Shown: positions 1 through 61,984 of the stretch, piece after piece
Numbering within the stretch: the first letter of the stretch is position 1
How the letters are laid out: each line of letters starts with the position of its first letter
Source of the DNA: Nitrospirota bacterium
GTDB lineage: Bacteria > Nitrospirota > Nitrospiria > Nitrospirales > Nitrospiraceae
DNA length: 61,984 nucleotides
Assembly (NCBI GenBank): GCA_030684575.1
Contig: JAUXVD010000001.1
Location: 1-61,984, forward strand
Reading direction: 5' to 3'
The notes under the pieces: model-generated
The model's database searches: none
Told to the model about the DNA's origin: nothing
Seen by the model: the letters and a program-made list of their open reading frames with translations, nothing else
Program-made: the position numbers and the translations under genes

Positions 1-141
1 CAAACGAGAGCCGAGGCGAGAGCGGATATCTTTGATTACATCGAGCGCTGGCACAATCCCCGGCAGCGGCGGAGACTCGATCAACAGCAACAGGGGGAGC
101 AACTCTTAACTCAACCGTCCGTGGAAATGGGGTAGAACCCA
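1..141 (+). mobile_element. 3' end of an IS3-family insertion sequence (transposase C-terminus)
   Basis: Frame 1 is open from the window edge to a TAG at 133-135 and encodes the last 44 residues of an IS3-type OrfB transposase. The segment IFDYIERWHNPRQRRR is the familiar end of the rve integrase domain, and the protein finishes SVEMG. Directly after the stop, 129-141 reads GGGGTAGAACCCA, which looks like the right inverted-repeat tip (CCCA end). The rest of the element lies outside the window, so its completeness is unknown. It interrupts a minus-strand ORF at 142-316, so it inserted into an integron cassette. The exact IS boundary is inferred, because the left end cannot be compared. Confidence 0.75.
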
Positions 142-316
142 GAGCAATCAAGAAACCCAAAACCCATTTCCATTCTTTCTTGAGAAAGTTGATACACCAG
201 GAAACGGTTTGAGCTGTCCAATGCCTCTCGGTGTGAATGCCAATAATTGGCGAGGCATAAACTGTCACATCCCCCTCCCACCATTTCGCAACCGCCGATT
301 TAATTTTTCCTAACAT
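142..316 (-). pseudogene. Truncated integron-cassette ORF, interrupted by IS3 element
   Basis: From ATG at 316 the minus strand encodes about 58 natural-looking residues: MLGKIKSAVAKWWEGD at the start, an IGIHTERHW segment, then a hydrophobic stretch (WKWVLGFLIAL) that looks like the start of a C-terminal membrane anchor. At about 141 the sequence runs into the IS3 end, so the original C-terminus is lost. The ATG sits 13 bp after the end of the attC site, the compact spacing usual for the next cassette in an array. The function is unknown. It resembles small single-anchor membrane proteins in general layout only. Confidence 0.55.
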
Positions 317-329
317 ACACCACCCAAAG

Positions 330-396
330 CTCTAACGGCCCGGTTCAGGCGCAGCGGCGCGTTAGCGCCGACGTCGCATGGAACCCGTTGTTAGGT
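330..396 (-). other. Integron attC recombination site
   Basis: Read on the minus strand, the 67-bp site begins ACCTAAC (R'' box, RYYYAAC) and ends GTTAGAG (R' box, GTTRRR, but with G instead of the usual final pyrimidine). Inside these are complementary boxes GGTTC and GAACC (plus-strand 342-346 and 381-385) and a terminal GC-rich hairpin, CGGCGC/GCGCCG around GTTA. This nested near-palindrome is the standard attC layout. The stop codon of the upstream ORF (391-393) lies inside the R'' box, typical of gene cassettes. No integrase gene is visible in the window. Confidence 0.85.
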
Positions 397-768
397 GCGC
401 TCCTTGAATGAGTTTCTCATTTCTGCCCAATCTTCTTCCGTAAGTCCCTTAAAGAATTCATTTGCTTCGGCAATAATCTTCTCTGTGTCTCCAGCGGTCC
501 GTTCTAGGACTTCAAAGAAATCATCTCGAACCGGGGGACAGCTAATAAGTTCACTCTTACTTGGGAGCATTGCAGCCAACTCCTTTGTCTTGTCTACTAT
601 TTTCTCGATCTCCGCACGATTGTGTATACTCCCAGACTGCGATTTATCTAACTTGATCTCTGCCATCTGAAGATATTGATCTATTGCATGCGACAGATTT
701 CTCAGCCGCCTCTTGTACTTATTATGAATCGAAACCTTCCTATTCTTTGGCTCGCCATTAAAATCCAT
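391..768 (-). CDS. Hypothetical gene-cassette protein
   Basis: 125-residue hydrophilic protein of unknown function, rich in Lys and Glu and probably mostly helical. I place the start at ATG 768 because AGGAG sits 8 bases upstream; the in-frame ATG at 774 would leave only 2 bases. Its TAA stop overlaps the R'' box of the attC site, so it is almost certainly a mobile integron cassette ORF. It has no signal peptide, membrane segment or motif that I recognise. The 270 bp upstream hold no other clear attC; a CCCTAAC near 954-960 is too weak to call a cassette boundary. Confidence 0.6.
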   Translation of the reverse strand: MDFNGEPKNRKVSIHNKYKRRLRNLSHAIDQYLQMAEIKLDKSQSGSIHNRAEIEKIVDKTKELAAMLPSKSELISCPPVRDDFFEVLERTAGDTEKIIAEANEFFKGLTEEDWAEMRNSFKERT

Positions 769-1042
769 AACCATCGCTCCTAATTGAGCACTTCGCTATA
801 ATTCGACGTCCGAATCATTTCGGCAAAACCAGCAGAAACTACCCGCTAATCCCAGGCCATGGGGAGGACAGACGATTGTGCGAGATGCTAATCAACATTG
901 CTTTCGGCGGGATTACCAGGAGCGCCAGCCAGCGTGTTAGCCGTCATCCCATGCACCCTAACATAAATCGCCAACTCCACTGAGCAGCCACGACTGAGGG
1001 CCAATTTTCGGCTCACACATTGCCTGAGCCCAAGCCGGGACT

Positions 1043-1996
1043 TCACAGCTCTGTGATTCGCTTCGCCAGATCGATCAGCATTCCTTCTCGCAACCCTAGA
1101 TCACTAACGAGCACCTCCGACATCCCTAGCGTCTCCATGATCGTTCGGATGATGATGGCTCCAGCGGCGATGACTTCTTCTCGGCCTTTTTCTAGGCCTG
1201 GTAGACCGATACGGTCTGATTTCTTGCGGCTCAAGAGCGTCTGTTCGAGTTCTTGAATGGTGTCGAGCTGCAGTCTGTAGTTATGGATTCTGGCTGGTTC
1301 GTAGGTGGGAAGTTTCTGAGCCATGGCGGCTAAGCTGGTGATCGTTCCAGCCGTGCCGACGAAGGTGGCCGTTCGATAGCCATCCATGCCGATGACTGCT
1401 GCTTTCGTTTCGCTTGCGACCCACTCGCGCGCCTGGCGCAGCTCCTCCTCGGTCGGCGGATCATGACGTAAGAGCCTCTCACAGAGACGGACGACGCCGA
1501 TATCGATCGAACGCACGACCGGATTCTGGCCTGGCCGATCCAGGATAAACTCGGTGCTACCGCCGCCGATGTCGAGGGCCAGCACATCGGTCACACCAGG
1601 GGGCAAGCCTGAGCTGATACCCAGCAGCGTCCGTCTGGCTTCCTCGTCACCTGAAATCAGCTCGACCTCAAAGCCTGTCTCGCGCTTTACCCTATCAAGA
1701 AACTCGTCACGATTAGCTGCATCACGGACGGCGCTCGTCGCCACGACCGCTGTGGCATCGACATGAGCTGCGTCGATCAGCTCCCGCCATTCCCTCAAGC
1801 ACTGGACTACCCGATCCATCGCTGACAGGCTCAGTCGTTTGGTCTGATCGACGCCCTCGCCCAGCCGCAGAATTCGTCGCTCCGATCGGACTTCTAGCAG
1901 ACGCCCGCCTGGAGGGAGATCTGCAATCAGCAGACGACAAGTAAGTGTGCCGATGTCCACACCGGCAAGACGCATCGTGTGTGGCGAATCCGTCAT
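1043..1996 (-). CDS. ppx: Ppx/GppA family exopolyphosphatase
   Basis: 317-residue member of the Ppx/GppA phosphatase family (ASKHA fold), which releases phosphate from polyphosphate and/or hydrolyses pppGpp. The N-terminal phosphate-binding motif GVDIGTLTCR and the second motif LALDIGGGSTEFIL (about residues 140-153) are present, as is GTAGT near residue 215. The length fits the short two-domain Ppx forms without the C-terminal HD-like extension. Its ATG overlaps the stop of the upstream coiled-coil gene by 4 bp (ATGA), so the two are translationally coupled. Substrate preference, polyphosphate or pppGpp, cannot be read from sequence. Confidence 0.88.
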   Translation of the reverse strand: MTDSPHTMRLAGVDIGTLTCRLLIADLPPGGRLLEVRSERRILRLGEGVDQTKRLSLSAMDRVVQCLREWRELIDAAHVDATAVVATSAVRDAANRDEFLDRVKRETGFEVELISGDEEARRTLLGISSGLPPGVTDVLALDIGGGSTEFILDRPGQNPVVRSIDIGVVRLCERLLRHDPPTEEELRQAREWVASETKAAVIGMDGYRTATFVGTAGTITSLAAMAQKLPTYEPARIHNYRLQLDTIQELEQTLLSRKKSDRIGLPGLEKGREEVIAAGAIIIRTIMETLGMSEVLVSDLGLREGMLIDLAKRITEL

Positions 1997-2316
1997 AGGT
2001 CGATCCGAACCTCTGTCATCTCCGATTCGAGTTTCGCCCGCTCCTCTTTCAGCTCTTGAATCTCTTTGACGAGCCGGCCGATTTCCGCGTCGTACAGGAC
2101 CCGTTCAACCGGTTCGCCTCCTTCGCGCAGATTCACCGCTCGCTCACCGACATCCCGATGGAGTTCTGCTAATTTCTGATCGAGCTTGCGTATTTCGAGC
2201 CGGATACGCAGTAACTCCGTTTCTTCCAACGCGCGGTTCGCCACCTGCGCCGTGCCCAGACGCAACGTCGCGACCCCCGCCTTCAAATCATGCTTCAATC
2301 GCTGCAGTAAGCCCAT
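1993..2316 (-). CDS. Small coiled-coil protein upstream of ppx
   Basis: 107-residue charged protein dominated by heptad-like helix (LRIRLEIRKLDQKLAEL; later LVKEIQELKEERAKLESEM), probably a dimeric coiled coil. It has no signal peptide or enzymatic motif. It overlaps ppx by 4 bp and is likely co-expressed with it. I do not recognise a characterised family. The start at 2316 has no strong ribosome site but begins a plausible amphipathic helix. Confidence 0.6.
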   Translation of the reverse strand: MGLLQRLKHDLKAGVATLRLGTAQVANRALEETELLRIRLEIRKLDQKLAELHRDVGERAVNLREGGEPVERVLYDAEIGRLVKEIQELKEERAKLESEMTEVRIDL

Positions 2317-2328
2317 AACAACTCCAGG

Positions 2329-2407
2329 CTAGGGGCGAGGGGCAAAGGGCAATAGGCTGGAGGGGAATCGCTTCTATCCCCCTCGCCACTAGCCCCGCGC
2401 CTCTCGC
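2329..2407. repeat. CTAG/CTCGCC-rich palindromic repeat, copy 1
   Basis: Inverted arms GGCTAGGGGCGAGGGG and CCCCTCGCCACTAGCC flank a central segment in the gap between recG and the coiled-coil gene. The right side ends with CCTCTCGCC, shared with copies near 8208-8288 and 22350-22447. It has no coding potential. It could act as a 3'-end hairpin for recG on the minus strand, although there is no T-run. Confidence 0.55.
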
Positions 2408-2415
2408 CTTAAAGG

Positions 2416-4968
2416 TTAACTCACCGATCCCAAATCCAACTTCGCTTCCCATCGCCGCAGCATGGTCTCTCGCAAGGCACGATGCGTCACAGCCTTAAGC
2501 TGTGGGTCCTGCTTTAACAGGGCAAACGCTTCCTGCCGCGCCTGCTGGAGCAGCTCGACATCCCGCACCAGGTTCGCGGCGCGAAACTCCGGCATGCCCC
2601 ATTGCCTAAGTCCAAAGAACTCACCTGGCCCACGAATACGGAGATCTTCTTCGGCGATCACAAATCCATCGGTCGATCGCACGAGCGCGTCCAACCGCTC
2701 CTTGGCCACTGACGGCGGTTCGCCTGCTTCCTTGGGCTTCTTGGATCGAAAGAGCACCCCGCCCGAAGCCATCAACAGACAATAAGATTGATGTGCGCTT
2801 CGTCCGACTCGTCCGCGCAATTGGTGCAACTGTGCCAGCCCGAACCGCTCGGCATGTTCGATCATCATCACCGTGGCATTGGGCACATCGACTCCGACCT
2901 CCACCACCGTCGTCGCGACCAGGACCTGGATCTCCCCCTTCTTATACGAGGCCATGACCCGTTCCTTCTCGTCCGACTTCATTCGACCATGCAACAACCC
3001 GACGCGAAACCCGGCGAACTCATTCGCTTGTAACTGCGCAGCCCCTTGCATGGCCGCCTGCAGGTCGGTCTTTTCCGATTCTTCGACGAGCGGATACACG
3101 ACATAGGCCTGACGGCCGCTTCGTAATTCGTCGCGCAGAATCTGATAGGCCCTTCCTCGTTGGCTGTCGCTCAACAGGAACGTCCGCACCGGCTTTCGCC
3201 CTGGCGGCATCTGGTCGATCACCGAGACATCGAGGTCTCCATAGACCGTCATGGCCAGCGTACGTGGTATCGGCGTCGCGGTCAGCACCAGCACATCGGG
3301 CTTATAGCCCTTTTCCATGAGCGTCTTCCGTTGGAGCACACCGAATCGATGTTGTTCATCCACGACGACCAATCCCAGCTTCGCGAACGTGACGCCTTGC
3401 TGAATGACCGCATGGGTCCCGATCACGACCTGCGCGGTTCCGGAGGCCACCTGTTCACGCACGACTTTACGCGCCGCCGCACGGCCACCCCCGCTTACGA
3501 GCACCACAGAGAGTCCGAGGGGTTCCAGGAATCCCTTCATCGTTCGATAATGTTGTTCGGCGAGAATTTCCGTCGGGGCCATCAAGGCCGCCTGATAGCC
3601 AGACCCGCAAGCCAGCACCATCGCCTGCACCGCCACGATGGTTTTGCCGGACCCGACATCCCCCTGCACCAGGCGGTTCATCGGTTTGCTCGACGTCATG
3701 TCAGACAGGATCTCGCGATTCACCCGCTCTTGCGCCGCAGTCAACTGAAAGGGCAGCGCCCGATCCAGCTTCCCGAGGAGCGGAGTTTTCGAATTGAATG
3801 AAACCTGCTTGACCTCTTCCTTCATAACTTGTTTCCGCGAGGCCAAGGCGAGTTGGAGCACAAACAGTTCTTCAAACGCGAGACGTCGATGCGCCGGCGT
3901 GAGACCTCGATCGAGCTGTCCCCCATCTGTCCCTGGCTGAGGGAAATGCACATCCTGGATGGCTTGCTGAATGGGCGGCAATCGGTAGCGGGCACGCAGC
4001 GAGATCGGCAGCACCTCTTGCGCCTCGGCGATATGGGCATCCAACAGACTTTTCATGAGGACCCGCATCTGCCGGGAGGTCCAGCCCTTGGTTTCGTGGT
4101 AGACGGGAACGATTCGCCCCATATGCAGCGGCGCTTCGGATTCCGCGCCCACCACTTCGTATTGCGCGACCTCCATTTTCATCGCCACAAACCCCTGCGC
4201 CCCGGCTATCACCCGCCCAGTCAGCATGATACTCGTCCCAACGGTAAAGACCGGTTCGAGAAACGGCTGATTGAAGAACACCGCCTGGAGACGCCCGGTG
4301 GCATCCTCCACCACAATATCGAGGATGGAGAGGCGGCGACTGCGGGCCTTCTTCGCCTCGCTTCGGATGATCGTGCCGCAGATCGAGGCCTCCGCCCCTG
4401 GCACCAGTTGTCCGATCGGGGTCATGACCGAGCGATCTTCATACCGCCACGGTAATGTCCAGAAGGCATCCTCAATCGTGTCGATCCTGAATCGTTGCAG
4501 CAATGCGGTGCGCTTCGGGCCGACGCCCTTCACAAAACGGATAGGCTGTTCCCACCATGGTCGGGAGGGAATGTCATTCATCGCAGGCTCACGCATCGCA
4601 ATGGGATCCGGTTCGCCCCATGCTCTGGTTGGATCGCAGGCTGCCTTGCGCAACGTCCCGAGGAGGACCATGGCTTCCTGCAACCGGCGCTGCTGCTCCT
4701 CCGCCGGGAACCGCTCCTGGTCATCTTGAAACAACCCCCGGAGCTGAAGCAACGAGGCTTCCGTCGCACGAGGATAGACGTGATCGGAGAGGGCCTGCAT
4801 GACCTGTGAAGAGACAAAATGATTCAGGTTCTTGACGGTGGGGAGATGTGCAAAGGCATCGCGAGACGCGAACTCGATCGGACGCGCGACTCGGTCCAGC
4901 CATTGCTGAAACTGTTCAGGGGTTGTGGGCTCGGAAGAGCGCCGTATCACAATGGCGGATCGTAACAC
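2416..4968 (-). CDS. recG: ATP-dependent DNA helicase RecG
   Basis: 850-residue RecG, the superfamily 2 helicase that remodels stalled replication forks and Holliday junctions. After an extra N-terminal region of about 135 residues come the helix-hairpin entry to the wedge domain (IRFVKGVGPKRTALL), the OB-fold wedge, Walker A GDVGSGKT, the DEQH box in VVVDEQHRFGVLQR, ATPIPRTLA (motif III) and the helicase C-domain with QLRGRVGR. E. coli RecG is about 690 residues; N-terminal extensions are known in other phyla, for example Thermotoga. The start is a GTG at 4968 and lies only about 140 bp from the divergent gene at 5105, so they share a promoter region. Confidence 0.93.
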   Translation of the reverse strand: MLRSAIVIRRSSEPTTPEQFQQWLDRVARPIEFASRDAFAHLPTVKNLNHFVSSQVMQALSDHVYPRATEASLLQLRGLFQDDQERFPAEEQQRRLQEAMVLLGTLRKAACDPTRAWGEPDPIAMREPAMNDIPSRPWWEQPIRFVKGVGPKRTALLQRFRIDTIEDAFWTLPWRYEDRSVMTPIGQLVPGAEASICGTIIRSEAKKARSRRLSILDIVVEDATGRLQAVFFNQPFLEPVFTVGTSIMLTGRVIAGAQGFVAMKMEVAQYEVVGAESEAPLHMGRIVPVYHETKGWTSRQMRVLMKSLLDAHIAEAQEVLPISLRARYRLPPIQQAIQDVHFPQPGTDGGQLDRGLTPAHRRLAFEELFVLQLALASRKQVMKEEVKQVSFNSKTPLLGKLDRALPFQLTAAQERVNREILSDMTSSKPMNRLVQGDVGSGKTIVAVQAMVLACGSGYQAALMAPTEILAEQHYRTMKGFLEPLGLSVVLVSGGGRAAARKVVREQVASGTAQVVIGTHAVIQQGVTFAKLGLVVVDEQHRFGVLQRKTLMEKGYKPDVLVLTATPIPRTLAMTVYGDLDVSVIDQMPPGRKPVRTFLLSDSQRGRAYQILRDELRSGRQAYVVYPLVEESEKTDLQAAMQGAAQLQANEFAGFRVGLLHGRMKSDEKERVMASYKKGEIQVLVATTVVEVGVDVPNATVMMIEHAERFGLAQLHQLRGRVGRSAHQSYCLLMASGGVLFRSKKPKEAGEPPSVAKERLDALVRSTDGFVIAEEDLRIRGPGEFFGLRQWGMPEFRAANLVRDVELLQQARQEAFALLKQDPQLKAVTHRALRETMLRRWEAKLDLGSVS

Positions 4969-5104
4969 AGCCTCATCCCCGCCTCAACGAGCAGAACAAC
5001 CCACAGGTCGTTCAGCCTGCCCCCTGTCTCCCGCGCAATTTGGCGACATTTCTTTGCCTCCCTTCACTAGGGTGCTACATTGGAGGTCATCCACAGAGGT
5101 CTTC

Positions 5105-6535
5105 ATGTACCGTCGTAATATCGGTCACATTTTGTATCCCATCGCCTGCCTTCTGGGACTGTTCATCGTCTATCAAGCCTGGTTCAAACCGACCTACCTC
5201 ATGACGCCGCCACCCAGCCAGCCTGAGACTGTCGTGGAACGGACCACGGAGGCGCCGCCAGAACCGCACTACACAGGTCCCGCCGAACCGGAACAAAAAC
5301 AGACCCGTCTGATCGATCCCTCGGTGGTCCCGGACACGACACATCATGAACTCTTAGAAACGATTCGCGACGAAATCGAAAGAGGAAACATCAAGTCTGC
5401 GGAAACCAAACTCGCCGAGCTGCCTCCGGCTGTCTTATCAGGAGAGAAGACCCGCCCCTACGTGGCCGTGCTCTGGAACAATCTCGGCATTCAACTTGAA
5501 AAGGCCGGCGGGACCTCCGCCTCGGTCTATGCATTCAGAAGGGCCTCGACGTTGGACGATAAAAACCCGACCGTGCATCTCAACCTCGCCCATGCCTTCT
5601 GGGAGCTGCGCGATCCGGCCATGACGCAGAGCTTTCTGGAAAAGCTGGTGGCCCTGGCTCCGAACGAGGCCTTCCCTCATCTGGCCTTAGCCGAACTCTT
5701 TCAGGAACGGGACCGACTCGGTGAGGCCGCCCGCCACCTCGACCAGGCTACCGCCCGCGCAGGCAAAGATCCCGCCGTCCAATCCTATCTGAAAACCGTC
5801 ACGGCCAAAGTCCGCCGAACCGAAAAGAGCGATGCGCGGCTCACCAGCCGGGACAGCACCCACTTTACCGTCAAATTCGACGGGGAAGCCGATCAGGCAA
5901 CCTGGGTCGCCGTGCTGGAAATCCTGGAAGAGGCCTATCGAGAGATCGGACAACGATTCGGACATTTCCCGTCAAAGCCCATCGTCGTCGTCCTGCATGC
6001 TCACGGCACATTCCAATCGGAAACCGGCAGTCCGGCCTGGGCCGATGGACTCTTCGACCCTGTGCTCGGGCGCATCCAAATTCCTACGCAGAACGCCTTG
6101 GTAGACCGTGCCTGGCTCAAGCGGGTGCTGCGGCACGAGTTCGTCCATGCGCTGCTGCACGACCAACAAGGCCCAGCCAGCAGCGCCTTCCCGACCTGGC
6201 TCAATGAGGGGTTAGCGATGGATTTGTCCGAGGATCGCTGGTCGGATCTCGACCGGATGATGAAGCAGGACCATGAGTTGCTTCCTCTGCCTTCCCTAGA
6301 AGGGGCATGGGGAGCATTACCCGCTGAAACCGTCGCCCTCGCGTACCTGGAAGCCAACTCGGCCGTCCGTTATCTCATCGATCGCTTCGGCATGCACCAA
6401 GTACATGGCCTGCTCTCACATCTCAAAGCCGGGCAGGCGCTCTCTGCCGCGATGCAATCGCAGTTATCGCTGTCGTATGAGCAATTCCAGTCTCGGTGGC
6501 TTGATCAGTTACAGGTGCAGGTGAAAAAGAGCTAG
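5105..6535 (+). CDS. Membrane-anchored TPR protein with MA-type zinc metallopeptidase domain
   Basis: 476 residues. One N-terminal membrane segment (IGHILYPIACLLGLFIVY) is followed by a proline-rich linker, a helical TPR-like region (residues ~70-260) and a C-terminal peptidase-MA-like domain. That domain has the zinc motif HEFVH (in RHEFVHALLHD) and downstream WLNEGLAM, whose Glu fits the third ligand of gluzincins. I chose ATG 5105 with upstream AGAGG; a longer frame from 4925 would cover the recG promoter and lacks a sensible N-terminus. It is probably exported with the domain outside the cytoplasm. The substrate is unknown. Confidence 0.7.
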   Translation: MYRRNIGHILYPIACLLGLFIVYQAWFKPTYLMTPPPSQPETVVERTTEAPPEPHYTGPAEPEQKQTRLIDPSVVPDTTHHELLETIRDEIERGNIKSAETKLAELPPAVLSGEKTRPYVAVLWNNLGIQLEKAGGTSASVYAFRRASTLDDKNPTVHLNLAHAFWELRDPAMTQSFLEKLVALAPNEAFPHLALAELFQERDRLGEAARHLDQATARAGKDPAVQSYLKTVTAKVRRTEKSDARLTSRDSTHFTVKFDGEADQATWVAVLEILEEAYREIGQRFGHFPSKPIVVVLHAHGTFQSETGSPAWADGLFDPVLGRIQIPTQNALVDRAWLKRVLRHEFVHALLHDQQGPASSAFPTWLNEGLAMDLSEDRWSDLDRMMKQDHELLPLPSLEGAWGALPAETVALAYLEANSAVRYLIDRFGMHQVHGLLSHLKAGQALSAAMQSQLSLSYEQFQSRWLDQLQVQVKKS

Positions 6536-6631
6536 CAGAAAAACGCTGTACGGTGCGCGATGCGCGATGAAGAAAAAATTATTGTCGCTTCAGAATGTGG
6601 CTCCCGGTAGGTTACACCCTCTCCTTCCTCT

Positions 6632-7552
6632 CTAAATCGCTTCCTCGATCACGTCCTTGGGCACTGCACTATGCCAGGCAGGCAGAGTCTCGGCAGCATC
6701 ATCCTGCCTCACTGCGACTTCAGTCTCCTCCTCGCCCGGCTCGATCGTATCTTCCCACAACAGCTTCCGGCTTCCATCATCGAACATCCTGATGCGAAAC
6801 TCGATCTGTTGAGCAGGAACCGAGAACCCTTCTGTCTGACCGACGACCGCCCTGCCGATACGTTCTGCGCGAGCGAGCGCTCCCGAACCCGCTGAAAAAT
6901 GATCGGTCCATACCAATTGTCCGCTTGCTGAATCGACCGCACGAAGGAAAAACTGGGGTTGCCCATCGATCGCGCCACGGCTTCGGATCTGAGTCACCAG
7001 CGCCTGCGGCGCAAGATGGGCCACGACCCGGTGCGTGAAATCCGACTCGTGATTGCTGACGTTGAGATTGAGGAGACCTTCCCAGAGAAACTTCCCCGTG
7101 GCCGCGTCATAGACACGAAGCGAGAAGGTTGATAGACCGTCTACACCCGGGCCGACTCCTCCCGCAAAAATCCGCTCACGCGGTTGACCGGCCGCTGACG
7201 TGGCATCCTCTCGCACGTTCAGTTCGTACGTGTCCTCGGTCAATACCGTACCAGTCTCAGCATCGTACGTTTTGACGGTAATCGAGGAGGCCTCGGCATT
7301 CTCATAGCCAACCCCAGCCGCCACGATTTTTCTCACTTTCGCAGGAACGAGAGACGGCAGCTCTGCGGACCAGGAAGTGAGTGGAACGCCGGAACTGAAA
7401 CTGGCCCCGACGACCAATGCGACGTACAAGGCCTTCCTCCTCCGCCCACCGGTCTGCCGCTCCTGATAGACCGGGGCTAACTCACGCCGGATCGGCCTGA
7501 ACCATTCGCTCATTTCCTGTATCGTCTGAGATAGCCACTGCATCATCGTCAT
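6632..7552 (-). CDS. Hypothetical secreted or anchored beta-rich protein
   Basis: 306 residues from ATG 7552, chosen because AGGGGGA precedes it; the frame is open further upstream to 7681. After a charged N-terminal stretch of about 45 residues there is a hydrophobic segment (ALYVALVVGASFSSGVPLTSW) ending in an Ala/Ser-rich possible cleavage or anchor site. The rest is repetitive beta-like sequence with recurrent units such as VKTYDAETGTVLTED, LRVYDAATGKFLWEG and LRAVDSASGQLVWTD. These repeats (xVxDAxTGxxLWE) recall beta-propeller or beta-sandwich blades of about 50-60 residues. The family and function are not recognised. Confidence 0.6.
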   Translation of the reverse strand: MTMMQWLSQTIQEMSEWFRPIRRELAPVYQERQTGGRRRKALYVALVVGASFSSGVPLTSWSAELPSLVPAKVRKIVAAGVGYENAEASSITVKTYDAETGTVLTEDTYELNVREDATSAAGQPRERIFAGGVGPGVDGLSTFSLRVYDAATGKFLWEGLLNLNVSNHESDFTHRVVAHLAPQALVTQIRSRGAIDGQPQFFLRAVDSASGQLVWTDHFSAGSGALARAERIGRAVVGQTEGFSVPAQQIEFRIRMFDDGSRKLLWEDTIEPGEEETEVAVRQDDAAETLPAWHSAVPKDVIEEAI

Positions 7553-7723
7553 GTGCTGGTCCCCCTTGCTTGTGCTGGAGTCTCGCATTGACGGCCTTCG
7601 GGGTAAATTCCCCACTGTGGGAGGAACCCCCTCCGAAAGGGGGGAGACGGACAGGCTCACCGCGTTGGATAGGGGGAACATGCGAGGAGGAATATGCCGG
7701 TGATACGGGGGTTCTTTAGCCGA

Positions 7724-8140
7724 TTAACGAGGTTTACCTGTGCCCTTGGCCAGAGGTACCTTACCAAAGACCGCGTACCGGCATCGGGCCACACACCAAT
7801 ACAACAGATAGCCGATGGGCTTGACCAACGGAATACTGAAGAGACCTGACAATAGGCGGCCTCCCTTGAGGCCCGACAGGAGGGCCAGAAAGGCATCGAG
7901 CCCACTGGCAATCTCCCCATCAGAACGAATCAGAAAAGCGACGTCTGGGCGCCCAGGCCGATAGCCGACACCCAATGCCTGCTTAGCCTCTTCGCTCTGA
8001 TACGGAACCATCCTGATCGGAGTAGCATCCACCTGCGTCTCCAGCCGTTCGAGCCCCTTCTTGGCAGTGACACAGAGGCGGCATTCGCCGTCGTAGATCA
8101 GCAGACAGACTTGCGGCGCGTTATCAGATGGATCTGCCAT
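7724..8140 (-). CDS. DCC-family (DUF393) thiol-disulfide oxidoreductase-like protein
   Basis: 138 residues. The family motif YDGECRLC near residue 16 carries the CxxC pair that gives the DCC1-like family its thioredoxin-related character, and the C-terminal half contains the usual hydrophobic helix and a CVARCRYAVFG end. Members are predicted redox proteins of uncertain substrate. It lies alone between two hypothetical genes and is separated from the next one by a palindromic repeat. Confidence 0.8.
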   Translation of the reverse strand: MADPSDNAPQVCLLIYDGECRLCVTAKKGLERLETQVDATPIRMVPYQSEEAKQALGVGYRPGRPDVAFLIRSDGEIASGLDAFLALLSGLKGGRLLSGLFSIPLVKPIGYLLYWCVARCRYAVFGKVPLAKGTGKPR

Positions 8141-8207
8141 CGTCTATCCCCACGGTCGCTCATCAGCGGTTCAGCGTGAAATCATGCCAATCGCCCCAGC
8201 AAGTGGC

Positions 8208-8288
8208 GCGAGGCTAGTGGCGAGCCGGAGGCGTCATGCTTTCGACGTAACGGCTTCGCCCCTAGCCTCTGGCCCCTTACCTCTCGCC
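8208..8288. repeat. CTAG/CTCGCC-rich palindromic repeat, copy 2
   Basis: Arms GAGGCTAGTGGCGAGCC and GGCTTCGCCCCTAGCCTC surround a central TCATGCTTTCGACG. The right flank ends TACCTCTCGCC like copies 1 and 3. It lies between the DCC protein gene and the small membrane protein gene, which start divergently. Confidence 0.55.
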
Positions 8289-8341
8289 AGAATGACGGAG
8301 TCCTGTTGCTGTACGGAGTAGACCACAGGTATCATCTCTTT

Positions 8342-8758
8342 ATGCGCCATACCTGGACGATCATCGGTCTACTCGCGGTGCTCTGCCTCATTGGAGCCCA
8401 GACCACCCAGCTCACACCCGCTGCGACTCCGGCTGGCCGAATCGCATGGATGCTCTACCTGGTCGTCTGTCCTCTCACCCTCGCGGGACTCGTCTGGATT
8501 GGATGGACCTGGACCGCCATGGCCTGCGTCATCTATGGAACGGTGGGATTGGCCTTGGATCTTGCGACAGTCACGAGCATCCTGGGAGGACAGGCCGAAA
8601 TTGGCACCCTGCTGTTCTTCAGCGTGATGAGCGGCGGCGCAAACTTGTCGCTGATTGTGTTCGGCGGACGCGCCTTTTTACAGGCATTCCAGGAGACCGA
8701 GCTTCCAGGATCCCATCCTCCCAGTCCTCCGTCCCCTTCTTCATCCGCACAGTCTTGA
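8342..8758 (+). CDS. Small integral membrane protein, unknown function
   Basis: 138 residues with about four hydrophobic segments (WTIIGLLAVLCLIGA; IAWMLYLVVCPLTLAGLVWIG; AMACVIYGTVGLALDLA; IGTLLFFSVMSGGANLSLIV) and a Pro/Ser-rich tail. I set the start at ATG 8342, since the upstream TTG extension is hydrophilic and unsupported. Its last 140 bp overlap the convergent methyltransferase gene, so either the Pro/Ser-rich tail is an artefact of overlap or the two really share sequence. No family recognised. Confidence 0.5.
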   Translation: MRHTWTIIGLLAVLCLIGAQTTQLTPAATPAGRIAWMLYLVVCPLTLAGLVWIGWTWTAMACVIYGTVGLALDLATVTSILGGQAEIGTLLFFSVMSGGANLSLIVFGGRAFLQAFQETELPGSHPPSPPSPSSSAQS

Positions 8759-9695
8759 TCCGCGTAAATCCCGCATCCATCAACCAGGCCTTCGTCTCGG
8801 CTGCCGTATAGGTGTTCCCTCGCTCGGTAAACAGCAACATCGAGACCGCGAAGAGACTCGCCTCCTCGGGATGCAGACCTTCCCGATCGTGGAGAAAGGC
8901 ATCCTGAATCAGCAAGCGGCCTCCAGGGTTTAAGGTGGCCAACGCCCGCTGAAATACGGCCTGGTTGTCTTGCGGTGAATAGATGTGGAGGACGTTCGAA
9001 TACCAGATGACATCGTAGGTGCCGGGGATGCGGTCCGTCAGCAGGTCCAAGGGGAGGTAGGAAAGTCTGGCGCCGGCCTTGTGAGTCGCGGCAATCTCCT
9101 TCGCCACGTCGAGGGCTGCGGGACGGTCGCAGACCGTCGCACGAAGTTGCGGGTTCTTTGCAAGGAAGGCCATGGCATAGGTGCCGGGACCGCCGCCAAG
9201 ATCGAGCAGCGTCTGCGCCCCACGCAGGTTGAGTTGAGCGGCAATCTGTGGAGCCGTCTCCAAGGTCCGGTGATGCATGGCCCACGTGAACCGGCGACGA
9301 AAGTCCGGCTCATCCGGCTCATCGTGATCGAGCGGCAGTCCACTCTGTACCGATTCCAACAGACGGCCCCAATCGGCCCAATGGCTCGTCATGAGCCGGA
9401 GATAGTCTCCTCGATAGGCGGGATGCGCTGCGTTCAACGCCGTGGCACCTAATCGGCTGTTCCGGTAGGTTTCGCCTTTCTTCTTCAACAGACCGGCCAT
9501 CGCGAGATTCCGGCAGAGGATCGCCAACCCCCGCTCACTGACCTTCATCTCGTAAGCCAGGGTAGGAATCGTCCAGGTCTTGGTCCCGACAGCCGTACAG
9601 AGATTCAGCTCAAGGGCGGCGATCAGGACTCGCGGCAACCGGTACGCTGTAATGGCATCGCGCAAGTCATCGAATGTCGCGATCTGCCGACTCAC
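8619..9695 (-). CDS. SAM-dependent O-methyltransferase with N-terminal dimerisation domain
   Basis: 358 residues. An N-terminal winged-helix dimerisation domain (AYRLPRVLIAALELNL; then LAYEMKVSERGLAILCRNL) is followed by a class I methyltransferase fold with the SAM motif LLDLGGGPGTYAM (about residue 170), acidic motif II near VCDRP, and NPGGRLLIQDAF. This layout is that of the plant-type/CrtF-BchU O-methyltransferase family, which modifies small hydrophobic molecules. I start at GTG 9695, which overlaps the upstream stop (GTGA). The cluster 8619-11549 (methyltransferase, 145-aa protein, TPR, MBL-fold) is tightly coupled and presumably acts in one unknown pathway. Confidence 0.8.
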   Translation of the reverse strand: MSRQIATFDDLRDAITAYRLPRVLIAALELNLCTAVGTKTWTIPTLAYEMKVSERGLAILCRNLAMAGLLKKKGETYRNSRLGATALNAAHPAYRGDYLRLMTSHWADWGRLLESVQSGLPLDHDEPDEPDFRRRFTWAMHHRTLETAPQIAAQLNLRGAQTLLDLGGGPGTYAMAFLAKNPQLRATVCDRPAALDVAKEIAATHKAGARLSYLPLDLLTDRIPGTYDVIWYSNVLHIYSPQDNQAVFQRALATLNPGGRLLIQDAFLHDREGLHPEEASLFAVSMLLFTERGNTYTAAETKAWLMDAGFTRIKTVRMKKGTEDWEDGILEARSPGMPVKRRVRRTQSATSLRRRSSR

Positions 9696-10129
9696 CGCTC
9701 CACGCCGATCGTCTTCACACACCAACGCATCAAGTCCTGCGCGGCCAGAGGATTGGCCATGTCCACATTTCGTTCAAAGCAGGCCGCCACGTAGTTGTCG
9801 TTCATCTCCGTCCGTTCGGAGAACCCCGATTGCAACAGAATCGCACGGTACTTTGCGACCGCCGGCTGGATGTAGTACTTCGCCTGCTTGGCGATCTCGT
9901 CGGTACCGAGATCCTCCGGCGTCCCATCGGAAAGAAGTGTCATCACATCGTCCAACGCCATCCCATACTGGCAGAGCAGCTTTCCGTCCGGCGTCAGCTC
10001 CAGCAGCCATCCATCGTGACCCAGTTCCATCGCCATCGGACCGCCCGGTTCCAACTCAATTAACCGCGGAAATACAGGGGCCAGCGAGGCCTTAAATGTC
10101 TCCCAGGCTGTAGGGGCTCCAGTACTCAT
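9692..10129 (-). CDS. Hypothetical protein in methyltransferase cluster
   Basis: 145-residue soluble protein with no recognisable motif. It has a beta-rich start (MAMELGHDGWLLELTPDGKLLCQYG) and a helical C-terminal half. Both ends overlap neighbours by 4 bp, so it is translated as part of the TPR/MBL/methyltransferase operon. The context suggests an accessory subunit, but the function is unknown. Confidence 0.6.
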   Translation of the reverse strand: MSTGAPTAWETFKASLAPVFPRLIELEPGGPMAMELGHDGWLLELTPDGKLLCQYGMALDDVMTLLSDGTPEDLGTDEIAKQAKYYIQPAVAKYRAILLQSGFSERTEMNDNYVAACFERNVDMANPLAAQDLMRWCVKTIGVER

Positions 10130-10950
10130 GCGCGCGCCTTTCGATGGGGTGATGAACCGTCCTGCCCGGCAAGGCTGGCACGCAGGGCCGCCAACCGTTG
10201 AATATTCTCTTCGAGTTTCGGCAGCTGGTACTTGCGATCCATCCGCACCACCAGTTCAAGAAGATCTGCCGCCTCTCGCAACTTGCCGGTTTCTTCGTAA
10301 CATTGTGCCAACAGATACCGGGCCCCGCCGGTCCGCAACTCATCGCGCGAACGCTCGGCAATGGACTGGCTGGTCTGGCAGCAGGCAATGGCATCGTCGT
10401 ACCGTTGCTGCATCAAAAATGTTCGCCCGATCATGCGCCAGGCATCGGCCACGCCACCCTGATTCGCTAACCGCCGCATCATGACCAGCGACTGCTCGTA
10501 GTATCCGATTGCCTGGTCGAACTCTTTGGTCTCGCGGGCGACCAAGCCAAGATCCGAAAATAACACCGCTTTGCCCGCCTCATCGTGGACCTTACTCATG
10601 AGATCCAACGCTTCGAGGTAATAGGCCTTGGCACGATCCCATTCGCCCGCATCGGCCCTCAGATTTCCCAAGTTGCCCAGCGTCGTCCCGATCCCCTTCT
10701 CATCCCCCAGAATCTTCTGCAGCTCCAGCACCTCTTGGTAGTAGGTCTGCGCCGACTCACGACGCCCGCTGACCGCACAAATATTCCCGAGATTTCCCAA
10801 CGTGGAGGCTAACGCCCGCTGGTCGCCGGTCAGCCGGTCGCATTCTAAGGCCTTGGCATAACAGGTATAGGCATCGGTATAGAGACCGCGCGAGAAATGC
10901 TCGTTGCCCTGGCGATTGAGTTCTTCGGAAAGTCCGTTCCGTAGCATCAT
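10126..10950 (-). CDS. Tetratricopeptide repeat protein
   Basis: 274 residues made almost wholly of TPR units of about 40 residues, including LASTLGNLGNICAVSGRRESA and GTTLGNLGNLRADAGEWDRA. This is the longer-spaced TPR type seen in Rapsyn/LGN-like and bacterial signalling scaffolds. There is no signal peptide, so it should be cytoplasmic and mediate protein contacts. It overlaps both neighbours by 4 bp in the operon with the MBL-fold protein (upstream) and the 145-residue protein (downstream). Confidence 0.8.
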   Translation of the reverse strand: MMLRNGLSEELNRQGNEHFSRGLYTDAYTCYAKALECDRLTGDQRALASTLGNLGNICAVSGRRESAQTYYQEVLELQKILGDEKGIGTTLGNLGNLRADAGEWDRAKAYYLEALDLMSKVHDEAGKAVLFSDLGLVARETKEFDQAIGYYEQSLVMMRRLANQGGVADAWRMIGRTFLMQQRYDDAIACCQTSQSIAERSRDELRTGGARYLLAQCYEETGKLREAADLLELVVRMDRKYQLPKLEENIQRLAALRASLAGQDGSSPHRKARA

Positions 10951-11549
10951 GATACGGGCTGGAGCAACCGTTCGACCGCCGGCTTGGCGTCGGTAAGAAT
11001 CGACGTCCCGTCGCCGACGAGCAGACTATCGAAGTTGTACTTGAGAAGGCGACGGAGTCCCTCTTGAGCCTTCGTCATGTCGGCGTACTTTTCAGCTGGG
11101 AGCATACTGACAGAGCCGGCCGGTTTTCCGATCAGGGCATCGCCGACAATGAGCACACCTTTCCGCTGTTGAATAAACAGGGCCGACTCACCGGGAGACT
11201 TTTGGTCTTTGAGCTGGATCACCCAGATCCCCCCGATGAGCAATTCCCCATCTTTGAACGTCTTCGACGGCTTGAGATCCATCAGCGGCGCATCCACCTC
11301 CGGCACGTGCAGCTGACAGCGAAACTCATCCTGATACTTCACCGCTTCGCGCACGTGATCGCGATTGGTGACGATGATGTAATCGACGGGACCGTTACGC
11401 AGGATAACCGCACTCGCATCCCCCGTCATTGGAGGAGGGTCGACGAGAATCTTATGTTCCCCGACGGTCAAGAAGAGCCCGTTGAAATCGATCTGCTTCT
11501 CTTCAGAGAACCAGGACCATTGCCAGATACCGGGAAGAATGTTTTTCAT
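10947..11549 (-). CDS. MBL-fold protein with degenerate metal site
   Basis: 200 residues with the overall pattern of metallo-beta-lactamase-fold hydrolases: strand-rich start, VDPPPMTGD, then VDYIIVTNRDHVREA, LIVGDALIG and a C-terminal DSLLVGDGTS. The usual HxHxDH zinc motif appears here as VTNRDH, so the first two histidines are missing and only the DH pair remains. It may have lost hydrolase activity or use a different metal set. It is the first gene of the four-gene coupled cluster. Confidence 0.7.
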   Translation of the reverse strand: MKNILPGIWQWSWFSEEKQIDFNGLFLTVGEHKILVDPPPMTGDASAVILRNGPVDYIIVTNRDHVREAVKYQDEFRCQLHVPEVDAPLMDLKPSKTFKDGELLIGGIWVIQLKDQKSPGESALFIQQRKGVLIVGDALIGKPAGSVSMLPAEKYADMTKAQEGLRRLLKYNFDSLLVGDGTSILTDAKPAVERLLQPVS

Positions 11550-11594
11550 AATAGGATGACAATCGATGACTGATCGTTAATGGCACGGACAAAC

Positions 11595-11834
11595 TTACAA
11601 TGCGGCGACGGCATCGTTCACGACTTTCGTGACTTTCGTCAGGATGCTGGCTTCGTTCGGTAGATCGATAATGTCGTCTTCAGAAATCGTAATAAATTTC
11701 CGATTCGGCCCCTTCGTGAGGGAGATCAGAAACATACTGTTTGAAGGCGTCACAGGAATCACAACCTGCACGGCGGCATCGGCCCCCTTCACCAGCTCCA
11801 AAAACTTCTGTTTGCCCACTTCCATCTCATCCAT
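11595..11834 (-). CDS. Small hypothetical protein
   Basis: 79 residues from ATG 11834 (AGGGAA upstream); the open frame extends to 11924 but that part is low-complexity and without a ribosome site. The central segment MFLISLTKGPNRKFITISEDDIIDLP is well-formed beta-like sequence, followed by an amphipathic C-terminal helix. No family recognised. It lies 45 bp upstream of the MBL-fold gene and may be the leader gene of that operon. Confidence 0.55.
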   Translation of the reverse strand: MDEMEVGKQKFLELVKGADAAVQVVIPVTPSNSMFLISLTKGPNRKFITISEDDIIDLPNEASILTKVTKVVNDAVAAL

Positions 11835-11879
11835 CGTCTTTTCCCTCTTCCTCTCCCTCACGGAAGTCGGCATTGACTC

Positions 11880-11974
11880 GCATTGGGGTTGGGAAATCAT
11901 CGTCTGCGTGCGTCGGACGAGCACCGTTTTGTCGTGCGCGCTCCGCGAGCAGCGGGATTCCTCAGCCGCAATGC
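11880..11974. repeat. Long-hairpin intergenic repeat, copy 1 of 4
   Basis: The core, GCGTGCGTCGGACGAGCACC then CGTGCGCGCTCCGCGAGCA, is shared with copies at 19376-19469, 23459-23554 and 34949-35047. Outer arms GCATTG...TTGGGAAATC and GGATTCCTCAGCCGCAATGC are complementary to each other but differ from those of the other copies. The element fills the gap between the 79-residue gene and the thioredoxin-like gene. Confidence 0.65.
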
Positions 11975-11977
11975 GTC

Positions 11978-12511
11978 TTACATCTTATTGTTTCCGTCGG
12001 CCAACAACTTTTCGACTTCCGCCGCAATCACCGCATCTCCGGCCAGATCCATATTGCCGACACGCTGCCACCGGATGACGCCCTGTTGATCGATCACGTA
12101 GACGTTGGGAATAAACTTCCCACCGCCGTACAATTTATCCGTCACCTTGCTCGGATCGAGCAGATAGGGATAGGTGACTTTCACGGGGAAGGCGGACAGA
12201 AACTCACCGACACTCTTCTTGGAGTCGCCGGACGAATTGACTCCCAGCACCGCAACCTCTTTGCCCTTCATGAGCTCGGACACTTTCTGCAGCGTCGTGC
12301 CCTGCATCATGCAGGGGTCACAGATATGAAATAGCCCGAGGACCACAACCTTTCCCTTATAGCTATCCAGTCCCACGGTCTCGCCCGTAATGGCGGTCAA
12401 CGTAAACGACGGCGCCTTCTCGCCGAGTTTAAACGATCCCGCAGCAAGGACCAGATGAGCCGCAAGGATCGGGGACAACAGCGCGCCCAATACCCACAAT
12501 GTTCGTGTCAT
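11978..12511 (-). CDS. Exported TlpA/AhpC-like thioredoxin-fold protein
   Basis: 177 residues. A hydrophobic signal peptide (TLWVLGALLSPILAAHLVLAA) leads into a peroxiredoxin/TlpA-type fold: GEKAPSFTLTAITGE, KVVVLGLFHICDPCM with the active-site CDPC pair, and NVYVIDQQGVIRW. It is likely a periplasmic thiol-disulfide reductase or cytochrome-maturation helper. ATG 12511 is preceded by GGAGG at 5 bases; a slightly longer frame from 12523 is less likely. The downstream gap is filled by a repeat, so it is probably monocistronic. Confidence 0.82.
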   Translation of the reverse strand: MTRTLWVLGALLSPILAAHLVLAAGSFKLGEKAPSFTLTAITGETVGLDSYKGKVVVLGLFHICDPCMMQGTTLQKVSELMKGKEVAVLGVNSSGDSKKSVGEFLSAFPVKVTYPYLLDPSKVTDKLYGGGKFIPNVYVIDQQGVIRWQRVGNMDLAGDAVIAAEVEKLLADGNNKM

Positions 12512-12712
12512 GGAAACCTCCATTTCTTGAGAAGTGCTGAGTGCTGAACTGTGAGTGCTGAGACTGAATGGTTTGCTCGCTCAGGACTCAGGACCCAGCA
12601 CTTTCTATGCGTATCCTACCATGCAGAATTTTTCAGGGGCAATGGAGGCCGGGCAGCGTCGACGTGGCGGATCGAAACAAAGGCTCCTGGGGAAGGATGC
12701 GGAACGGACAGA

Positions 12713-13735
12713 TCAGGTCCGTCCGATCAAAGGAGTAATCAGTCGAGGCAGATCGAGCACGTCCTGCCCAAAGTGTAGACGATAACAATCGGCCTGCTGC
12801 ACTAATTTCGACAAGGGGTGGGAATCCTGTCGCGCAATGTCACGATCGGACAGGAATGCAGCTTGCTGCAGAATGGCGTCGAGTGCCTGGCCCTTGGACA
12901 GCGGTTCAAGACAACTGTAGGGCATATCCGCCACCTGAGGGAACAGCAGCATGGCCGGTGCGCCGGACGTACCGACCGATGCCGGATACAAATCCACGGC
13001 CTCAAAGCGCTTCTTATAAGCACCCTGGCGCACCAAGCCCGGCTCGACCTGTTGGAGTTCAGGGAAGAACCCGATCGTGCGGTCCGTCACCTCGATCGTC
13101 ATCGGAAAGGACAGCAGTTCTACGTTCGCGCCATCATCCCGCAGCAACGGATGATCATCAGACAGATAGCGGTAGCCGGCGCGAAGCAGTGCAAGCATCG
13201 CGGTCGTTCGACCGCACCCCCGATGGCCGGCAATGAGGACCCCACGGCCCTGATACTCCAACGCCGAGGCATACAACATCTGTGCGCGCCGTCGCTTCAA
13301 CAGCTCCGCCAAGGCATAATGAAAAAAGCTCGCGCATAGGTCGGCATGCATCGCCTCCGGATGAACGAAATATCCCCGTGCCGTCCCCCGGTCGCCATCG
13401 ATCACCAGCGCGCCCTGTTCATGAAGATCAACCACGAGGCGCCCGCCGTCTTGTGTGATCGTGCAGTGCCAGAGCGCTCGCAATGCGTCACCGAGCGCGG
13501 GCTTGGTCCCTGTGAACAGTTGTCGTGCCAAGGGCGAGAGCTGGATCGGCGCATCTCCACGACGTCCCACCTCTTCGAACTGAATCGTGAGCGGGTCGTG
13601 CGCAACGTCCTCACATCGATAGTGCTGACGGAAGAGGACAACAGGGCTGATCAATGTCGGGGAAGAGGCCAGATACCGAACCGCGACTCCATGGAACGAG
13701 AACAGCAATTCCTGCAGCGTCGACGTCATGATCAT
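12713..13735 (-). CDS. HPr kinase-like P-loop protein
   Basis: 340 residues from ATG 13735 (AAGGA upstream); the open frame extends to 13867. An N-terminal beta-rich region is followed by a P-loop at about residue 170, AGHRGCGRTTAML, then LRAGYRYLSDDHPLLR, which fits HPr kinase/phosphorylase-like (HprK-related) proteins. The Walker A lysine is replaced by arginine (GxxxxGRT), which may weaken nucleotide binding. No HPr gene is nearby. Related kinases occur in peptide-modification clusters, but nothing in the context supports that here. Confidence 0.6.
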   Translation of the reverse strand: MIMTSTLQELLFSFHGVAVRYLASSPTLISPVVLFRQHYRCEDVAHDPLTIQFEEVGRRGDAPIQLSPLARQLFTGTKPALGDALRALWHCTITQDGGRLVVDLHEQGALVIDGDRGTARGYFVHPEAMHADLCASFFHYALAELLKRRRAQMLYASALEYQGRGVLIAGHRGCGRTTAMLALLRAGYRYLSDDHPLLRDDGANVELLSFPMTIEVTDRTIGFFPELQQVEPGLVRQGAYKKRFEAVDLYPASVGTSGAPAMLLFPQVADMPYSCLEPLSKGQALDAILQQAAFLSDRDIARQDSHPLSKLVQQADCYRLHFGQDVLDLPRLITPLIGRT

Positions 13736-14179
13736 CGTGGCGCCTTCCTTATCGTCTCTGGCGAATACCCGCGCTCGTACTGCCTCATCGCCCTGGGTGA
13801 CATCCATACCGCTGTCACTCCATAACCATGGCCCCCTTGGCTCGCAGGAGCCTGAGCGGACAGTCACTCACGGTAATGCAATCCCCTCTCGCTTCCTAGA
13901 TCCCTAAAAGTTGGGAACGGACCCTACTTTGGTAGCGAGAGAGATGAAGACCTGCACAAGAAAGAACGGTGAATGTAAGAGGAGAGGGCGTGAGGACTAT
14001 GGGCACTACGCCGGTACGGCGTGCCTGTCAGGATCGTGAAGCAGGATCTGGAGCTCGTTGATTTCGATAATCAGAGGTCTGGCAGCAGCCTCAACAAGGC
14101 CGTCCAGCAATTCGCGCAGTATGAACCGCCAACATAAAATGATTCGGCGAACGAGCGGATGGCTTTTGAGCAGGACGGT
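13736..14179. other. Gene-poor gap between HprK-like gene and purF
   Basis: The 444 bp hold no gene I can support. A minus-strand reading frame of about 57 codons runs directly after the purF stop (about 14008-14179, with ...RPLIIEINELQILLHDP), but it has no ATG, GTG or TTG at its head. Short inverted sequences around 14011-14026 (CGCCGGTACGGCG) could form a hairpin downstream of purF. Confidence 0.4.
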
Positions 14180-15691
14180 TTACGTATCCTGCGAGAGGGA
14201 AGGGTCGAAGAGGCCCAACTGCCATTCCTCAGCGCGGGTCAGAGGAATGGGGTACCGCTCGGTAAAGCAGGCATTGCAATATTGCCCCGGTGTACCGGGG
14301 GCGGCGTTCAGCATCCCGTCGAGACTCAAATAAGCGAGACTGTCGGCCGTGATGTATTTGCGAATCTCTTCAGTGGAATGGCTGGAGGCGATCAATTCCT
14401 TCCTGGTAGGTGTATCGATGCCATAGAAACAGGGGGAGACGATCGGCGGCGAACTGATGCGCATGTGCACTTCTTTGGCCCCGGCATTGCGCAGCATCTT
14501 CACGATCTTACGGCTCGTCGTGCCCCGCACGAGCGAATCATCGACCACGACAACCCGTTTCCCCTCTAAGACCTCCGGCACGGCGTTCAGCTTCACCTTC
14601 ACGCCGAAGTGGCGGATCGATTGTTCCGGCTCAATGAACGTACGCCCGACATAGTGGTTCCGGATCAGTCCGAGCTCAAACTGAATCCCCGCTCCCTCGG
14701 CATACCCCAGCGCGGCAGGCACCCCGGAGTCCGGCACGGGCACGACGATATCCGCCGGGACTGCCGATTCCTTCGCCAGCTGTCTGCCCAAGGCCTTGCG
14801 TGTCGCATAGACTGCATTGGCGCCGAAAATCTTACTGTCCGGCCTGGCAAAGTACACATATTCGAAGACACACATGGCGGGATTGACCGGCGGAAAGGGC
14901 TGATAACTGGTGACACCCTTGTCGTCCAATACGACGAGTTCTCCTGGCTCGATCTCACGGACGAGTTCAGCGCCGAGCAGATCGAACGCACAGGTCTCCG
15001 ATGCCACGAGATAGGTATCACCCAGCCGACCGAGACAGAGTGGACGGAACCCATGGGGGTCGCGCACCGCAATCACCGCGTCGTCCGTCTGCAGGACAAC
15101 CGAGAAGGCTCCGCGCACCTGGCTCAAGGCATCGATGATACGGGCCAGCAAGGTATCGGCCCGCGAATGGGCAACCAGGTGGATGATGACTTCGCTGTCC
15201 GAGGTGGATTGGAAAATGGCCCCGTAGGCTTCGAGCTCGTGCCGCAACACCTGCGCATTGATGAGGTTCCCGTTATGGGCGAGCGCGAGATTCCCGAGCG
15301 CAAAATTCACCGAGAGCGGCTGCACGTTTTTGAGATCGTTTCCGCCGGCGGTCGAATAGCGATTATGACCGATCGCCCGCGATCCGGTTAATTGATCCAA
15401 CGCCTTCGGATTATAGATATCCGCGACGAGTCCCTTGCCCTTATGCACATGGAACTGCTCACCGTCGCCCGAAACGATGCCCGAGGCTTCCTGCCCGCGA
15501 TGCTGCAGCGCATACAACCCAAGATAGGTGAGGTTCGCCGCTTCCTTGTGGCCATAGATGCCGAAGACGGCACATTCATCGTGGAACTTATCGGGAGAAA
15601 TCACATTCAAATGTGCATCACCAGACATGGCTGGTGACAGGACAGGAAGCTCTTTCTTACTGTGCGGCATATTCATGTTTCTAGATTTCAC
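14180..15691 (-). CDS. purF: Amidophosphoribosyltransferase
   Basis: 503 residues; first committed step of purine synthesis, making phosphoribosylamine from PRPP and glutamine. The Ntn-hydrolase glutaminase begins at the internal Cys of [14 protein letters not shown] after a propeptide of about 39 residues that is presumably removed. [11 protein letters not shown] and the HNRYST box follow. The C-terminal PRTase domain has the PRPP loop [14 protein letters not shown]. The start is GTG 15691, overlapping the purL stop (GTGA); the ATG at 15676 is an alternative. It is the last gene of the purine run. Confidence 0.95.
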
Positions 15692-17940
15692 GCCTGGTTC
15701 AGCGTACGTTCAATTGAAAAGGCCCAGCGCTCGTACAGCTGATCGACGGGGAGATCGATCCGGCATCCTTCGCTCCACTGGCCCTTCTCGACCTCGACGA
15801 CGAAATGATCGCCACCCACCGTTCCGATCTTCATTGCCGGAACCGCCGCATCCCCTGCGAGCTTCAGAACCTGATCGGCCAACTCCGGCTTCACGGAAAG
15901 CACCACTCGTGATTGGCTCTCACCGAACAGCAACGCATCTAGCCGCAAGGCATCAAGGGTCAATCTTACCACAGCCCCTCGCCTGGCGCCCGGAGCCGAG
16001 ATACAACATTCAGCCAATGCGACCGACAGCCCGCCATCCGAGCAATCATGCGCAGATTGCACGATTCCTTCACGGATCACCTTCAACAGGAAGTCATGAA
16101 GCGACTGTTCCGTCTCCAGGCTGAGGAACGGCGGCGACCCCTGCTCCCGATGATGGAGGACTTTCAGATACTCACTGCCGCCCAGGTCCTCCTTCGTCTT
16201 ACCGAGGAGAATAATCGCATCCCCATCCTGCTTGAACCACTGGGTCATCGTCTGCTCGACCGACTCGATCAGACCCACCATTCCCAACATCGGCGTGGGA
16301 TAGATCGAGAGACCGTTCGTCTCATTGTAGAAACTCACATTGCCGCTGACGATGGGTACGTTGAAATGTTCGCAGGCATCCTTCAGCCCCTCGATGGCCA
16401 ACACAAACTGCCACATGATGTCCGGCCGTTCCGGGTTCCCGAAATTCAAACAGTCCGTCAGCCCGATCGGCTCCGCGCCGGAACAGACCAGGTTTCTCGC
16501 CGCCTCGGCCACCGCAAGGCGAGCGCCTTCGTACGGATGCAACAGGCAATACCGGCTATTGCAGTCCACCGTCATGGCAAGCGCTTTATTCGTCCCCTTG
16601 ATCCTGACCACCGCAGCGTCTGAGCCAGGACGAATCATCGTGTTCGTCTGCACCATGTGGTCGTACTGTTCATAGACCCAGCGTTTGCTCGCAATCGTCG
16701 GCGACTCCAGCAACGACAACAGCGCTTCATTTGCATCCTTCACATCAGGCAGCGCATCGTAGTTCAGGTTCGTCAGCATGTCCTGATAGGCCGGCGGCGA
16801 ATAGGGGCGCTCGTAACGCGGCCCGTCATCGGCCAACGACTTCGCAGGAATCTCCGCCACGACCTTGCCCTGATCCCTTACGCGGAGGATGCCATCACCC
16901 GTGACCCGCCCCACCACCGCCACATCCAAATCCCACTTCTTGCAGATCCTGATACATTCGTCTTCTTTGCCCGCTTGCGCTACCATGAGCATGCGCTCTT
17001 GGGATTCCGACAACATCAATTCATAGGGCGTCATGCCCGGCTCACGCCGCGGCACATCGGTCAGGTCCAGATCCATTCCATTGCCGGCACGGGAGGCCAT
17101 TTCGCAGGATGAACTGGTCAATCCGGCTGCTCCCATGTCCTGAATCCCCACCAACAGATCCCCCGCCATCAATTCGAGACAGGCCTCCAGCAACAGCTTC
17201 TCGGTAAAGGGATCGCCCACCTGCACCGTCGGCCGTTTTTTCTCTGATTGATCGTCGAAGGAATCGGACGCCATCGTCGCCCCGTGAATCCCGTCGCGGC
17301 CCGTCTTCGAGCCGAAATAGATCACCGGATTACCAATGCCTGCCGCTGTTCCCAGGAAGATCTTGTCCTTGTGTGCGATGCCGAGACAAAACACGTTCAC
17401 GAGCGGATTCTGCGAGTAGATATCGTTGAAGACGATTTCGCCTCCGACCGTCGGTACGCCCATACAGTTGCCATAACCGGCAATGCCGGCCACGACTCCC
17501 TTGACCAGATGCCGGTTCTTCGCGTTGTCCAACCCCCCGAACCGCAGGGCATCGAGCAAGGCAATCGGTCGCGCGCCCATCGTGAAAATATCGCGCAGAA
17601 TTCCCCCCACCCCCGTCGCCGCACCCTGATAGGGCTCGATGAACGAAGGATGGTTGTGCGACTCCATCTTGAACACGGCGCAGAGCCCGTCGCCGATATC
17701 CACGGCGCCCGCATTTTCACCGGGCCCCTGGACCACACGCGGTCCTGTCGTCGGCAGCTTCCGCAAATGCACGCGCGAACTCTTATAGGAACAATGCTCC
17801 GACCACATCACCGAGAACATGCCAAGCTCGGTAATGTTCGGCTCCCGCCCCAAAATCCCGACGATCTTCTGATACTCGTCGTCCGTCAGGTTATGTTGCG
17901 CGATGAGGTCTTTGGTCATTGGCTGGCTCACAGGTCCCAT
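15688..17940 (-). CDS. purL: Phosphoribosylformylglycinamidine synthase subunit PurL
   Basis: 750 residues, the size of the small PurL that works with separate PurQ (glutaminase) and PurS, both encoded just upstream. It converts FGAR to FGAM using ATP. Signatures include the N-terminal [12 protein letters not shown], the PAQ-like MESHNHPS and [11 protein letters not shown], and the second half with [12 protein letters not shown] and [19 protein letters not shown] 17940 is used; ATG 17919 (MTKDLIAQ) is possible. It is coupled to purF by overlap. Confidence 0.95.
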
Positions 17941-18011
17941 AATTTGGCTTCATACTCTCAGGTTACTGATTCACCGTCAGAATCTACTCGTCTATATAGA
18001 ATAGACAGAGC

Positions 18012-18734
18012 CTAGCCAGCCACCATCTTCAATGGCTTCTTGTCTTTCTTCAGCGACTCCAGCATCGAGAGGAATATCAGTTTCCCGTCGTCATTGCCCA
18101 ATATCGATTCCGCGCAACGTTCCGGATGCGGCATCATGCCCAACACATTCCCCGCGGCATTGATGATCCCGGCAATATTATCCAGCGACCCGTTCGGATT
18201 CGCGTCCGGCGTCGACTTGCCCTCCGGAGTGCAATACCGAAGCACGATCTGCGCATTTGCCTGCATCGCTGCGAGCGTGACCGGATCGGTGTAATAGTTT
18301 CCGTCTGCATGGGCGATCGGAATCTTGAGCACTTGGCCTGGCTGGCAGGCGCCGGTGAATGCCGTGGCCGCATTCTCAACCTTCACAGACACATCCTTGC
18401 AGATGAAATGCAGCGACTTATTGCGGAGCATCGCCCCAGGCAGCAACCCGGCTTCGAGCAGAATCTGGAACCCGTTGCAGATACCGAGCACCATCCCGCC
18501 GCCCTTCGCAAAATCCTTCACCAGCCCCATCACCGGCGAAAACCGGGCAATGGCGCCGGTCCGCAAATAGTCGCCATAGGAAAACCCGCCCGGCAGGACA
18601 ATCGCATCCAACCCCGCCAGCGAAGTCTCCTTGTGCCAGATCATCTCCACCGCCTGGCCCAGCACATCCTTAAAGATATGCTCGCAGTCGTGATCGCAAT
18701 TACTGCCAGGGAACACCACCACACCAATTTTCAT
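18012..18734 (-). CDS. purQ: Phosphoribosylformylglycinamidine synthase subunit PurQ
   Basis: 240 residues; class I glutamine amidotransferase that supplies ammonia to PurL. The start at ATG 18734 ([16 protein letters not shown]) has GAGG upstream; the frame extending to 18788 encodes low-complexity His/Thr repeat sequence and is rejected. The catalytic Cys lies in [11 protein letters not shown] and the His/Glu pair in MPHPERCAE. It sits between purS and purL. Confidence 0.95.
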
Positions 18735-18854
18735 GACAACACCCTCGTGATGCGTGATGGGTGATGCGTGATGGGTAAGCGTCGACAAGGAACACCAGGC
18801 CCATTCCGCTCCGACGCTCGTTTCATAAACTCCTCACCCATCACAGATCACTCT

Positions 18855-19094
18855 TCACTGCAGTTCGTATCTGTATTCTTCAACAATCGTATTCGCCAGT
18901 AATTTTTCGCACATGGCTTTCACCGCGGCATCGGCCTTCGCCTTATCCGTTTCATTCACATCCACTTCCATGTATTTCCCGACTCGCACATTGCCCGCAT
19001 TCTTGAACCCCAGCGTACCAAGCGCATGCTCGATCGCCTTCCCCTGCGGATCCAAGATTCCCTGCTTCAGCGTGATGTGAATTTTAGCTTTCAC
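18855..19094 (-). CDS. purS: Phosphoribosylformylglycinamidine synthase subunit PurS
   Basis: 79 residues, the small bridging subunit of the PurLQS complex. The typical PurS pattern VKAKIHITLKQGILDPQGKA is followed by LGFKNAGNVRVGKYMEVDV. The start is GTG 19094 with GGGAG upstream, overlapping the stop of the small membrane protein gene (GTGA); the longer open frame is not PurS-like. The PurL, PurQ and PurS subunits are encoded consecutively. Confidence 0.93.
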   Translation of the reverse strand: MKAKIHITLKQGILDPQGKAIEHALGTLGFKNAGNVRVGKYMEVDVNETDKAKADAAVKAMCEKLLANTIVEEYRYELQ

Positions 19095-19315
19095 TCTTTG
19101 CTCCCCTGCTCGGACACTCTCGTTTGCCTGTCCACATATCTCCTGATCCAGAAAATCCCTGCGATCGTCCCGAACCCACCAAACACAAGCGCCACAAACG
19201 CCCAGCGCCAGGGTGACTCGTTCAAGCGATAGGCCATCATGCCCACCACCGCCGCCCACACCACGATGGAGGCCACCAACCCGTAATTCATGAACAACCG
19301 CAGAAAACCCTTCAC
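19091..19315 (-). CDS. Small two-helix membrane protein
   Basis: 74 residues with two clear membrane helices (YGLVASIVVWAAVVGMMAY and WRWAFVALVFGGFGTIAGIFWI) and a charged C-terminus. It overlaps purS by 4 bp, so it is translated with the purine genes, but nothing links it to purine synthesis. The layout is AtpI-like in a very general sense. Function unknown. Confidence 0.6.
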   Translation of the reverse strand: MKGFLRLFMNYGLVASIVVWAAVVGMMAYRLNESPWRWAFVALVFGGFGTIAGIFWIRRYVDRQTRVSEQGSKE

Positions 19316-19375
19316 AGCGCTCCCCTCTTCACTTCTTCCTTCCCTCCTCTAAAGGAAGGATGTGGCAACTCTAGA

Positions 19376-19469
19376 GGGGATGGTGAGGTTGTCCTCGACT
19401 GCGCGCGTCCAACGAGGGCCTTCTGAGGCCGCGCGTTGCGCGAGCAAAGAGGACGGCCTCACCGTCCCC
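19376..19469. repeat. Long-hairpin intergenic repeat, copy 2 of 4
   Basis: Arms GGGGATGGTGAGG (19376-19388) and CCTCACCGTCCCC (19457-19469) are complementary with one wobble. The core CTGCGCGCGTCCAACGAG ... CGCGAGCAAAGAGG matches the other copies. It lies between purC and the small membrane protein gene. Confidence 0.7.
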
Positions 19470-19478
19470 GTGATCCCC

Positions 19479-20183
19479 TCACCCACAGACTCGCTTCAAC
19501 ACTTCTTGATACGCCTCTTCAATCTTCCCCAAATCCTTCCGGAACCGATCCTTGTCCATCGACTCCTTCGTCGTCTGATCCCAAAATCTGCAGGTGTCCG
19601 GAGAAATCTCATCGGCCAGGATCAGCTGGCCGTTGTGCAACCCGAACTCTAATTTGAAATCGACGAGGATCATCTGGCGCTCGCGGAAGAACGGCTGCAA
19701 CACACTGTTTACTTTTAATGCGAGCCGCTTGATCTCCGCCATCTGCTCCGGTGTCGCCAGCTTCATCAATCGAATGTGTTCATCGGCAATGAGCGGATCA
19801 CCCAGCGCATCGTTCTTGTAATACCACTCCACGATGGCCGGCTCGATCGGATCACCCTCTTTCAATCCCAGCCGCTTTGCCAAACTGCCGGCCACGACGT
19901 TGCGGACCACCACTTCGACCGGCACGATCGTCACCTTCTTCGTCAGCAGTTCCCGATCGCTCAACCGCTCGATAAAATGCGTTGGCACGCCGGCCTGCTC
20001 CAGCAGACGGAAGAGCCGCTCGGATATCTTATTGTTGACGACGCCTTTTTCGACGATGGTCCCGCGCTTCTGCGCATTGAACGCGGTCGCATCGTCCTTG
20101 AAATACTGAACGACCTGATCCGGTTTGTCCGTGGCGAACACCTTCTTCGCCTTGCCTTCGTAGAGCATGCTGCCTATGGTCAT
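19479..20183 (-). CDS. purC: SAICAR synthetase
   Basis: 234 residues, the usual length of bacterial PurC, which joins CAIR and aspartate. Signatures are [14 protein letters not shown], the [12 protein letters not shown] region, [15 protein letters not shown] and the ATP-site ending VDFKLEFG...[14 protein letters not shown]. It lies 31 bp downstream of chlorite dismutase and is part of the purB-cld-purC block. Confidence 0.96.
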
Positions 20184-20214
20184 GATCTGCCCTTCATCCC
20201 CGCGGTCACGCAGA

Positions 20215-21006
20215 CTATTGTGCTAATGCTTCCATGATTTCCGGCAAAGACATCGCCGTCCCGATCAACGTCGGATGCCCGAACCGTCTGGTGTACTGAA
20301 ACTCTTTCACCTTCTCCAACGCAAGAATCAGACTGTGAAAATCCTCCAGGTTGGAGGTTTCAAAATACGTAATGAAGTCCAAATCATCGAGTCCGCTGGA
20401 GTGATAGAGCTTCCGCTTGACGGTCTTGAGGTAGGGCAGCGTGGCTTCCGTATGTTCCTTCATCATCGCCATCCGCTTGTCCTGATCGAGGGCCCACCAG
20501 TCGGCGCTCTTCCTGATCGGGATGACGATCGCATAGGGCTTGGGGCCTGCCTCGCTGGCGGCCTTGAGGTCGGCCTTCAACTGGTCCGGAAACCCCGGCA
20601 CATAATTCGCTTTCTTGGTCAAGCCATGCATGATGCCGGCCGTCTTCAGATGCTTACCGAAGAGGCTGCTCTGAAGATCGAGCAGAAACTTTTGCGTCTC
20701 TCGCAGCTCAACGGCATGTATGCGGAACATGATGTCGGCATGATCCGACAGGCCGCGCGTCAGATAGAGATCGATCGCAATCTTCTCGCGATGCTGTTCG
20801 ACCACACCCCGCAAGACGGTCAGATGCGCGATACGCGTCGCTTGGTCTTCTTTAGCCCAGTCCTCATCCAGCGTGAATGCGGCAATGGTACCGTAGACAC
20901 CAGGCTCGCTCAGAAGTTTGTCACGATCGGCGGCCTGGGAGGTCGATACCGTCATGAGCCCGACTAATGCCAGCAAAGCAAACCGCACGATCCTAGAAGG
21001 CTTCAT
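20215..21006 (-). CDS. cld: Chlorite dismutase, periplasmic
   Basis: 263-residue precursor of the haem b enzyme that splits chlorite into chloride and O2. A signal peptide ([15 protein letters not shown]) ends near residue 25. Mature-protein landmarks known for the Nitrospira enzyme are all here: proximal haem ligand His185 in [11 protein letters not shown] (His160 without the signal), distal Arg198 in VKRKLY (Arg173) and the Trp pair 170-171 in ADWWALD. This is therefore the long, active-type Cld. Its ATG overlaps the purB stop by 4 bp. In Nitrospira its natural role may be detoxification of chlorite formed by nitrate/nitrite enzymes, which is not settled. Confidence 0.95.
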
Positions 21007-22331
21007 CGCTTCCCCCTCTTCGTTCGTTTACGCGTGACCGGGCCGAATACGCGCCGGAAAATCTGGTCGAGATGGCGCAGATAGTACTTCGGATCAAAAC
21101 AGGACTGAATCTCTTTTGCCGTGAGATGTGTCGACACGAAAGGGTCCTTGCCGACTAACCCCTGTAATCCCCCAGCCCCTTTCCAGGAAGCCATGGCATT
21201 GCGCTGGACCGCTTCATACGATTCCTTCCGCTGCGCGCCCTTGTCGATGAGCAACAACAGCAATCGTTGCGAGTAGACCAGCCCCCCGGTGAGATCGAGG
21301 TTGCGCTGCATGTTCTCGGGGTAGACCACCAGGTTCTTGATCACATCGGTCATCCGCGCCAACATGTAATCGATCAGAATCGTGCTGTCCGGCATAATCA
21401 CCCGCTCGACGGACGAATGGCTGATATCGCGCTCATGCCAGAGGGCGACGTTCTCCATTGCCGCGAGACTATTGCCCCGCACGACGCGCGCCAAGCCACA
21501 GAGATTCTCCGACGCGATCGGGTTCCGCTTATGCGGCATCGCCGAGGACCCCTTCTGCCCTGCCGAAAAATACTCTTCCGCCTCGAGCACCTCGGTCCGT
21601 TGCAGATGACGAATCTCCGTCGCAAACTTTTCGATGCTGGCCGCCAACAGGGCCAGGGCCGAGGCATAGGCCGCATGGCGATCGCGCTGCACGACTTGAT
21701 TGGAGACAGGGTCCGGCGTGAGCCCCAGCTTGGCGCAGACATACTCTTCCACGTCAGGCCCTTGATGCGCGAAGGTGCCCATTGCACCGGAAAGCTTCCC
21801 CACGGCGATGTCCTGCCTCACGTGTATCAACCGCTCCCGATGCCGGCGGGCTTCTTCGTACCAAATGGCCAGCTTGAAGCCGAACGAGATCGGTTCCCCA
21901 TGGATGCCATGCGAACGACCGACCATCACGGTGTTCTTGTACTTCAGCGCCTGCTTCTTCAGCACGGAGATCAACTCGTCGAGGTCCTCAAGGATGAGAT
22001 CGAGCGCCTCGGTCATCTGTACGGCCAAAGAGGTGTCCACGATATCCGAGGAGGTCAGCCCCATATGGAGGAACCGATGCTCGGGACCGACCGAATCCAC
22101 AAGCGATTCGAGGAAGGCGATCACATCGTGTTTCGTCACCTTCTCGATTCGTTCGATCCGTTTCACATCGATCGTGGCTTTCTTCGCAATCCGCGCCGAC
22201 GTGCCACGCGGAACCTGTCCGGCCCGTTCGAACGCCGCACAGGCCGCCAGCTCGACCTCGAGCCAAATCTCGTACTTCCGCTTCAACTCCCAGATGGCCT
22301 TCATCTTGGGACGGGTATATCGCTCGATCAT
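21003..22331 (-). CDS. purB: Adenylosuccinate lyase
   Basis: 442 residues; acts twice in purine synthesis, on SAICAR and on adenylosuccinate. It belongs to the fumarase/aspartase fold with the family signature GSSAMPHKRNPI (about residue 265) and TSSDIVDT, SHGIHGEPISFG. ATG 22331 follows GAGGTGGAG; a GTG 6 bp earlier is less likely. Its stop overlaps the start of cld. Confidence 0.96.
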   Translation of the reverse strand: MIERYTRPKMKAIWELKRKYEIWLEVELAACAAFERAGQVPRGTSARIAKKATIDVKRIERIEKVTKHDVIAFLESLVDSVGPEHRFLHMGLTSSDIVDTSLAVQMTEALDLILEDLDELISVLKKQALKYKNTVMVGRSHGIHGEPISFGFKLAIWYEEARRHRERLIHVRQDIAVGKLSGAMGTFAHQGPDVEEYVCAKLGLTPDPVSNQVVQRDRHAAYASALALLAASIEKFATEIRHLQRTEVLEAEEYFSAGQKGSSAMPHKRNPIASENLCGLARVVRGNSLAAMENVALWHERDISHSSVERVIMPDSTILIDYMLARMTDVIKNLVVYPENMQRNLDLTGGLVYSQRLLLLLIDKGAQRKESYEAVQRNAMASWKGAGGLQGLVGKDPFVSTHLTAKEIQSCFDPKYYLRHLDQIFRRVFGPVTRKRTKRGKR

Positions 22332-22349
22332 CTCCACCTCACGGTGCAG

Positions 22350-22447
22350 GCTCGCGGCAAGGGGCTATCGGCAAGAGGCGATGACGGATCGAACGGAAAA
22401 GAATACATGAATTACTCCCTCTAGCCTCTTGCCCCAGGCCTCTCGCC
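22350..22447. repeat. CTAG/CTCGCC-rich palindromic repeat, copy 3, entering nusB
   Basis: Left arm GGCAAGGGGCTATCGGCAAG and right arm CTCTAGCCTCTTGCCCC, ending GGCCTCTCGCC as in copies 1 and 2. The right part overlaps the 3' end of nusB, so the last residues of NusB (ERPGARG) are encoded by the repeat. Confidence 0.5.
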
Positions 22448-22876
22448 GGCCGCTTCGGCTCGCTTGGTGGCCAACGTCAATTCTTTGTTCAAGACCTGGT
22501 CGAGCACGCCGTTCACGAATTTCGACGCTTCGTCATCGCCGAAGCTTTTCGCCAACTCGACGGCTTCATTCATCGTCACCCTGGCCGGCACATCATCCAT
22601 CCACATGAGTTCATAGACGCCGGCACGCAGGATATTGCGGTCCACGATCGGCATGCGACTGATCTTCCAATTGGTCGCGTATTTCGTGATGAGGGCGTCC
22701 AGCTCAGGCTTCTGCGCCAAGACCCCGGCCACGAGCCGTTCCGCAAAGGCCCTCGCCTCACCCGAAGCCTCGTTCTCTTTCCAAAACACATCCAGCCACA
22801 AACCGGACTTGCCATGAATATCGTATTGAAACAAAATCTGGAGCGCGCGCTCCCTCGCTTGATGGCGTGTTCCCAT
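22421..22876 (-). CDS. nusB: Transcription antitermination factor NusB
   Basis: 151 residues, all-helical NusB that acts with NusE on rRNA boxA sites. It begins [18 protein letters not shown], and the conserved [18 protein letters not shown] and [27 protein letters not shown] are present. The C-terminal tail lies in an intergenic repeat, so the ending is unusual. It lies 2 bp downstream of ribH, a common nusB-ribH pairing. Confidence 0.95.
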
Positions 22877-22878
22877 GG

Positions 22879-23418
22879 CTAGGCCTTGGGCTTCCGCGGT
22901 GCTCGCTTTTTGGCTGACGTTGTACGCTTCGCGCTCACCGGAGCCTCCTCGTCCACCCGTAACAGACGCATCACCGTCGCCATCTCTATCGCAGACTTGG
23001 CCGCTTCGCCCCCACGGTTAAACTTCGCCGGCTCAGCCCGCTCAATCGCCTGCGCGATCGTGTGCGTCGTCAGGACGCCGAAGATCATCGGCACGTCAGC
23101 ATCCAGCGCCGCCTGCCCGATCCCGCGGCTCACCTCCGCACTGATGTAGTCGAAATGCGGCGTGTCGCCGCGAATGACCGCCCCGAGACAAATCACCGCA
23201 TTGAACTGCTTCGTCCGCGCCATGGCCCTCGCCACCAAGGGAATCTCGAAGGCCCCCGGCACCCGCACCACCTCGATGTCGTCGGCCTTCACCCCATGCG
23301 AGGTCAGCCCCTCCACGCAGGAGCTCAGCAACTTACTCGTGACGAACTTATTGAACTTCGCGACGACAATTCCGAATCGCAACCCCGTCGCATCCTGTGA
23401 ACCTTTACGCAGCTTCAT
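22879..23418 (-). CDS. ribH: 6,7-dimethyl-8-ribityllumazine synthase
   Basis: 179 residues; penultimate step of riboflavin synthesis. Signatures are [51 protein letters not shown] and [20 protein letters not shown]. The C-terminus carries a basic Ala/Lys-rich tail ([16 protein letters not shown]) longer than usual, of unknown purpose. Lies between ribBA and nusB. Confidence 0.95.
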
Positions 23419-23458
23419 CTCTTCGTTTCTTCTCCTTCAGCACATTCGTCACAAATTA

Positions 23459-23554
23459 GGGGACGGCCAGCTTGCCCTTCAACTGCGCGCGTCGAGCGAC
23501 CACCGTTTTATCGTGGGGGCTCCGCGAGCAAAGAAGGGCGGGCTGGCCGTCCCC
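23459..23554. repeat. Long-hairpin intergenic repeat, copy 3 of 4
   Basis: Arms GGGGACGGCCAGC (23459-23471) and GCTGGCCGTCCCC (23542-23554) are perfectly complementary. An inner GCCCTTC/GAAGGGC pair extends the stem, and the core CTGCGCGCGTCGAGCGAC ... GCTCCGCGAGCAAAGAAG is the family core. It sits between the ribBA stop and the ribH start. Confidence 0.75.
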
Positions 23555-23556
23555 CG

Positions 23557-24765
23557 TCACACCTTTTTGAGAATGTGCCCCATCTTATTTTTCTTTGTCC
23601 GCAGATACTTCACATTCTGCGCACCCGGTTGGATTTCGATCGACACCCGCTCAACCACTTTCAATCCATACCCTTCGATACCCACGATCTTGCGAGGATT
23701 GTTCGTGATGAGCCGGATCTGATGCAGCCCGAGGTTGACGAGGATCTGTGCCCCCACACCGTAATCGCGCAGGTCAGCCTTAAACCCCAACTGAAGATTC
23801 GCCTCAACCGTATCGCACCCCTGATCTTGCAACCCGTAGGCTCTGATCTTATTGAGCAGGCCGATACCGCGACCCTCTTGATTGAGATAGAGCAGGACCC
23901 CGCGCCCTTCCTTTTGGATCACGTCCATCGCCTTGTGGAGCTGGTCTCGACAGTCGCATCGAATGGAACCCAACGCATCGGCCGTTAAACAACCGGAATG
24001 CACCCGGACCAATGTCGGCTCCCCGCTATCGACGCGCCCTTTCACCAGGGCAATATGCGTGATGCCGTCCACTTCGTTTTCGAAGGCCACCGCCTCGAAA
24101 TCGCCGAACGTCGTCGGCATCCGCGCACTGGCCATGCGCCGCACAAAGGTCTCGCGCTGCATACGGTATTCGATGAGCGCCTTGATCGTGACCATCTTCA
24201 GCTTGTGCGCCTTGGCAAACTTCGTCAGCTCCGGCACCCGCGCCATGGTGCCGTCCTCGTTCATGATTTCGCAGATCACACCGGCAGGACTCAGCCCGGC
24301 CAACCGCGCCAAATCGACGGAGCCTTCGGTCTGCCCCGCGCGCCGTAGCACACCGCCTTGCTGCGCCTTCAACGGGAAAATATGACCGGGCCTCGCCAGA
24401 TCGCTCGGCTTCGCCTTCGGATCGATGGCAACATGAATCGTCGTCGCCCGATCTGCCGCAGAAATCCCCGTCGTAATATCTTTTCGCGCATCGATGGACA
24501 CGGTAAACGCCGTCCCGAACGTGGCAGTGTTCTCAGCCGCCTGCTGCGGCAACTGCAGTTCTTCGACTCGCTGGGGAGTCAGCGCGAGGCAGATCAACCC
24601 ACGGGCATGTTTGGCCATGAAATTGACGGCCTGGGGCGTGACATGCTCAGCGGCAATCACGAGATCGCCTTCGTTCTCTCGATCTTCGTCATCGACGAGG
24701 ATGATGAACTTGCCCCGCTTAATGTCTTTAATCGCGTCTTCGATACTATGAAATGGAGTGGACAT
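23557..24765 (-). CDS. ribBA: Bifunctional DHBP synthase / GTP cyclohydrolase II
   Basis: 402 residues. The N-terminal RibB domain (residues ~1-205) has [15 protein letters not shown] and [10 protein letters not shown], which make the butanone phosphate moiety. The C-terminal RibA domain has the zinc triad in [16 protein letters not shown] and the GTP site [18 protein letters not shown]. It feeds the riboflavin pathway together with ribH downstream. I see no FMN riboswitch in the 98-bp upstream gap. Confidence 0.96.
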
Positions 24766-24863
24766 AATGTTGCTGGTCGCTATTCAATGGGGGCACGTTG
24801 TACGGGAGGATCAATTTATCATTTCACATTGCACATTTGACATGGTTTTTTTGCCCCTCAGGG

Positions 24864-26093
24864 TCAACGGGAAAAACGGCCCGGTGCATCCATCGGCTGG
24901 GTCAGTCGCTGTGCCCGTCGTTCCGCCAGCAGAACGGTGCCCCAGGCGCAAGTCGCGGCGGCGGCAAAGAGCCACAAGCCTGCACGATAGGAGCCAGTAA
25001 CTTCCTTCAGCGTCCCCAGCCAGAGAGGCAAGAGAAACCCTCCAATCCCGCCCGCCGCTCCTACGATCCCAGAGGCAAGACCGATCTGTTTGGGAAACCA
25101 TTCCGAGGCCAACTGGAGAATCACTCCATTGCCGACCCCCATGGCGCCCACGGCTGCGACGATCAGCCCGACGGCAACCGTGACATCCGTCACGTGACCC
25201 AGCCCCGCGACCAAGCCTGCAACGAAGGGCAAAGACAATACGAGTGTTCGCAACCCCCCGATCCGGTCAGCGGCATGACCGCCAAGCGGACGGATGAGAC
25301 TGCCCACCAATCCACACAAGGCAGCAATCGAGCCGGCGGCAATGCCATCCACGTGGTACTGCTCGTGAAAGAAGAGCGGCAGCATGCTGCAGAACCCGAC
25401 AAACCCGCCGAACGTGACGGCATACAGCCCGCAGAGCCAATAGGCTTTCGGGTGCCGGACCATCAGAGCCACATTGTGCCACCAATGGGTATCGCGCTCG
25501 GACCGCCGGCTCTGTCGATCGTCACGCACGAACAACACGAATACGGCCAGGATGAGAAGAATCGGGAGCACCATCCATCCGAATACGGCATGCCATCCGC
25601 TCGTGGCCGCAATGCGCGGCGCGCAAAAGAGAATCAACACGGTGCCGACATTCCCCGACGCCACAATGCCCAATACCAACCCTTGATGGGCAGGCGGATA
25701 GGTCCGGCCCGCCAACGGCAAGCTCACCGCAAAGCTCGCCCCCGCGATGCCGAGCAAAAACGCGACCGCGAGCAGCTCGACATAACTATGAACGCCCAAC
25801 CACCCCCAGAGGACGACCGCCAACTCGCCCAGCAGAATGAGTATTCCCGTCGGCTTCGCCCCGTACCAATCGCTGCTCCAACCGGCCAACACCCGGAGCA
25901 GCGCACCGCCCAACATCGGGAGCGCGACGACCACTGCCGTCTGCGTACCGGTCAGTTGCAGACTGTCCGCGAGTACAACGCTCAGGGCGCCCAACAGTAG
26001 CCAGACCATAAAACTGACCGCGAGATGCAGCCACGATCCAATCAATGTGGGCCAATGGCCACGCGTAAGGGCGAGAAACATGTCCGTCATCAC
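24864..26093 (-). CDS. NarK-like nitrate/nitrite carrier (MFS)
   Basis: 409 residues with about twelve membrane segments. Features of the NarK/NasA branch are SFMVWLLLGALSVVLA in helix 1, the glycine-rich signature GVGNGVILQLASEWFP followed by GLASGIVGAAGGIGGFLLP, and IRPLGGHAADRIG. It probably moves nitrite and/or nitrate across the inner membrane. It stands alone, convergent with no gene and divergent from the sigma factor gene. There is no six-base-loop hairpin leader upstream, unlike the nitrogen genes at 46-59 kb. Confidence 0.8.
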   Translation of the reverse strand: MMTDMFLALTRGHWPTLIGSWLHLAVSFMVWLLLGALSVVLADSLQLTGTQTAVVVALPMLGGALLRVLAGWSSDWYGAKPTGILILLGELAVVLWGWLGVHSYVELLAVAFLLGIAGASFAVSLPLAGRTYPPAHQGLVLGIVASGNVGTVLILFCAPRIAATSGWHAVFGWMVLPILLILAVFVLFVRDDRQSRRSERDTHWWHNVALMVRHPKAYWLCGLYAVTFGGFVGFCSMLPLFFHEQYHVDGIAAGSIAALCGLVGSLIRPLGGHAADRIGGLRTLVLSLPFVAGLVAGLGHVTDVTVAVGLIVAAVGAMGVGNGVILQLASEWFPKQIGLASGIVGAAGGIGGFLLPLWLGTLKEVTGSYRAGLWLFAAAATCAWGTVLLAERRAQRLTQPMDAPGRFSR

Positions 26094-26201
26094 AATCGAC
26101 GTTCTCCCAATCTACAGAGCCGCCCACTATATGGGACCGCCTTTCATTCGCGCAAGATGAAGGAGACCCGCGGATTTTCAGCGCTCCGCTGACGCTTCTT
26201 T

Positions 26202-27218
26202 ATGATAATCTCGCCCCTTATGAGTCCGCGCGACAAAGATCTCGACGAAGAACCGCTCGAACCAGAGGTCCTGGAGCCGTCCGAGGAGGAGATCTCCGAG
26301 ATCAGCCCGCCTCCCGAAGCCTCTCACGCTGCAACCCCGATCGACGGGCAGGCCGCCGATATCACGGCTGTCGTGCCGGTTACGGCGCTCCAGCATTACC
26401 TGGCCGAAGTCCGGCGCTATCCCTACCTCACCAAAGAAGAAGAACTGCTCCTGTTCCATGAATACCGGAACAACGGGGACCGCGAGGCCGCCGTGAAGCT
26501 CATCATGGCTAACTTACGGGTTTCTCTCTCGATTGCCGCTGAGTATCTCCACACCGGCGCCGACCATATGGACCTCATTCAAGAGGGCAACGTCGGGCTC
26601 ATGCATGCCATCAAGAAGTTCGATCCGTCGAAAAACGTGCGCTTTTACGCCTATGCCGCCTGGTGGTCTCGCGCCTACATCCTTCGGTATTTGCTGAATA
26701 CCTACCGGCTGGTCAAGATCGGGACGACCCAAGATCAACGCAAGCTGTTTTATAATCTCAAAAAGGAGAAGGCGAAGCTTGAGCGCGAAGGCTTCGCCCC
26801 GGACACGAAACTCCTCGCCGACCGATTGAATGTACGGGAGCGAGACGTCATCGAAATGGGTCAACGGCTGGGCAACTGGGAACTGTCGTTGGACCAACCG
26901 CTGGGCGAAAACCAGGAAGGCAGCCTGCTGGATGTGCTGCCGTCGCAACAGGTACCAGCCGATGAGCAACTGGCACAGACCCAGTTACAGACACTCTTTC
27001 GCACCAAGCTCGCCGAATTCACGAAGACACTCGACGAACGGGACGAAGACATCTTGAGAAACCGGATTCTCTCCGAAGCCCCGCTCACCCTCGAAGACCT
27101 CGGCGGCAAGTACTCCATCACCAAAGAACGAACGAGACAACTGGAGGCCCGCATTATTAAACGGCTGCGTGACTACATTAAGAAAGACATCAAAGATTTC
27201 GACCGCTTGCGGATCTGA
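26202..27218 (+). CDS. rpoH: RNA polymerase sigma-32-type factor
   Basis: 338 residues from ATG 26202; ATG 26220 is an alternative, and neither has a good ribosome site. An acidic, proline-rich N-terminus of about 60 residues precedes region 1.2 (LQHYLAEVRRYPYLTKEEE), region 2 (LIQEGNVGLMHAIKKFDPSKNVRFYAYAAWW split over the core-binding and -10 parts), the RpoH box QDQRKLFYNL, and region 4 (LTLEDLGGKYSITKERTRQLE). The RpoH box and the groESL genes directly downstream make a heat-shock role likely. Confidence 0.85.
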   Translation: MIISPLMSPRDKDLDEEPLEPEVLEPSEEEISEISPPPEASHAATPIDGQAADITAVVPVTALQHYLAEVRRYPYLTKEEELLLFHEYRNNGDREAAVKLIMANLRVSLSIAAEYLHTGADHMDLIQEGNVGLMHAIKKFDPSKNVRFYAYAAWWSRAYILRYLLNTYRLVKIGTTQDQRKLFYNLKKEKAKLEREGFAPDTKLLADRLNVRERDVIEMGQRLGNWELSLDQPLGENQEGSLLDVLPSQQVPADEQLAQTQLQTLFRTKLAEFTKTLDERDEDILRNRILSEAPLTLEDLGGKYSITKERTRQLEARIIKRLRDYIKKDIKDFDRLRI

Positions 27219-27355
27219 CCGCAGGGGACCCCCACCGAAAGAATGTCTAGAATACCCCGTTATCAATAGGTTATGATGCCCCCGTCCCTGTTCTGAGGGC
27301 ATGGAAGAATTTCCCCATTTCTCCCCCTTGACTTGGACGAACCCGATGCTATCTC

Positions 27356-27400
27356 TACTCCCGTGTTCGGCAGACCAGGGCTTCTGCTCGTTCGGGAGTA
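27356..27400 (+). promoter_or_regulatory. Inverted repeat in groES upstream region
   Basis: TACTCCCG (27356-27363) pairs with CGGGAGTA (27393-27400), with an inner GCAG/CTGC pair. A weak sigma-70-like pair (TTGACT at 27328-27333, TATCTC near 27350) lies just before it, so the hairpin would be near the transcript start, about 80 bp upstream of groES. It is not a CIRCE element. It may be an operator or a 5' stem affecting mRNA stability. Confidence 0.4.
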
Positions 27401-27479
27401 CCACGATTACGCCATCGAGTTCGCACCTGTTCTACATCGTTTATTTTCACTGGGTTAACTTTAGGAGGAGGGTATCGTT

Positions 27480-27788
27480 ATGAGCACTGCAGCCAAGGAA
27501 AAGACCGAGAAGAAAGACCTGACCAAGGGGTTCCAGCCTTTGGGTGACCGGGTATTCGTCACCTACACCGAGGAATTGGACCGCACCGCGGGCGGCATCT
27601 ACGTCCCAGACAGCGCGAAAGAGAAGCCACAACGGGGCATCATCCAGGGCATCGGCAAGAAGGTGGAGAGCGTCAAAGTCGGCGACCAGGTCCTCTTCGA
27701 CAAATACTCAGGCAGCAAGCTCCGCATCGAAGACGAAGAATGTCTCATCCTGAAGGAAGAAGACATCCTCGGCGTCTTCAACAGCTAA
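27480..27788 (+). CDS. groS: Co-chaperonin GroES
   Basis: 102 residues; heptameric lid of the GroEL cage. FQPLGDRVFVTYTEELDRTAGGIYVP includes the mobile loop, and the ending EDEECLILKEEDILGVFNS is typical. It has an extra charged N-terminus of about 15 residues (STAAKEKTEKKDLTK) compared with usual GroES. A strong ribosome site (AGGAGGAGGG) precedes ATG 27480. groEL follows after 47 bp. Confidence 0.97.
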   Translation: MSTAAKEKTEKKDLTKGFQPLGDRVFVTYTEELDRTAGGIYVPDSAKEKPQRGIIQGIGKKVESVKVGDQVLFDKYSGSKLRIEDEECLILKEEDILGVFNS

Positions 27789-27820
27789 TCACCACTACAC
27801 ATTACGACGATACTTTTTAA

Positions 27821-29473
<1,653 letters not shown>

Positions 29474-29521
29474 GAACAGACAAAGAGCGATTAGCCTATA
29501 GCTGATCGCTCGGAGTTCTTG

Positions 29522-29562
29522 ACGAAGGCCCCAGCGGTGATCCCGCTGGGGCCTTCGTGTTT
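29522..29562 (+). terminator. Intrinsic terminator after groESL
   Basis: CGAAGGCCCCAGCGG pairs with CCGCTGGGGCCTTCG around a short loop, followed by TGTTT. A smaller hairpin GAGCGAT/ATCGCTC lies just before it at 29487-29513. The strong stem closes the groESL transcription unit. Confidence 0.85.
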
Positions 29563-29620
29563 CAGGACTCGTATCGCGTTAGAATGAGCCTCGGCGACAA
29601 CGAGCCTGGAGATATGTCCT

Positions 29621-29995
29621 GTGTTTATCGAAGTCGAATCAAACGAGAATTGCGAGGCCAGCTTCTTTGGCCGGTTCAAGGAAATCCGCCCGGCTCGCCC
29701 GGTCGTACAAGTCAAGCTCTACGACCGGAACTCCGCAGGGGAATGGTATTGGGTCATTGGCTGGCGCGACGATGCCACGTCGCCTGCGTGCCAGGCCTAT
29801 GCGCAGTTAGTCGAAGACTCGGGAGCGGGACTGACGCACGTGGTCTATGGAGGAATTCATGGCCTGCGATTCAAGCCCATCTCGACCGATGAAACCTGGG
29901 GCCTCGACAGTCCGCAGCAATGGGGAGAAGCCTACCTGTCGCTCTCCAGCGAGCGCGACCTGCGCTATGCCGAGGAGCCGCCTGCGACTCGCTGA
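29621..29995 (+). CDS. Hypothetical small soluble protein
   Basis: 124 residues from GTG 29621 with GGAG 9 bases upstream. Mixed alpha/beta sequence with many aromatic residues (EWYWVIGWRDDA; ETWGLDSPQQWGEAYL), with no signal peptide and no known motif. The 3' end overlaps the convergent GlnE-like gene by 31 bp. Unknown function. Confidence 0.5.
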   Translation: MFIEVESNENCEASFFGRFKEIRPARPVVQVKLYDRNSAGEWYWVIGWRDDATSPACQAYAQLVEDSGAGLTHVVYGGIHGLRFKPISTDETWGLDSPQQWGEAYLSLSSERDLRYAEEPPATR

Positions 29996-31731
29996 CGCGC
30001 TGTAGACACAGCCTGCAACGTCGCCTTGAAGTGCGGCGAGGTCTTCGGGCTCTCGAAAAACGAGCGAAAGATCTCATGCACGAGGGTGCGATGGGCGGCA
30101 TGGTCGGATTGAAACTGCGCGAGGGCGGTCGGCCGATCGGTCCCGTCATAGCCCATGCGGATTGCACAGCGCTCGAGTTCGTCTTCTTGATCCGGGAGCG
30201 AATGTGTCTGCAGATCGTGCACCATCTGTAGTTTGTGCTCCACGTCGCGAAGAAAGACGTAGGCAGCTGTCAGCGCATCCCGCTCCTTTTTGGAAATAAG
30301 CTTGAGGCGGACAAATCGCTTGAGCGCTTCGAGTGTGCTGCGGTCGAGGAGAGCCGGCACTCGACTCCCCGCCAGCACCTGAATCGTTTGCACGAAAAAC
30401 TCAATCTCGCGAATGCCTCCGACACCCAGCTTCACATTGCGCTGCTCATGCCCGCGTTCCGCCATCTTCGCATCGATCTTCTCCTTGACCGATCGCACCT
30501 CATTCACCACGGCGAGCCCCTGCTCGACCTCCAGCCGTTTCGCCGAAGGGGCCAGCACAAAGGGCCGCACCATCTTGATGAAGGCCTTCCCGACTGTCAT
30601 GGACCCGGCCACCGGCCAGGCCTTCAGCAGGGACAGCCGCTCCCAGACCTGGCCTCTCGTCCGATAGTATTTGGCATAGTCCTCCAGCGAGCGAGTGAGC
30701 TGCCCCACCGAACCTTCCCCACGCAAGCGGAGGTCCACCCGATACACATACCCTTCATGGGTCTGTTCGGTCAGCACTTTCGTCAGATCGCGCGCCAGAC
30801 GCTCAAAATATTCCTCGTTGGAAATCCCGCCCTGCGCGGGGATTTTCGATTTCGTGCGGCCCGATACAACCGGCCTGGTTTCCCCCTCATGGGATTCGCA
30901 GACATAGAGCACGTCCACATCGGAACTGTAGTTCAGCTCATGTCCGCCCAGCTTCCCCATCCCGATGACGGTAAAGCCGGTCTCCACCCACCGCCCCTGC
31001 CGATTCTTATGCATGGGCACGCCATACCGGCCCCGTAGATCGGCATCCACAATACGATAGGCCTCGTCGATCAGGATCGACGCCAGATCTGACAGGGACG
31101 CCGTCGTTTCCACCACATCCGCCAGACGAAGCAGGTCGCGCACGCCGATACGCAACATCTCGCGGCGGCGGAAGCGCCTGATCGCATCCAGCTTGAGCTC
31201 CGGCGCCATCACGTGTCCGACCTGCTGCCGGATCGTCCCTGCCATTCCAACCCTCGTCGGCGCGTTGGATAAGACATGTTGTTCGGCCAGCCAATAGATC
31301 AGCAGAGGATCGCACACGAGAGTAAAGGCCAGTGAGTCGCTATTCCCGAAGATCGAACAGACAAGGTCCAACATGCGGGGAGAGCTGCGCAGATATTCCA
31401 GAATGGCCGACCGGCTGACTCCGCTGTCGAGCCACCGCTCCCAATGGTTCAAGGCCTGATCCGGATCGGCGGTCCGGCCGATCGCCTCAAGCAGCAAGGG
31501 CAGGATGTCTGCCAACAGTCGCCGCTGGTGCGGATCGCCCGCCATCAGTTGCAGATTCGCATCGGCGTCCTGAATGCGGCTGAGTCCGTACGATCGAAGG
31601 ATCGCATCGACCTGACCCGGCTCCAGCCCGGACGCTAAGATGATGGGCGTGGGATCCAGCCTGGCAACCGATTCGGTTGTTGGCAAAGATGGAACAGCAG
31701 GCTTCACCGGCTTCTTGCGACGTTCAGTCAT
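29965..31731 (-). CDS. GlnE-like nucleotidyltransferase, deadenylylase-type half
   Basis: 588 residues resembling the N-terminal (adenylyl-removing) half of glutamine synthetase adenylyltransferase GlnE. It has RRFRRREMLRIGVRDLL, the nucleotidyltransferase motif GMGKLGGHELNYSSDVDVL with both catalytic Asp residues, the third acidic site YRVDLRLRGEG, and KLGVGGIREIEFFVQTIQVL. Normal GlnE is about 950 residues with two such domains; here the second domain is absent, and a partner-like gene is divergent at 31798. Its target is likely the adenylylation Tyr of GlnA (present at 50345-51754), but this is inferred. Confidence 0.8.
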   Translation of the reverse strand: MTERRKKPVKPAVPSLPTTESVARLDPTPIILASGLEPGQVDAILRSYGLSRIQDADANLQLMAGDPHQRRLLADILPLLLEAIGRTADPDQALNHWERWLDSGVSRSAILEYLRSSPRMLDLVCSIFGNSDSLAFTLVCDPLLIYWLAEQHVLSNAPTRVGMAGTIRQQVGHVMAPELKLDAIRRFRRREMLRIGVRDLLRLADVVETTASLSDLASILIDEAYRIVDADLRGRYGVPMHKNRQGRWVETGFTVIGMGKLGGHELNYSSDVDVLYVCESHEGETRPVVSGRTKSKIPAQGGISNEEYFERLARDLTKVLTEQTHEGYVYRVDLRLRGEGSVGQLTRSLEDYAKYYRTRGQVWERLSLLKAWPVAGSMTVGKAFIKMVRPFVLAPSAKRLEVEQGLAVVNEVRSVKEKIDAKMAERGHEQRNVKLGVGGIREIEFFVQTIQVLAGSRVPALLDRSTLEALKRFVRLKLISKKERDALTAAYVFLRDVEHKLQMVHDLQTHSLPDQEDELERCAIRMGYDGTDRPTALAQFQSDHAAHRTLVHEIFRSFFESPKTSPHFKATLQAVSTARQRVAGGSSA

Positions 31732-31797
31732 GGGCGGGCATTATACCGGCCATCTCACAGTCACACAACGAAGCCATCTTCGGCTATACTCCTGGCC

Positions 31798-34068
31798 ATG
31801 ACGGATGAACCGGGAACCCGCGAATCCCTGCTCAAGACCTTGGCCCCCCTCTGTCCTGATGTCGAGGATGAGGTGCTGCGGGACTTCGTGTCACGGATGG
31901 ATGCCGAGTATTTCGAGCGGTTTCAACCGAATGCCATCGCGCAGCATATCAAGCTTGCCGACAAACTCACCCCGGAGCACCCCTGCGAACTCTCGGTGCT
32001 CGACCGGCAAGCAGGGCAATCGGAAATCAGCCTCGTCGCCTACGACTACTTCTCAGAATTTGCCACGATCTGCGGCCTGCTCTCCGCCTTCGGCCTGAAT
32101 ATCGAAGAAGGACGCATCTACACCTTTGCCGATGTGGCAGCCCAGCCGGCTCGGCCAGCCTCAGCCGGGCCATCGAAACGGCCCAAAGGCCGCCCCGGCC
32201 TGAGCCGCAAGAAGATCGTCGATGTCTTTCTCGTACATCCGGTGAATGGCGAGCGCTTCTCTACGCCGGAACGGACCGCTCTCGCAGAGGCGCTCACCCA
32301 CATGATCCAGCTACTCGACAACGGACAATTCGAAGAGGTCCGCCAACAAGTGAACCGCAGGCTGGTCGAACGGTTGGGGAAACAACGGAGCGCCTTCACC
32401 GGGCTCCTCCATACCGTCCAGATCACCTTCGATAACAGTCAGTCCCAGGCGGACACGATCATGGACATCCGGTCGGATGACACCCCGGCCTTCCTCTATG
32501 CCTTCGCCAATGCCCTGGCCATGCGCAACATCTACATCACCAAGGCCCAGTTTGAAAACGACGGGACCAAGCTCCATGACCGTTTCCACGTCAGAAATCG
32601 TTATGGGAAAAAGCTCCTCGATCCGGACGATCAACAACAGCTGCGCCTGACCGCCGTGCTCATCAAACAATTCACCCATGCCCTGACCTGGGCTCCCGAC
32701 CCTGGCAAGGCGCTCGAATCGTTCGACCAGTTCCTGGACCTGATCGTCCAGGATACTGGGAAGAAGGCCAAGAGCCAGGCGCTCGATTTCCTGAGCGACA
32801 AGAGAAGCTTTCCCGTCTTGGCCCGCCTGCTGGGCGCGAGCGACTTCCTGTGGGAAGACTTTCTGCGCCGCCAGCATAACAACCTGCTCTCGATGCTCGC
32901 GGAATATCGGGATGCGCCCCTCATCAAGCCACGGGCCACCCTCCGGAAAGAGCTCGACCGGCTGGTAGCCCGCGCCAAAACAGACGAGACGCGCAAGGAA
33001 GCTCTGAACCAGTTTAAGGATCGCGAACTCTTCCGGATCGACATGAAACATATCGTAGAGCCGTCGAGTCCTCTGCCTGATTTTTCGCTCGCGCTCACGG
33101 AACTGGCCGAGGTCATCATGGAACGGAGCCTCGCCGATTGCCGCGCCAAGCTGGAGAAGACCTATGGAAAGCCGAAGCTTGACGACAAAACCGCCTGCCC
33201 CTATGCCGTCCTCGGCCTGGGGAAATTAGGAGGGCGTGAGCTCGGCTATGCCTCGGATATCGAGGTGCTGTTCATCTATGAGGGATCGGGCAAGACCAGC
33301 GGGAAGAAGAGCATTGGGAACAGCGAATTCTTCGAACGGCTGACGCAGGAACTCCTAGGCTGGATCGAGGCCAAGCAGGAAGGCATCTTTCATCTCGACG
33401 TGCGATTGCGCCCGCATGGAGGCAAGGGCTTCCTGGCCAATGCCTTCGAGGAAGTCTGCCGCTACTACAGTCCGACCGGACTCGCCGCACCCTACGAACG
33501 GCAAGCCCTCATCAAGCTGCGGCATATCGCCGGCGACGCTGCATTGGGCCATCGACTGGAGGCCTACCGGGATTCGTTCGTCTATGGCGGCGCCCCCTGG
33601 GACATCCCCACGGCACTGGACCTCCGGAAGCAACAACTCCAACAACTGGTCAAGCCGGGACAGGTCAACGTGAAGTATAGCCAGGGCGGGGTCATCGATA
33701 TCGAATATGCCGTGCAGTATCTCCAAGTGATGCATGGGCACAAACGCCCGAGCCTGCGCACCCCGAATACCCTGCAGGCACTCGCCGCACTGGTCGAGGC
33801 AGGATTGGTTTCGCGCGCCGATGGGGAGAGCCTCCGGAAAGCCTATGTCTTCACGAGAACCTTGATCGATGGATTGCGCATGGTGCGAGGCAATGCCAAG
33901 GATCTCGTCCTCCCTCCGCCTGACTCAGAGGAGTTTATCTTTCTCGCCCGCCGTGTCGGCTACGCGACAGATGATTGGCAGGCAGGAGCGAAGCATCTGC
34001 AGACGGATATCGAGGAGCACATGAAGCTGACAAAAGAATTCTACGAACGGACATTCGGGCGTCTATAG
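31798..34068 (+). CDS. ACT-domain protein with GlnE-like nucleotidyltransferase, adenylyltransferase-type half
   Basis: 756 residues. Residues ~60-185 look like a GlnD-type ACT domain (ISLVAYDYFSEFATICGLLSAFGLNI; later VDVFLVHPVNGERF). The C-terminal half has VLGLGKLGGRELGYASDIEVLF, LDVRLRPHGGKGF and VNVKYSQGGVIDIEYAVQYL, closest to the C-terminal (adenylylating) half of GlnE. The usual DxD of the nucleotidyltransferase is DIE here, an Asp to Glu change. An ACT domain could bind an amino acid such as glutamine directly. It is divergent from the other half-size GlnE with 66 bp between starts. Confidence 0.75.
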   Translation: MTDEPGTRESLLKTLAPLCPDVEDEVLRDFVSRMDAEYFERFQPNAIAQHIKLADKLTPEHPCELSVLDRQAGQSEISLVAYDYFSEFATICGLLSAFGLNIEEGRIYTFADVAAQPARPASAGPSKRPKGRPGLSRKKIVDVFLVHPVNGERFSTPERTALAEALTHMIQLLDNGQFEEVRQQVNRRLVERLGKQRSAFTGLLHTVQITFDNSQSQADTIMDIRSDDTPAFLYAFANALAMRNIYITKAQFENDGTKLHDRFHVRNRYGKKLLDPDDQQQLRLTAVLIKQFTHALTWAPDPGKALESFDQFLDLIVQDTGKKAKSQALDFLSDKRSFPVLARLLGASDFLWEDFLRRQHNNLLSMLAEYRDAPLIKPRATLRKELDRLVARAKTDETRKEALNQFKDRELFRIDMKHIVEPSSPLPDFSLALTELAEVIMERSLADCRAKLEKTYGKPKLDDKTACPYAVLGLGKLGGRELGYASDIEVLFIYEGSGKTSGKKSIGNSEFFERLTQELLGWIEAKQEGIFHLDVRLRPHGGKGFLANAFEEVCRYYSPTGLAAPYERQALIKLRHIAGDAALGHRLEAYRDSFVYGGAPWDIPTALDLRKQQLQQLVKPGQVNVKYSQGGVIDIEYAVQYLQVMHGHKRPSLRTPNTLQALAALVEAGLVSRADGESLRKAYVFTRTLIDGLRMVRGNAKDLVLPPPDSEEFIFLARRVGYATDDWQAGAKHLQTDIEEHMKLTKEFYERTFGRL

Positions 34069-34392
34069 TCCCATGAAGAATCCCGCCGGCCATGAGTTAT
34101 AGGAAGACCGTCTATAACTCACCCCCTCCGACAATAGTCAGTGTCGACATTTTCGAGCGGGTGTACCGCGCTACGTAAACCCATTTCCAGTGCGTACCTG
34201 GTGGCTGAACTGAACCCTCTGCATATTCGGCTCAATTTTCAAGCCTTTCATGAGCCGATTCGCTCCCTTAATCGGCTCAGCATGGCATTGAAGCGCAAAT
34301 CCAGAGACGAGGGGGAGGCCTCCCCCCTTCTTGACTTCATCTCTTATGAAAATTATGATGTAGTCCCATTTGAATCTACATAAAGGGAACCC
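34069..34392. other. Palindrome-rich gap between GlnE-like gene and antitoxin
   Basis: Three perfect inverted repeats: GAGTTATAG/CTATAACTC (34094-34120), GAGCCGATT/AATCGGCTC (34252-34278) and the continuous palindrome GGGGGAGGCCTCCCCC (34311-34326). The first could end the GlnE-like transcript, although it has no T-run. The third lies about 65 bp upstream of the antitoxin start and could be an operator for the autoregulated toxin-antitoxin operon. No gene is supported here. Confidence 0.45.
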
Positions 34393-34671
34393 ATGAGATT
34401 TACCAACGTTCGCGAACTCAAAGCCAAAACATCTGAAATGCTCAGAACGGTCGAACAAGGGAACACCGTGCTGGTGACCACCCATGGACGCCCGACGGCG
34501 ATGCTGGTGCCGGTGACAGAAGACGATATCGAGGACGCCTTGCTGGCCTATAGCCCGACCCTTCGAAAGAAAATTGAAGCGGGCCTCAAGGACATCCGCG
34601 AGAGCCGAACCATGCTGCTGGCTGACTACAAAGCCACGCGCGCAAAGAAAAAGAAGGCGCGCACTGCGTGA
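34393..34671 (+). CDS. Phd/YefM-family antitoxin
   Basis: 92 residues. MRFTNVRELKAKTSEMLRTVEQGNTVLVTTHGRPTAMLVPV is the DNA-binding N-terminal domain of Phd/YefM antitoxins, which represses its own operon. The C-terminal tail (LKDIRESRTMLLADYKATRAKKKK) is the toxin-binding part. AAGGGAA precedes the ATG. It overlaps the toxin gene by 4 bp (GTGA). Confidence 0.88.
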   Translation: MRFTNVRELKAKTSEMLRTVEQGNTVLVTTHGRPTAMLVPVTEDDIEDALLAYSPTLRKKIEAGLKDIRESRTMLLADYKATRAKKKKARTA

Positions 34672-34934
34672 CCTGCCAAATCTTTCTCTCCGAGAAAGCG
34701 CAACGTGACCTCGACACCTTCTCCGATAAGATCGCCAATCAAATTCTCGCCGACTGCGCCCGCCTCGCCGACAATGCCATTCCAGACGGAAAACGGATCA
34801 AGAAGCTGCACGGATTCAAAGAAACGTTGTATCGCTTGAGGGCGGGCGACTACCGAGTGGTGTTCAAACGATCCGGCACTCGCATCGACATCGTGCGAGT
34901 CCTGAGCAAGCCAGACTTTCAGAAGGCCTATTAA
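34668..34934 (+). CDS. RelE/ParE-family toxin
   Basis: 88 residues starting at GTG 34668 inside the antitoxin stop. The compact RelE fold is indicated by MTCQIFLSEKAQRDLDTF, IKKLHGFKETLYRLRAGDYRVVF and the C-terminal beta strand IDIVRVLSKPDF. Members cut mRNA at the ribosome (RelE type) or poison gyrase (ParE type); sequence alone does not decide, although LYRLRAGDYRVVF is more RelE-like. Confidence 0.87.
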   Translation: MTCQIFLSEKAQRDLDTFSDKIANQILADCARLADNAIPDGKRIKKLHGFKETLYRLRAGDYRVVFKRSGTRIDIVRVLSKPDFQKAY

Positions 34935-34948
34935 GCGATAGGAATGAC

Positions 34949-35047
34949 GGGGGATCGACCAGGTGCCTTCCTTGCTCGCGGAACGCGCACGATCAGAATG
35001 TGCTCGTTCGACGCGCGCAGTCGAAGGCAACCTTGGCCACTCCCCCC
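34949..35047. repeat. Long-hairpin intergenic repeat, copy 4 of 4 (inverted)
   Basis: In reverse orientation to copies 1-3. Arms GGGGGATCGACCAGGTGCC and the complementary GGCAACCTTGGCCACTCCCC pair imperfectly; the core (reverse strand) is CTGCGCGCGTCGAACGAGCA ... GTTCCGCGAGCAAGG. It lies directly after the toxin gene. The remaining 220 bp to 35266 hold no gene I can support. Confidence 0.7.
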
Positions 35048-35266
35048 CCAAAGAGAGGTTGAGAAAGAACACCCTTTGCTGGACGAGCGCACCCAGGGAT
35101 AGACCGGCCAAGCTTGAAGACGTAGAATGACCCCATTATTTTCTCCCAAGGAGAGGTTTGGAACATCAATGGGGCGACTCGATTTCTCGAACTAACAGAT
35201 AACGCATTTTGTGCCCTTAGGTTAAACGATAAAAAGAACGGCAACCAAGCACCAAGACAGGTAATA

Positions 35267-36079
35267 ATGGATCCAGAACGTATCCCAGCCCCGCTTATTC
35301 ATATCGTTGCTGACGTTCTTTCCACTCATCACCAGAGCCACACCAAAATCAGCACACTGTTCCTCGGGTGTAGCGCCCCTGAATTGTCTACAGGTGGGAA
35401 TCTTATTAACAGAATTACAGCATGGCTTAAGGAATCGGAGAGGCCTTTCTCACTCCTTGGATGCGTTCTCGAGAGCTTTATGGAGTTAGATACCCAAAGC
35501 CCTGACTGGCTCAAAGGAAAGGAAAAGATTGCGAATGCCCTTTCGAAATACGGGTTGGCCTATGAGCGCGGGGGACGGATTATTGGAGGAGCTACTGGCG
35601 CTCCAAGCAGAACCCTTGATGCCATCATTCAAACCAGAGACCTTCCCGCGGTTCGGGCTGAATTTGACCGAGCAATTGATACAGTGGAACGTGATCCACC
35701 CACCGCAATAACGTCGGCTTGCGCTATCGTTGAATCGCTCTGCAAGGTCTACATTAACGAAAATGGTCTCACCTTACCTTCAGACTAATCCATCCGCCCT
35801 CTTTGGAAAACAGTTCAAGAACACTTAGGCCTCGGGCCTAAATCGGCCGTTTCCGATGATATGCGGCAGATTCTCGGCGGGTTAGCAACAGTCTTAAATG
35901 GAGTCGGTGATTTACGGACACATGCTGGGAACGCACATGGAAGAGAGACAGGAGAATTTACCGTTGAACCACGGCACGCTCGTCTTGCTATCCATGCCGC
36001 GCATACTCTAGTAAACTTCGTTCTTGAAACCTGGACGCCTCCCCTCGCTTCTAAGGTCCGAAGAGATGCGAACCGTTGA
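35267..36079 (+). pseudogene. Abortive-infection Abi_C-type protein, interrupted by a stop codon
   Basis: The first 173 codons end at TAA 35786-35788, but the same frame continues open to TGA 36077-36079. The downstream half contains the hallmark of the Abi_C domain: SIRPLWKTVQEHLGLGPK, MRQILGGLATVLNGVGDLR, THAGNAHGRE and ARLAIHAAHTLVNFVLETW. Upstream, SACAIVESLCKVYINENGL is the start of the same domain. The full frame (about 270 codons) has normal family size, so a single in-frame TAA breaks the gene. It may be a true pseudogene, a read error, or read-through. The family is linked to phage defence by name only. Confidence 0.75.
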
Positions 36080-36560
36080 ATCTATTATAAGCTTGCTGGG
36101 TCTTGCCGTTACCCTGTTTGCGTGGATCATTCCACAGGATCGGATTGGATACGAAGTAAAATTCACGCTTCTCGGGATAGGACTCACCATTGTAGTTCTT
36201 GGATTAGGCCTGTTGGTGAACGGCTGGCGGCGTGGCCGCAAGAAGCTAAAGTCGATAGATCAGCTATCAGAGTTTATATCAACGGCTATTCGTGATTTGA
36301 TCAACAAGCCACGGCCACCCCAATCAGAAATGGAAGTGTTCGCTACGGAGTTGAAAGAGCAATACGACAACTGGTGTATAGGAGTTAATCAAATCCTTTC
36401 AAATAAATCCTATTTTACGCACTCTGACTTTTTGCACTTCGACCGCCTGGGCTTCATCCCTCCGATCGTTATGACTCGCCACCCTAACGCAGATCATACG
36501 CTTGCCATGCTAAATGTAAAAATCGACAGACTGCGCGAAATTATTTCATGGAATAGATAA
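36066..36560 (+). CDS. Small membrane protein next to Abi_C gene
   Basis: 164 residues from ATG 36066, overlapping the end of the Abi_C frame by 14 bp. Two N-terminal membrane helices (IISLLGLAVTLFAWII; FTLLGIGLTIVVLGLGLLV) precede a cytoplasmic charged domain (GRKKLKSIDQLSEFI ... MLNVKIDRLREIISW). The overlap suggests it was co-expressed with the Abi_C protein, perhaps as a membrane partner. Lower GC than the core genes indicates recent transfer. No family recognised. Confidence 0.55.
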   Translation: MRTVESIISLLGLAVTLFAWIIPQDRIGYEVKFTLLGIGLTIVVLGLGLLVNGWRRGRKKLKSIDQLSEFISTAIRDLINKPRPPQSEMEVFATELKEQYDNWCIGVNQILSNKSYFTHSDFLHFDRLGFIPPIVMTRHPNADHTLAMLNVKIDRLREIISWNR

Positions 36561-36672
36561 GCGGAGGGGAAGAACTAAAGAACGAACCAAAGTGGTCGGG
36601 ATGAACTGCCCAGTTTCTTGGCAATACTAGATTCGGTAAAAGTAAGAATTTCCTTATCTGAACGATAGTCTA

Positions 36673-37098
36673 ATGGTGAAGTGGATGAAACTTATAGTCT
36701 GTTTGGTCGCTCTACTGGTTGTCGCGGGATGCGCCTCACACGGGAAGCTCGTAACTAGCGAGCAGGTCACATGGATTCAGAAAGGAGTAACAACGAGAGA
36801 TGAGGTAATAAGACGGCTCGGCAGCCCTAATTTCCCCGAAATTCCATCAGCCTCCACAATGTTTTCCACGGAATACGAAACGACCACTGAAGAAACAGTT
36901 GAGAATGGCAAGAAGGTCACTCGCGGGACCATGAGAGTTGTTCCGACGAAAGGTAAGCGGACAATTGCCCAGTACTTCTATGCCGAATCTGCTGCATTCG
37001 CTGGGACTACAACGAAAGACTTTTGGATTTGCTACGATGAGCAAGGAACAGTTCAAAACTTTGGATTCTCTGACACGGCAATCTCAAGTTGTCCCTAA
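36673..37098 (+). CDS. Lipoprotein with SmpA/BamE-like fold
   Basis: 141 residues. A lipoprotein signal peptide ends in the lipobox VAGC (Cys about residue 19). Next comes TWIQKGVTTRDEVIRRLGSP, the helix pattern shared by SmpA/OmlA (BamE-like) lipoproteins, and then a beta-rich C-terminus. It is probably anchored in the outer or inner membrane. The neighbours are accessory genes, so it need not be the housekeeping BamE. Confidence 0.65.
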   Translation: MVKWMKLIVCLVALLVVAGCASHGKLVTSEQVTWIQKGVTTRDEVIRRLGSPNFPEIPSASTMFSTEYETTTEETVENGKKVTRGTMRVVPTKGKRTIAQYFYAESAAFAGTTTKDFWICYDEQGTVQNFGFSDTAISSCP

Positions 37099-37166
37099 TT
37101 CTATTACTTTTTATCCCGAGGTAGAATAATAGGCCTGCACGGTCACTCTCCACTCCGCCCATTGCC

Positions 37167-37245
37167 CCCACCATCTCGTTACGCACGCATGCCGTAACCT
37201 TCGACATTGACAGTCACAGCCTAGAAAAGTAGCCTGTGCCCATTT
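37167..37245 (+). repeat. TTGACA...AGAAAAGTAGCCTGT direct repeat, copy 1
   Basis: TTGACA (37207-37212) is followed, 16 bases from its start, by AGAAAAGTAGCCTGT and then a CATT; upstream it has CCCACC...CTCG...CACGCAT. The same arrangement with identical spacing recurs at 40235-40316 in the same direction. It may be the relic of an insertion-sequence end. Between 37099 and 37382 I see no gene. Confidence 0.5.
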
Positions 37246-37382
37246 CGCCCCCCTCCTTATTGAAGACACGCTATTGAGTGCCACTCCTATTGTTCGATTC
37301 TGCCGAGTGGCCTCATGCTACCGGTGGGTTCGGCTAGCTGCATACATCCCTGGCTGGTGGCTTCGGGAAGGAACACAAGAAG

Positions 37383-38489
37383 ATGAAGCACGAAAAGCGA
37401 ATGTCGGTTGCCATTGTCGGAGGCGGACTTGCGGGCTTATATGCTGCGCGGCGGCTTCAGGCGCTTGGCATCGGCTTCCAACTGTTCGAGGCCCGTGATC
37501 GGCTTGGCGGTCGCATTCTCTCCGCCAACGACATGGGTCAATCTTCGAACGATGGCTTTGACCTTGGCCCTTCATGGTTCTGGCCGGAGATGCATCGAAG
37601 TATGGCGGCTCTCGTTAAAGAGTTGGGTCTTGCGACCTTTCCCCAACATCGCGATGGAGATGTGGTCGTTGAACAGATGTCGCGTGAAGAGCCGAGACGT
37701 TATCAGGGAATGCCACAAGAGCCTCCATCAATGCGTTTTGCTGGTGGAACCGGGGCATTAATTCAGGCCCTTTCCGATACGCTCCCCCCAGAAGCATTGC
37801 GGCTCGGCATGCATGTGCGCCATGCGACGCTCACCAGCTCTGATATCCTGTTAACAATCGTAGCCCCCAACGGGACTGAGCATGAAGTCGCGGCGGAGCA
37901 GGTGATCTTCGCGCTTCCACCACGCCTGCTCGCCTCATCGGTGTCCTTTACCCCTGACATCGAACCGGCCACAGCACGTCGCTGGCGCGACACGGCGACA
38001 TGGATGGCGCCCCACGCGAAGTTTTTCGCGCTCTACCGGCAGCCCTTTTGGCGCGAAGCCGGGTTGTCTGGAACGGCTCAAAGCCTGGTGGGCCCTCTTG
38101 CCGAAATACATGATGCCACCACGGCCTCGGGCATGCCGGCCCTCTTTGGATTTCTTGGCATAGGCGCGGACCAGCGAGCAGTCCTAGGAGAAGGTGCGCT
38201 CACGCATGCCTGCCTTGAACAACTCACTCGACTGTTTGGACCGGAAGCCGGACGACCTTACGCCACGCTCCTCAAGGACTGGGCCGCAGATCCTCTCACT
38301 GCGACAGCAGCAGACCGTTCACCAAGCGGGCATCCCGAACCTACACGAACGTCCTGGGTGAATGGTGTCTGGAAAGACCGTCTGTTTCTTGCTGGCAGCG
38401 AAACAAGTACCACGGCGCCTGGCTACTTGGCCGGAGCCATTGCAGCAGCCGAACGGGCCGTCATTGAAATACAGGGTAGCAGGGAATAA
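37383..38489 (+). CDS. FAD-dependent flavin amine oxidase
   Basis: 368 residues. The N-terminal dinucleotide-binding motif is VAIVGGGLAGLYAARRL with the following FEARDRLGGRI (FAD site), and the C-terminus closes the FAD site with LFLAGSETSTTAPGYLAGAIAAAERA. This is the monoamine oxidase/amine oxidase family; the substrate (amine, polyamine or other) is unknown. It is shorter than eukaryotic MAO. It lies in the accessory region between repeats, not in an operon. Confidence 0.85.
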   Translation: MKHEKRMSVAIVGGGLAGLYAARRLQALGIGFQLFEARDRLGGRILSANDMGQSSNDGFDLGPSWFWPEMHRSMAALVKELGLATFPQHRDGDVVVEQMSREEPRRYQGMPQEPPSMRFAGGTGALIQALSDTLPPEALRLGMHVRHATLTSSDILLTIVAPNGTEHEVAAEQVIFALPPRLLASSVSFTPDIEPATARRWRDTATWMAPHAKFFALYRQPFWREAGLSGTAQSLVGPLAEIHDATTASGMPALFGFLGIGADQRAVLGEGALTHACLEQLTRLFGPEAGRPYATLLKDWAADPLTATAADRSPSGHPEPTRTSWVNGVWKDRLFLAGSETSTTAPGYLAGAIAAAERAVIEIQGSRE

Positions 38490-38575
38490 TTGGGGGTAGG
38501 CTGAGTGGTGACCTATAGGAAACGAGGGCAGGCCTTGTAATCAAACATCAAGAGGCGGCGCGGGGCTGTGGCTGG

Positions 38576-38681
38576 GGCTCAGAGCGGACATCGCCGGAGG
38601 AGCGGGGTCCCGGTCGAGGCTCGGCTGAAAAAGAAAGCGGAAACCGACCGAGTCTGCGAGGGAATGTCCAAAGGCTGCCGC
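38576..38681 (+). repeat. Nested-palindrome repeat, copy A
   Basis: Most divergent copy of a three-member family with B (39972-40076) and C (41218-41322), all in the same direction. Shared blocks are ACATCGCCGGAGGAG, GCGAGGGAATGTCC and GGCTGCCGC. The central hairpin seen in B and C is decayed here. It lies just upstream of the Old Yellow Enzyme gene. Confidence 0.6.
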
Positions 38682-38822
38682 TGTACGCCGGGACGGACGC
38701 AGTTGAACAATACCTCCACCTGGCGTCTCCCCATGCATCTCAATCTGTTGCCTTGACTCCCTCACCATCCCGCCTATACGTTCTCTCACCTACGATTCAT
38801 CTGCTATGCAAAGGAACGCCCA

Positions 38823-39896
38823 ATGACCACGTTGTTCACCCCGCTGCAGGCCGGGGACATCCACATACCCAACCGCATCGTCATGTCGCCACTCACCAGG
38901 GCGAGAGCCGGCCCCACACACATTCCCAACGACATGATGGTGGACTACTACTCCCAACGGGCTTCGAGCGGGCTCATCATGACGGAATGCACCATGGTCG
39001 ATGCCCATGCCTGCGCCTTCATCGGTGAAGGCGGCATATACAGCCCCGCGCACGTGGACGGCTGGTCACGAGTGACAGATGCCGTGCATGACAGGGGTGG
39101 CCGCATCTTCATGCAGATCTGGCATCCCGGTCGTGCCGCGCACTCGTTGTTGAACGGGGGCGAGCAACCGGTCTCCAGCAGCGCCACAGCAATTCGCAAT
39201 GGTGGGACCAAGACCCCGGAGGGCGCCACGCCCTACGAAGTCCCCCGCGCGATCCGCACCGAGGAAATGCCGCGGTATGTGGAGATGTTTCGGCTCGCCG
39301 CGCAGAACGCCCAGCGGGCAGGCTTCGACGGGGTGCAAATCCATGGTGCGCACGGTTATTTGGTCGACACCTTTCTCCGTGACGGCGTCAACGTACGCAC
39401 GGATGCCTATGGGGGCTCTGTGCCCAACCGAGCCCGTTTTCTGCTCGAGGTGATGGATGCCGTTATCGGCGTCTGGGGTGCCGGGCGCGTCGCGGTCCGG
39501 ATCTCGCCCCTGGTCCCGTTCAACGACATGGTCGACAGCCAACCCGAAATGCTGGTGACCTATGTGGCGCAGGAATTGAGCCGACGAACGATCGCGTTCC
39601 TCGAAATACGGCACGAGGACCATGCCTTGCCTGAGGAGCAAGCCATCCTGACGATCGCCCGCCGACATTTCCAGGGGGTCTTGATGAGCAACGGGAGCTA
39701 CACACGTGAGAGCGGCGAATCGATGGTGGCATGCGGAGCGGCCGATGCAATCGTGTACGGGCGTCCGTACATCGCCAACCCGGACCTGGTCGAACGCTTC
39801 GCGAAACAGGCCCGGCTCAACGAGGTCAACTATGATCGGCTCTATGGTGGTGGACCAGACGGCTACAGCGACTATCCCGCCCTGGCCGCAAGCTGA
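38823..39896 (+). CDS. Old Yellow Enzyme family alkene reductase
   Basis: 357 residues; FMN- and NAD(P)H-dependent reductase of activated C=C bonds, NemA/OYE family. LFTPLQAGDIHIPNRIVMSPLTRAR starts the TIM barrel. RIFMQIWHPGRAAHS and the substrate-binding pair in VQIHGAHGYLVDTFL follow, then GVLMSNGSY, and ADAIVYGRPYIANPDLVERF ends it. Likely detoxifies electrophiles. Flanked by copies A and B of the nested-palindrome repeat, suggesting acquisition as a unit. Confidence 0.92.
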   Translation: MTTLFTPLQAGDIHIPNRIVMSPLTRARAGPTHIPNDMMVDYYSQRASSGLIMTECTMVDAHACAFIGEGGIYSPAHVDGWSRVTDAVHDRGGRIFMQIWHPGRAAHSLLNGGEQPVSSSATAIRNGGTKTPEGATPYEVPRAIRTEEMPRYVEMFRLAAQNAQRAGFDGVQIHGAHGYLVDTFLRDGVNVRTDAYGGSVPNRARFLLEVMDAVIGVWGAGRVAVRISPLVPFNDMVDSQPEMLVTYVAQELSRRTIAFLEIRHEDHALPEEQAILTIARRHFQGVLMSNGSYTRESGESMVACGAADAIVYGRPYIANPDLVERFAKQARLNEVNYDRLYGGGPDGYSDYPALAAS

Positions 39897-39971
39897 ATCC
39901 CCATTACGACGGGCCAATAGGAAAATGGGATGAGGGTCGTTGCTTGACCTTGCACCTCGACGAAAGACTGC

Positions 39972-40076
39972 GGCTCAGGTCTGACATCGCCGGAGGAGTG
40001 AGGCCCAGTCGAGTGTCCGCTGAGATGGACAGCGGACACTGACTGAGCCTTCGAGTGAATTTCCGAAAGCTGCCGC
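39972..40076 (+). repeat. Nested-palindrome repeat, copy B
   Basis: 105 bp, about nine positions in ten identical to copy C. Nested pairing: GACTGCGGC/GCCGCAGAGTC at the outside (39966-40082), GGCTCAG/CTGAGCC inside that, and a perfect central hairpin GTGTCCGCTG/CAGCGGACAC with a 7-base loop (40013-40039). It lies downstream of the OYE gene. Confidence 0.7.
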
Positions 40077-40234
40077 AGAGTCAAACATGTCCTTCCTAGA
40101 GACGCGGGAGCCGGTGAGCCTCAGCCCCACGTAGATGAGTCGAAACTAAAAAGCGGTCCAAGAGAAACGGCGATCCTTCCCGAGTGCCCGACGTCCTGCA
40201 ACCTCGACCGTCCACATTTCGCGACGCGCGTCGT

Positions 40235-40316
40235 CCCACCTCTCGCGCAATACACGCATTTTCAATTTCAGCCCGTTGACACTTTTATTCCAGAAAAGTA
40301 GCCTGTCTGCATTCTC
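40235..40316 (+). repeat. TTGACA...AGAAAAGTAGCCTGT direct repeat, copy 2
   Basis: Matches copy 1 (37167-37245): CCCACC, CTCG, CACGCAT, then TTGACA (40276-40281) and AGAAAAGTAGCCTGT at the same 16-base spacing. The two copies bracket about 3.07 kb with the amine oxidase and OYE genes. The rest of the 40077-40502 gap has only a short frame ending KQLKEELAVGSAKY (stop near 40380) that may be a gene remnant. Confidence 0.5.
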
Positions 40317-40502
40317 AGCGTCCGGACAACATTTGCAAGCAGTTAAAAGAAGAACTGGCTGTTGGCTCGGCGAAATACTGAGGAGTCGCCATTCGCGCGA
40401 TCATTGAATAACGTAACAAGATCGGCTGGGTCGTATTATTAGTGGCAGCTGGCAGCGAAGGGGACGCCGCGCTAGAACCTCCCCCAATTCTCATCCGCAG
40501 TA

Positions 40503-41066
40503 TTGTTTGGCCTAAACCTCTCAGGTCCTAGTCTTTACATGGAACCAGAATACTTCTTTCTACTCCTCAGCATTGGGTTACTAGGAATTCCAGTTGATGT
40601 GTACGTCACGGAGGATCACATGAAAAAGTTAGACGCATTGACCCAGTCGATATTGGCTGCAGTCATGATTTCAATAGCGGTGTTTCTGGTTTTTTGGATA
40701 TGGGCCTTCTCTGATTATGCAAACCTTCAAGCGTTTGTGAAAGATCAACAATTTCCTTTGTTGGCACTCGTGGTAGCTCTTGGCGCCTATACCAGCAGTG
40801 TAGAGCAAAAACTTCGAGAAACTGCAACGCAAAGGAAGAAGTTGTCGCTGCCCGCAACTGACCTCGAAGAAGATCTCAAAAGGCTGTATGTGGTGGATGG
40901 CCTTTTGATGCTAACCGGAGTCACGGTCATGTTCCGGATCATTTGGTGGATTCATAGCCCAAAAGACGTAAGCCCTTCGCCGCTCATCGATTGCTTGATG
41001 CTCGGCATGCTAGCGGTGAGTATTTTGTATTTTGCATGGTTACATATATTGCAATGGAAGAAGTGA
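40503..41066 (+). CDS. Hypothetical membrane protein
   Basis: 187 residues with about five hydrophobic segments (EYFFLLLSIGLLGIPVDVYV; ILAAVMISIAVFLVFWIWAF; FPLLALVVALGAYTS; LLMLTGVTVMFRIIWWI; CLMLGMLAVSILYFAWL). Base composition is poorer in GC than the core genes. The first codon is ATG? no: the frame opens at TTG 40503, and the internal ATG 40539 (MEPEYFFLL) is a good alternative start. No family recognised. Flanked by repeat copies B and C. Confidence 0.5.
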   Translation: MFGLNLSGPSLYMEPEYFFLLLSIGLLGIPVDVYVTEDHMKKLDALTQSILAAVMISIAVFLVFWIWAFSDYANLQAFVKDQQFPLLALVVALGAYTSSVEQKLRETATQRKKLSLPATDLEEDLKRLYVVDGLLMLTGVTVMFRIIWWIHSPKDVSPSPLIDCLMLGMLAVSILYFAWLHILQWKK

Positions 41067-41217
41067 GAAAGTGCGTTGTGTCGCATTTGGCAATACCATC
41101 GGAGAGTTTGGGAGACAAACGAAGGGATCGGGAGTCTTTTCTGATTGCCCGGCGTGATGCAATCCCGAACGAAGATTGAGAGTCAGATCTTGCAATCCAA
41201 CATCAAGGGGTTTCGTG

Positions 41218-41322
41218 GGCTCAGGTCTGACGTCGCCGGAGATGTGGGGCTCCGTCGAATGTCCGCTGAGATGGACAGCGGACACTGACAGAGCCCGCGA
41301 GGGAATTTCGGAAAGCTGCCGC
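41218..41322 (+). repeat. Nested-palindrome repeat, copy C
   Basis: 105 bp, closely matching copy B. Central hairpin TGTCCGCTG/CAGCGGACA with the same AGATGGA loop, an outer GGCTC/GAGCC pair and a further GTTTC/GAAAC pair outside. It lies about 150 bp downstream of the membrane protein gene, just as copy B follows the OYE gene. Confidence 0.7.
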
Positions 41323-41493
41323 TGCTGAAACATACCGCTACTTGGCAGAAGAAATGTAGTCAGGCCTGAGTATTGACTTATTTGTGAGCGGAACACCTGC
41401 GCGACGACTGCCGAGCGCATGGCGCAAGGGAGATACCACGTGGAATCAGGCCTTTGCCGGCTGACGGACCTATTGTCTCGTCCCTACCGGGGG

Positions 41494-41880
41494 CTACTTC
41501 GGCGGATCTTCGTGATCTTCCCCTCGGAGCACCTTCGCCTCCAGAGCGTCCACTTCGACGAGGTAGCCTATGCAAGCCATGAGGACTTGCCGCCGTTGCT
41601 GAATCGACTTCATCTGACGGTCTCGCACCGTCGCCTGCTGCGCCGACTCCGGCATGTTCACCATCGCTTCCGCTTCTCCGATGGTCGCATACTTATAGGT
41701 TTCCAGCCACTTGCCGTCCTGACAGTTGAGATTGAGGAGCAGTTGCTCGGTTTCGTCATCGAACGTGCGTAGTGCTTTGCTCCCTGCTTCTTCATGCATC
41801 AACAGATCCAATTTTTTCATTTGCTGTTCGAGCCGGTTGGTCCGACCGATCGGCGCGAACGACGCGTTGGTATTAGGCAT
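41494..41880 (-). CDS. Hypothetical helical protein
   Basis: 128 residues from ATG 41880, which has GGAGG 7 bases upstream; the frame to 41907 is rejected. Hydrophilic and helical, with RTNRLEQQMKKLDLLMHEE near the start, a conserved-looking LLLNLNCQDGKWLETYKYATIGEAEAM in the middle and an acidic C-terminus. No signal peptide, membrane segment or known motif. Isolated between the accessory region and the nitrogen island. Confidence 0.55.
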   Translation of the reverse strand: MPNTNASFAPIGRTNRLEQQMKKLDLLMHEEAGSKALRTFDDETEQLLLNLNCQDGKWLETYKYATIGEAEAMVNMPESAQQATVRDRQMKSIQQRRQVLMACIGYLVEVDALEAKVLRGEDHEDPPK

Positions 41881-42140
41881 GTTCGGTCCTCCGTTGTAAT
41901 AGATCAATGACTTCCTGTTGGCTACCTTACGACCTGGTCCACGACTCCTTGCATTATAAACTCACAGCCCGCCTTATGCACCTAGGCCATGGACAAGTCA
42001 CATACCTGAGTACTCCGTCCCTCCTCTCCAACAGCCGCTCATGCGCTCTTATTGACAGGACCCACTTCGGCCTGTAGCGTCGACCCATTCGTCCCGATTC
42101 CGGCTGAACTCATTCCACCGGTCTCGGGGCTGCTGCCCCT

Positions 42141-43574
42141 ATGGATACTGGAGGCTCCCTGGTACGACTCCGATTCTCGCGCAGGGTACGCGTCACTACC
42201 ATCCTGATCACAGGCCTACTCCTCCTGGCCGGCGGTCTGGCCTGGTTCCTTCATCGGTACGATACTTCGCCGAAACAGGTGGTGCCGCTCCGCTCCTTCT
42301 CGGACCAGGAGTACCCCGATAACCCTGAGCGGCGGAGCCGCAGCTATGGCACCTATCCGCATCGTGACCTGCATATTGAACGGCTCGATCGCACACACGT
42401 TCGTTTTGTACTGACGGCAGGATCTGATCGGGCGACGCAGATCGAGTTGCGAGACGTGGACCTGTCGCTCATGGTGGCAGCGGTCCCCCGCCGAATCCTC
42501 TCAGATCCCGGACTGACAACAGTGGGATTGATCGATCGCGAATGGAATCGGCAACAGGTCCGGTTTCGTCGCGACGCCCCCCACGTGCTGGTGCACGAGG
42601 GAGGCGACGGGTTTGAACAGCGCTCGTTGAGCCGTATAGATCTCGCCAGGAACTGTTTGAACGCAGGCCTCTGGGAGCTATTGCTGTTCACCATCGAAGA
42701 CGGCGAGGAGCGGCTCTACGCCCATCTGTGGTTTACCTTCCCGCTCGGCCTCTACAAAGACCTCTTCGAAGAGGTGAACGGTCTATCGTACTGGACCTAC
42801 TGGTGGTCGCTGGAACATTGGGTCGATCCGGCCGGGACGCCGATCCGTCTGGACCTGCTTCGAACCGTCGAGCGGGAACAAGCCATGTCCGCCGATGTGC
42901 GATGGGATGAACCGGTGGCTGTCATGGGGGAGCAGGTCCTGAAGCGGAGAAATATTCTGACGCCGGCCGCCGCCACCTATCGCGACTGGTACCGCCAGCC
43001 GGTTCAGTTTGCCAGCTTTATCCCGCCGGGAATATATTCACGCGCAGACCCACGGGACACCCAGTTACACTACCTCGCAGATGTGACCGGCGCGACGGTC
43101 CGGCAAATCGCGATGGCAGGAGGGCCCCATGGATTGTTGGAGGTTGAGCTTGGGTTCCGGAGCAACCAGACCGGTGAGTCGACCAAGTTGATACTCGGAG
43201 GGCTGCAAATCTCAGCGCTCCCGGCGTTGTCGCCGCAGCAGTACGATCAAGGCTGGAGGGTGCCAATGGGCATCGGGAACCCGAGTTTCGTCGAATCCTA
43301 TGACGCGCTCGCGGCCAATCCGCCGATGCAACGGACGTTTTATGGGTTTCATCTCGATGCGCAGAACCGCTGGCTCGATCATCATGCCATCGGCGTGGAT
43401 GGCCCACTGCTGCATCGGGATGTGGCCGACCCCTCGCTGCTCCACCTCTATCTCTTGAGCTATGAACGTCACGCGATCCTGAACCATATCATCCTCACGC
43501 TTCCGCTGGAATGGCACTCACCGACCCCTCAGCCTCGCAATGAGGTTGGCTCAACTCCTCCCATCCAGCGATGA
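42141..43574 (+). CDS. Large anchored protein of unknown function, convergent with nirA
   Basis: 477 residues. A basic N-terminus and one membrane helix (TTILITGLLLLAGGLAWFL) are followed by about 440 residues with no recognised domain. The sequence is rich in Trp, Tyr and His (YWTYWWSLEHWVDP; FYGFHLDAQNRWLDHHAIG), with beta-like strands. This suggests an exported, periplasm-facing domain. It ends 37 bp from the nirA stop. The start is uncertain, with no strong ribosome site. I cannot assign a family. Confidence 0.6.
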   Translation: MDTGGSLVRLRFSRRVRVTTILITGLLLLAGGLAWFLHRYDTSPKQVVPLRSFSDQEYPDNPERRSRSYGTYPHRDLHIERLDRTHVRFVLTAGSDRATQIELRDVDLSLMVAAVPRRILSDPGLTTVGLIDREWNRQQVRFRRDAPHVLVHEGGDGFEQRSLSRIDLARNCLNAGLWELLLFTIEDGEERLYAHLWFTFPLGLYKDLFEEVNGLSYWTYWWSLEHWVDPAGTPIRLDLLRTVEREQAMSADVRWDEPVAVMGEQVLKRRNILTPAAATYRDWYRQPVQFASFIPPGIYSRADPRDTQLHYLADVTGATVRQIAMAGGPHGLLEVELGFRSNQTGESTKLILGGLQISALPALSPQQYDQGWRVPMGIGNPSFVESYDALAANPPMQRTFYGFHLDAQNRWLDHHAIGVDGPLLHRDVADPSLLHLYLLSYERHAILNHIILTLPLEWHSPTPQPRNEVGSTPPIQR

Positions 43575-43611
43575 GAGCTCAAGACACTCGGTCGCCTCTG
43601 TTTCCCGCTCC

Positions 43612-45174
43612 TCACACTGCCATTGTGGTCGGCGTCTCTTTGGCTGGTGCAGGTTTCTTGGCTCCTCCACCCCGCACCCGATGCATCTTCTCCCGCGAAT
43701 GGTAGGGCACCAATCCTTCCAACACCATCGGCAGCCTGTCGCAGGGCACATCTTCCATGATCTTGACCGCCAGCTTCGAGTCTGGCCCTGAGCGGCCTCC
43801 CACGTAGATATCGACCGCATCGACCACCTTCCCCTCGACCTTGGCCTTCTTTCCCAAGAACCCGATATCCGCCACGAGATGATTCCCGCAGGCAGCGGGA
43901 CAGCCGGACCAATGCATGGTGATCGGTTTGAGCGCGCTCCCCAGGCGGGCCTCCAGCGCCTTCGCCGTTTCGACTGCCCGGCTCTTCGTTTCGATGACCG
44001 CCAGATTACAGTAGTCGCTCCCCACACAGCTCACCAGCCCCTTGTAGACCGGTGAGGGGTTATAGGCGAATTGCTTCACCAGCGGCTCCTGGTCGAGGTC
44101 GCCGATCTTGCGATCGGAGACGTTCGGTATGATCAAGGCTTGCGCCGGGGAAATCCTGACCTCCCCCGTTCCATACTTCTCTGCCAAGGCTGCGATCTTG
44201 GCTAAGTCGTCATGCGTAATACGGCCCACCAGGACTTTGAGCCCCACATAGTTCATACCCGGTTGTCTTTGCCGATAGATGCCGACATGGCTCTTCTCGA
44301 CGGCTTTTCGCGCATCGATGCCCGCCGGCGATAGTTTCTTGCCCACTCGCGTTTCGACTTCCTTTCGGAACCGGTCTTCACCCCATTCCTCCAACAGGAA
44401 GGCCAATCGGACCTGCGTACGATTCTCCCGCGATCCATGGTCCCGAAAGATCTCTATGATCGCGCGGCACAGGGCCAAGGCTTCGCCCTCGGTCACAAAG
44501 ATGTCGAGCGGCGTCGCGATCCGGTACCCGCCCGAGCCAAGTTTACCGCCAGCCAAGAGGTTGTACCCGAGGCTCTTACCGTTGGTGCCATCGTGATAGG
44601 CCGGCACGAGGGCCAGGTCTTGTGTTTCCATGTGCACACAGTTGTCCGGGCAGCCTGTCACCGCGACGTTGAACTTCCGTGGCAGGTTCGAATAGGCCGG
44701 ATTGCCAAGAATCTCTTCGTTGATGGCGCGCACGATGGGCGTCGCATCCGACAGTTCCTCCGGACTCAACCCGGCCACCGGGCAAGTCATCACGCCCCGC
44801 ACGTTGTCCATGCCGGTTTGGAGGGAGGTCAGCCCCACTTCCTCCATCTTGGCAAAGACCGCCGGCACGTCTTCAATCCGGATGTGCCGGAGCTGTATTT
44901 GTTGCCGTGTCGTCAGGTCCAACACCCCGTTGCCGTAGGTCCCGGCAATCTCGGCCAGAGCCCGCAGTTGATAGGAGCCGGTCTTGCCGCCCGGTATCCG
45001 CACCCGGATCATGAAAAACCCCGGCGTAGGATTCCGCAGAAAGAGGCCATACCATTTGAGGCGCTGAACATCAGCCTCGGGGATGGATTCCCAGCCACTC
45101 TTGGCATATTGGGCGATCATGTCCCGCACAGCCAACCCGTCGCGCTCCGTCTTGATGGCCTCGATTTTGTTCAT
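43612..45174 (-). CDS. nirA: Ferredoxin-nitrite reductase
   Basis: 520 residues; assimilatory six-electron reduction of nitrite to ammonium with sirohaem and a 4Fe-4S cluster. The cluster/sirohaem ligands are the four Cys in CVGSDYCNLAVIETKSRA and HWSGCPAACGNHLVADIGF. The nitrite/sulfite reductase half-domains appear twice (GVLDLTTRQQIQLRHIRIED; ... EVRISPAQALIIPNV). The ferredoxin-dependent type lacks the NADPH flavoprotein domain. Its ATG overlaps the small winged-helix gene by 4 bp. It provides ammonium for biomass when nitrite is the nitrogen source. Confidence 0.93.
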   Translation of the reverse strand: MNKIEAIKTERDGLAVRDMIAQYAKSGWESIPEADVQRLKWYGLFLRNPTPGFFMIRVRIPGGKTGSYQLRALAEIAGTYGNGVLDLTTRQQIQLRHIRIEDVPAVFAKMEEVGLTSLQTGMDNVRGVMTCPVAGLSPEELSDATPIVRAINEEILGNPAYSNLPRKFNVAVTGCPDNCVHMETQDLALVPAYHDGTNGKSLGYNLLAGGKLGSGGYRIATPLDIFVTEGEALALCRAIIEIFRDHGSRENRTQVRLAFLLEEWGEDRFRKEVETRVGKKLSPAGIDARKAVEKSHVGIYRQRQPGMNYVGLKVLVGRITHDDLAKIAALAEKYGTGEVRISPAQALIIPNVSDRKIGDLDQEPLVKQFAYNPSPVYKGLVSCVGSDYCNLAVIETKSRAVETAKALEARLGSALKPITMHWSGCPAACGNHLVADIGFLGKKAKVEGKVVDAVDIYVGGRSGPDSKLAVKIMEDVPCDRLPMVLEGLVPYHSREKMHRVRGGGAKKPAPAKETPTTMAV

Positions 45175-45389
45175 GTTCCCTTCTCCAATGACACACGGTA
45201 ATCAGCCCCGGTTCGTTTGAGCACCACGAGGCCTGCACGATTGAGTCGATCGACAACTGAGAACACCGTGACCCAGTCCAGCCCGGGCAGCCGGGCCAAG
45301 TCTTCGAACGAACTCGCGCCGCATTCACGCAGCCGTTGTACCACACAATCCTCATTCGACATGACGGCACGATCATGTGACGTCGCCAT
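45171..45389 (-). CDS. Small winged-helix protein coupled to nirA
   Basis: 72 residues, almost exactly one winged helix-turn-helix domain: EDCVVQRLRECGASSFEDLARLPGLDWVTVFSVVDRLNRAGLVVLKRTGADYRVSL split into helices 1-3 and the wing. GAGGAGGG lies just before ATG 45389. It overlaps nirA by 4 bp. It may be a local regulator of nirA, or a nitrite-reductase accessory protein using a DNA-binding-like fold for protein contacts. Both are inference. Confidence 0.7.
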   Translation of the reverse strand: MATSHDRAVMSNEDCVVQRLRECGASSFEDLARLPGLDWVTVFSVVDRLNRAGLVVLKRTGADYRVSLEKGT

Positions 45390-45419
45390 GGCTCCCTCCT
45401 CTCTTATTGAATCCTGGTT

Positions 45420-46247
45420 TCAGCAGGCCTCCCTCGCCGGAACGACCCGCGGCAATTCCCTGGGCTCAAGACAGGCGACGGTATAGGGACTCGCGAGCCA
45501 ATACAGACCACCGACGAACAGCCCGCCGCCGACGATGTTTCCCAATACGACGTAGAACTGGTTGTACCAATAGCCTGTCCAACTGACGGCGTCCCCATGG
45601 GGGAGAAACAACGCCATGCCGAGAAACGATTGATTGGCAACGCTATGCTCGAATCCGGTCCCGATAAACGCGAACAGGCACCAGAAGATCAGCATGATCT
45701 TGGCCGCATCATTCGTCGTTCGCCCGGAGGTCCAGACCGCCAGGCAGACGAGCCAGTTACACAAAAGACCCCGAAAGAACAGCTCCCACGCCGGCAGCGA
45801 CATCTTCATGGCCGCCACGTTTCCGATCAGGTCGGCCTGCGGTCCCTTGGACAGGACACCCGATTGGACGACCAGCCAGGCCAGCACCAGCGAGCCGATG
45901 AGATTACCGACCCAGGACCATACGTTGAGCTTCGCCACTTGGGTCCAGGTAAGACTACGCGACAGCCCGCCAATCACTCCGGTCATGTTATTCCCGGTGA
46001 ACAATTCCGATCCGGCAAAGATCACCAATGTCAGAGCAACCCCGAAGGACACACCCATCACCAGCTTGACCATCGGCGATCCGACCGCGGCTAGCGGCCC
46101 GCCGAGGCTGAATATCAATGCGATGCCGAATCCCACGTAGACACCTGCCAGGGCCGACAATATGAGATACCGTGGCAGCGAGACCTCCAGGAATCGATGT
46201 TTCTTCGCCGCCAACGATGCAATCCTCTCGTGATCCGTCGTATACAT
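45420..46247 (-). CDS. Formate/nitrite transporter family channel (NirC-like)
   Basis: 275 residues, six membrane helices of the FNT fold. GLLCNWLVCLAVW is the family signature, the central pore His is in GFEHSVANQSF, and the conserved Lys is in TNDAAKIMLIFW. ATG 46247 (MYTTDHERIAS) has AAGGAGA upstream; the longer frame to 46376 would run through a leader terminator. With nirA downstream, it most likely imports nitrite. Next to cynS, movement of another small anion (cyanate, formate or bicarbonate) is conceivable. Expression appears gated by the leader at 46273-46374. Confidence 0.9.
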   Translation of the reverse strand: MYTTDHERIASLAAKKHRFLEVSLPRYLILSALAGVYVGFGIALIFSLGGPLAAVGSPMVKLVMGVSFGVALTLVIFAGSELFTGNNMTGVIGGLSRSLTWTQVAKLNVWSWVGNLIGSLVLAWLVVQSGVLSKGPQADLIGNVAAMKMSLPAWELFFRGLLCNWLVCLAVWTSGRTTNDAAKIMLIFWCLFAFIGTGFEHSVANQSFLGMALFLPHGDAVSWTGYWYNQFYVVLGNIVGGGLFVGGLYWLASPYTVACLEPRELPRVVPAREAC

Positions 46248-46272
46248 CGAGGTCTCCTTTGTCCTTACGTTC

Positions 46273-46322
46273 AAAAAGCACAACGGCGTCCGTCTTCCCG
46301 TAAAGGAGACGGACGCCGTTGT
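46273..46322 (-). terminator. Leader terminator upstream of FNT gene
   Basis: On the minus strand ACAACGGCGTCCGTCT pairs perfectly with AGACGGACGCCGTTGT (16 bp), followed by GCTTTTT. The 5' arm contains the loop and 3' arm of hairpin 2 (46310-46325), so terminator and hairpin 2 exclude each other. It ends 25 bp before the start codon of the FNT gene. Confidence 0.9.
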
Positions 46323-46374
46323 CCGCTTCGCATCGCTCTCTGTCGTTACAAGGCAGGAACGCCTTTGTTCCCGC
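46310..46374 (-). promoter_or_regulatory. ANTAR-type dual hairpin in FNT/nirA leader
   Basis: Minus-strand hairpin 1 (46353-46374) has stem GCGGGAAC/GTTCCTGC (one G-U pair) and loop AAAGGC. Hairpin 2 (46310-46325) has stem CGGAC/GTCCG and loop AACGGC. Both loops are six bases with A at position 1 and G at 4, the pattern bound by ANTAR-domain antiterminators; 27 nt separate them. No good promoter lies between the cynS stop (46402) and hairpin 1, so this may be an internal checkpoint on a cyn transcript. Confidence 0.8.
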
Positions 46375-46401
46375 ATCCGATCATCCGTTCTTCAGCCAAA
46401 C

Positions 46402-46842
46402 CTAGAAAGTCTTATATTCGAGCCACTTCCCGTTCAGCGTAATCTTGCACCGGGCTTCGCCCTGGCTACCTGTCACCTTTTCCATGTCGAGCGTGAAGTC
46501 GATCGCGCTCATGATGCCGTCGCCGAACATCTCGTTCGCCTGCTCACGCATCGAGTCCCCGTAGACCCCGATGATCTCCAGCAAACGATACTTGAACGGA
46601 TCCGTCGTATTCGGAAAATCGCCTCGCACCGGGAACTTGCTCAAGGATGCGGTCAGCTCCGCATCCAGGCCCAGGAGATCGCCGACTTTCTTCGCGTCAT
46701 CAGCCGGCAACTTGTGGGTCCCCTGCAAGACCGCTGCGACGAAGGTGGGATTTCTTCCGACCGCTTTGGCCACCTCAGCGATCGTCACCTTCTTCTCCAT
46801 CCGCTTGGCTTTAATCGCGTCTTTCGCCTTCTTCGCTTCCAT
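46402..46842 (-). CDS. cynS: Cyanase (cyanate hydratase)
   Basis: 146 residues; converts cyanate and bicarbonate to ammonium (via carbamate) and CO2. The N-terminal helix-turn-helix-like domain (KKVTIAEVAKAVGRNPTFVAAVL) is followed by the catalytic domain with the conserved Arg and Glu in YRLLEIIGVYGDSM and the Ser in GDGIMSAIDF. ATG 46842 has AAGGAGG upstream; the longer frame is rejected. Last gene of a cynA-B-D-S order like the cyanobacterial operon. Confidence 0.94.
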   Translation of the reverse strand: MEAKKAKDAIKAKRMEKKVTIAEVAKAVGRNPTFVAAVLQGTHKLPADDAKKVGDLLGLDAELTASLSKFPVRGDFPNTTDPFKYRLLEIIGVYGDSMREQANEMFGDGIMSAIDFTLDMEKVTGSQGEARCKITLNGKWLEYKTF

Positions 46843-46896
46843 CGCATGTTCCTCCTTGGTTATTGCACGCCTCAACACAGATCCGCCGCTCCCGCA

Positions 46897-47745
46897 TCAG
46901 AACCTCACAACGAGCGGCGCGACCCCCGCAGTCTCTTCCGCTGCGCCACCCACGGCTGCCGCGCCGTGCGAGGCGTGGCGGACCAGAAAATGAATGACAT
47001 GGTTCCTGATCTTGTAATAGTGCGGATGCTCGATGACCGAATCTCTCGTCCTGGGGCGAGGGATCGTGACATCTACAATCTCCGCCACGCGCGACGAGGG
47101 CCCGTTCGTCATGAGCATGATGCGGTCGGACAAGAGAATCGCCTCGTCCACGTCGTGCGTGACCATGAAGACCGTGTTGCGCGTGGCGTTCCACATCTGG
47201 ACCAATTCCTCCTGAATGACGCCCCTGGTCAGCGCATCGATCTGCGCGAAGGGCTCATCGAGCAACAGAACCTTGGGCTCAATTGAAAAGGCCCTGGCAA
47301 GACCGACTCGCTGTTTCATGCCTCCCGATAGGGCGATCGGCCGCTTATTCTCTGCTCCCGTCAGGCCGACCAACGCAATGTACTTATGCACATGCGCGAC
47401 CACCTGATCATGGCTCCAATCCGGATAGGCCGATCGCACCGCGAGGGCGATGTTCTCGAACACGGTCATCCAGGGCATGAGGGCGAAATTCTGGAAGACG
47501 ACCATCCGATCCAATCCGGGACCGGACACCTCGCGTCCATTCAAGATCACTCCGCCTTCCGACAGGGTTTCCAACCCGGCGATGATATTGAGCAGGGTGC
47601 TCTTGCCACATCCCGAATGGCCGATCACCGTGACGAACTCGCCCTTGTCGACTTTCAAGGTCACGTCTTTGAAGATACACACGTCTCCGCCTCCGGCATG
47701 GCCGGGGAAAAACTTGCTCACATGATCGACGACAAGAAATGACAT
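46897..47745 (-). CDS. cynD: ABC transporter ATPase, cyanate/nitrate type (CynD/NrtD-like)
   Basis: 282 residues. Walker A GHSGCGKSTLL, signature LSGGMKQRVGLARAF, Walker B VLLLDEPFAQID and the switch His in FMVTHDVDEAI are intact. It belongs to the nitrate/sulfonate/taurine/cyanate importer group. The C-terminal 30 residues are Ala/Gly-rich. It lies 3 bp after the permease gene and 54 bp before cynS. The substrate is inferred as cyanate from the neighbouring cyanase; nitrate or nitrite remain possible. Confidence 0.85.
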   Translation of the reverse strand: MSFLVVDHVSKFFPGHAGGGDVCIFKDVTLKVDKGEFVTVIGHSGCGKSTLLNIIAGLETLSEGGVILNGREVSGPGLDRMVVFQNFALMPWMTVFENIALAVRSAYPDWSHDQVVAHVHKYIALVGLTGAENKRPIALSGGMKQRVGLARAFSIEPKVLLLDEPFAQIDALTRGVIQEELVQMWNATRNTVFMVTHDVDEAILLSDRIMLMTNGPSSRVAEIVDVTIPRPRTRDSVIEHPHYYKIRNHVIHFLVRHASHGAAAVGGAAEETAGVAPLVVRF

Positions 47746-47748
47746 GGG

Positions 47749-48630
47749 TTACTCCTGATAGGTTACGAGACCGGCGAGTTTGTTGAATCCTGAGTCTAAA
47801 ATCATGCCGACAACTCCGATAACTAAGATGGCGAAGATGACTCCCGCGATGTCGAGATTGTTCCACTCGATCCAACTCAGATACCCGACGCCCAACTCAC
47901 CCAGCAGCATCTCTGCCGGCACCACGGCCACCAATGCGCTCCCGAACGAAATTCTCAAGCCGTTCACGATAGTCGGGGCTGCCCCGGGCAAAATCACCCG
48001 GTAGAGCCGCTTGAACCAGGAGAGCTGCAGAATGGCCGCAACGTGCAGGTATTCTTTCTTGAGTGAACTGACTCCGAACGCCGTCGTCGCCAGAGTCGGC
48101 CAGACGGCTGCCATGAACACGACCAGCACGGCGGTCGCTTTGGGATCCTTGACCGTGTATAGCAGCAACGGCATCCAGGCCAACGGCGAAATCGGCTTCA
48201 GGATTTGGATGAACGGGTTGACGGCTCGGAACAGGACTCGATTCAACCCCAAGAAGATGCCCAACAGGATCGCCACGACCGAAGCGGCGAGGAATCCTGC
48301 CGCAAATCTCGAAACGGTATACAGAACCAGATAGGCGATTCCGTAATCGTTGGTTCCCTTGATGACGAACGCCTCGGCCAATTCAGTCCTCGCCTTCTCC
48401 ACCACTCCAAGGGGACCTGGCACACCCTTCATCTTCTCAGGGTTCCAGACGTAGCCTCCCGATCCGGCTCGAACGATGTCTCCGTTGAACTCCATCATCT
48501 GTAGTTGTTCGTCCGTCTTGCCCTTCGCGTCAAAAGACGACCGCAGCGTCAGCAAATGCCACCCGCCGAGAAAAACCACGAGGATAAACACCGAAATCAT
48601 CCACGGGCTGCCATTTCCATTTGTTTTCAT
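47749..48630 (-). CDS. cynB: ABC transporter permease, cyanate/nitrate type (CynB/NrtB-like)
   Basis: 293 residues with about six membrane helices and the BPD-type permease fold. It has an N-terminal helix (WMISVFILVVFLGGWHLL), an internal periplasmic stretch, then FLGLNRVLFRAVNPFIQILKPISPLAWMPL and the coupling loop KRLYRVILPGAAPTIVNGLRISFG that contacts the ATPase. It lies between the substrate-binding protein and ATPase genes. Confidence 0.87.
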   Translation of the reverse strand: MKTNGNGSPWMISVFILVVFLGGWHLLTLRSSFDAKGKTDEQLQMMEFNGDIVRAGSGGYVWNPEKMKGVPGPLGVVEKARTELAEAFVIKGTNDYGIAYLVLYTVSRFAAGFLAASVVAILLGIFLGLNRVLFRAVNPFIQILKPISPLAWMPLLLYTVKDPKATAVLVVFMAAVWPTLATTAFGVSSLKKEYLHVAAILQLSWFKRLYRVILPGAAPTIVNGLRISFGSALVAVVPAEMLLGELGVGYLSWIEWNNLDIAGVIFAILVIGVVGMILDSGFNKLAGLVTYQE

Positions 48631-48651
48631 AGTTCCAGGCCTTTTCGACTA

Positions 48652-49986
48652 TTACGCCATACTGTGGATTTTGAAACTACGAACATAGGCATCCGGTTGG
48701 CTCGCATCGAACTCCCGGCCCATGATCGTATGTTTGGCCATCGTCCCTTGATGCGTTTGATAGCCCAACTCTTTCGCGATCCGGTCGCAGTCGGCCGCCA
48801 GATAGACCTGCTCGGCCACGGACTTGTAATTGACCTCGCCCTTTAAATGACCCCACCGTTTCATTTGGGTCATGATCCAAATCGCCATCGAGTGCCAGGG
48901 AAAGGGATCGAAATCGATACGGCTCGGATCCTTCTTAATTGCGCCCAATCCGTCCGCGTAGGTTCCCGTCAGTACCTGTTCCAAAACCGTCACCGGCTGA
49001 TTCAAATAATTCGTCGGTGCAATCGCCGCGGCAATCTCCTTCCGATGAGCCGGGTTCGACGCGTAGTGGGTGGCATCCACGATGGACCGGAAGAGGGCCA
49101 GGAACGTATTCGGATACTGCGTGGCGAAATCCTTAGAAATCGCGAACCCGCAACAGGGATGCTTATCCCAGATTTCCTTGGAAAGCTTGAAGATGAACCC
49201 TGCGTTTTCGTAGACGGCCCGTTGGTTGAACGGATCGGGGGCCAGATATCCATCGACATTACCAGCCTTCAGATTGGCCACCATCTCCGGTGGCGGCACG
49301 ACACGGATTTGCACATCTCTGTCAGGATGCACGCCGCCCTCTGCCAAGTAATAGCGCAGAAGATAGTTATGCATCGAGTAATCGAACGGCACACAAAAGC
49401 GAAATCCCTTCATGTCGGCGGCAGTTTTCACGCCCTTGTGTTTGTTATGGAGCGTGATAGCTTGCCCATTAATATTTTCAATCGCCGGCATGTAAAACGG
49501 CACCGGAACCGATCCCACGCCGAGCGTGATGGCTAATGGCATGGGCGACAGCATATGCGCCGCATCGACATCTTTATTAATGGCCCAATCCCGCACCATG
49601 GCCCAGCCGGCTGCACGTTTGACCTTGGCATTCAGGCCATGCTTGCTATAGAACCCCAGCGGCTCCGCCATGATAATCGGCGTGGCACAGGTGATGGGAA
49701 TAAAGGCGATGTTGAGATCCGTCTTTTCAGGTTTCCCGACCGGATCGGCCGCGAATGCGACGAACTCTTTCAACGGGAGCAATTCAGCGACAAGCGCCAT
49801 GAGCGCTGCGCTTCCCATGGATGCGAGAAACCTCCGTCGTGATGGAACGGCGGCGTGGATGACCGCCGATGCTACAGCTTGCTCGACGTTGCGCTCAAAA
49901 TACTCGTCGGAGGATTCGCCCTTCACGACAGCCACTGCGGGATTCGCTGTCATCGTCCGCTTACTGGCCCCATCTCCTTCGCTCAT
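48652..49986 (-). CDS. cynA: Substrate-binding protein, CynA/NrtA-like, Tat-exported
   Basis: 444 residues. A twin-arginine signal (SRRRFLASMGSAALMALVAEL, about residues 50-70) follows an unusually long N-terminal region of ~48 residues. The mature part is a type II periplasmic binding protein of the NrtA/CmpA/CynA family: LNIAFIPITCATPIIMAEPLG, KHGLNAKVKRAAGW, HKGVKTAADMKGFRFCVPFD and YLAPDPFNQRAVYENAG. Cyanate, nitrate or nitrite are the candidate ligands; cynS in the same operon favours cyanate. GGAGG precedes the ATG. Preceded by two leader units. Confidence 0.87.
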   Translation of the reverse strand: MSEGDGASKRTMTANPAVAVVKGESSDEYFERNVEQAVASAVIHAAVPSRRRFLASMGSAALMALVAELLPLKEFVAFAADPVGKPEKTDLNIAFIPITCATPIIMAEPLGFYSKHGLNAKVKRAAGWAMVRDWAINKDVDAAHMLSPMPLAITLGVGSVPVPFYMPAIENINGQAITLHNKHKGVKTAADMKGFRFCVPFDYSMHNYLLRYYLAEGGVHPDRDVQIRVVPPPEMVANLKAGNVDGYLAPDPFNQRAVYENAGFIFKLSKEIWDKHPCCGFAISKDFATQYPNTFLALFRSIVDATHYASNPAHRKEIAAAIAPTNYLNQPVTVLEQVLTGTYADGLGAIKKDPSRIDFDPFPWHSMAIWIMTQMKRWGHLKGEVNYKSVAEQVYLAADCDRIAKELGYQTHQGTMAKHTIMGREFDASQPDAYVRSFKIHSMA

Positions 49987-50058
49987 GACCGCCTCCTTCT
50001 GTGTGTTTCGGCAACTGTCTGTTTACCGAGCCCCAAGATCCGATCCCTGAACATGCCT

Positions 50059-50100
50059 AAAATAAAAAACGCCCGCCTCCCAGTCGTGAGAGACGGACGC
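50059..50100 (-). terminator. Second leader terminator upstream of cynA
   Basis: Minus-strand CGTCCGTCTC pairs with GGAGGCGGGCG (two G-U pairs), followed by TTTTTTATTTT. Its 5' arm overlaps the single six-base-loop hairpin at 50093-50110. It lies 72 bp before the cynA start. Confidence 0.85.
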
Positions 50101-50110
50101 CATTGTCCGC
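50093..50110 (-). promoter_or_regulatory. Single AANGGC-loop hairpin, second cynA leader unit
   Basis: Stem GCGGAC/GTCCGT with loop AATGGC (A1, G4), equivalent to hairpin 2 of the complete units. The upstream position where hairpin 1 would be expected holds a different stem (GATAGG/CCTATC, 10-base interior) with no matching loop. It is therefore a half unit, perhaps a decayed or variant duplicate. Confidence 0.6.
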
Positions 50111-50176
50111 ATTGATAGGTCTGCACAGGCCTATCCACTGTGTACGGTGGCACCGATCTCCGATTGATCTGTGCCG

Positions 50177-50223
50177 AAAACAAAACGGCGTCCGCCACTC
50201 TTTCCAGAATGACGGACGCCGTT
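50177..50223 (-). terminator. First leader terminator upstream of cynA
   Basis: Minus-strand AACGGCGTCCG pairs with CGGACGCCGTT around an 18-base or so interior, followed by TTGTTTT. The 5' arm contains the loop and 3' arm of hairpin 2 (50212-50229), so the two structures are alternatives. Confidence 0.87.
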
Positions 50224-50270
50224 GTCCGTGTGCCGTATATCGAGAGCCTTACCGAGGCGCCATTGCCTCG
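50212..50270 (-). promoter_or_regulatory. ANTAR-type dual hairpin in cynA leader
   Basis: Hairpin 1 (50253-50270): stem CGAGGC/GCCTCG, loop AATGGC. Hairpin 2 (50212-50229): stem ACGGAC/GTCCGT, loop AACGGC. Both loops have A1 and G4; the hairpins are 23 nt apart, and the second overlaps the terminator at 50177-50223. It fits antitermination by an ANTAR regulator of the cyn genes. Confidence 0.83.
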
Positions 50271-50289
50271 AATCCGCTCATAAGGGAGA

Positions 50290-50318
50290 TATGTATCATG
50301 CCTCCCCGACCAGGTCAA
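50290..50318 (-). promoter_or_regulatory. Predicted sigma-70 promoter of cynABDS
   Basis: Minus-strand TTGACC (50313-50318), 17-bp spacer, TACATA (50290-50295). It lies between the glnA stop and the first leader hairpin, so the transcript would begin roughly 10-15 nt before hairpin 1. Confidence 0.55.
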
Positions 50319-50344
50319 CCCATACCTAAGATGGGCCCTGTACT

Positions 50345-51754
50345 CTAGACGTCGTAATAGAGGTAGAACTCATACGGATGCGGACGCAACCGCATGGTAT
50401 CGACTTCCTTGGTCCGCTTGTACCCGATCCAGGCTTCGATCAGGTCCTTGCTGAAGACCCCGCCTTTGAGCAGGAACTCGTGGTCCTTCTCAAGGTTGTT
50501 CAACGCTTCGTCGAGGCTGCCCGGCATGGTGCGAATCTTCGCCGCGGCCTTCGCCTCGAGATCGTAGAGATCCTGCTCTGCCGGTTCACCAGGGTTGATC
50601 TTATTCTGGATGCCGTCCAACCCGGCCATGAGCATGGCAGAGAAGGCGAGATAGGGATTCGCGGCCGGGTCTGGGAACCGCACCTCGATCCGCTTTGCCT
50701 TGGGGCTCGGGGAGTACATGGGAATGCGGATGCCGGCCGACCGGTTCCGGCTGGAATAGGCCAACAACACCGGAGCTTCGAACCCTGGCGTCAAGCGCTT
50801 GTAGGAGTTCGTCGTCGGATTGGTAAAGGCGGCCAGCGCCGGCGCATGTTTTAGAATCCCGCCGATGTAGTGCAGGCACATCTGCGACACGCCCGCATAT
50901 TCCTTTCCTGCGAACAGGGGCTTGCCGTCCTTCCAGATGCTCTGGTGGCTATGCATGCCCGATCCGTTATCGCCGAAGATCGGCTTCGGCATGAAGGTCG
51001 CGGTCTTGCCATGTCGGCGAGCCACGTTCTTCACGATGTACTTGTACATCATCATCTTGTCTGCCGTTTTGACCAGCGAATCGAAGCGGATATCGATTTC
51101 CGCCTGACCGGCCGTGGCGACTTCGTGGTGATGCTTCTCGATCTGGATGCCGGCTTTCTCCATCTCCAGAATCATCTCGCTGCGGATATCCTGTTGCGTA
51201 TCGGTCGGGGCAACGGGGAAATAGCCTTCCTTCTGGCGGATCTTGCCGCCCAGGTTATGGCCTTCCTGTCCCATGTTCCAGACGCCTTCTTCGGAATCGA
51301 TGAAGTAGTAGCCGCTGTGGCCATTCTGATCGTACCGGGCTTGATCGAAAATGAAGAACTCGGCTTCGGGCCCCCAATAGGAGGTATCGCCGATCTTCGT
51401 GCTCTGGAGGTATTTCTCCGCCTTCTGGGCGACATAACGCGGATCGCGATCGTAGGTCTCGCGCGTGATCGGATCGACCACGTTGCCGATGAGGCTCAGC
51501 GTCGGGACTGCACAGAACGGATCGAGACAGGCCGTCGACGGATCCGGCACGACCAACATGTCGCTGTTATTGATGGCCTTCCAGCCGCGAATGGAGGAGC
51601 CGTCCAGTCCGGACCCGTCCTTGAAGAGGTCTTCCGTCAATTCATTCGTCGGAATACTGAAATGCTGCCAGGTCCCGATAAGATCGACGAACTTCAAGTC
51701 GACGATCTGGACTTTATGTTTCTTCACATACTCCAACACTTCCCGTACGTTCAT
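50345..51754 (-). CDS. glnA: Glutamine synthetase type I
   Basis: 469 residues, GSI-beta type. [31 protein letters not shown], the ATP-site [16 protein letters not shown] and the PFAAPTNSYKRL-like [18 protein letters not shown] are present. The adenylylation Tyr is kept in [10 protein letters not shown], so regulation by GlnE-type enzymes is feasible; two half-size GlnE proteins are encoded at 30-34 kb. It lies 46 bp downstream of glnD with no leader motif of its own, and is probably co-transcribed with glnB-glnD. Confidence 0.97.
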
Positions 51755-51800
51755 CCCCTTCTCCTTTCAAATGACCCTGAATGAGACTGCGCCGCCTTTG

Positions 51801-54838
<3,038 letters not shown>

Positions 54839-54923
54839 TTACCTGGCTGACCCGAGGACGCTGATCATTCATCGTCACGAGGATCGCCGGCATGATTGCA
54901 TGGTCAATACTGTCATGGTCTGT

Positions 54924-56324
54924 TTATGAATAGGCCCGCTCGTTGTGCTGACTGAGGTCCAATCCCGTCGATTCGTCTTCCGGAGCGACCCGCAGCCCAA
55001 CCGCTGCATCAACGACTTTCAAGATCAACCAGGTCCCGATCACGGAAAACAGCGCCACCGCTGCGACCATGATCGCCTGAATCCAGAGTTGCCCGGCATT
55101 CCCGAACAAGAGCCCATCTGCCCCGGCGGCATTGATGGCCTTGGAGGCGAAGACACCCGTCGCGAGGATGCCGAAGACACCGCCCACGCCGTGAATTCCC
55201 ACGACATCGAGCGAGTCATCATAGCCCATCCTCCCCTTCCACACAACGGCGAAATAGCACAGAATCCCAGCAAAAACACCAATTATGATCGCGGAGAACG
55301 GTCCGATATACCCGGAGGCCGGAGTCACGGTGGCCAGACCGGCTACCGCGCCACTGGCCAGACCCAGGACGGTCGGTCTTCCACGATGCGCCCACTCCAC
55401 CCCCATCCAGACCAACGCCCCCGCCGCCGCCGCCGCATGGGTCGCCAGGAAGGTACTCCCGGCCAGCCCATTCGCACCCAACGCACTGCCTGCGTTGAAT
55501 CCGAACCAGCCGAACCAGAGAAGACCGGTCCCCAGCAACGTGAAGGGAAGGTTATGTGGAGCCATATAATCGGCTCCATGCCCTTTCCGTTTACCCAACA
55601 CGATGGCACAGACCAACGCACTTACCCCGGAGCTGATATGCACCACTGCGCCTCCGGCGAAATCTAACGCACCCATTTTCCCCAACCATCCGCCGCCCCA
55701 GATCCAATGGGCCACCGGCGTGTAAATCACCAGGGACCACAAGGCCGCAAACAGCAGCAGCGCGGAAAACTTCATCCGCTCAGCCACCGCCCCCGTAATC
55801 AAGGCCGGCGTAATGGCGGCAAACATGAGCTGGAACAACATGAACACTTGGTGAGGAATCGTAGGGCCATATACGGGATGGGGCTCGCTTCCCACCCCGC
55901 TCAACCCTACCCATTCAAGGCCCCCGATGAGTCCGCCCTTGTCGGGGCCGAACGCCAGGCTATAGCCAACAAGAATCCAGAGGAGGCTGACCAGACAGAG
56001 AATGACGATACTCTGCATGATCGTTCCCAGGACGTTTTTGCTCCGAACAAGTCCTCCATAGAACAGCGCCAATCCCGGCATCGTCATCGCCAGCACCAGC
56101 GCCGTGGAGGTGAGGACCCAGGCCGTGTCCCCCGTATCGATCTTCAGCACAGGAGTTGCAGCGACAGCTTGCGCCGATGCGGCCGCTGTATCCTGCGCCG
56201 CGACAGACCCTGTGAAGCCCGCCAAGGTTCCCAGTATCACGACCGCGATGGTCAGACCTATGACACTGAGCGCCCCTTGGCGCCCATGCTTGCGAATGTC
56301 GATTCGTGCAGGGTCAATCACCAT
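54924..56324 (-). CDS. amt: Ammonium transporter Amt (copy 1)
   Basis: 466 residues. After a signal-like N-terminus come eleven membrane helices: WVLTSTALVLAMTMPGLALFYGGLVRSKN, the first pore His in DFAGGAVVHISSGVSALV, the second in DVVGIHGVGGVFGILATG, and GTGLLWFGWFGFNAGSALGANG. The tail ends STGLDLSQHNERAYS, as PII-interacting Amt proteins often do. AAGGAGG lies 3-6 bases from the start. It lies 97 bp upstream of glnB, an amt-PII pairing that is common. Confidence 0.95.
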   Translation of the reverse strand: MVIDPARIDIRKHGRQGALSVIGLTIAVVILGTLAGFTGSVAAQDTAAASAQAVAATPVLKIDTGDTAWVLTSTALVLAMTMPGLALFYGGLVRSKNVLGTIMQSIVILCLVSLLWILVGYSLAFGPDKGGLIGGLEWVGLSGVGSEPHPVYGPTIPHQVFMLFQLMFAAITPALITGAVAERMKFSALLLFAALWSLVIYTPVAHWIWGGGWLGKMGALDFAGGAVVHISSGVSALVCAIVLGKRKGHGADYMAPHNLPFTLLGTGLLWFGWFGFNAGSALGANGLAGSTFLATHAAAAAGALVWMGVEWAHRGRPTVLGLASGAVAGLATVTPASGYIGPFSAIIIGVFAGILCYFAVVWKGRMGYDDSLDVVGIHGVGGVFGILATGVFASKAINAAGADGLLFGNAGQLWIQAIMVAAVALFSVIGTWLILKVVDAAVGLRVAPEDESTGLDLSQHNERAYS

Positions 56325-56354
56325 CGTCCTCCTTGTCTTCGGTCACCCGTTGCC

Positions 56355-57737
56355 TTACGAATAGGCCCGTTCATCATGTTGACTGAGATCGAGGCCCTTT
56401 CGCTCATCTTCTTCACTTACACGCAACCCGATCATTCCATCGACCAACTTCAGAATCACGAAGGTTCCGACAAATGCAAACAGGATCGAGATCAATACGG
56501 CCATCGCTTGGATACCCAACTGTGCCGGATTGCCATAAAACAGACCGTCTGCGCCTGCGGCATTGACCGCCTTCGACGCGAAGAGGCCGGTTGCCAGCGC
56601 ACCCCAAACACCTCCGACTCCATGAATGCCGACCACATCGAGGGCGTCATCATAGCCCAACTTGGTCTTCCACAACACCGCTAAGTAACAGAGGACTCCC
56701 GCCACGAGCCCGATCACGATCGACGCTACCGGACCGACGAATCCGGAGGCCGGCGTGATCGCGACTAATCCTGCGACCGCGCCGCTCGCGGCACCCAGCA
56801 CCGTCGGTTTGCCTCGATACATCCACTCAACGACCATCCAGGCCAAGGCCGCAGCGGCAGCCGCCGTATTGGTGACGACAAAGGCACTGACCGCTAACGC
56901 TCCGGAGGCCACGGCGCTGCCCGCGTTAAACCCGAACCACCCGAACCAGAGCAAGGAAGCCCCCAAGACCGTCATCGGCAAATTATGCGGGACCATATGC
57001 TCCCTGCCGTAACCCAACCGCTTCTTCAGCACGAGGGCACAGGCCAAGGCTGCAGCTCCGGAACTGATGTGGACAACTGTTCCACCGGCGAAGTCCAAGG
57101 CTCCAAGGTTTCGGACCCAGCCCCCGACCGCCCACACCCAATGGGCCAAGGGATCGTAGATGAAGGTGGCCCACAGCAGGACAAACACCAGAAAGGCGCT
57201 GAACTTCATCCGTTCGGCCACCGCCCCCGTGATAAGCGCGGGCGTGATGACCGCAAACATCATCTGAAAAATCATGAAGGCTTGATGCGGGATCGTCGCC
57301 GCATAATCGGAGTTGGGCTCCAGCCCAACTCCGTTGAGCCCAACCCATTCGAGCCCACCGATCAGGTGCCCTTTATCCGGCCCGAAGGCCAAACTGTAGC
57401 CCCACAAGACCCACTGGATGCTGATCAGACAGAGGATCACAAAACTCTGCATGATCGTTCCCAGTGCATTTTTCGAACGCACCATGCCTCCATAAAACAG
57501 CGCGAGGCCCGGCGCCGTCATCGCGAGCACCAGCGCCGTGGAGACCAAGACCCAGGTGGTGTCTCCGGTATCGATCTTCGGCGCGGCTGGCACGGCCGCC
57601 GCTTCCGGAGCTGCGACAACCGGAGCCGTGGGAGGCGGCGCCCCCGCGTCTTGTGCATAGAGACCCGTCGTCCCCACCAAGATGGCGCAGGCTAGGACGG
57701 GAAGCATCGATGTCATGATACGAAGATATCGGTTCAT
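56355..57737 (-). CDS. amt: Ammonium transporter Amt (copy 2)
   Basis: 460 residues, clearly paralogous to the copy at 54924-56324 and in tandem with it (30-bp gap). Pore His residues lie in DFAGGTVVHISSGAAALA and DVVGIHGVGGVWGALATG; the C-terminus is KGLDLSQHDERAYS. The N-terminus has a signal peptide and an Ala/Pro-rich linker of about 30 residues. The two copies may differ in affinity or in PII control. Confidence 0.95.
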   Translation of the reverse strand: MNRYLRIMTSMLPVLACAILVGTTGLYAQDAGAPPPTAPVVAAPEAAAVPAAPKIDTGDTTWVLVSTALVLAMTAPGLALFYGGMVRSKNALGTIMQSFVILCLISIQWVLWGYSLAFGPDKGHLIGGLEWVGLNGVGLEPNSDYAATIPHQAFMIFQMMFAVITPALITGAVAERMKFSAFLVFVLLWATFIYDPLAHWVWAVGGWVRNLGALDFAGGTVVHISSGAAALACALVLKKRLGYGREHMVPHNLPMTVLGASLLWFGWFGFNAGSAVASGALAVSAFVVTNTAAAAAALAWMVVEWMYRGKPTVLGAASGAVAGLVAITPASGFVGPVASIVIGLVAGVLCYLAVLWKTKLGYDDALDVVGIHGVGGVWGALATGLFASKAVNAAGADGLFYGNPAQLGIQAMAVLISILFAFVGTFVILKLVDGMIGLRVSEEDERKGLDLSQHDERAYS

Positions 57738-57760
57738 GATGAGTTCCTTTCCTCTCCTGT

Positions 57761-59104
57761 TTAGAACAGGTAAATGACTTGGAATGACAGGGTTTCTTGG
57801 TTATTCGTCCGATCATTGCCGTTGAGAAACACACTCTTATTCGACTTGTCATACCGGAACTCCGTCCTCGCAATCAGCGACGGGAAGGGTTTGTACTGCA
57901 TCGTAAATGTCGTGTCCCAGAGGGTTTGATCGATCCCGCCGCCGCCGACAAGGCCACCGGTCCCCGAGGGCTGAGCCGCACAGGTATTCCATCCACCTGG
58001 AACACCGGTAAAGCCCCCGACCGTCCCCGCCACAGATCCCGTACAGGTTCGCGCACCGCCGGCATCCTCGAAGATCTCGCCTCTGATCCTGGCACTCCAT
58101 TGGTCATCGAAGTCGTGGATCAAATAGGCTCCCAACCCATTCCACCGGGCATTTTTCCCCGCTTGCCCGGCGACCAGATTCGCGTTCGCCTCATTGGCAT
58201 AATACGGTTCCAGAATAATCGTATCTTGACTCGTCGCCTTGAGCGTAATGATCGAGCCTGCGACCGTTCGCTTCGCACTCGCGTTGGCTCCCACTCCCCC
58301 AGCAACAACACCGCCCGCAGTATTGGATTGCTCCGGTCCGACAGACCCGTAGAAACTCACCCCAACCCGCTCGTGCGGAGTCAGCGCGACGAGCCACTCG
58401 ACGGTCTTGCCCTTGTTGTTATCGTCGATATTGTCCCACCCATTGACCACGCCAACCGATGCCGTGACCAACGGATTGAACGTATAGGTGAACCGAATCC
58501 CGGTCGTCGTGAACGCTTGCCCCAGTCCGAACATGAAGGTACGGGAGAAATTCGGGTTCTCGAAACTGTTGATGACCTCATAGCCGATCAAGGTATTCAT
58601 CTTTCCTGCTTGAACCTTCAGGCCGTTGCCAACCGGGAGAATATACTCCGCGTACAACTCTTGAAAATCCATTTCATCGCTGGCCACGCCCGGTTGATAG
58701 TTAGTCCGGGCGCGCGTCACACGGGCATCGGACCCAAAATTCAGGCGCGCTCGAAAACCCGCCCGATCCATGCCGCTGCCGCCCGCATCTGCCGGTCGCT
58801 CCAACATGATTTGGGCCAGGTGCGGCATGAACGAACTGGCGTTCGTGTCGAAGACGTGGAGTTGATTGAGGTTGGTACTTGGATTGTTGAAGTTGTGAGT
58901 ATAGGCCACATCCAGGAACCCGGAGGCCTTAAAGCCCAAGGTCTTCCAGAGAGAGGGCGCATCCGACTTCTTCTCCAGCGCCTCCAACCGCTCCTGCACC
59001 GTCGGCGTTGGCGGCGGCGGGGCCACTTGGGCCGATACAGAATTGCTGCCGAGCAGCGAGACCAGCGCACACATTCCTACTCCAATAAGATTCCGTACTG
59101 ACAT
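57761..59104 (-). CDS. Outer-membrane beta-barrel porin (BBP2-like)
   Basis: 447 residues from ATG 59104 with AAGGAG upstream; a longer frame to 59308 lies in the leader and is rejected. The signal peptide (LIGVGMCALVSLLGSNSVSA) is followed by a short coiled-coil segment (TVQERLEALEKK) and a barrel with FKASGFLDVAYTHNFNNP and many alternating strands, ending in a C-terminal aromatic strand (LSFQVIYLF), as outer-membrane proteins do. First gene of the amt cluster, so it probably lets ammonium or other small nitrogen compounds through the outer membrane. Confidence 0.85.
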   Translation of the reverse strand: MSVRNLIGVGMCALVSLLGSNSVSAQVAPPPPTPTVQERLEALEKKSDAPSLWKTLGFKASGFLDVAYTHNFNNPSTNLNQLHVFDTNASSFMPHLAQIMLERPADAGGSGMDRAGFRARLNFGSDARVTRARTNYQPGVASDEMDFQELYAEYILPVGNGLKVQAGKMNTLIGYEVINSFENPNFSRTFMFGLGQAFTTTGIRFTYTFNPLVTASVGVVNGWDNIDDNNKGKTVEWLVALTPHERVGVSFYGSVGPEQSNTAGGVVAGGVGANASAKRTVAGSIITLKATSQDTIILEPYYANEANANLVAGQAGKNARWNGLGAYLIHDFDDQWSARIRGEIFEDAGGARTCTGSVAGTVGGFTGVPGGWNTCAAQPSGTGGLVGGGGIDQTLWDTTFTMQYKPFPSLIARTEFRYDKSNKSVFLNGNDRTNNQETLSFQVIYLF

Positions 59105-59182
59105 GCTGACTCCTTCCTCGTCTGATTTGGTGATTTCATTGCTCACTTTCCCAAACGCTCTCACCCCGACGACGTCGTCGCC

Positions 59183-59200
59183 ACGCACGCCATTGTGCGC
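59183..59200 (-). promoter_or_regulatory. Extra AANGGC-loop hairpin near porin start
   Basis: Stem GCGCAC/GTGCGT with loop AATGGC (A1, G4), 78 bp upstream of the porin start and downstream of the leader terminator. No partner hairpin or terminator follows. A chance match or a solitary remnant. Confidence 0.4.
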
Positions 59201-59314
59201 AACCTCCAGCCCCTCCAGGCCCATTCGATTCTCAGCTCCACATCGATCCCCACCGGCCAACATATACGTCTCGTTTCTCATAGTCCCTGCCACTCCGCCT
59301 GCTCGCATGCAGCC

Positions 59315-59353
59315 AAAAAAAAACGCCCTCTAGCCCGTTGGGGCCGGAGGACG
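59315..59353 (-). terminator. Leader terminator upstream of porin-amt genes
   Basis: Minus-strand CGTCCTCCGGCCC pairs with GGGCTAGAGGGCG (one mismatch, two G-U pairs), loop CAAC, followed by nine T. Its 5' arm is the 3' arm of hairpin 2 (59349-59362). It lies about 210 bp before the porin start. Confidence 0.9.
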
Positions 59354-59406
59354 CCATTGTCCATGCCGTACTATCTTGAGGCCGGTGGGAAACGCCATTG
59401 TTCCCC
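59349..59406 (-). promoter_or_regulatory. ANTAR-type dual hairpin in porin-amt leader
   Basis: Hairpin 1 (59387-59406): stem GGGGAAC/GTTTCCC (one G-U), loop AATGGC. Hairpin 2 (59349-59362): stem GGAC/GTCC, loop AATGGC. The hairpins are 24 nt apart, with A1 and G4 in both loops. Hairpin 2 and the terminator at 59315-59353 are mutually exclusive. Binding of an ANTAR protein would favour hairpin 2 and read-through into porin-amt. Confidence 0.85.
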
Positions 59407-59421
59407 TGTCCGATGGGGACT

Positions 59422-59451
59422 CTTGTAACATGCTCCCGGAAAATCTGTCAA
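59422..59451 (-). promoter_or_regulatory. Predicted sigma-70 promoter of porin-amt operon
   Basis: Minus-strand TTGACA (59446-59451), 18-bp spacer, TACAAG (59422-59427). The transcript would start just before hairpin 1 of the leader. The -35 is a perfect consensus and the -10 is weaker. Confidence 0.55.
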
Positions 59452-59577
59452 CGCCTTTGCACGTCTTATACGAAAGAGGGGAATGGCGAATCTCCCGAAA
59501 CTGGCACCCTCAGTGGACGACCGCACGCCCTCTCCAACCTGGCGATGGTCAGCCATCTATGCTAGATTTGTCCATCT

Positions 59578-60543
59578 ATGGCTCTCTCATCCCCCTCTTC
59601 GAGACTCAGTTGCCTTCCCAAGACATTGTTATTACTCGCGCTAGCCTGCTTGAGCAGCACAGCCTGTAGCGCAACCAGCCAGACAGGTCGAGTTCTTTCT
59701 GAGGATCCCCGAGGAACCGTATCCCTTCAGGCGCTATCCGATCGGTCGATTCAGGCCAGTCACCCGATCCATCTGGAGCCAGCCCTCATCGCCAAAATCT
59801 TGAGCGGAATGCAGGTCCAGGAACAGCAGAGAGGACTCCAAGACCTACTGGCAGGATCGGCTTCTCCTGTCCCGGTTTTTTCGCCGGAAGAAGTTCAGTT
59901 CCTCACTCCTAGAATTGCCAAAGCCTTGACCACTGCGGGAACGGGAGAGGCCGTGTCATTTCAGGTCACAAGTCCTCGCCAAGGCATGGGGCGATTGGAG
60001 CACTCCGTTACAGAGACGACAGCCGGCTCTCTCTATGCCTATGGCCTCTCGCTCTATGTGACAATCTCGCAATACCGATATGCACCAGGCCAGCCTCACA
60101 TCAACGACCCAGCCCACCGGCGCCTACCAGATCCCTCTGGCCTCTCGAACCGAGCCCTGCTCTTCACACCGAGCGCGGCCCAACGGTCTGATAGTTTTTC
60201 CCGCCCAACAGGGGGAAGCTCATCCGACAGGTTTCTCGCCATCGATTATCAACTGCTGCAACATACATCGCCACCAATGGCAGCTATTGAACAAACTGTG
60301 CCTTTGGTCCAACAAGAAGCTATGTCGAATCGAGAGTCCCTCGCAGGAGCCAAACGATCGGAGAGCCAGTCGGACGCTCTCGCTCAGCGCGAAGCAGAGA
60401 TCCATACGTTGAAGGATCTCGTCATCAAGAAAGACTTGGAGTTGGAAGTTCTCAGGAAGGAACTGCTATCGGTTCGGAAACAACTCGACAGCCAGAAGCG
60501 AAACCCCGCACGCTCCTCAAAGCCACAACACATAGCCCCGTAA
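59578..60543 (+). CDS. Hypothetical lipoprotein with C-terminal coiled coil
   Basis: 321 residues. A lipoprotein signal peptide (TLLLLALACLSSTAC) puts the lipid-bearing Cys near residue 30. The middle (SLQALSDRSIQASHPIHLEP; GEAVSFQVTSPRQG) is beta-like. The last 60 residues form a charged coiled coil (ALAQREAEIHTLKDLVIKKDLELEVLRKEL). No known family. It is divergent from the porin gene and convergent with nadE. Confidence 0.6.
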   Translation: MALSSPSSRLSCLPKTLLLLALACLSSTACSATSQTGRVLSEDPRGTVSLQALSDRSIQASHPIHLEPALIAKILSGMQVQEQQRGLQDLLAGSASPVPVFSPEEVQFLTPRIAKALTTAGTGEAVSFQVTSPRQGMGRLEHSVTETTAGSLYAYGLSLYVTISQYRYAPGQPHINDPAHRRLPDPSGLSNRALLFTPSAAQRSDSFSRPTGGSSSDRFLAIDYQLLQHTSPPMAAIEQTVPLVQQEAMSNRESLAGAKRSESQSDALAQREAEIHTLKDLVIKKDLELEVLRKELLSVRKQLDSQKRNPARSSKPQHIAP

Positions 60544-60558
60544 CCAGCATATCCCGAC

Positions 60559-61984
60559 CTATCGATTACGATAGCCGTTCGTAATCGGCATCCGCCGGTC
60601 CTTCCCCAAGGCCCGCTGTGTGATCTTGATGCCGATCGGCGCCTGCCGACGCTTGTACTCGCTGCCGTCCACCATCGCCATCACACGTGCCACCGTCGCG
60701 CGGTCGTACCCCGCAACGACGATTTCTTCGAGAGACCGGTCCTCTTCCACATAGGCCTGCAGAATGGGATCGAGGACCTCATAGGGCGGCAACGAATCTG
60801 CATCCTTCTGGTCCAGCCTCAACTCGGCGGTCGGGGGCCGGCTTAACGTCCGTTTGGGAATGACCGGGGCCGAGCCTCTGAGATTGCGGAGCCGCGCCAG
60901 GTCGTATACCATCGTCTTGGGGACATCTTTGATCACGGCAAATCCTCCGGCCATATCGCCGTACAACGTGGCATACCCGACACTCATCTCGCTCTTGTTG
61001 CCCGTGGTGAGCACCAGATGGCCGAACTTATTGGAGAAGGCCATGAGGAGATTGCCCCGAATGCGGGCTTGGAGATTCTCTTCCGTCGTATCGGGCGCCC
61101 GCCCCTCAAACGTCGTCGCAAGCGTATTCCGGTACGTATCGAACAGCTGCGTGATAGGAAGGGTCCGGACAGAGATCCCGAGTCGTGCGCCCAACGCTGC
61201 GACATCTTCATAACTATCTTGCGAGGTATAGGGCGAAGGCATGAACAGACCCCAGACGTTCTCGGCGCCGAGTGCATCGACGGCAAGCACGGCGGTCAAT
61301 GCCGAGTCCACTCCCCCGCTCAAGCCGATCACAGCTCTGGCGAATCCGTTCTTCCTCACGTAGTCTCGTACCCCCAACGTCAGTGCCAGATAGACCTCAT
61401 CCAGCGGGTCCAGGATTGCCACCATATCGGGAACCGCACGCACCCGAGTCTTTGAAAGGGCGGGAAGCGAGGCGCTGCACATCTCTACCGCAGCGGCCAC
61501 CTGTTTCGGCAAAACTTTTTTCCTCCCCTGAGTACGCCGCTCTCGCGCGACCGCCTCCATATTGAGGTCGGCGACGATCAAATCTTCCTCAAACGCTTTC
61601 CCCCGCGCGATAACCTCTCCCCGGTGATCGAGGATCACACTATTCCCGTCGAACACCAGTTCATCTTGCCCGCCGACGATATTGGTGTAGGTGAGCACCA
61701 CCCCGTTTTCCCGCGCGCGGGTCGCCAGCATCTGCTCGCGGACCCGGCTCTTGCCAAGATGAAACGGCGACGCATTGATATTCACGATCACCTCGGCGCC
61801 CGCCGCAGCCTGAAAACGAGTGGGCCCTTCCGGCAACCAGACCTCTTCGCAAATATTGACCCCGACCACCGTGCCGCGCAGGCGAATGAGCGGCAGCCTC
61901 CTGCCAGGATAGAAATACCGGCTCTCGTCGAACACCCCGTAGTTCGGCAAGTACCATTTACAATAGGTGGTGACGAGTGTCTGG
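60559..61984 (-). CDS. nadE: Glutamine-dependent NAD+ synthetase (5' end outside window)
   Basis: The frame is open to the window edge, where it reads TLVTTYCKWYLPNYGVFDESRYF, so the TTG at 61950 is not the start and the N-terminus is missing. The nitrilase-like glutaminase domain has the catalytic Cys in GVNICEEVW. The synthetase domain has the PP-loop GLSGGVDSALTAVLAVDALG, NKSEMSVGYATLYGDMAGGFAVIKDV and LPPYEVLDPIL. It makes NAD+ from deamido-NAD+, ATP and glutamine. Confidence 0.94.
   Translation of the reverse strand, partial: QTLVTTYCKWYLPNYGVFDESRYFYPGRRLPLIRLRGTVVGVNICEEVWLPEGPTRFQAAAGAEVIVNINASPFHLGKSRVREQMLATRARENGVVLTYTNIVGGQDELVFDGNSVILDHRGEVIARGKAFEEDLIVADLNMEAVARERRTQGRKKVLPKQVAAAVEMCSASLPALSKTRVRAVPDMVAILDPLDEVYLALTLGVRDYVRKNGFARAVIGLSGGVDSALTAVLAVDALGAENVWGLFMPSPYTSQDSYEDVAALGARLGISVRTLPITQLFDTYRNTLATTFEGRAPDTTEENLQARIRGNLLMAFSNKFGHLVLTTGNKSEMSVGYATLYGDMAGGFAVIKDVPKTMVYDLARLRNLRGSAPVIPKRTLSRPPTAELRLDQKDADSLPPYEVLDPILQAYVEEDRSLEEIVVAGYDRATVARVMAMVDGSEYKRRQAPIGIKITQRALGKDRRMPITNGYRNR

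Follow-up and report, generated by a model that had tools for sequence, protein, structure and literature searches.

The window analysed here is a stretch of 61,984 nucleotides from a Nitrospirota genome of 3.79 Mb in 23 contigs, and it contains a variable interval bounded by glnE and a nirA-like reductase gene (Table 1). Within this interval, three copies of one repeat family, which we call A, B, and C, alternate with a flavin oxidoreductase gene and an ORF for which a Pfam search gave no match. Gene calls came from a codon-score script rather than a standard gene finder and are approximate; the script missed the amine oxidase gene upstream of A. An earlier note on this DNA had described three repeats in the same direction, B and C being nearly identical and B containing a perfect hairpin, and we found all of this to be accurate: the repeats are 105 nt each, all are on the forward strand, and the hairpin is exact. 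Over the 105 nt, ungapped identity to copy B is 60% for A, 100% for B itself, and 89% for C, and with gapped blastn it is 78% between A and B, 75% between A and C, and 86% over 117 nt between B and C (E 1e-29).

Table 1. Repeat copies, hairpins, flank motifs, and genes of the glnE-nirA interval, in window positions.
Feature	Position	Strand	Remarks
glnE	31798..34068	+	left boundary of the variable interval with A-C
flavin amine oxidase gene (PF01593)	37383..38489	+	upstream of A
flank motif beside A	38528..38549	+	3 mismatches to the searched motif
copy A, decayed member	38559..38723	+	5' arm and apical core still identifiable, divergent 3' arm; 46.6 bits, filters off
105-nt repeat of A	38577..38681	+	
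NADH:flavin oxidoreductase gene (PF00724)	38823..39896	+	between A and B
copy B, decayed member	39960..40131	+	outer arms both partly kept, inner 3' arm gone; 58.9 bits
105-nt repeat of B	39972..40076	+	
perfect hairpin in B	40013..40039	+	GTGTCCGCTG 40013-40022 pairs with CAGCGGACAC 40030-40039
187-aa ORF	40503..41066	+	between B and C; membrane-protein-like by eye
flank motif beside C	41183..41204	+	2 mismatches to the searched motif
copy C, decayed member	41211..41333	+	derived hairpin of B present; 33.9 bits
105-nt repeat of C	41218..41322	+	
hairpin in C	41260..41285	+	TGTCCGCTG 41260-41268 / CAGCGGACAC 41276-41285
nirA-like reductase gene	43612..45174	-	right boundary of the variable interval; name from reading the sequence

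Intact copies elsewhere in the window genome reach 155 bits with the covariance model described below, compared with the scores of A, B, and C in Table 1, and much of the 3' half of all three is lost or diverged relative to intact members. The hairpin in B arose from the inner 5' arm of the family, now paired with an altered apical core, and C keeps 9 of the 10 letters of its 5' arm and the complete 3' arm. In the alignment, the ortholog of B in another genome (G017) does not have this derived hairpin, so its presence in both B and C indicates that one arose as a local copy of the other, after that change. Folding z scores against dinucleotide shuffles are -5.7 on both strands for B, and -2.9 (forward) and -4.6 (reverse) for C. 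For A they are -0.1 (forward) and 0.3 (reverse), indicating that present-day A folds no better than chance. Our best reading is that all three copies are remnants in a hot spot for accessory genes, B and C being connected by a local duplication.

Alignment showed that the repeat as first described is part of a larger unit, and that intact copies run on into a complementary 3' half. Intact members are about 185 nt long, a 140-nt core extended by about 25 nt upstream and 20 nt downstream, and they form a rod with an outer stem (P1), purine-rich internal loops, a 12-bp inner stem, and a conserved apical core, GGAAAGCGGAAACTGACYGAGTCYGCGARGGAATTTCCGAAGGCTTCC. The sequence of P1 differs at most loci while its self-complementarity is kept, and the apical core and purine internal loops are invariant across genera. 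In 28 sequences, 91.2% of the cells in the structure are paired and 25 of 44 pairs show two-sided changes. The covariation score for this set is 0.293, a value reached by none of 500 shuffles (mean 0.135), and it falls to 0.05-0.085 when the partners are slid by 1-3 columns. One strand of the unit is thus a long rod whose stems are held by compensatory change. Palindrome self-correction could by itself generate some of the covariation, chiefly that of the outer stem, but it would be expected to erase conserved unpaired loops as well, and the loops persist.

There is a second form of the unit with an additional hairpin in the apical loop, which we surveyed in the 80 listed of 98 stretches matching the core pattern. 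In several loci it is close to a copy of the first form, often in the opposite orientation. In contig C8 of the window genome (L194, at 9545-12179 and 5851-6081), a cluster of toxin-antitoxin-type genes (Gp49, HTH, BrnA, NTP_transf_2/HepT, and Unstab_antitox) surrounds two decayed second-form copies. Other long palindromes, of the GGTGACAGGTC / GACCTGTCACC type, were seen in the same intergenic regions (L155 800-1000, L141 4080-4160, and L109 2690-2740) and are apparently a separate repeat.

A blastn search with copy B found further copies in the window genome and copies in 26 of 61 genomes, the window genome included. The covariance model (R1) marks 11 places in the window genome at E <=1, nine of them at <=0.001, with A, B, and C among the weaker. 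Across the bacterial family it finds the unit in 73 of 118 genomes, which represent 19 of 22 genera, and the highest count in any one genome is 21. When we counted and mapped the copies in this way, as the earlier note had proposed, they proved to be mostly single and dispersed. In a sample of the phylum 45 of 295 genomes match, of which 43 belong to the same bacterial family and two to family f20. A degenerate pattern of the core occurs in 98 stretches among 84,980 species genomes, and among the matches listed (80 of the 98) the titles are Nitrospira-type in 79 cases and Methylomirabilis in one. The core pattern was absent from viral contigs, and the C16 copy of the window genome had no blastn match in phages or plasmids. 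None of 15 loci matched an Rfam 15 covariance model at the gathering score, and relaxing the E-values gave only sub-threshold chance hits. We found no publication describing an element of this kind in Nitrospira among the literature matches listed, nor in passages of PMC12306157 (which counts generic REPs in N. moscoviensis), PMC9029176, and PMC2864571. The family is best read as an uncatalogued, lineage-specific element of Nitrospirota that is structured, non-coding, and dispersed between genes.

Clustering of neighbouring proteins showed the unit at the same site in several species. Shared sites lie at the 3' ends of an FGE-sulfatase-domain gene, trpD (Glycos_transf_3), a YchF GTPase gene, a GATase_5 gene, an NtrC-like regulator gene, and, in two genera, a succinyl-CoA-synthetase-type gene; another lies upstream of a SelR gene (domains are from Pfam, and we assigned the common gene names). 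The clearest shared locus, near carB and an SAM hydroxide adenosyltransferase gene, is found in six species. In 17 ortholog pairs, hand-picked from the available loci as a subset of the possible pairs, identity across the 140-nt core is 85.6-99.3%. Over the upstream 100 nt it is 47.8-57.0% in 13 of the 17, compared with a shuffled level of 45-53%; in the remaining four the flank is conserved too. The unit is therefore constrained in place at many shared sites while its flanks are not. The C3 copy of the window genome is 95.7% identical to its ortholog in G017 versus 85% to the C16 copy of its own genome, and orthologs being more alike than paralogs argues against copy-to-copy homogenisation. 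We had considered the near-identical group-1 copies (L182-L190) to be recent transpositions, but the flanks of L182, L183, L184, L186, L187, and L190 identify these as one orthologous locus.

Which strand folds can be judged from mismatched pairs. G-U outnumbers A-C by 115 to 48 cells in 90 aligned hits, and by 89 to 32 when one sequence is taken per neighbour cluster (n=65), the inner stem alone giving 32 to 5. The excess is weaker, 62 to 43, in a strand-neutral count of 30 sequences, and an earlier vote-based count showed no G-U/A-C bias (85 to 93). The excess of G-U over A-C suggests that the forward form, as aligned, is likely the folded strand, whether as RNA or as single-stranded DNA. 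Gene context, counted after de-duplication, is also asymmetric. Neighbours on the 3' side have their stop codon toward the unit in 48 of 66 distinct cases (P 0.0003), 20 of these within 30 nt of the core, and there is no such preference on the 5' side (34 of 72). For start codons on the 3' side, 8 of 18 distances fall within 73-117 nt. Where the neighbouring genes are in tandem, the folding strand is antisense to them in 32 cases and sense in 14, and this antisense majority counts against a plain 3'-UTR model.

These patterns would also fit a family of independent small non-coding RNA genes, each copy transcribed alone from the forward strand and acting in trans together with a protein that binds the apical core. 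The G-U preference of the forward strand, the invariance of the apical core and purine loops across genera, and conservation at orthologous loci would all be expected of such genes, and in 8 of 87 units the forward strand has a run of five Ts immediately beyond the 3' arm, versus 1.9% of random stretches (the 87 units, used for all motif and T-run counts here, are the 90 hits minus three near a locus edge). However, no conserved promoter is visible upstream of the unit when ortholog flanks are compared, since identity falls to chance just outside the unit. It would be unusual for a trans-acting RNA to have as many as 21 copies whose stems diverge, and for several copies the distance to the start of a neighbour that is read away from the copy is 13-67 nt, in a set that includes duplicate loci and ortholog repeats. 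We consider such genes a rather improbable explanation.

Copies at different loci and in different species match from about -25 to +160 and no further, and a discrete unit is dispersed to many unrelated intergenic sites. In one genome of family f20 (G188), the 126-nt cores of two loci (L275 and L276) are identical but lie in unrelated flanks, and although the outer arms of these loci differ, each outer arm pair is still near-perfectly complementary. The outermost arm motif occurs 19 times in G188 (control, 0); among 15 of these loci searched, the model matches 13 at E <=10, the thirteenth at chance level. Several G188 copies hold further nested insertions. A second short sequence, around TTGCATTGAGCGAAGCGAAAAAA, is nested at the same place in L282, L287, L288, L289, and L291, and L284 has a different nested hairpin.

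These observations allow a bolder reading, which we put forward only tentatively, that the family is a phylum-specific class of mobile structured RNA. It would have a core that folds on one strand, set between long palindromic arms that remain complementary while their middle segment varies in length and letters, and many Nitrospira copies would have been domesticated into constrained cis elements at the ends of operons. If this is true, the identical G188 cores between unrelated but near-perfect arms would mean that each arm serves as template for the other in a hairpin-primed replication step based on RNA or single-stranded DNA.

We think it unlikely, more so than the trans-acting RNA, that the unit acts solely as folded single-stranded DNA, recognised by a strand-specific transposase or recombinase in the manner of RAYT, IS200/IS605, or integrons, with no role as RNA. 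Strand-specific folding would also be expected from such a substrate, and the identical G188 cores with long, near-perfect outer arms suit it. So may the flank motifs beside A and C, which resemble the sequence preceding the only Y1_Tnp (RAYT-type) gene of the window genome. However, only 6 of 87 units have the flank motif upstream, and constraint at the level of the host at orthologous sites is left unaccounted for. Nor does copy number follow the number of Y1_Tnp genes: one genome (G035) has 21 copies and no such gene and another (G106) has 12 genes and no copies, and we rejected RAYT as the general mobiliser. A reverse transcriptase partner was rejected as well, RVT_1 being present in 35 of 118 genomes, with high-copy genomes such as G005, G026, and G035 not among them.

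The order A-gene-B-gene-C in the window had led the earlier note to compare it to a cassette-like array. On this view the repeats would be recombination sites that flank and move accessory genes. In G017, the flavin oxidoreductase gene and B are 87% identical to the window over 1353 nt in a match that begins just past copy A, and toxin-antitoxin-type accessory genes lie near several copies, both of which favour that proposal. The G017 interval between glnE and nirA contains the counterpart of B and a second copy, each scoring about 110 bits, and that of G011 contains one copy. Nevertheless, the cassette reading fails because the copies are mostly single, attC boxes are lacking, and the interval varies without the element, and we regard it as very improbable. 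The attC 7-mers RYYYAAC and GTTRRRY are absent from B and C, with one half-match in A, and occur together in 2 of 87 units. Repeat-gene-repeat tandem arrays are rare among the copies, the window and G017 being the clear exceptions seen, and the repeats are largely scattered, many of them beside housekeeping genes and at positions shared between species, rather than tied to accessory genes. The gene content of the interval does vary between species, but it also varies in L227, L228, L229, and L240, where the covariance model finds no copy. The same note's broader suggestion of a structured RNA or mobile unit fared better: for the family, covariation, purine loops, and the G-U excess strongly support the former, and the latter is supported in part, by units of about 185 nt at many unrelated sites and by the identical G188 cores.

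The glnE-nirA interval has further features of its own. The 3' end of glnE is duplicated downstream of the gene in L227 (3031-3211 and 3556-3744), L228 (1532-1693), and L229 (3571-3765), where the duplicates flank Fic-like genes or their remnants (named from reading the sequence), an arrangement suggestive of integration at that end of the gene. An antitoxin/toxin pair, Phd/RelE-like by eye, at 34393-34934 in the window is 98-99% identical to one at 6924-7465 in L240 (genome G003), while the adjoining glnE fragment is 92% identical between the two genomes, below the value for the pair. A 42-nt motif (GGGATCGGGAGTCTTTTCTGATTGCCCGGCGTGATGCAATCC-like) at 41122-41163 in the window was also seen in L189, L180, and L086, near group-1 copies but not always on the same side.

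Oversized intrinsic transcription terminators would account for strong hairpins placed right after stop codons, but with a T-run on the strand of the ending gene in 1 of 87 units, and a size and conserved core that far exceed those of a terminator, they are a highly doubtful explanation.

We consider it somewhat more probable than not (roughly 0.55) that the three window copies derive, as relics, from a folded intergenic element that spread in the manner of ERIC, that many of its copies are retained for an effect in cis, and that these three are now decaying. The unit would have spread as a non-autonomous, MITE- or ERIC-like element moved by some enzyme. We infer that the folded transcript may have a role in cis: many copies would be retained because the folded form acts where operons end or genes meet, and the most probable mode of action would be a transcribed hairpin with an influence on 3'-end processing, stability, or read-through. 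In the accessory hot spot between glnE and nirA, copies may have been released from this constraint and be decaying.

Nitrospira are globally important nitrifiers, and to our knowledge little is known about their RNA biology. Because a genome can hold as many as 21 copies of this uncatalogued, covarying element, and many of them stay at the same gene ends in different species and some even in different genera, the copies provide natural replicates for studying what such repeats do and how they move. The covariance model together with the list of ortholog sites makes both questions testable.

Several known systems resemble the element in part. HEARO, the IscB omega-RNA, is a mobile-element-like structured RNA of similar size, but the Nitrospira element, searched with 15 loci, has no gathering-score match to it or to other Rfam RNAs. 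Integron attC sites, like the repeats in the window, are folded palindromes beside accessory genes; the Nitrospira element differs in lacking a conserved box pair and in occurring mostly as dispersed single copies. REP and BIME sequences, with their RAYT (Y1_Tnp) proteins, are likewise palindromic, extragenic, and near stop codons, and two window copies have flank motifs that may be RAYT-like, but the Nitrospira element is much longer, has a multi-loop fold, and does not follow Y1_Tnp numbers. As a kind of element it is most like ERIC, the enterobacterial intergenic repeat units, which are dispersed imperfect palindromes of 100-200 nt with a conserved centre and an unsettled spreading agent. 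The likeness is one of description, both being dispersed, intergenic, imperfectly palindromic, and non-coding, whereas the Nitrospira element belongs to an unrelated lineage and has covarying stems and orthologous copies that are constrained in place.

Follow-up and report, generated by a model that had tools for sequence, protein, structure and literature searches.

A conserved tandem leader at the glnA/cyn junction of Nitrospira, a candidate serial pair of ANTAR-controlled attenuators with a non-canonical first hairpin in the second unit

The RNA targets of ANTAR proteins are defined by two hairpins, P1 and P2, each with a hexaloop carrying A at position 1 (A1) and G at position 4 (G4), the second of which overlaps an intrinsic terminator (PMC3369931). 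G4 is the sole base-specific contact in the EutV–RNA structure (PMC8934654), a terminal C:G pair was selected in NasR SELEX (PMC7496416), and A1 is required in EutV P1, where the A29U exchange lowers induction (PMC3369931). It is still unexplained why ANTAR proteins need two hairpins when a single one suffices for binding (PMC8934654). In the part of the literature that deals with the Desulfotomaculum acetoxidans regulon, 13 ANTAR attenuators are assigned to six transcription units (PMC3369931). Outside the ANTAR systems, tandem homologous ("pseudo-cooperative") riboswitches, such as those for TPP and c-di-GMP-I, place two independent attenuators for one signal in series, and the response steepens when identical switches are arranged in tandem (PMC9481103). 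A literature search for ANTAR in Nitrospira found no such work; the top matches were almost all Antarctic papers.

On the minus strand, the leader described here is preceded by glnA, whose stop is near 50345, and followed by a cynA-like gene that starts at 49986; it lies within a window of 61,984 nucleotides, which is the whole stretch of DNA that was analyzed. Direct reading recovered the arrangement that an earlier note had proposed from the sequence, namely a promoter, a full unit of two hairpins and a terminator, and then a second terminator preceded by a hairpin with an AANGGC loop (Table 1). The promoter was not picked up by a sigma-70 consensus scan and was revealed by conservation instead: TTGAC[C/G] and a -10-like TAYA stand 85-93 nt ahead of the P2 of unit 1 (P2-1) in 18/18 tandem leaders. 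T1 and T2, whose tails read TTGTTTT and TTTTTATTTT, respectively, outranked all other terminator-like sites in the 18 kb scanned, and the 230-nt leader folded with a z-score of -6.5. Downstream of the cynA-like gene lie a permease, an ATPase (ntrCD subfamily, over cut-off) and cynS (over cut-off). The window gave no match to any curated Rfam family at gathering threshold.

Table 1. Features of the glnA/cynA junction.
Feature	Sequence or type	Position	Strand	Basis or remark
glnA	type I glutamine synthetase	50345..51754	-	NCBIfam TIGR00653, 686 bits; directly upstream of the tandem leader
Promoter	TTGACC-17-TACATA	50318-50290	-	conservation among tandem leaders
Unit 1 P1	GAGGC[AATGGC]GCCTC	50269-50254 (50252..50271)	-	covariance-model match; closing C-G
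Unit 1 P2 (P2-1)	GGAC[AACGGC]GTCC	50227-50214	-	direct reading, 14-mer search, covariance model
T1	18-bp terminator	50223-50184; with U-tract 50177..50223	-	-32.9 kcal/mol, z -9.2
HpX	GGCACAGATC-AATCGGA-GATCGGTGCC	50175-50149	-	hairpin absent from the earlier note
HpY	GATAGGCC[UGUGCA]GACCTATC, GATAGG/CCTATC stem	50135-50114	-	P1-like hairpin of unit 2
Unit 2 P2 (P2-2)	GGAC[AATGGC]GTCC	50108-50095	-	14-nt conservation island, 20 leaders
T2	15-bp terminator	50101-50068; with U-tract 50058..50101	-	-23.6 kcal/mol, z -5.4
cynA-like gene	substrate-binding protein (NMT1_2)	48652..49986	-	Pfam PF13379, 272.6 bits; predicted first gene controlled

Unit 1 shows the features of a canonical ANTAR target, a system to which the earlier note had given no name. 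Both hexaloops carry A1 and G4 (AAUGGC in P1, AACGGC in P2), and the 3' half of its P2 doubles as the T1 5' arm. We built a covariance model on 20 canonical Nitrospira units, leaving out the window sequences and all unit 2 sequences; it recognized unit 1 as a dual hairpin (50271-50214, 56.3 bits), and canonical P1 stems covary. Across the whole genome the model found exactly three full units (60.7, 56.3 and 54.5 bits), the next-best full-length match scoring 20.4 bits. All three lie inside the window, in its nitrogen cluster: at 59406-59349, before a porin-amt-amt-glnB-glnD-glnA run, in the glnA/cynA leader, and at 46373-46311, before nirC. Since these are the only full units in the genome and all precede nitrogen genes, the set looks like a compact nitrogen regulon. 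The P2 14-mer GGACAANGGCGTCC has exactly six matches in the 3.79 Mb genome, four of which are leaders within the window, compared with none for the reversed control.

The genome encodes a single PF03861 protein, of GAF-GAF-ANTAR architecture, and an ANTAR protein is present in 29 of 31 other genomes of the genus, nearly always in single copy. Aligned with EutV, whose G4-contact residues are taken from the crystal structure (PMC8934654), the protein keeps R142, K149, E160 and M172 and has F for Y164; K143 and R175 are also kept, K147 is replaced by R, and several backbone-contact residues are changed (R168 to Q, N173 to D, R177 to S). Unit 1 is the predicted target of this regulator, with antitermination as the predicted outcome. 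The resemblance to the ANTAR dual-hairpin RNAs of Enterococcus faecalis eutP/G/S/A, Klebsiella nasF and Pseudomonas amiE (PMC3369931) extends to the two A1/G4 hexaloop hairpins, the overlap of P2 with an intrinsic terminator, the nitrogen genes downstream and an ANTAR protein in the genome. The Nitrospira leader differs from those RNAs in having two units in series, with A1 missing from P1 of unit 2. Further, linkers of canonical Nitrospira units are mostly 14-34 nt long, compared with 5-12 nt for EutV, and the regulator is neither a response regulator nor a NIT-ANTAR protein.

Several observations concern the surroundings of this predicted regulon. The GAF region of the ANTAR protein matched the nitrate sensor NreA weakly, below cut-off. 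Its gene (L123:9780-11045, on contig G000:C5) is located at a contig end; in five relatives (G017, G010, G011, G020 and G001) the ANTAR gene is found some 3 kb upstream of the amt leader, which makes C5 a probable neighbor of the window. The amt leader itself (59406-59320, minus strand) is a canonical unit with a TTGACA promoter, followed by a BBP2-type porin, two amt genes, glnB, glnD and glnA. Between its terminator and the porin start sits an extra hairpin, GTTGCGCAC[AATGGC]GTGCGTGGC (59205-59182, minus strand), with an ANTAR-like hexaloop and no U-tract behind it. The third unit, between cynS and nirC (46373-46282, minus strand; P1 AAAGGC, P2 AACGGC, terminator), begins about 40 nt past the cynS stop without a TTGAC promoter; as an internal attenuator, it would imply that cyn-nirC-nirA may be a single transcript with a further checkpoint.

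For the comparison with other Nitrospira, we pooled three sources: DNA similarity in 61 genomes, the P2 14-mer in 32 genomes of the genus (matched in 31 of the 32, with an almost empty reversed control), and a scan of genome contigs for the pattern P2-N90-120-P2, which gave 15 Nitrospira matches and two outside Nitrospira (L140 and L147) that were judged to be chance. This yielded 21 tandem loci, or 20 distinct leaders after one near-copy was dropped. Wherever glnA was readable, the tandem follows it directly, P2-1 starting 105-123 nt past the glnA stop, and a cyanate operon or nirC lies downstream.

In all 20 leaders, P2-2 forms an island of conservation: its 14 nt are invariant apart from loop position 3 and a single position-5 change, with variable flanks on both sides. 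Again, as in unit 1, its A1/G4 hexaloop hairpin overlaps the terminator, in line with the earlier claim of two successive regulated terminators. The GGAC arm and A1/G4 were kept in 20/20 leaders, including 12/12 loci whose finding made no use of the unit 2 P2 pattern. Since the GGAC arm lies outside T2 and is not needed by it, its conservation points to an antiterminator hairpin, and unit 2 is, on the strength of the whole 14-nt island, probably still an ANTAR target. We therefore regard it as distinctly improbable that T2 is a plain backup that stops read-through from glnA and the promoter without ANTAR control. The strength of the T2 hairpin and the position of the tandem right after glnA, whichever operon comes next, would suit such a backup, but an unregulated T2 would leave cyn permanently off, and GGAC and A1/G4 are conserved.

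The upstream part of unit 2 is less regular. The covariance model of canonical units matched P2 alone there (17.4 bits vs. 54-61 bits for full units), so the earlier statement that the second unit lacks hairpin 1 holds for the canonical form of that hairpin. It does not hold as a simple absence: upstream of P2-2, 20/20 distinct leaders have a C-G-closed stem, 5 bp or longer, topped by a potential G4 hexaloop, whereas shuffled leaders give such a hairpin at 2-18% per leader. In this shuffle test G4 and C-G were fixed from prior knowledge and A1 was dropped post hoc, after the data had been seen; given the structural role of G4 (PMC8934654) and the C:G selection by NasR (PMC7496416), the criterion is not purely post hoc. 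Canonical P1 loops, from unit 1 and single leaders, carry A1 in 68/69 cases and G4 in 69/69 (n = 69 after removal of two obvious mis-picks). Position 1 of the unit 2 loop is G in 18 leaders, U in the window and A in one. The difference in A1 frequency (1/20 vs. 68/69) has a Fisher p of about 3e-17, a value that overstates the independent evidence as the sequences are related. The distance from this hairpin to P2-2 is 5-10 nt in most leaders and 25-40 nt in others.

In the window, the P1-like hairpin is HpY, whose loop, UGUGCA, has G4 and lacks A1 and thus falls outside the canonical P1 definition, and whose stem contains one C.A mismatch. Its linker to P2-2, at 5 nt, is inside the EutV range of 5-12 nt and below the 14-34 nt of most local canonical units. 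The HpY stem covaries in 10 leaders (seven cells changed on both sides; 0/500 shuffles) and is 98% paired, vs. 23-38% when slid. The earlier note had suggested that hairpin 1 changed into the GATAGG/CCTATC stem, and the best evidence for this comes from L142, the only leader whose unit 2 P1-like loop has both A1 and G4: the same stem, GATAGGTC/GACCTATC, there carries the hexaloop AGCGCA, so a changed hairpin 1 is a plausible reading of the stem in the window. Leaders of the focal clade can form a U-A or G-C pair between loop positions 1 and 6, which covary; the HpY loop may thus tighten to a GUGC tetraloop, a poor predicted ANTAR site. In six leaders of type B, it is the upstream hairpin that bears the G4 hexaloop, and a spacer hairpin separates it from P2. 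HpX has a loop of 7 nt in the window and a hexaloop, GUCGGA, in L003 and L004. HpX was considered as a universal hairpin 1 and rejected: it fits type B, L015 and L141, but has the 7-nt loop in the window and is degenerate in L005. Judged from these leaders, hairpin 1 of unit 2 is not simply lost. With A1 of P1 absent, unit 2 cannot be counted as a full dual-hairpin RNA if the definition is applied strictly, but it most likely works like one.

On balance, we favor, with moderate confidence, a reading of the glnA/cyn junction as two ANTAR-controlled attenuators in series, in which the second checkpoint has a weakened recruitment hairpin. Anatomy, conservation, covariation and the single ANTAR gene are read from the sequence, and on them rest the predictions of binding, antitermination, signal and dose-response. 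Against this reading stand the loss, in 19/20 unit 2 loops, of the A1 that EutV P1 requires, the possible tetraloop of the focal clade, which may not bind, and the variable position of the P1-like hairpin relative to P2-2, set beside canonical linkers of mostly 14-34 nt. Polymerase from the local promoter, and probably also from glnA read-through, would meet T1 and then T2. With active ANTAR protein absent, both terminators would form and cyn would be off. When active, the GAF-GAF-ANTAR protein would bind P1 and P2 of unit 1 and hold P2, blocking T1; it would then have to hold P2-2 to block T2. As unit 2 would combine a full-strength P2 with a variant recruitment hairpin that keeps G4 and the closing C-G and has lost A1, passing the second checkpoint would probably take a higher level of active regulator, or assistance from regulator loaded at unit 1. 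Serial checkpoints would make the off state tighter and the predicted dose-response steeper, and the tighter or graded control proposed in the earlier note is a reasonable expectation. As the pair directly follows glnA whichever operon comes next, a further role in stopping read-through from the amt-glnA run is suggested.

Unit 2 might instead depend on regulator recruited elsewhere. ANTAR protein recruited at unit 1 could service P2-2, leaving P1 of unit 2 unneeded and free to drift, an arrangement we hold to be unlikely. It would agree with the proposed role of P1 as recruitment hairpin and with single hexaloops binding as well as pairs (PMC8934654), with the relaxation of A1 next to an invariant P2-2, and with the possible tetraloop of HpY in the focal clade. 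However, EutV no longer antiterminates when its linker is lengthened by 20 nt (PMC8934654), while P2-1 and P2-2 are 109-148 nt apart here, and the P1-like hairpin has retained G4, its closing C-G pair and a covarying stem, contrary to what free drift predicts. Rather unlikely, too, is that unit 2 is a P1-independent or G1-type antiterminator, active only with regulator loaded at unit 1.

An RNA relay was considered as well, in which holding P2-1 frees the T1 3' arm, GGACGCCGTT, to pair with P2-2/T2 and block T2, so that T2 stops leaked transcripts only. Constrained folding of the focal leader with P2-1 held gave this pairing as the minimum-energy fold, and it forms before the T2 3' arm emerges. 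Nevertheless, the margin was only 0.3 kcal/mol, T2 formed and the relay was absent in 18/18 other leaders folded, and L141 and L142 break the complementarity at loop position 3; moreover, complementarity between the T1 arm and P2-2 follows automatically from the repeated P2 sequences. As a conserved mechanism the relay was rejected, being the minimum-energy fold in the focal leader only, and we consider it extremely improbable.

The serial pair appears to be old. The earlier note had regarded the second terminator as a possible duplicate; as a recent or local event this is contradicted by a tandem that is spread through the family, in several genera, and looks ancestral. Tandem leaders fall on both sides of the glnA tree (midpoint root only), and three changes suffice for the distribution of tandem and single leaders. 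The relatives that lack the second unit, which the earlier note would have counted as refutation, are best read as three losses of unit 2 nested among tandem lineages (one clade of ten, G015 and G020), so the tandem is probably ancestral and single leaders are losses. These losses, together with the loss of canonical P1, are what a decaying, functionless duplicate would lead one to expect, but P2-2 and its terminator have been kept in distinct tandem leaders across several genera, and this explanation is very improbable. Two single-unit leaders (L009:1420-1650 and L013:1500-1670) resemble deletions between P2 repeats, the upstream half of unit 1 being fused to a T2 tail of the window type. Retention of P1-1 in the single-unit G020 and G015 was discarded as evidence for P1, because a deletion between P2 repeats forces it. 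In a permuted cluster, L102 (G021:C126), the order is glnA-[tandem]-nirC-cynS, with two more single leaders downstream, which suggests that the tandem stays with glnA and not with one downstream operon.

The D. acetoxidans regulon likewise involves nitrogen genes and transcription units with several ANTAR attenuators each, although a variant P1 like that of Nitrospira unit 2 is not described in that part of the source (PMC3369931). As in tandem riboswitches, two independent attenuators would act in series on one predicted signal and a steeper response is expected (PMC9481103); here the control would be protein-mediated antitermination rather than a metabolite aptamer, and the units are unequal. 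Beside known ANTAR switches, what is new is a conserved, predicted tandem attenuator whose unit 2 pairs an intact P2 with a non-canonical hairpin 1. Occurring family-wide beside a normal unit on the same transcript, unit 2, with P2 intact, G4 kept and A1 relaxed, provides a natural test of the role of hairpin 1. If unit 2 were active only with regulator loaded at unit 1, an ANTAR protein would be passed along the nascent RNA from terminator to terminator, a true AND gate that would tell antiterminated from leaked polymerases. For Nitrospira, we propose a single-regulator antitermination regulon that would cover ammonium uptake, cyanate and nitrite.
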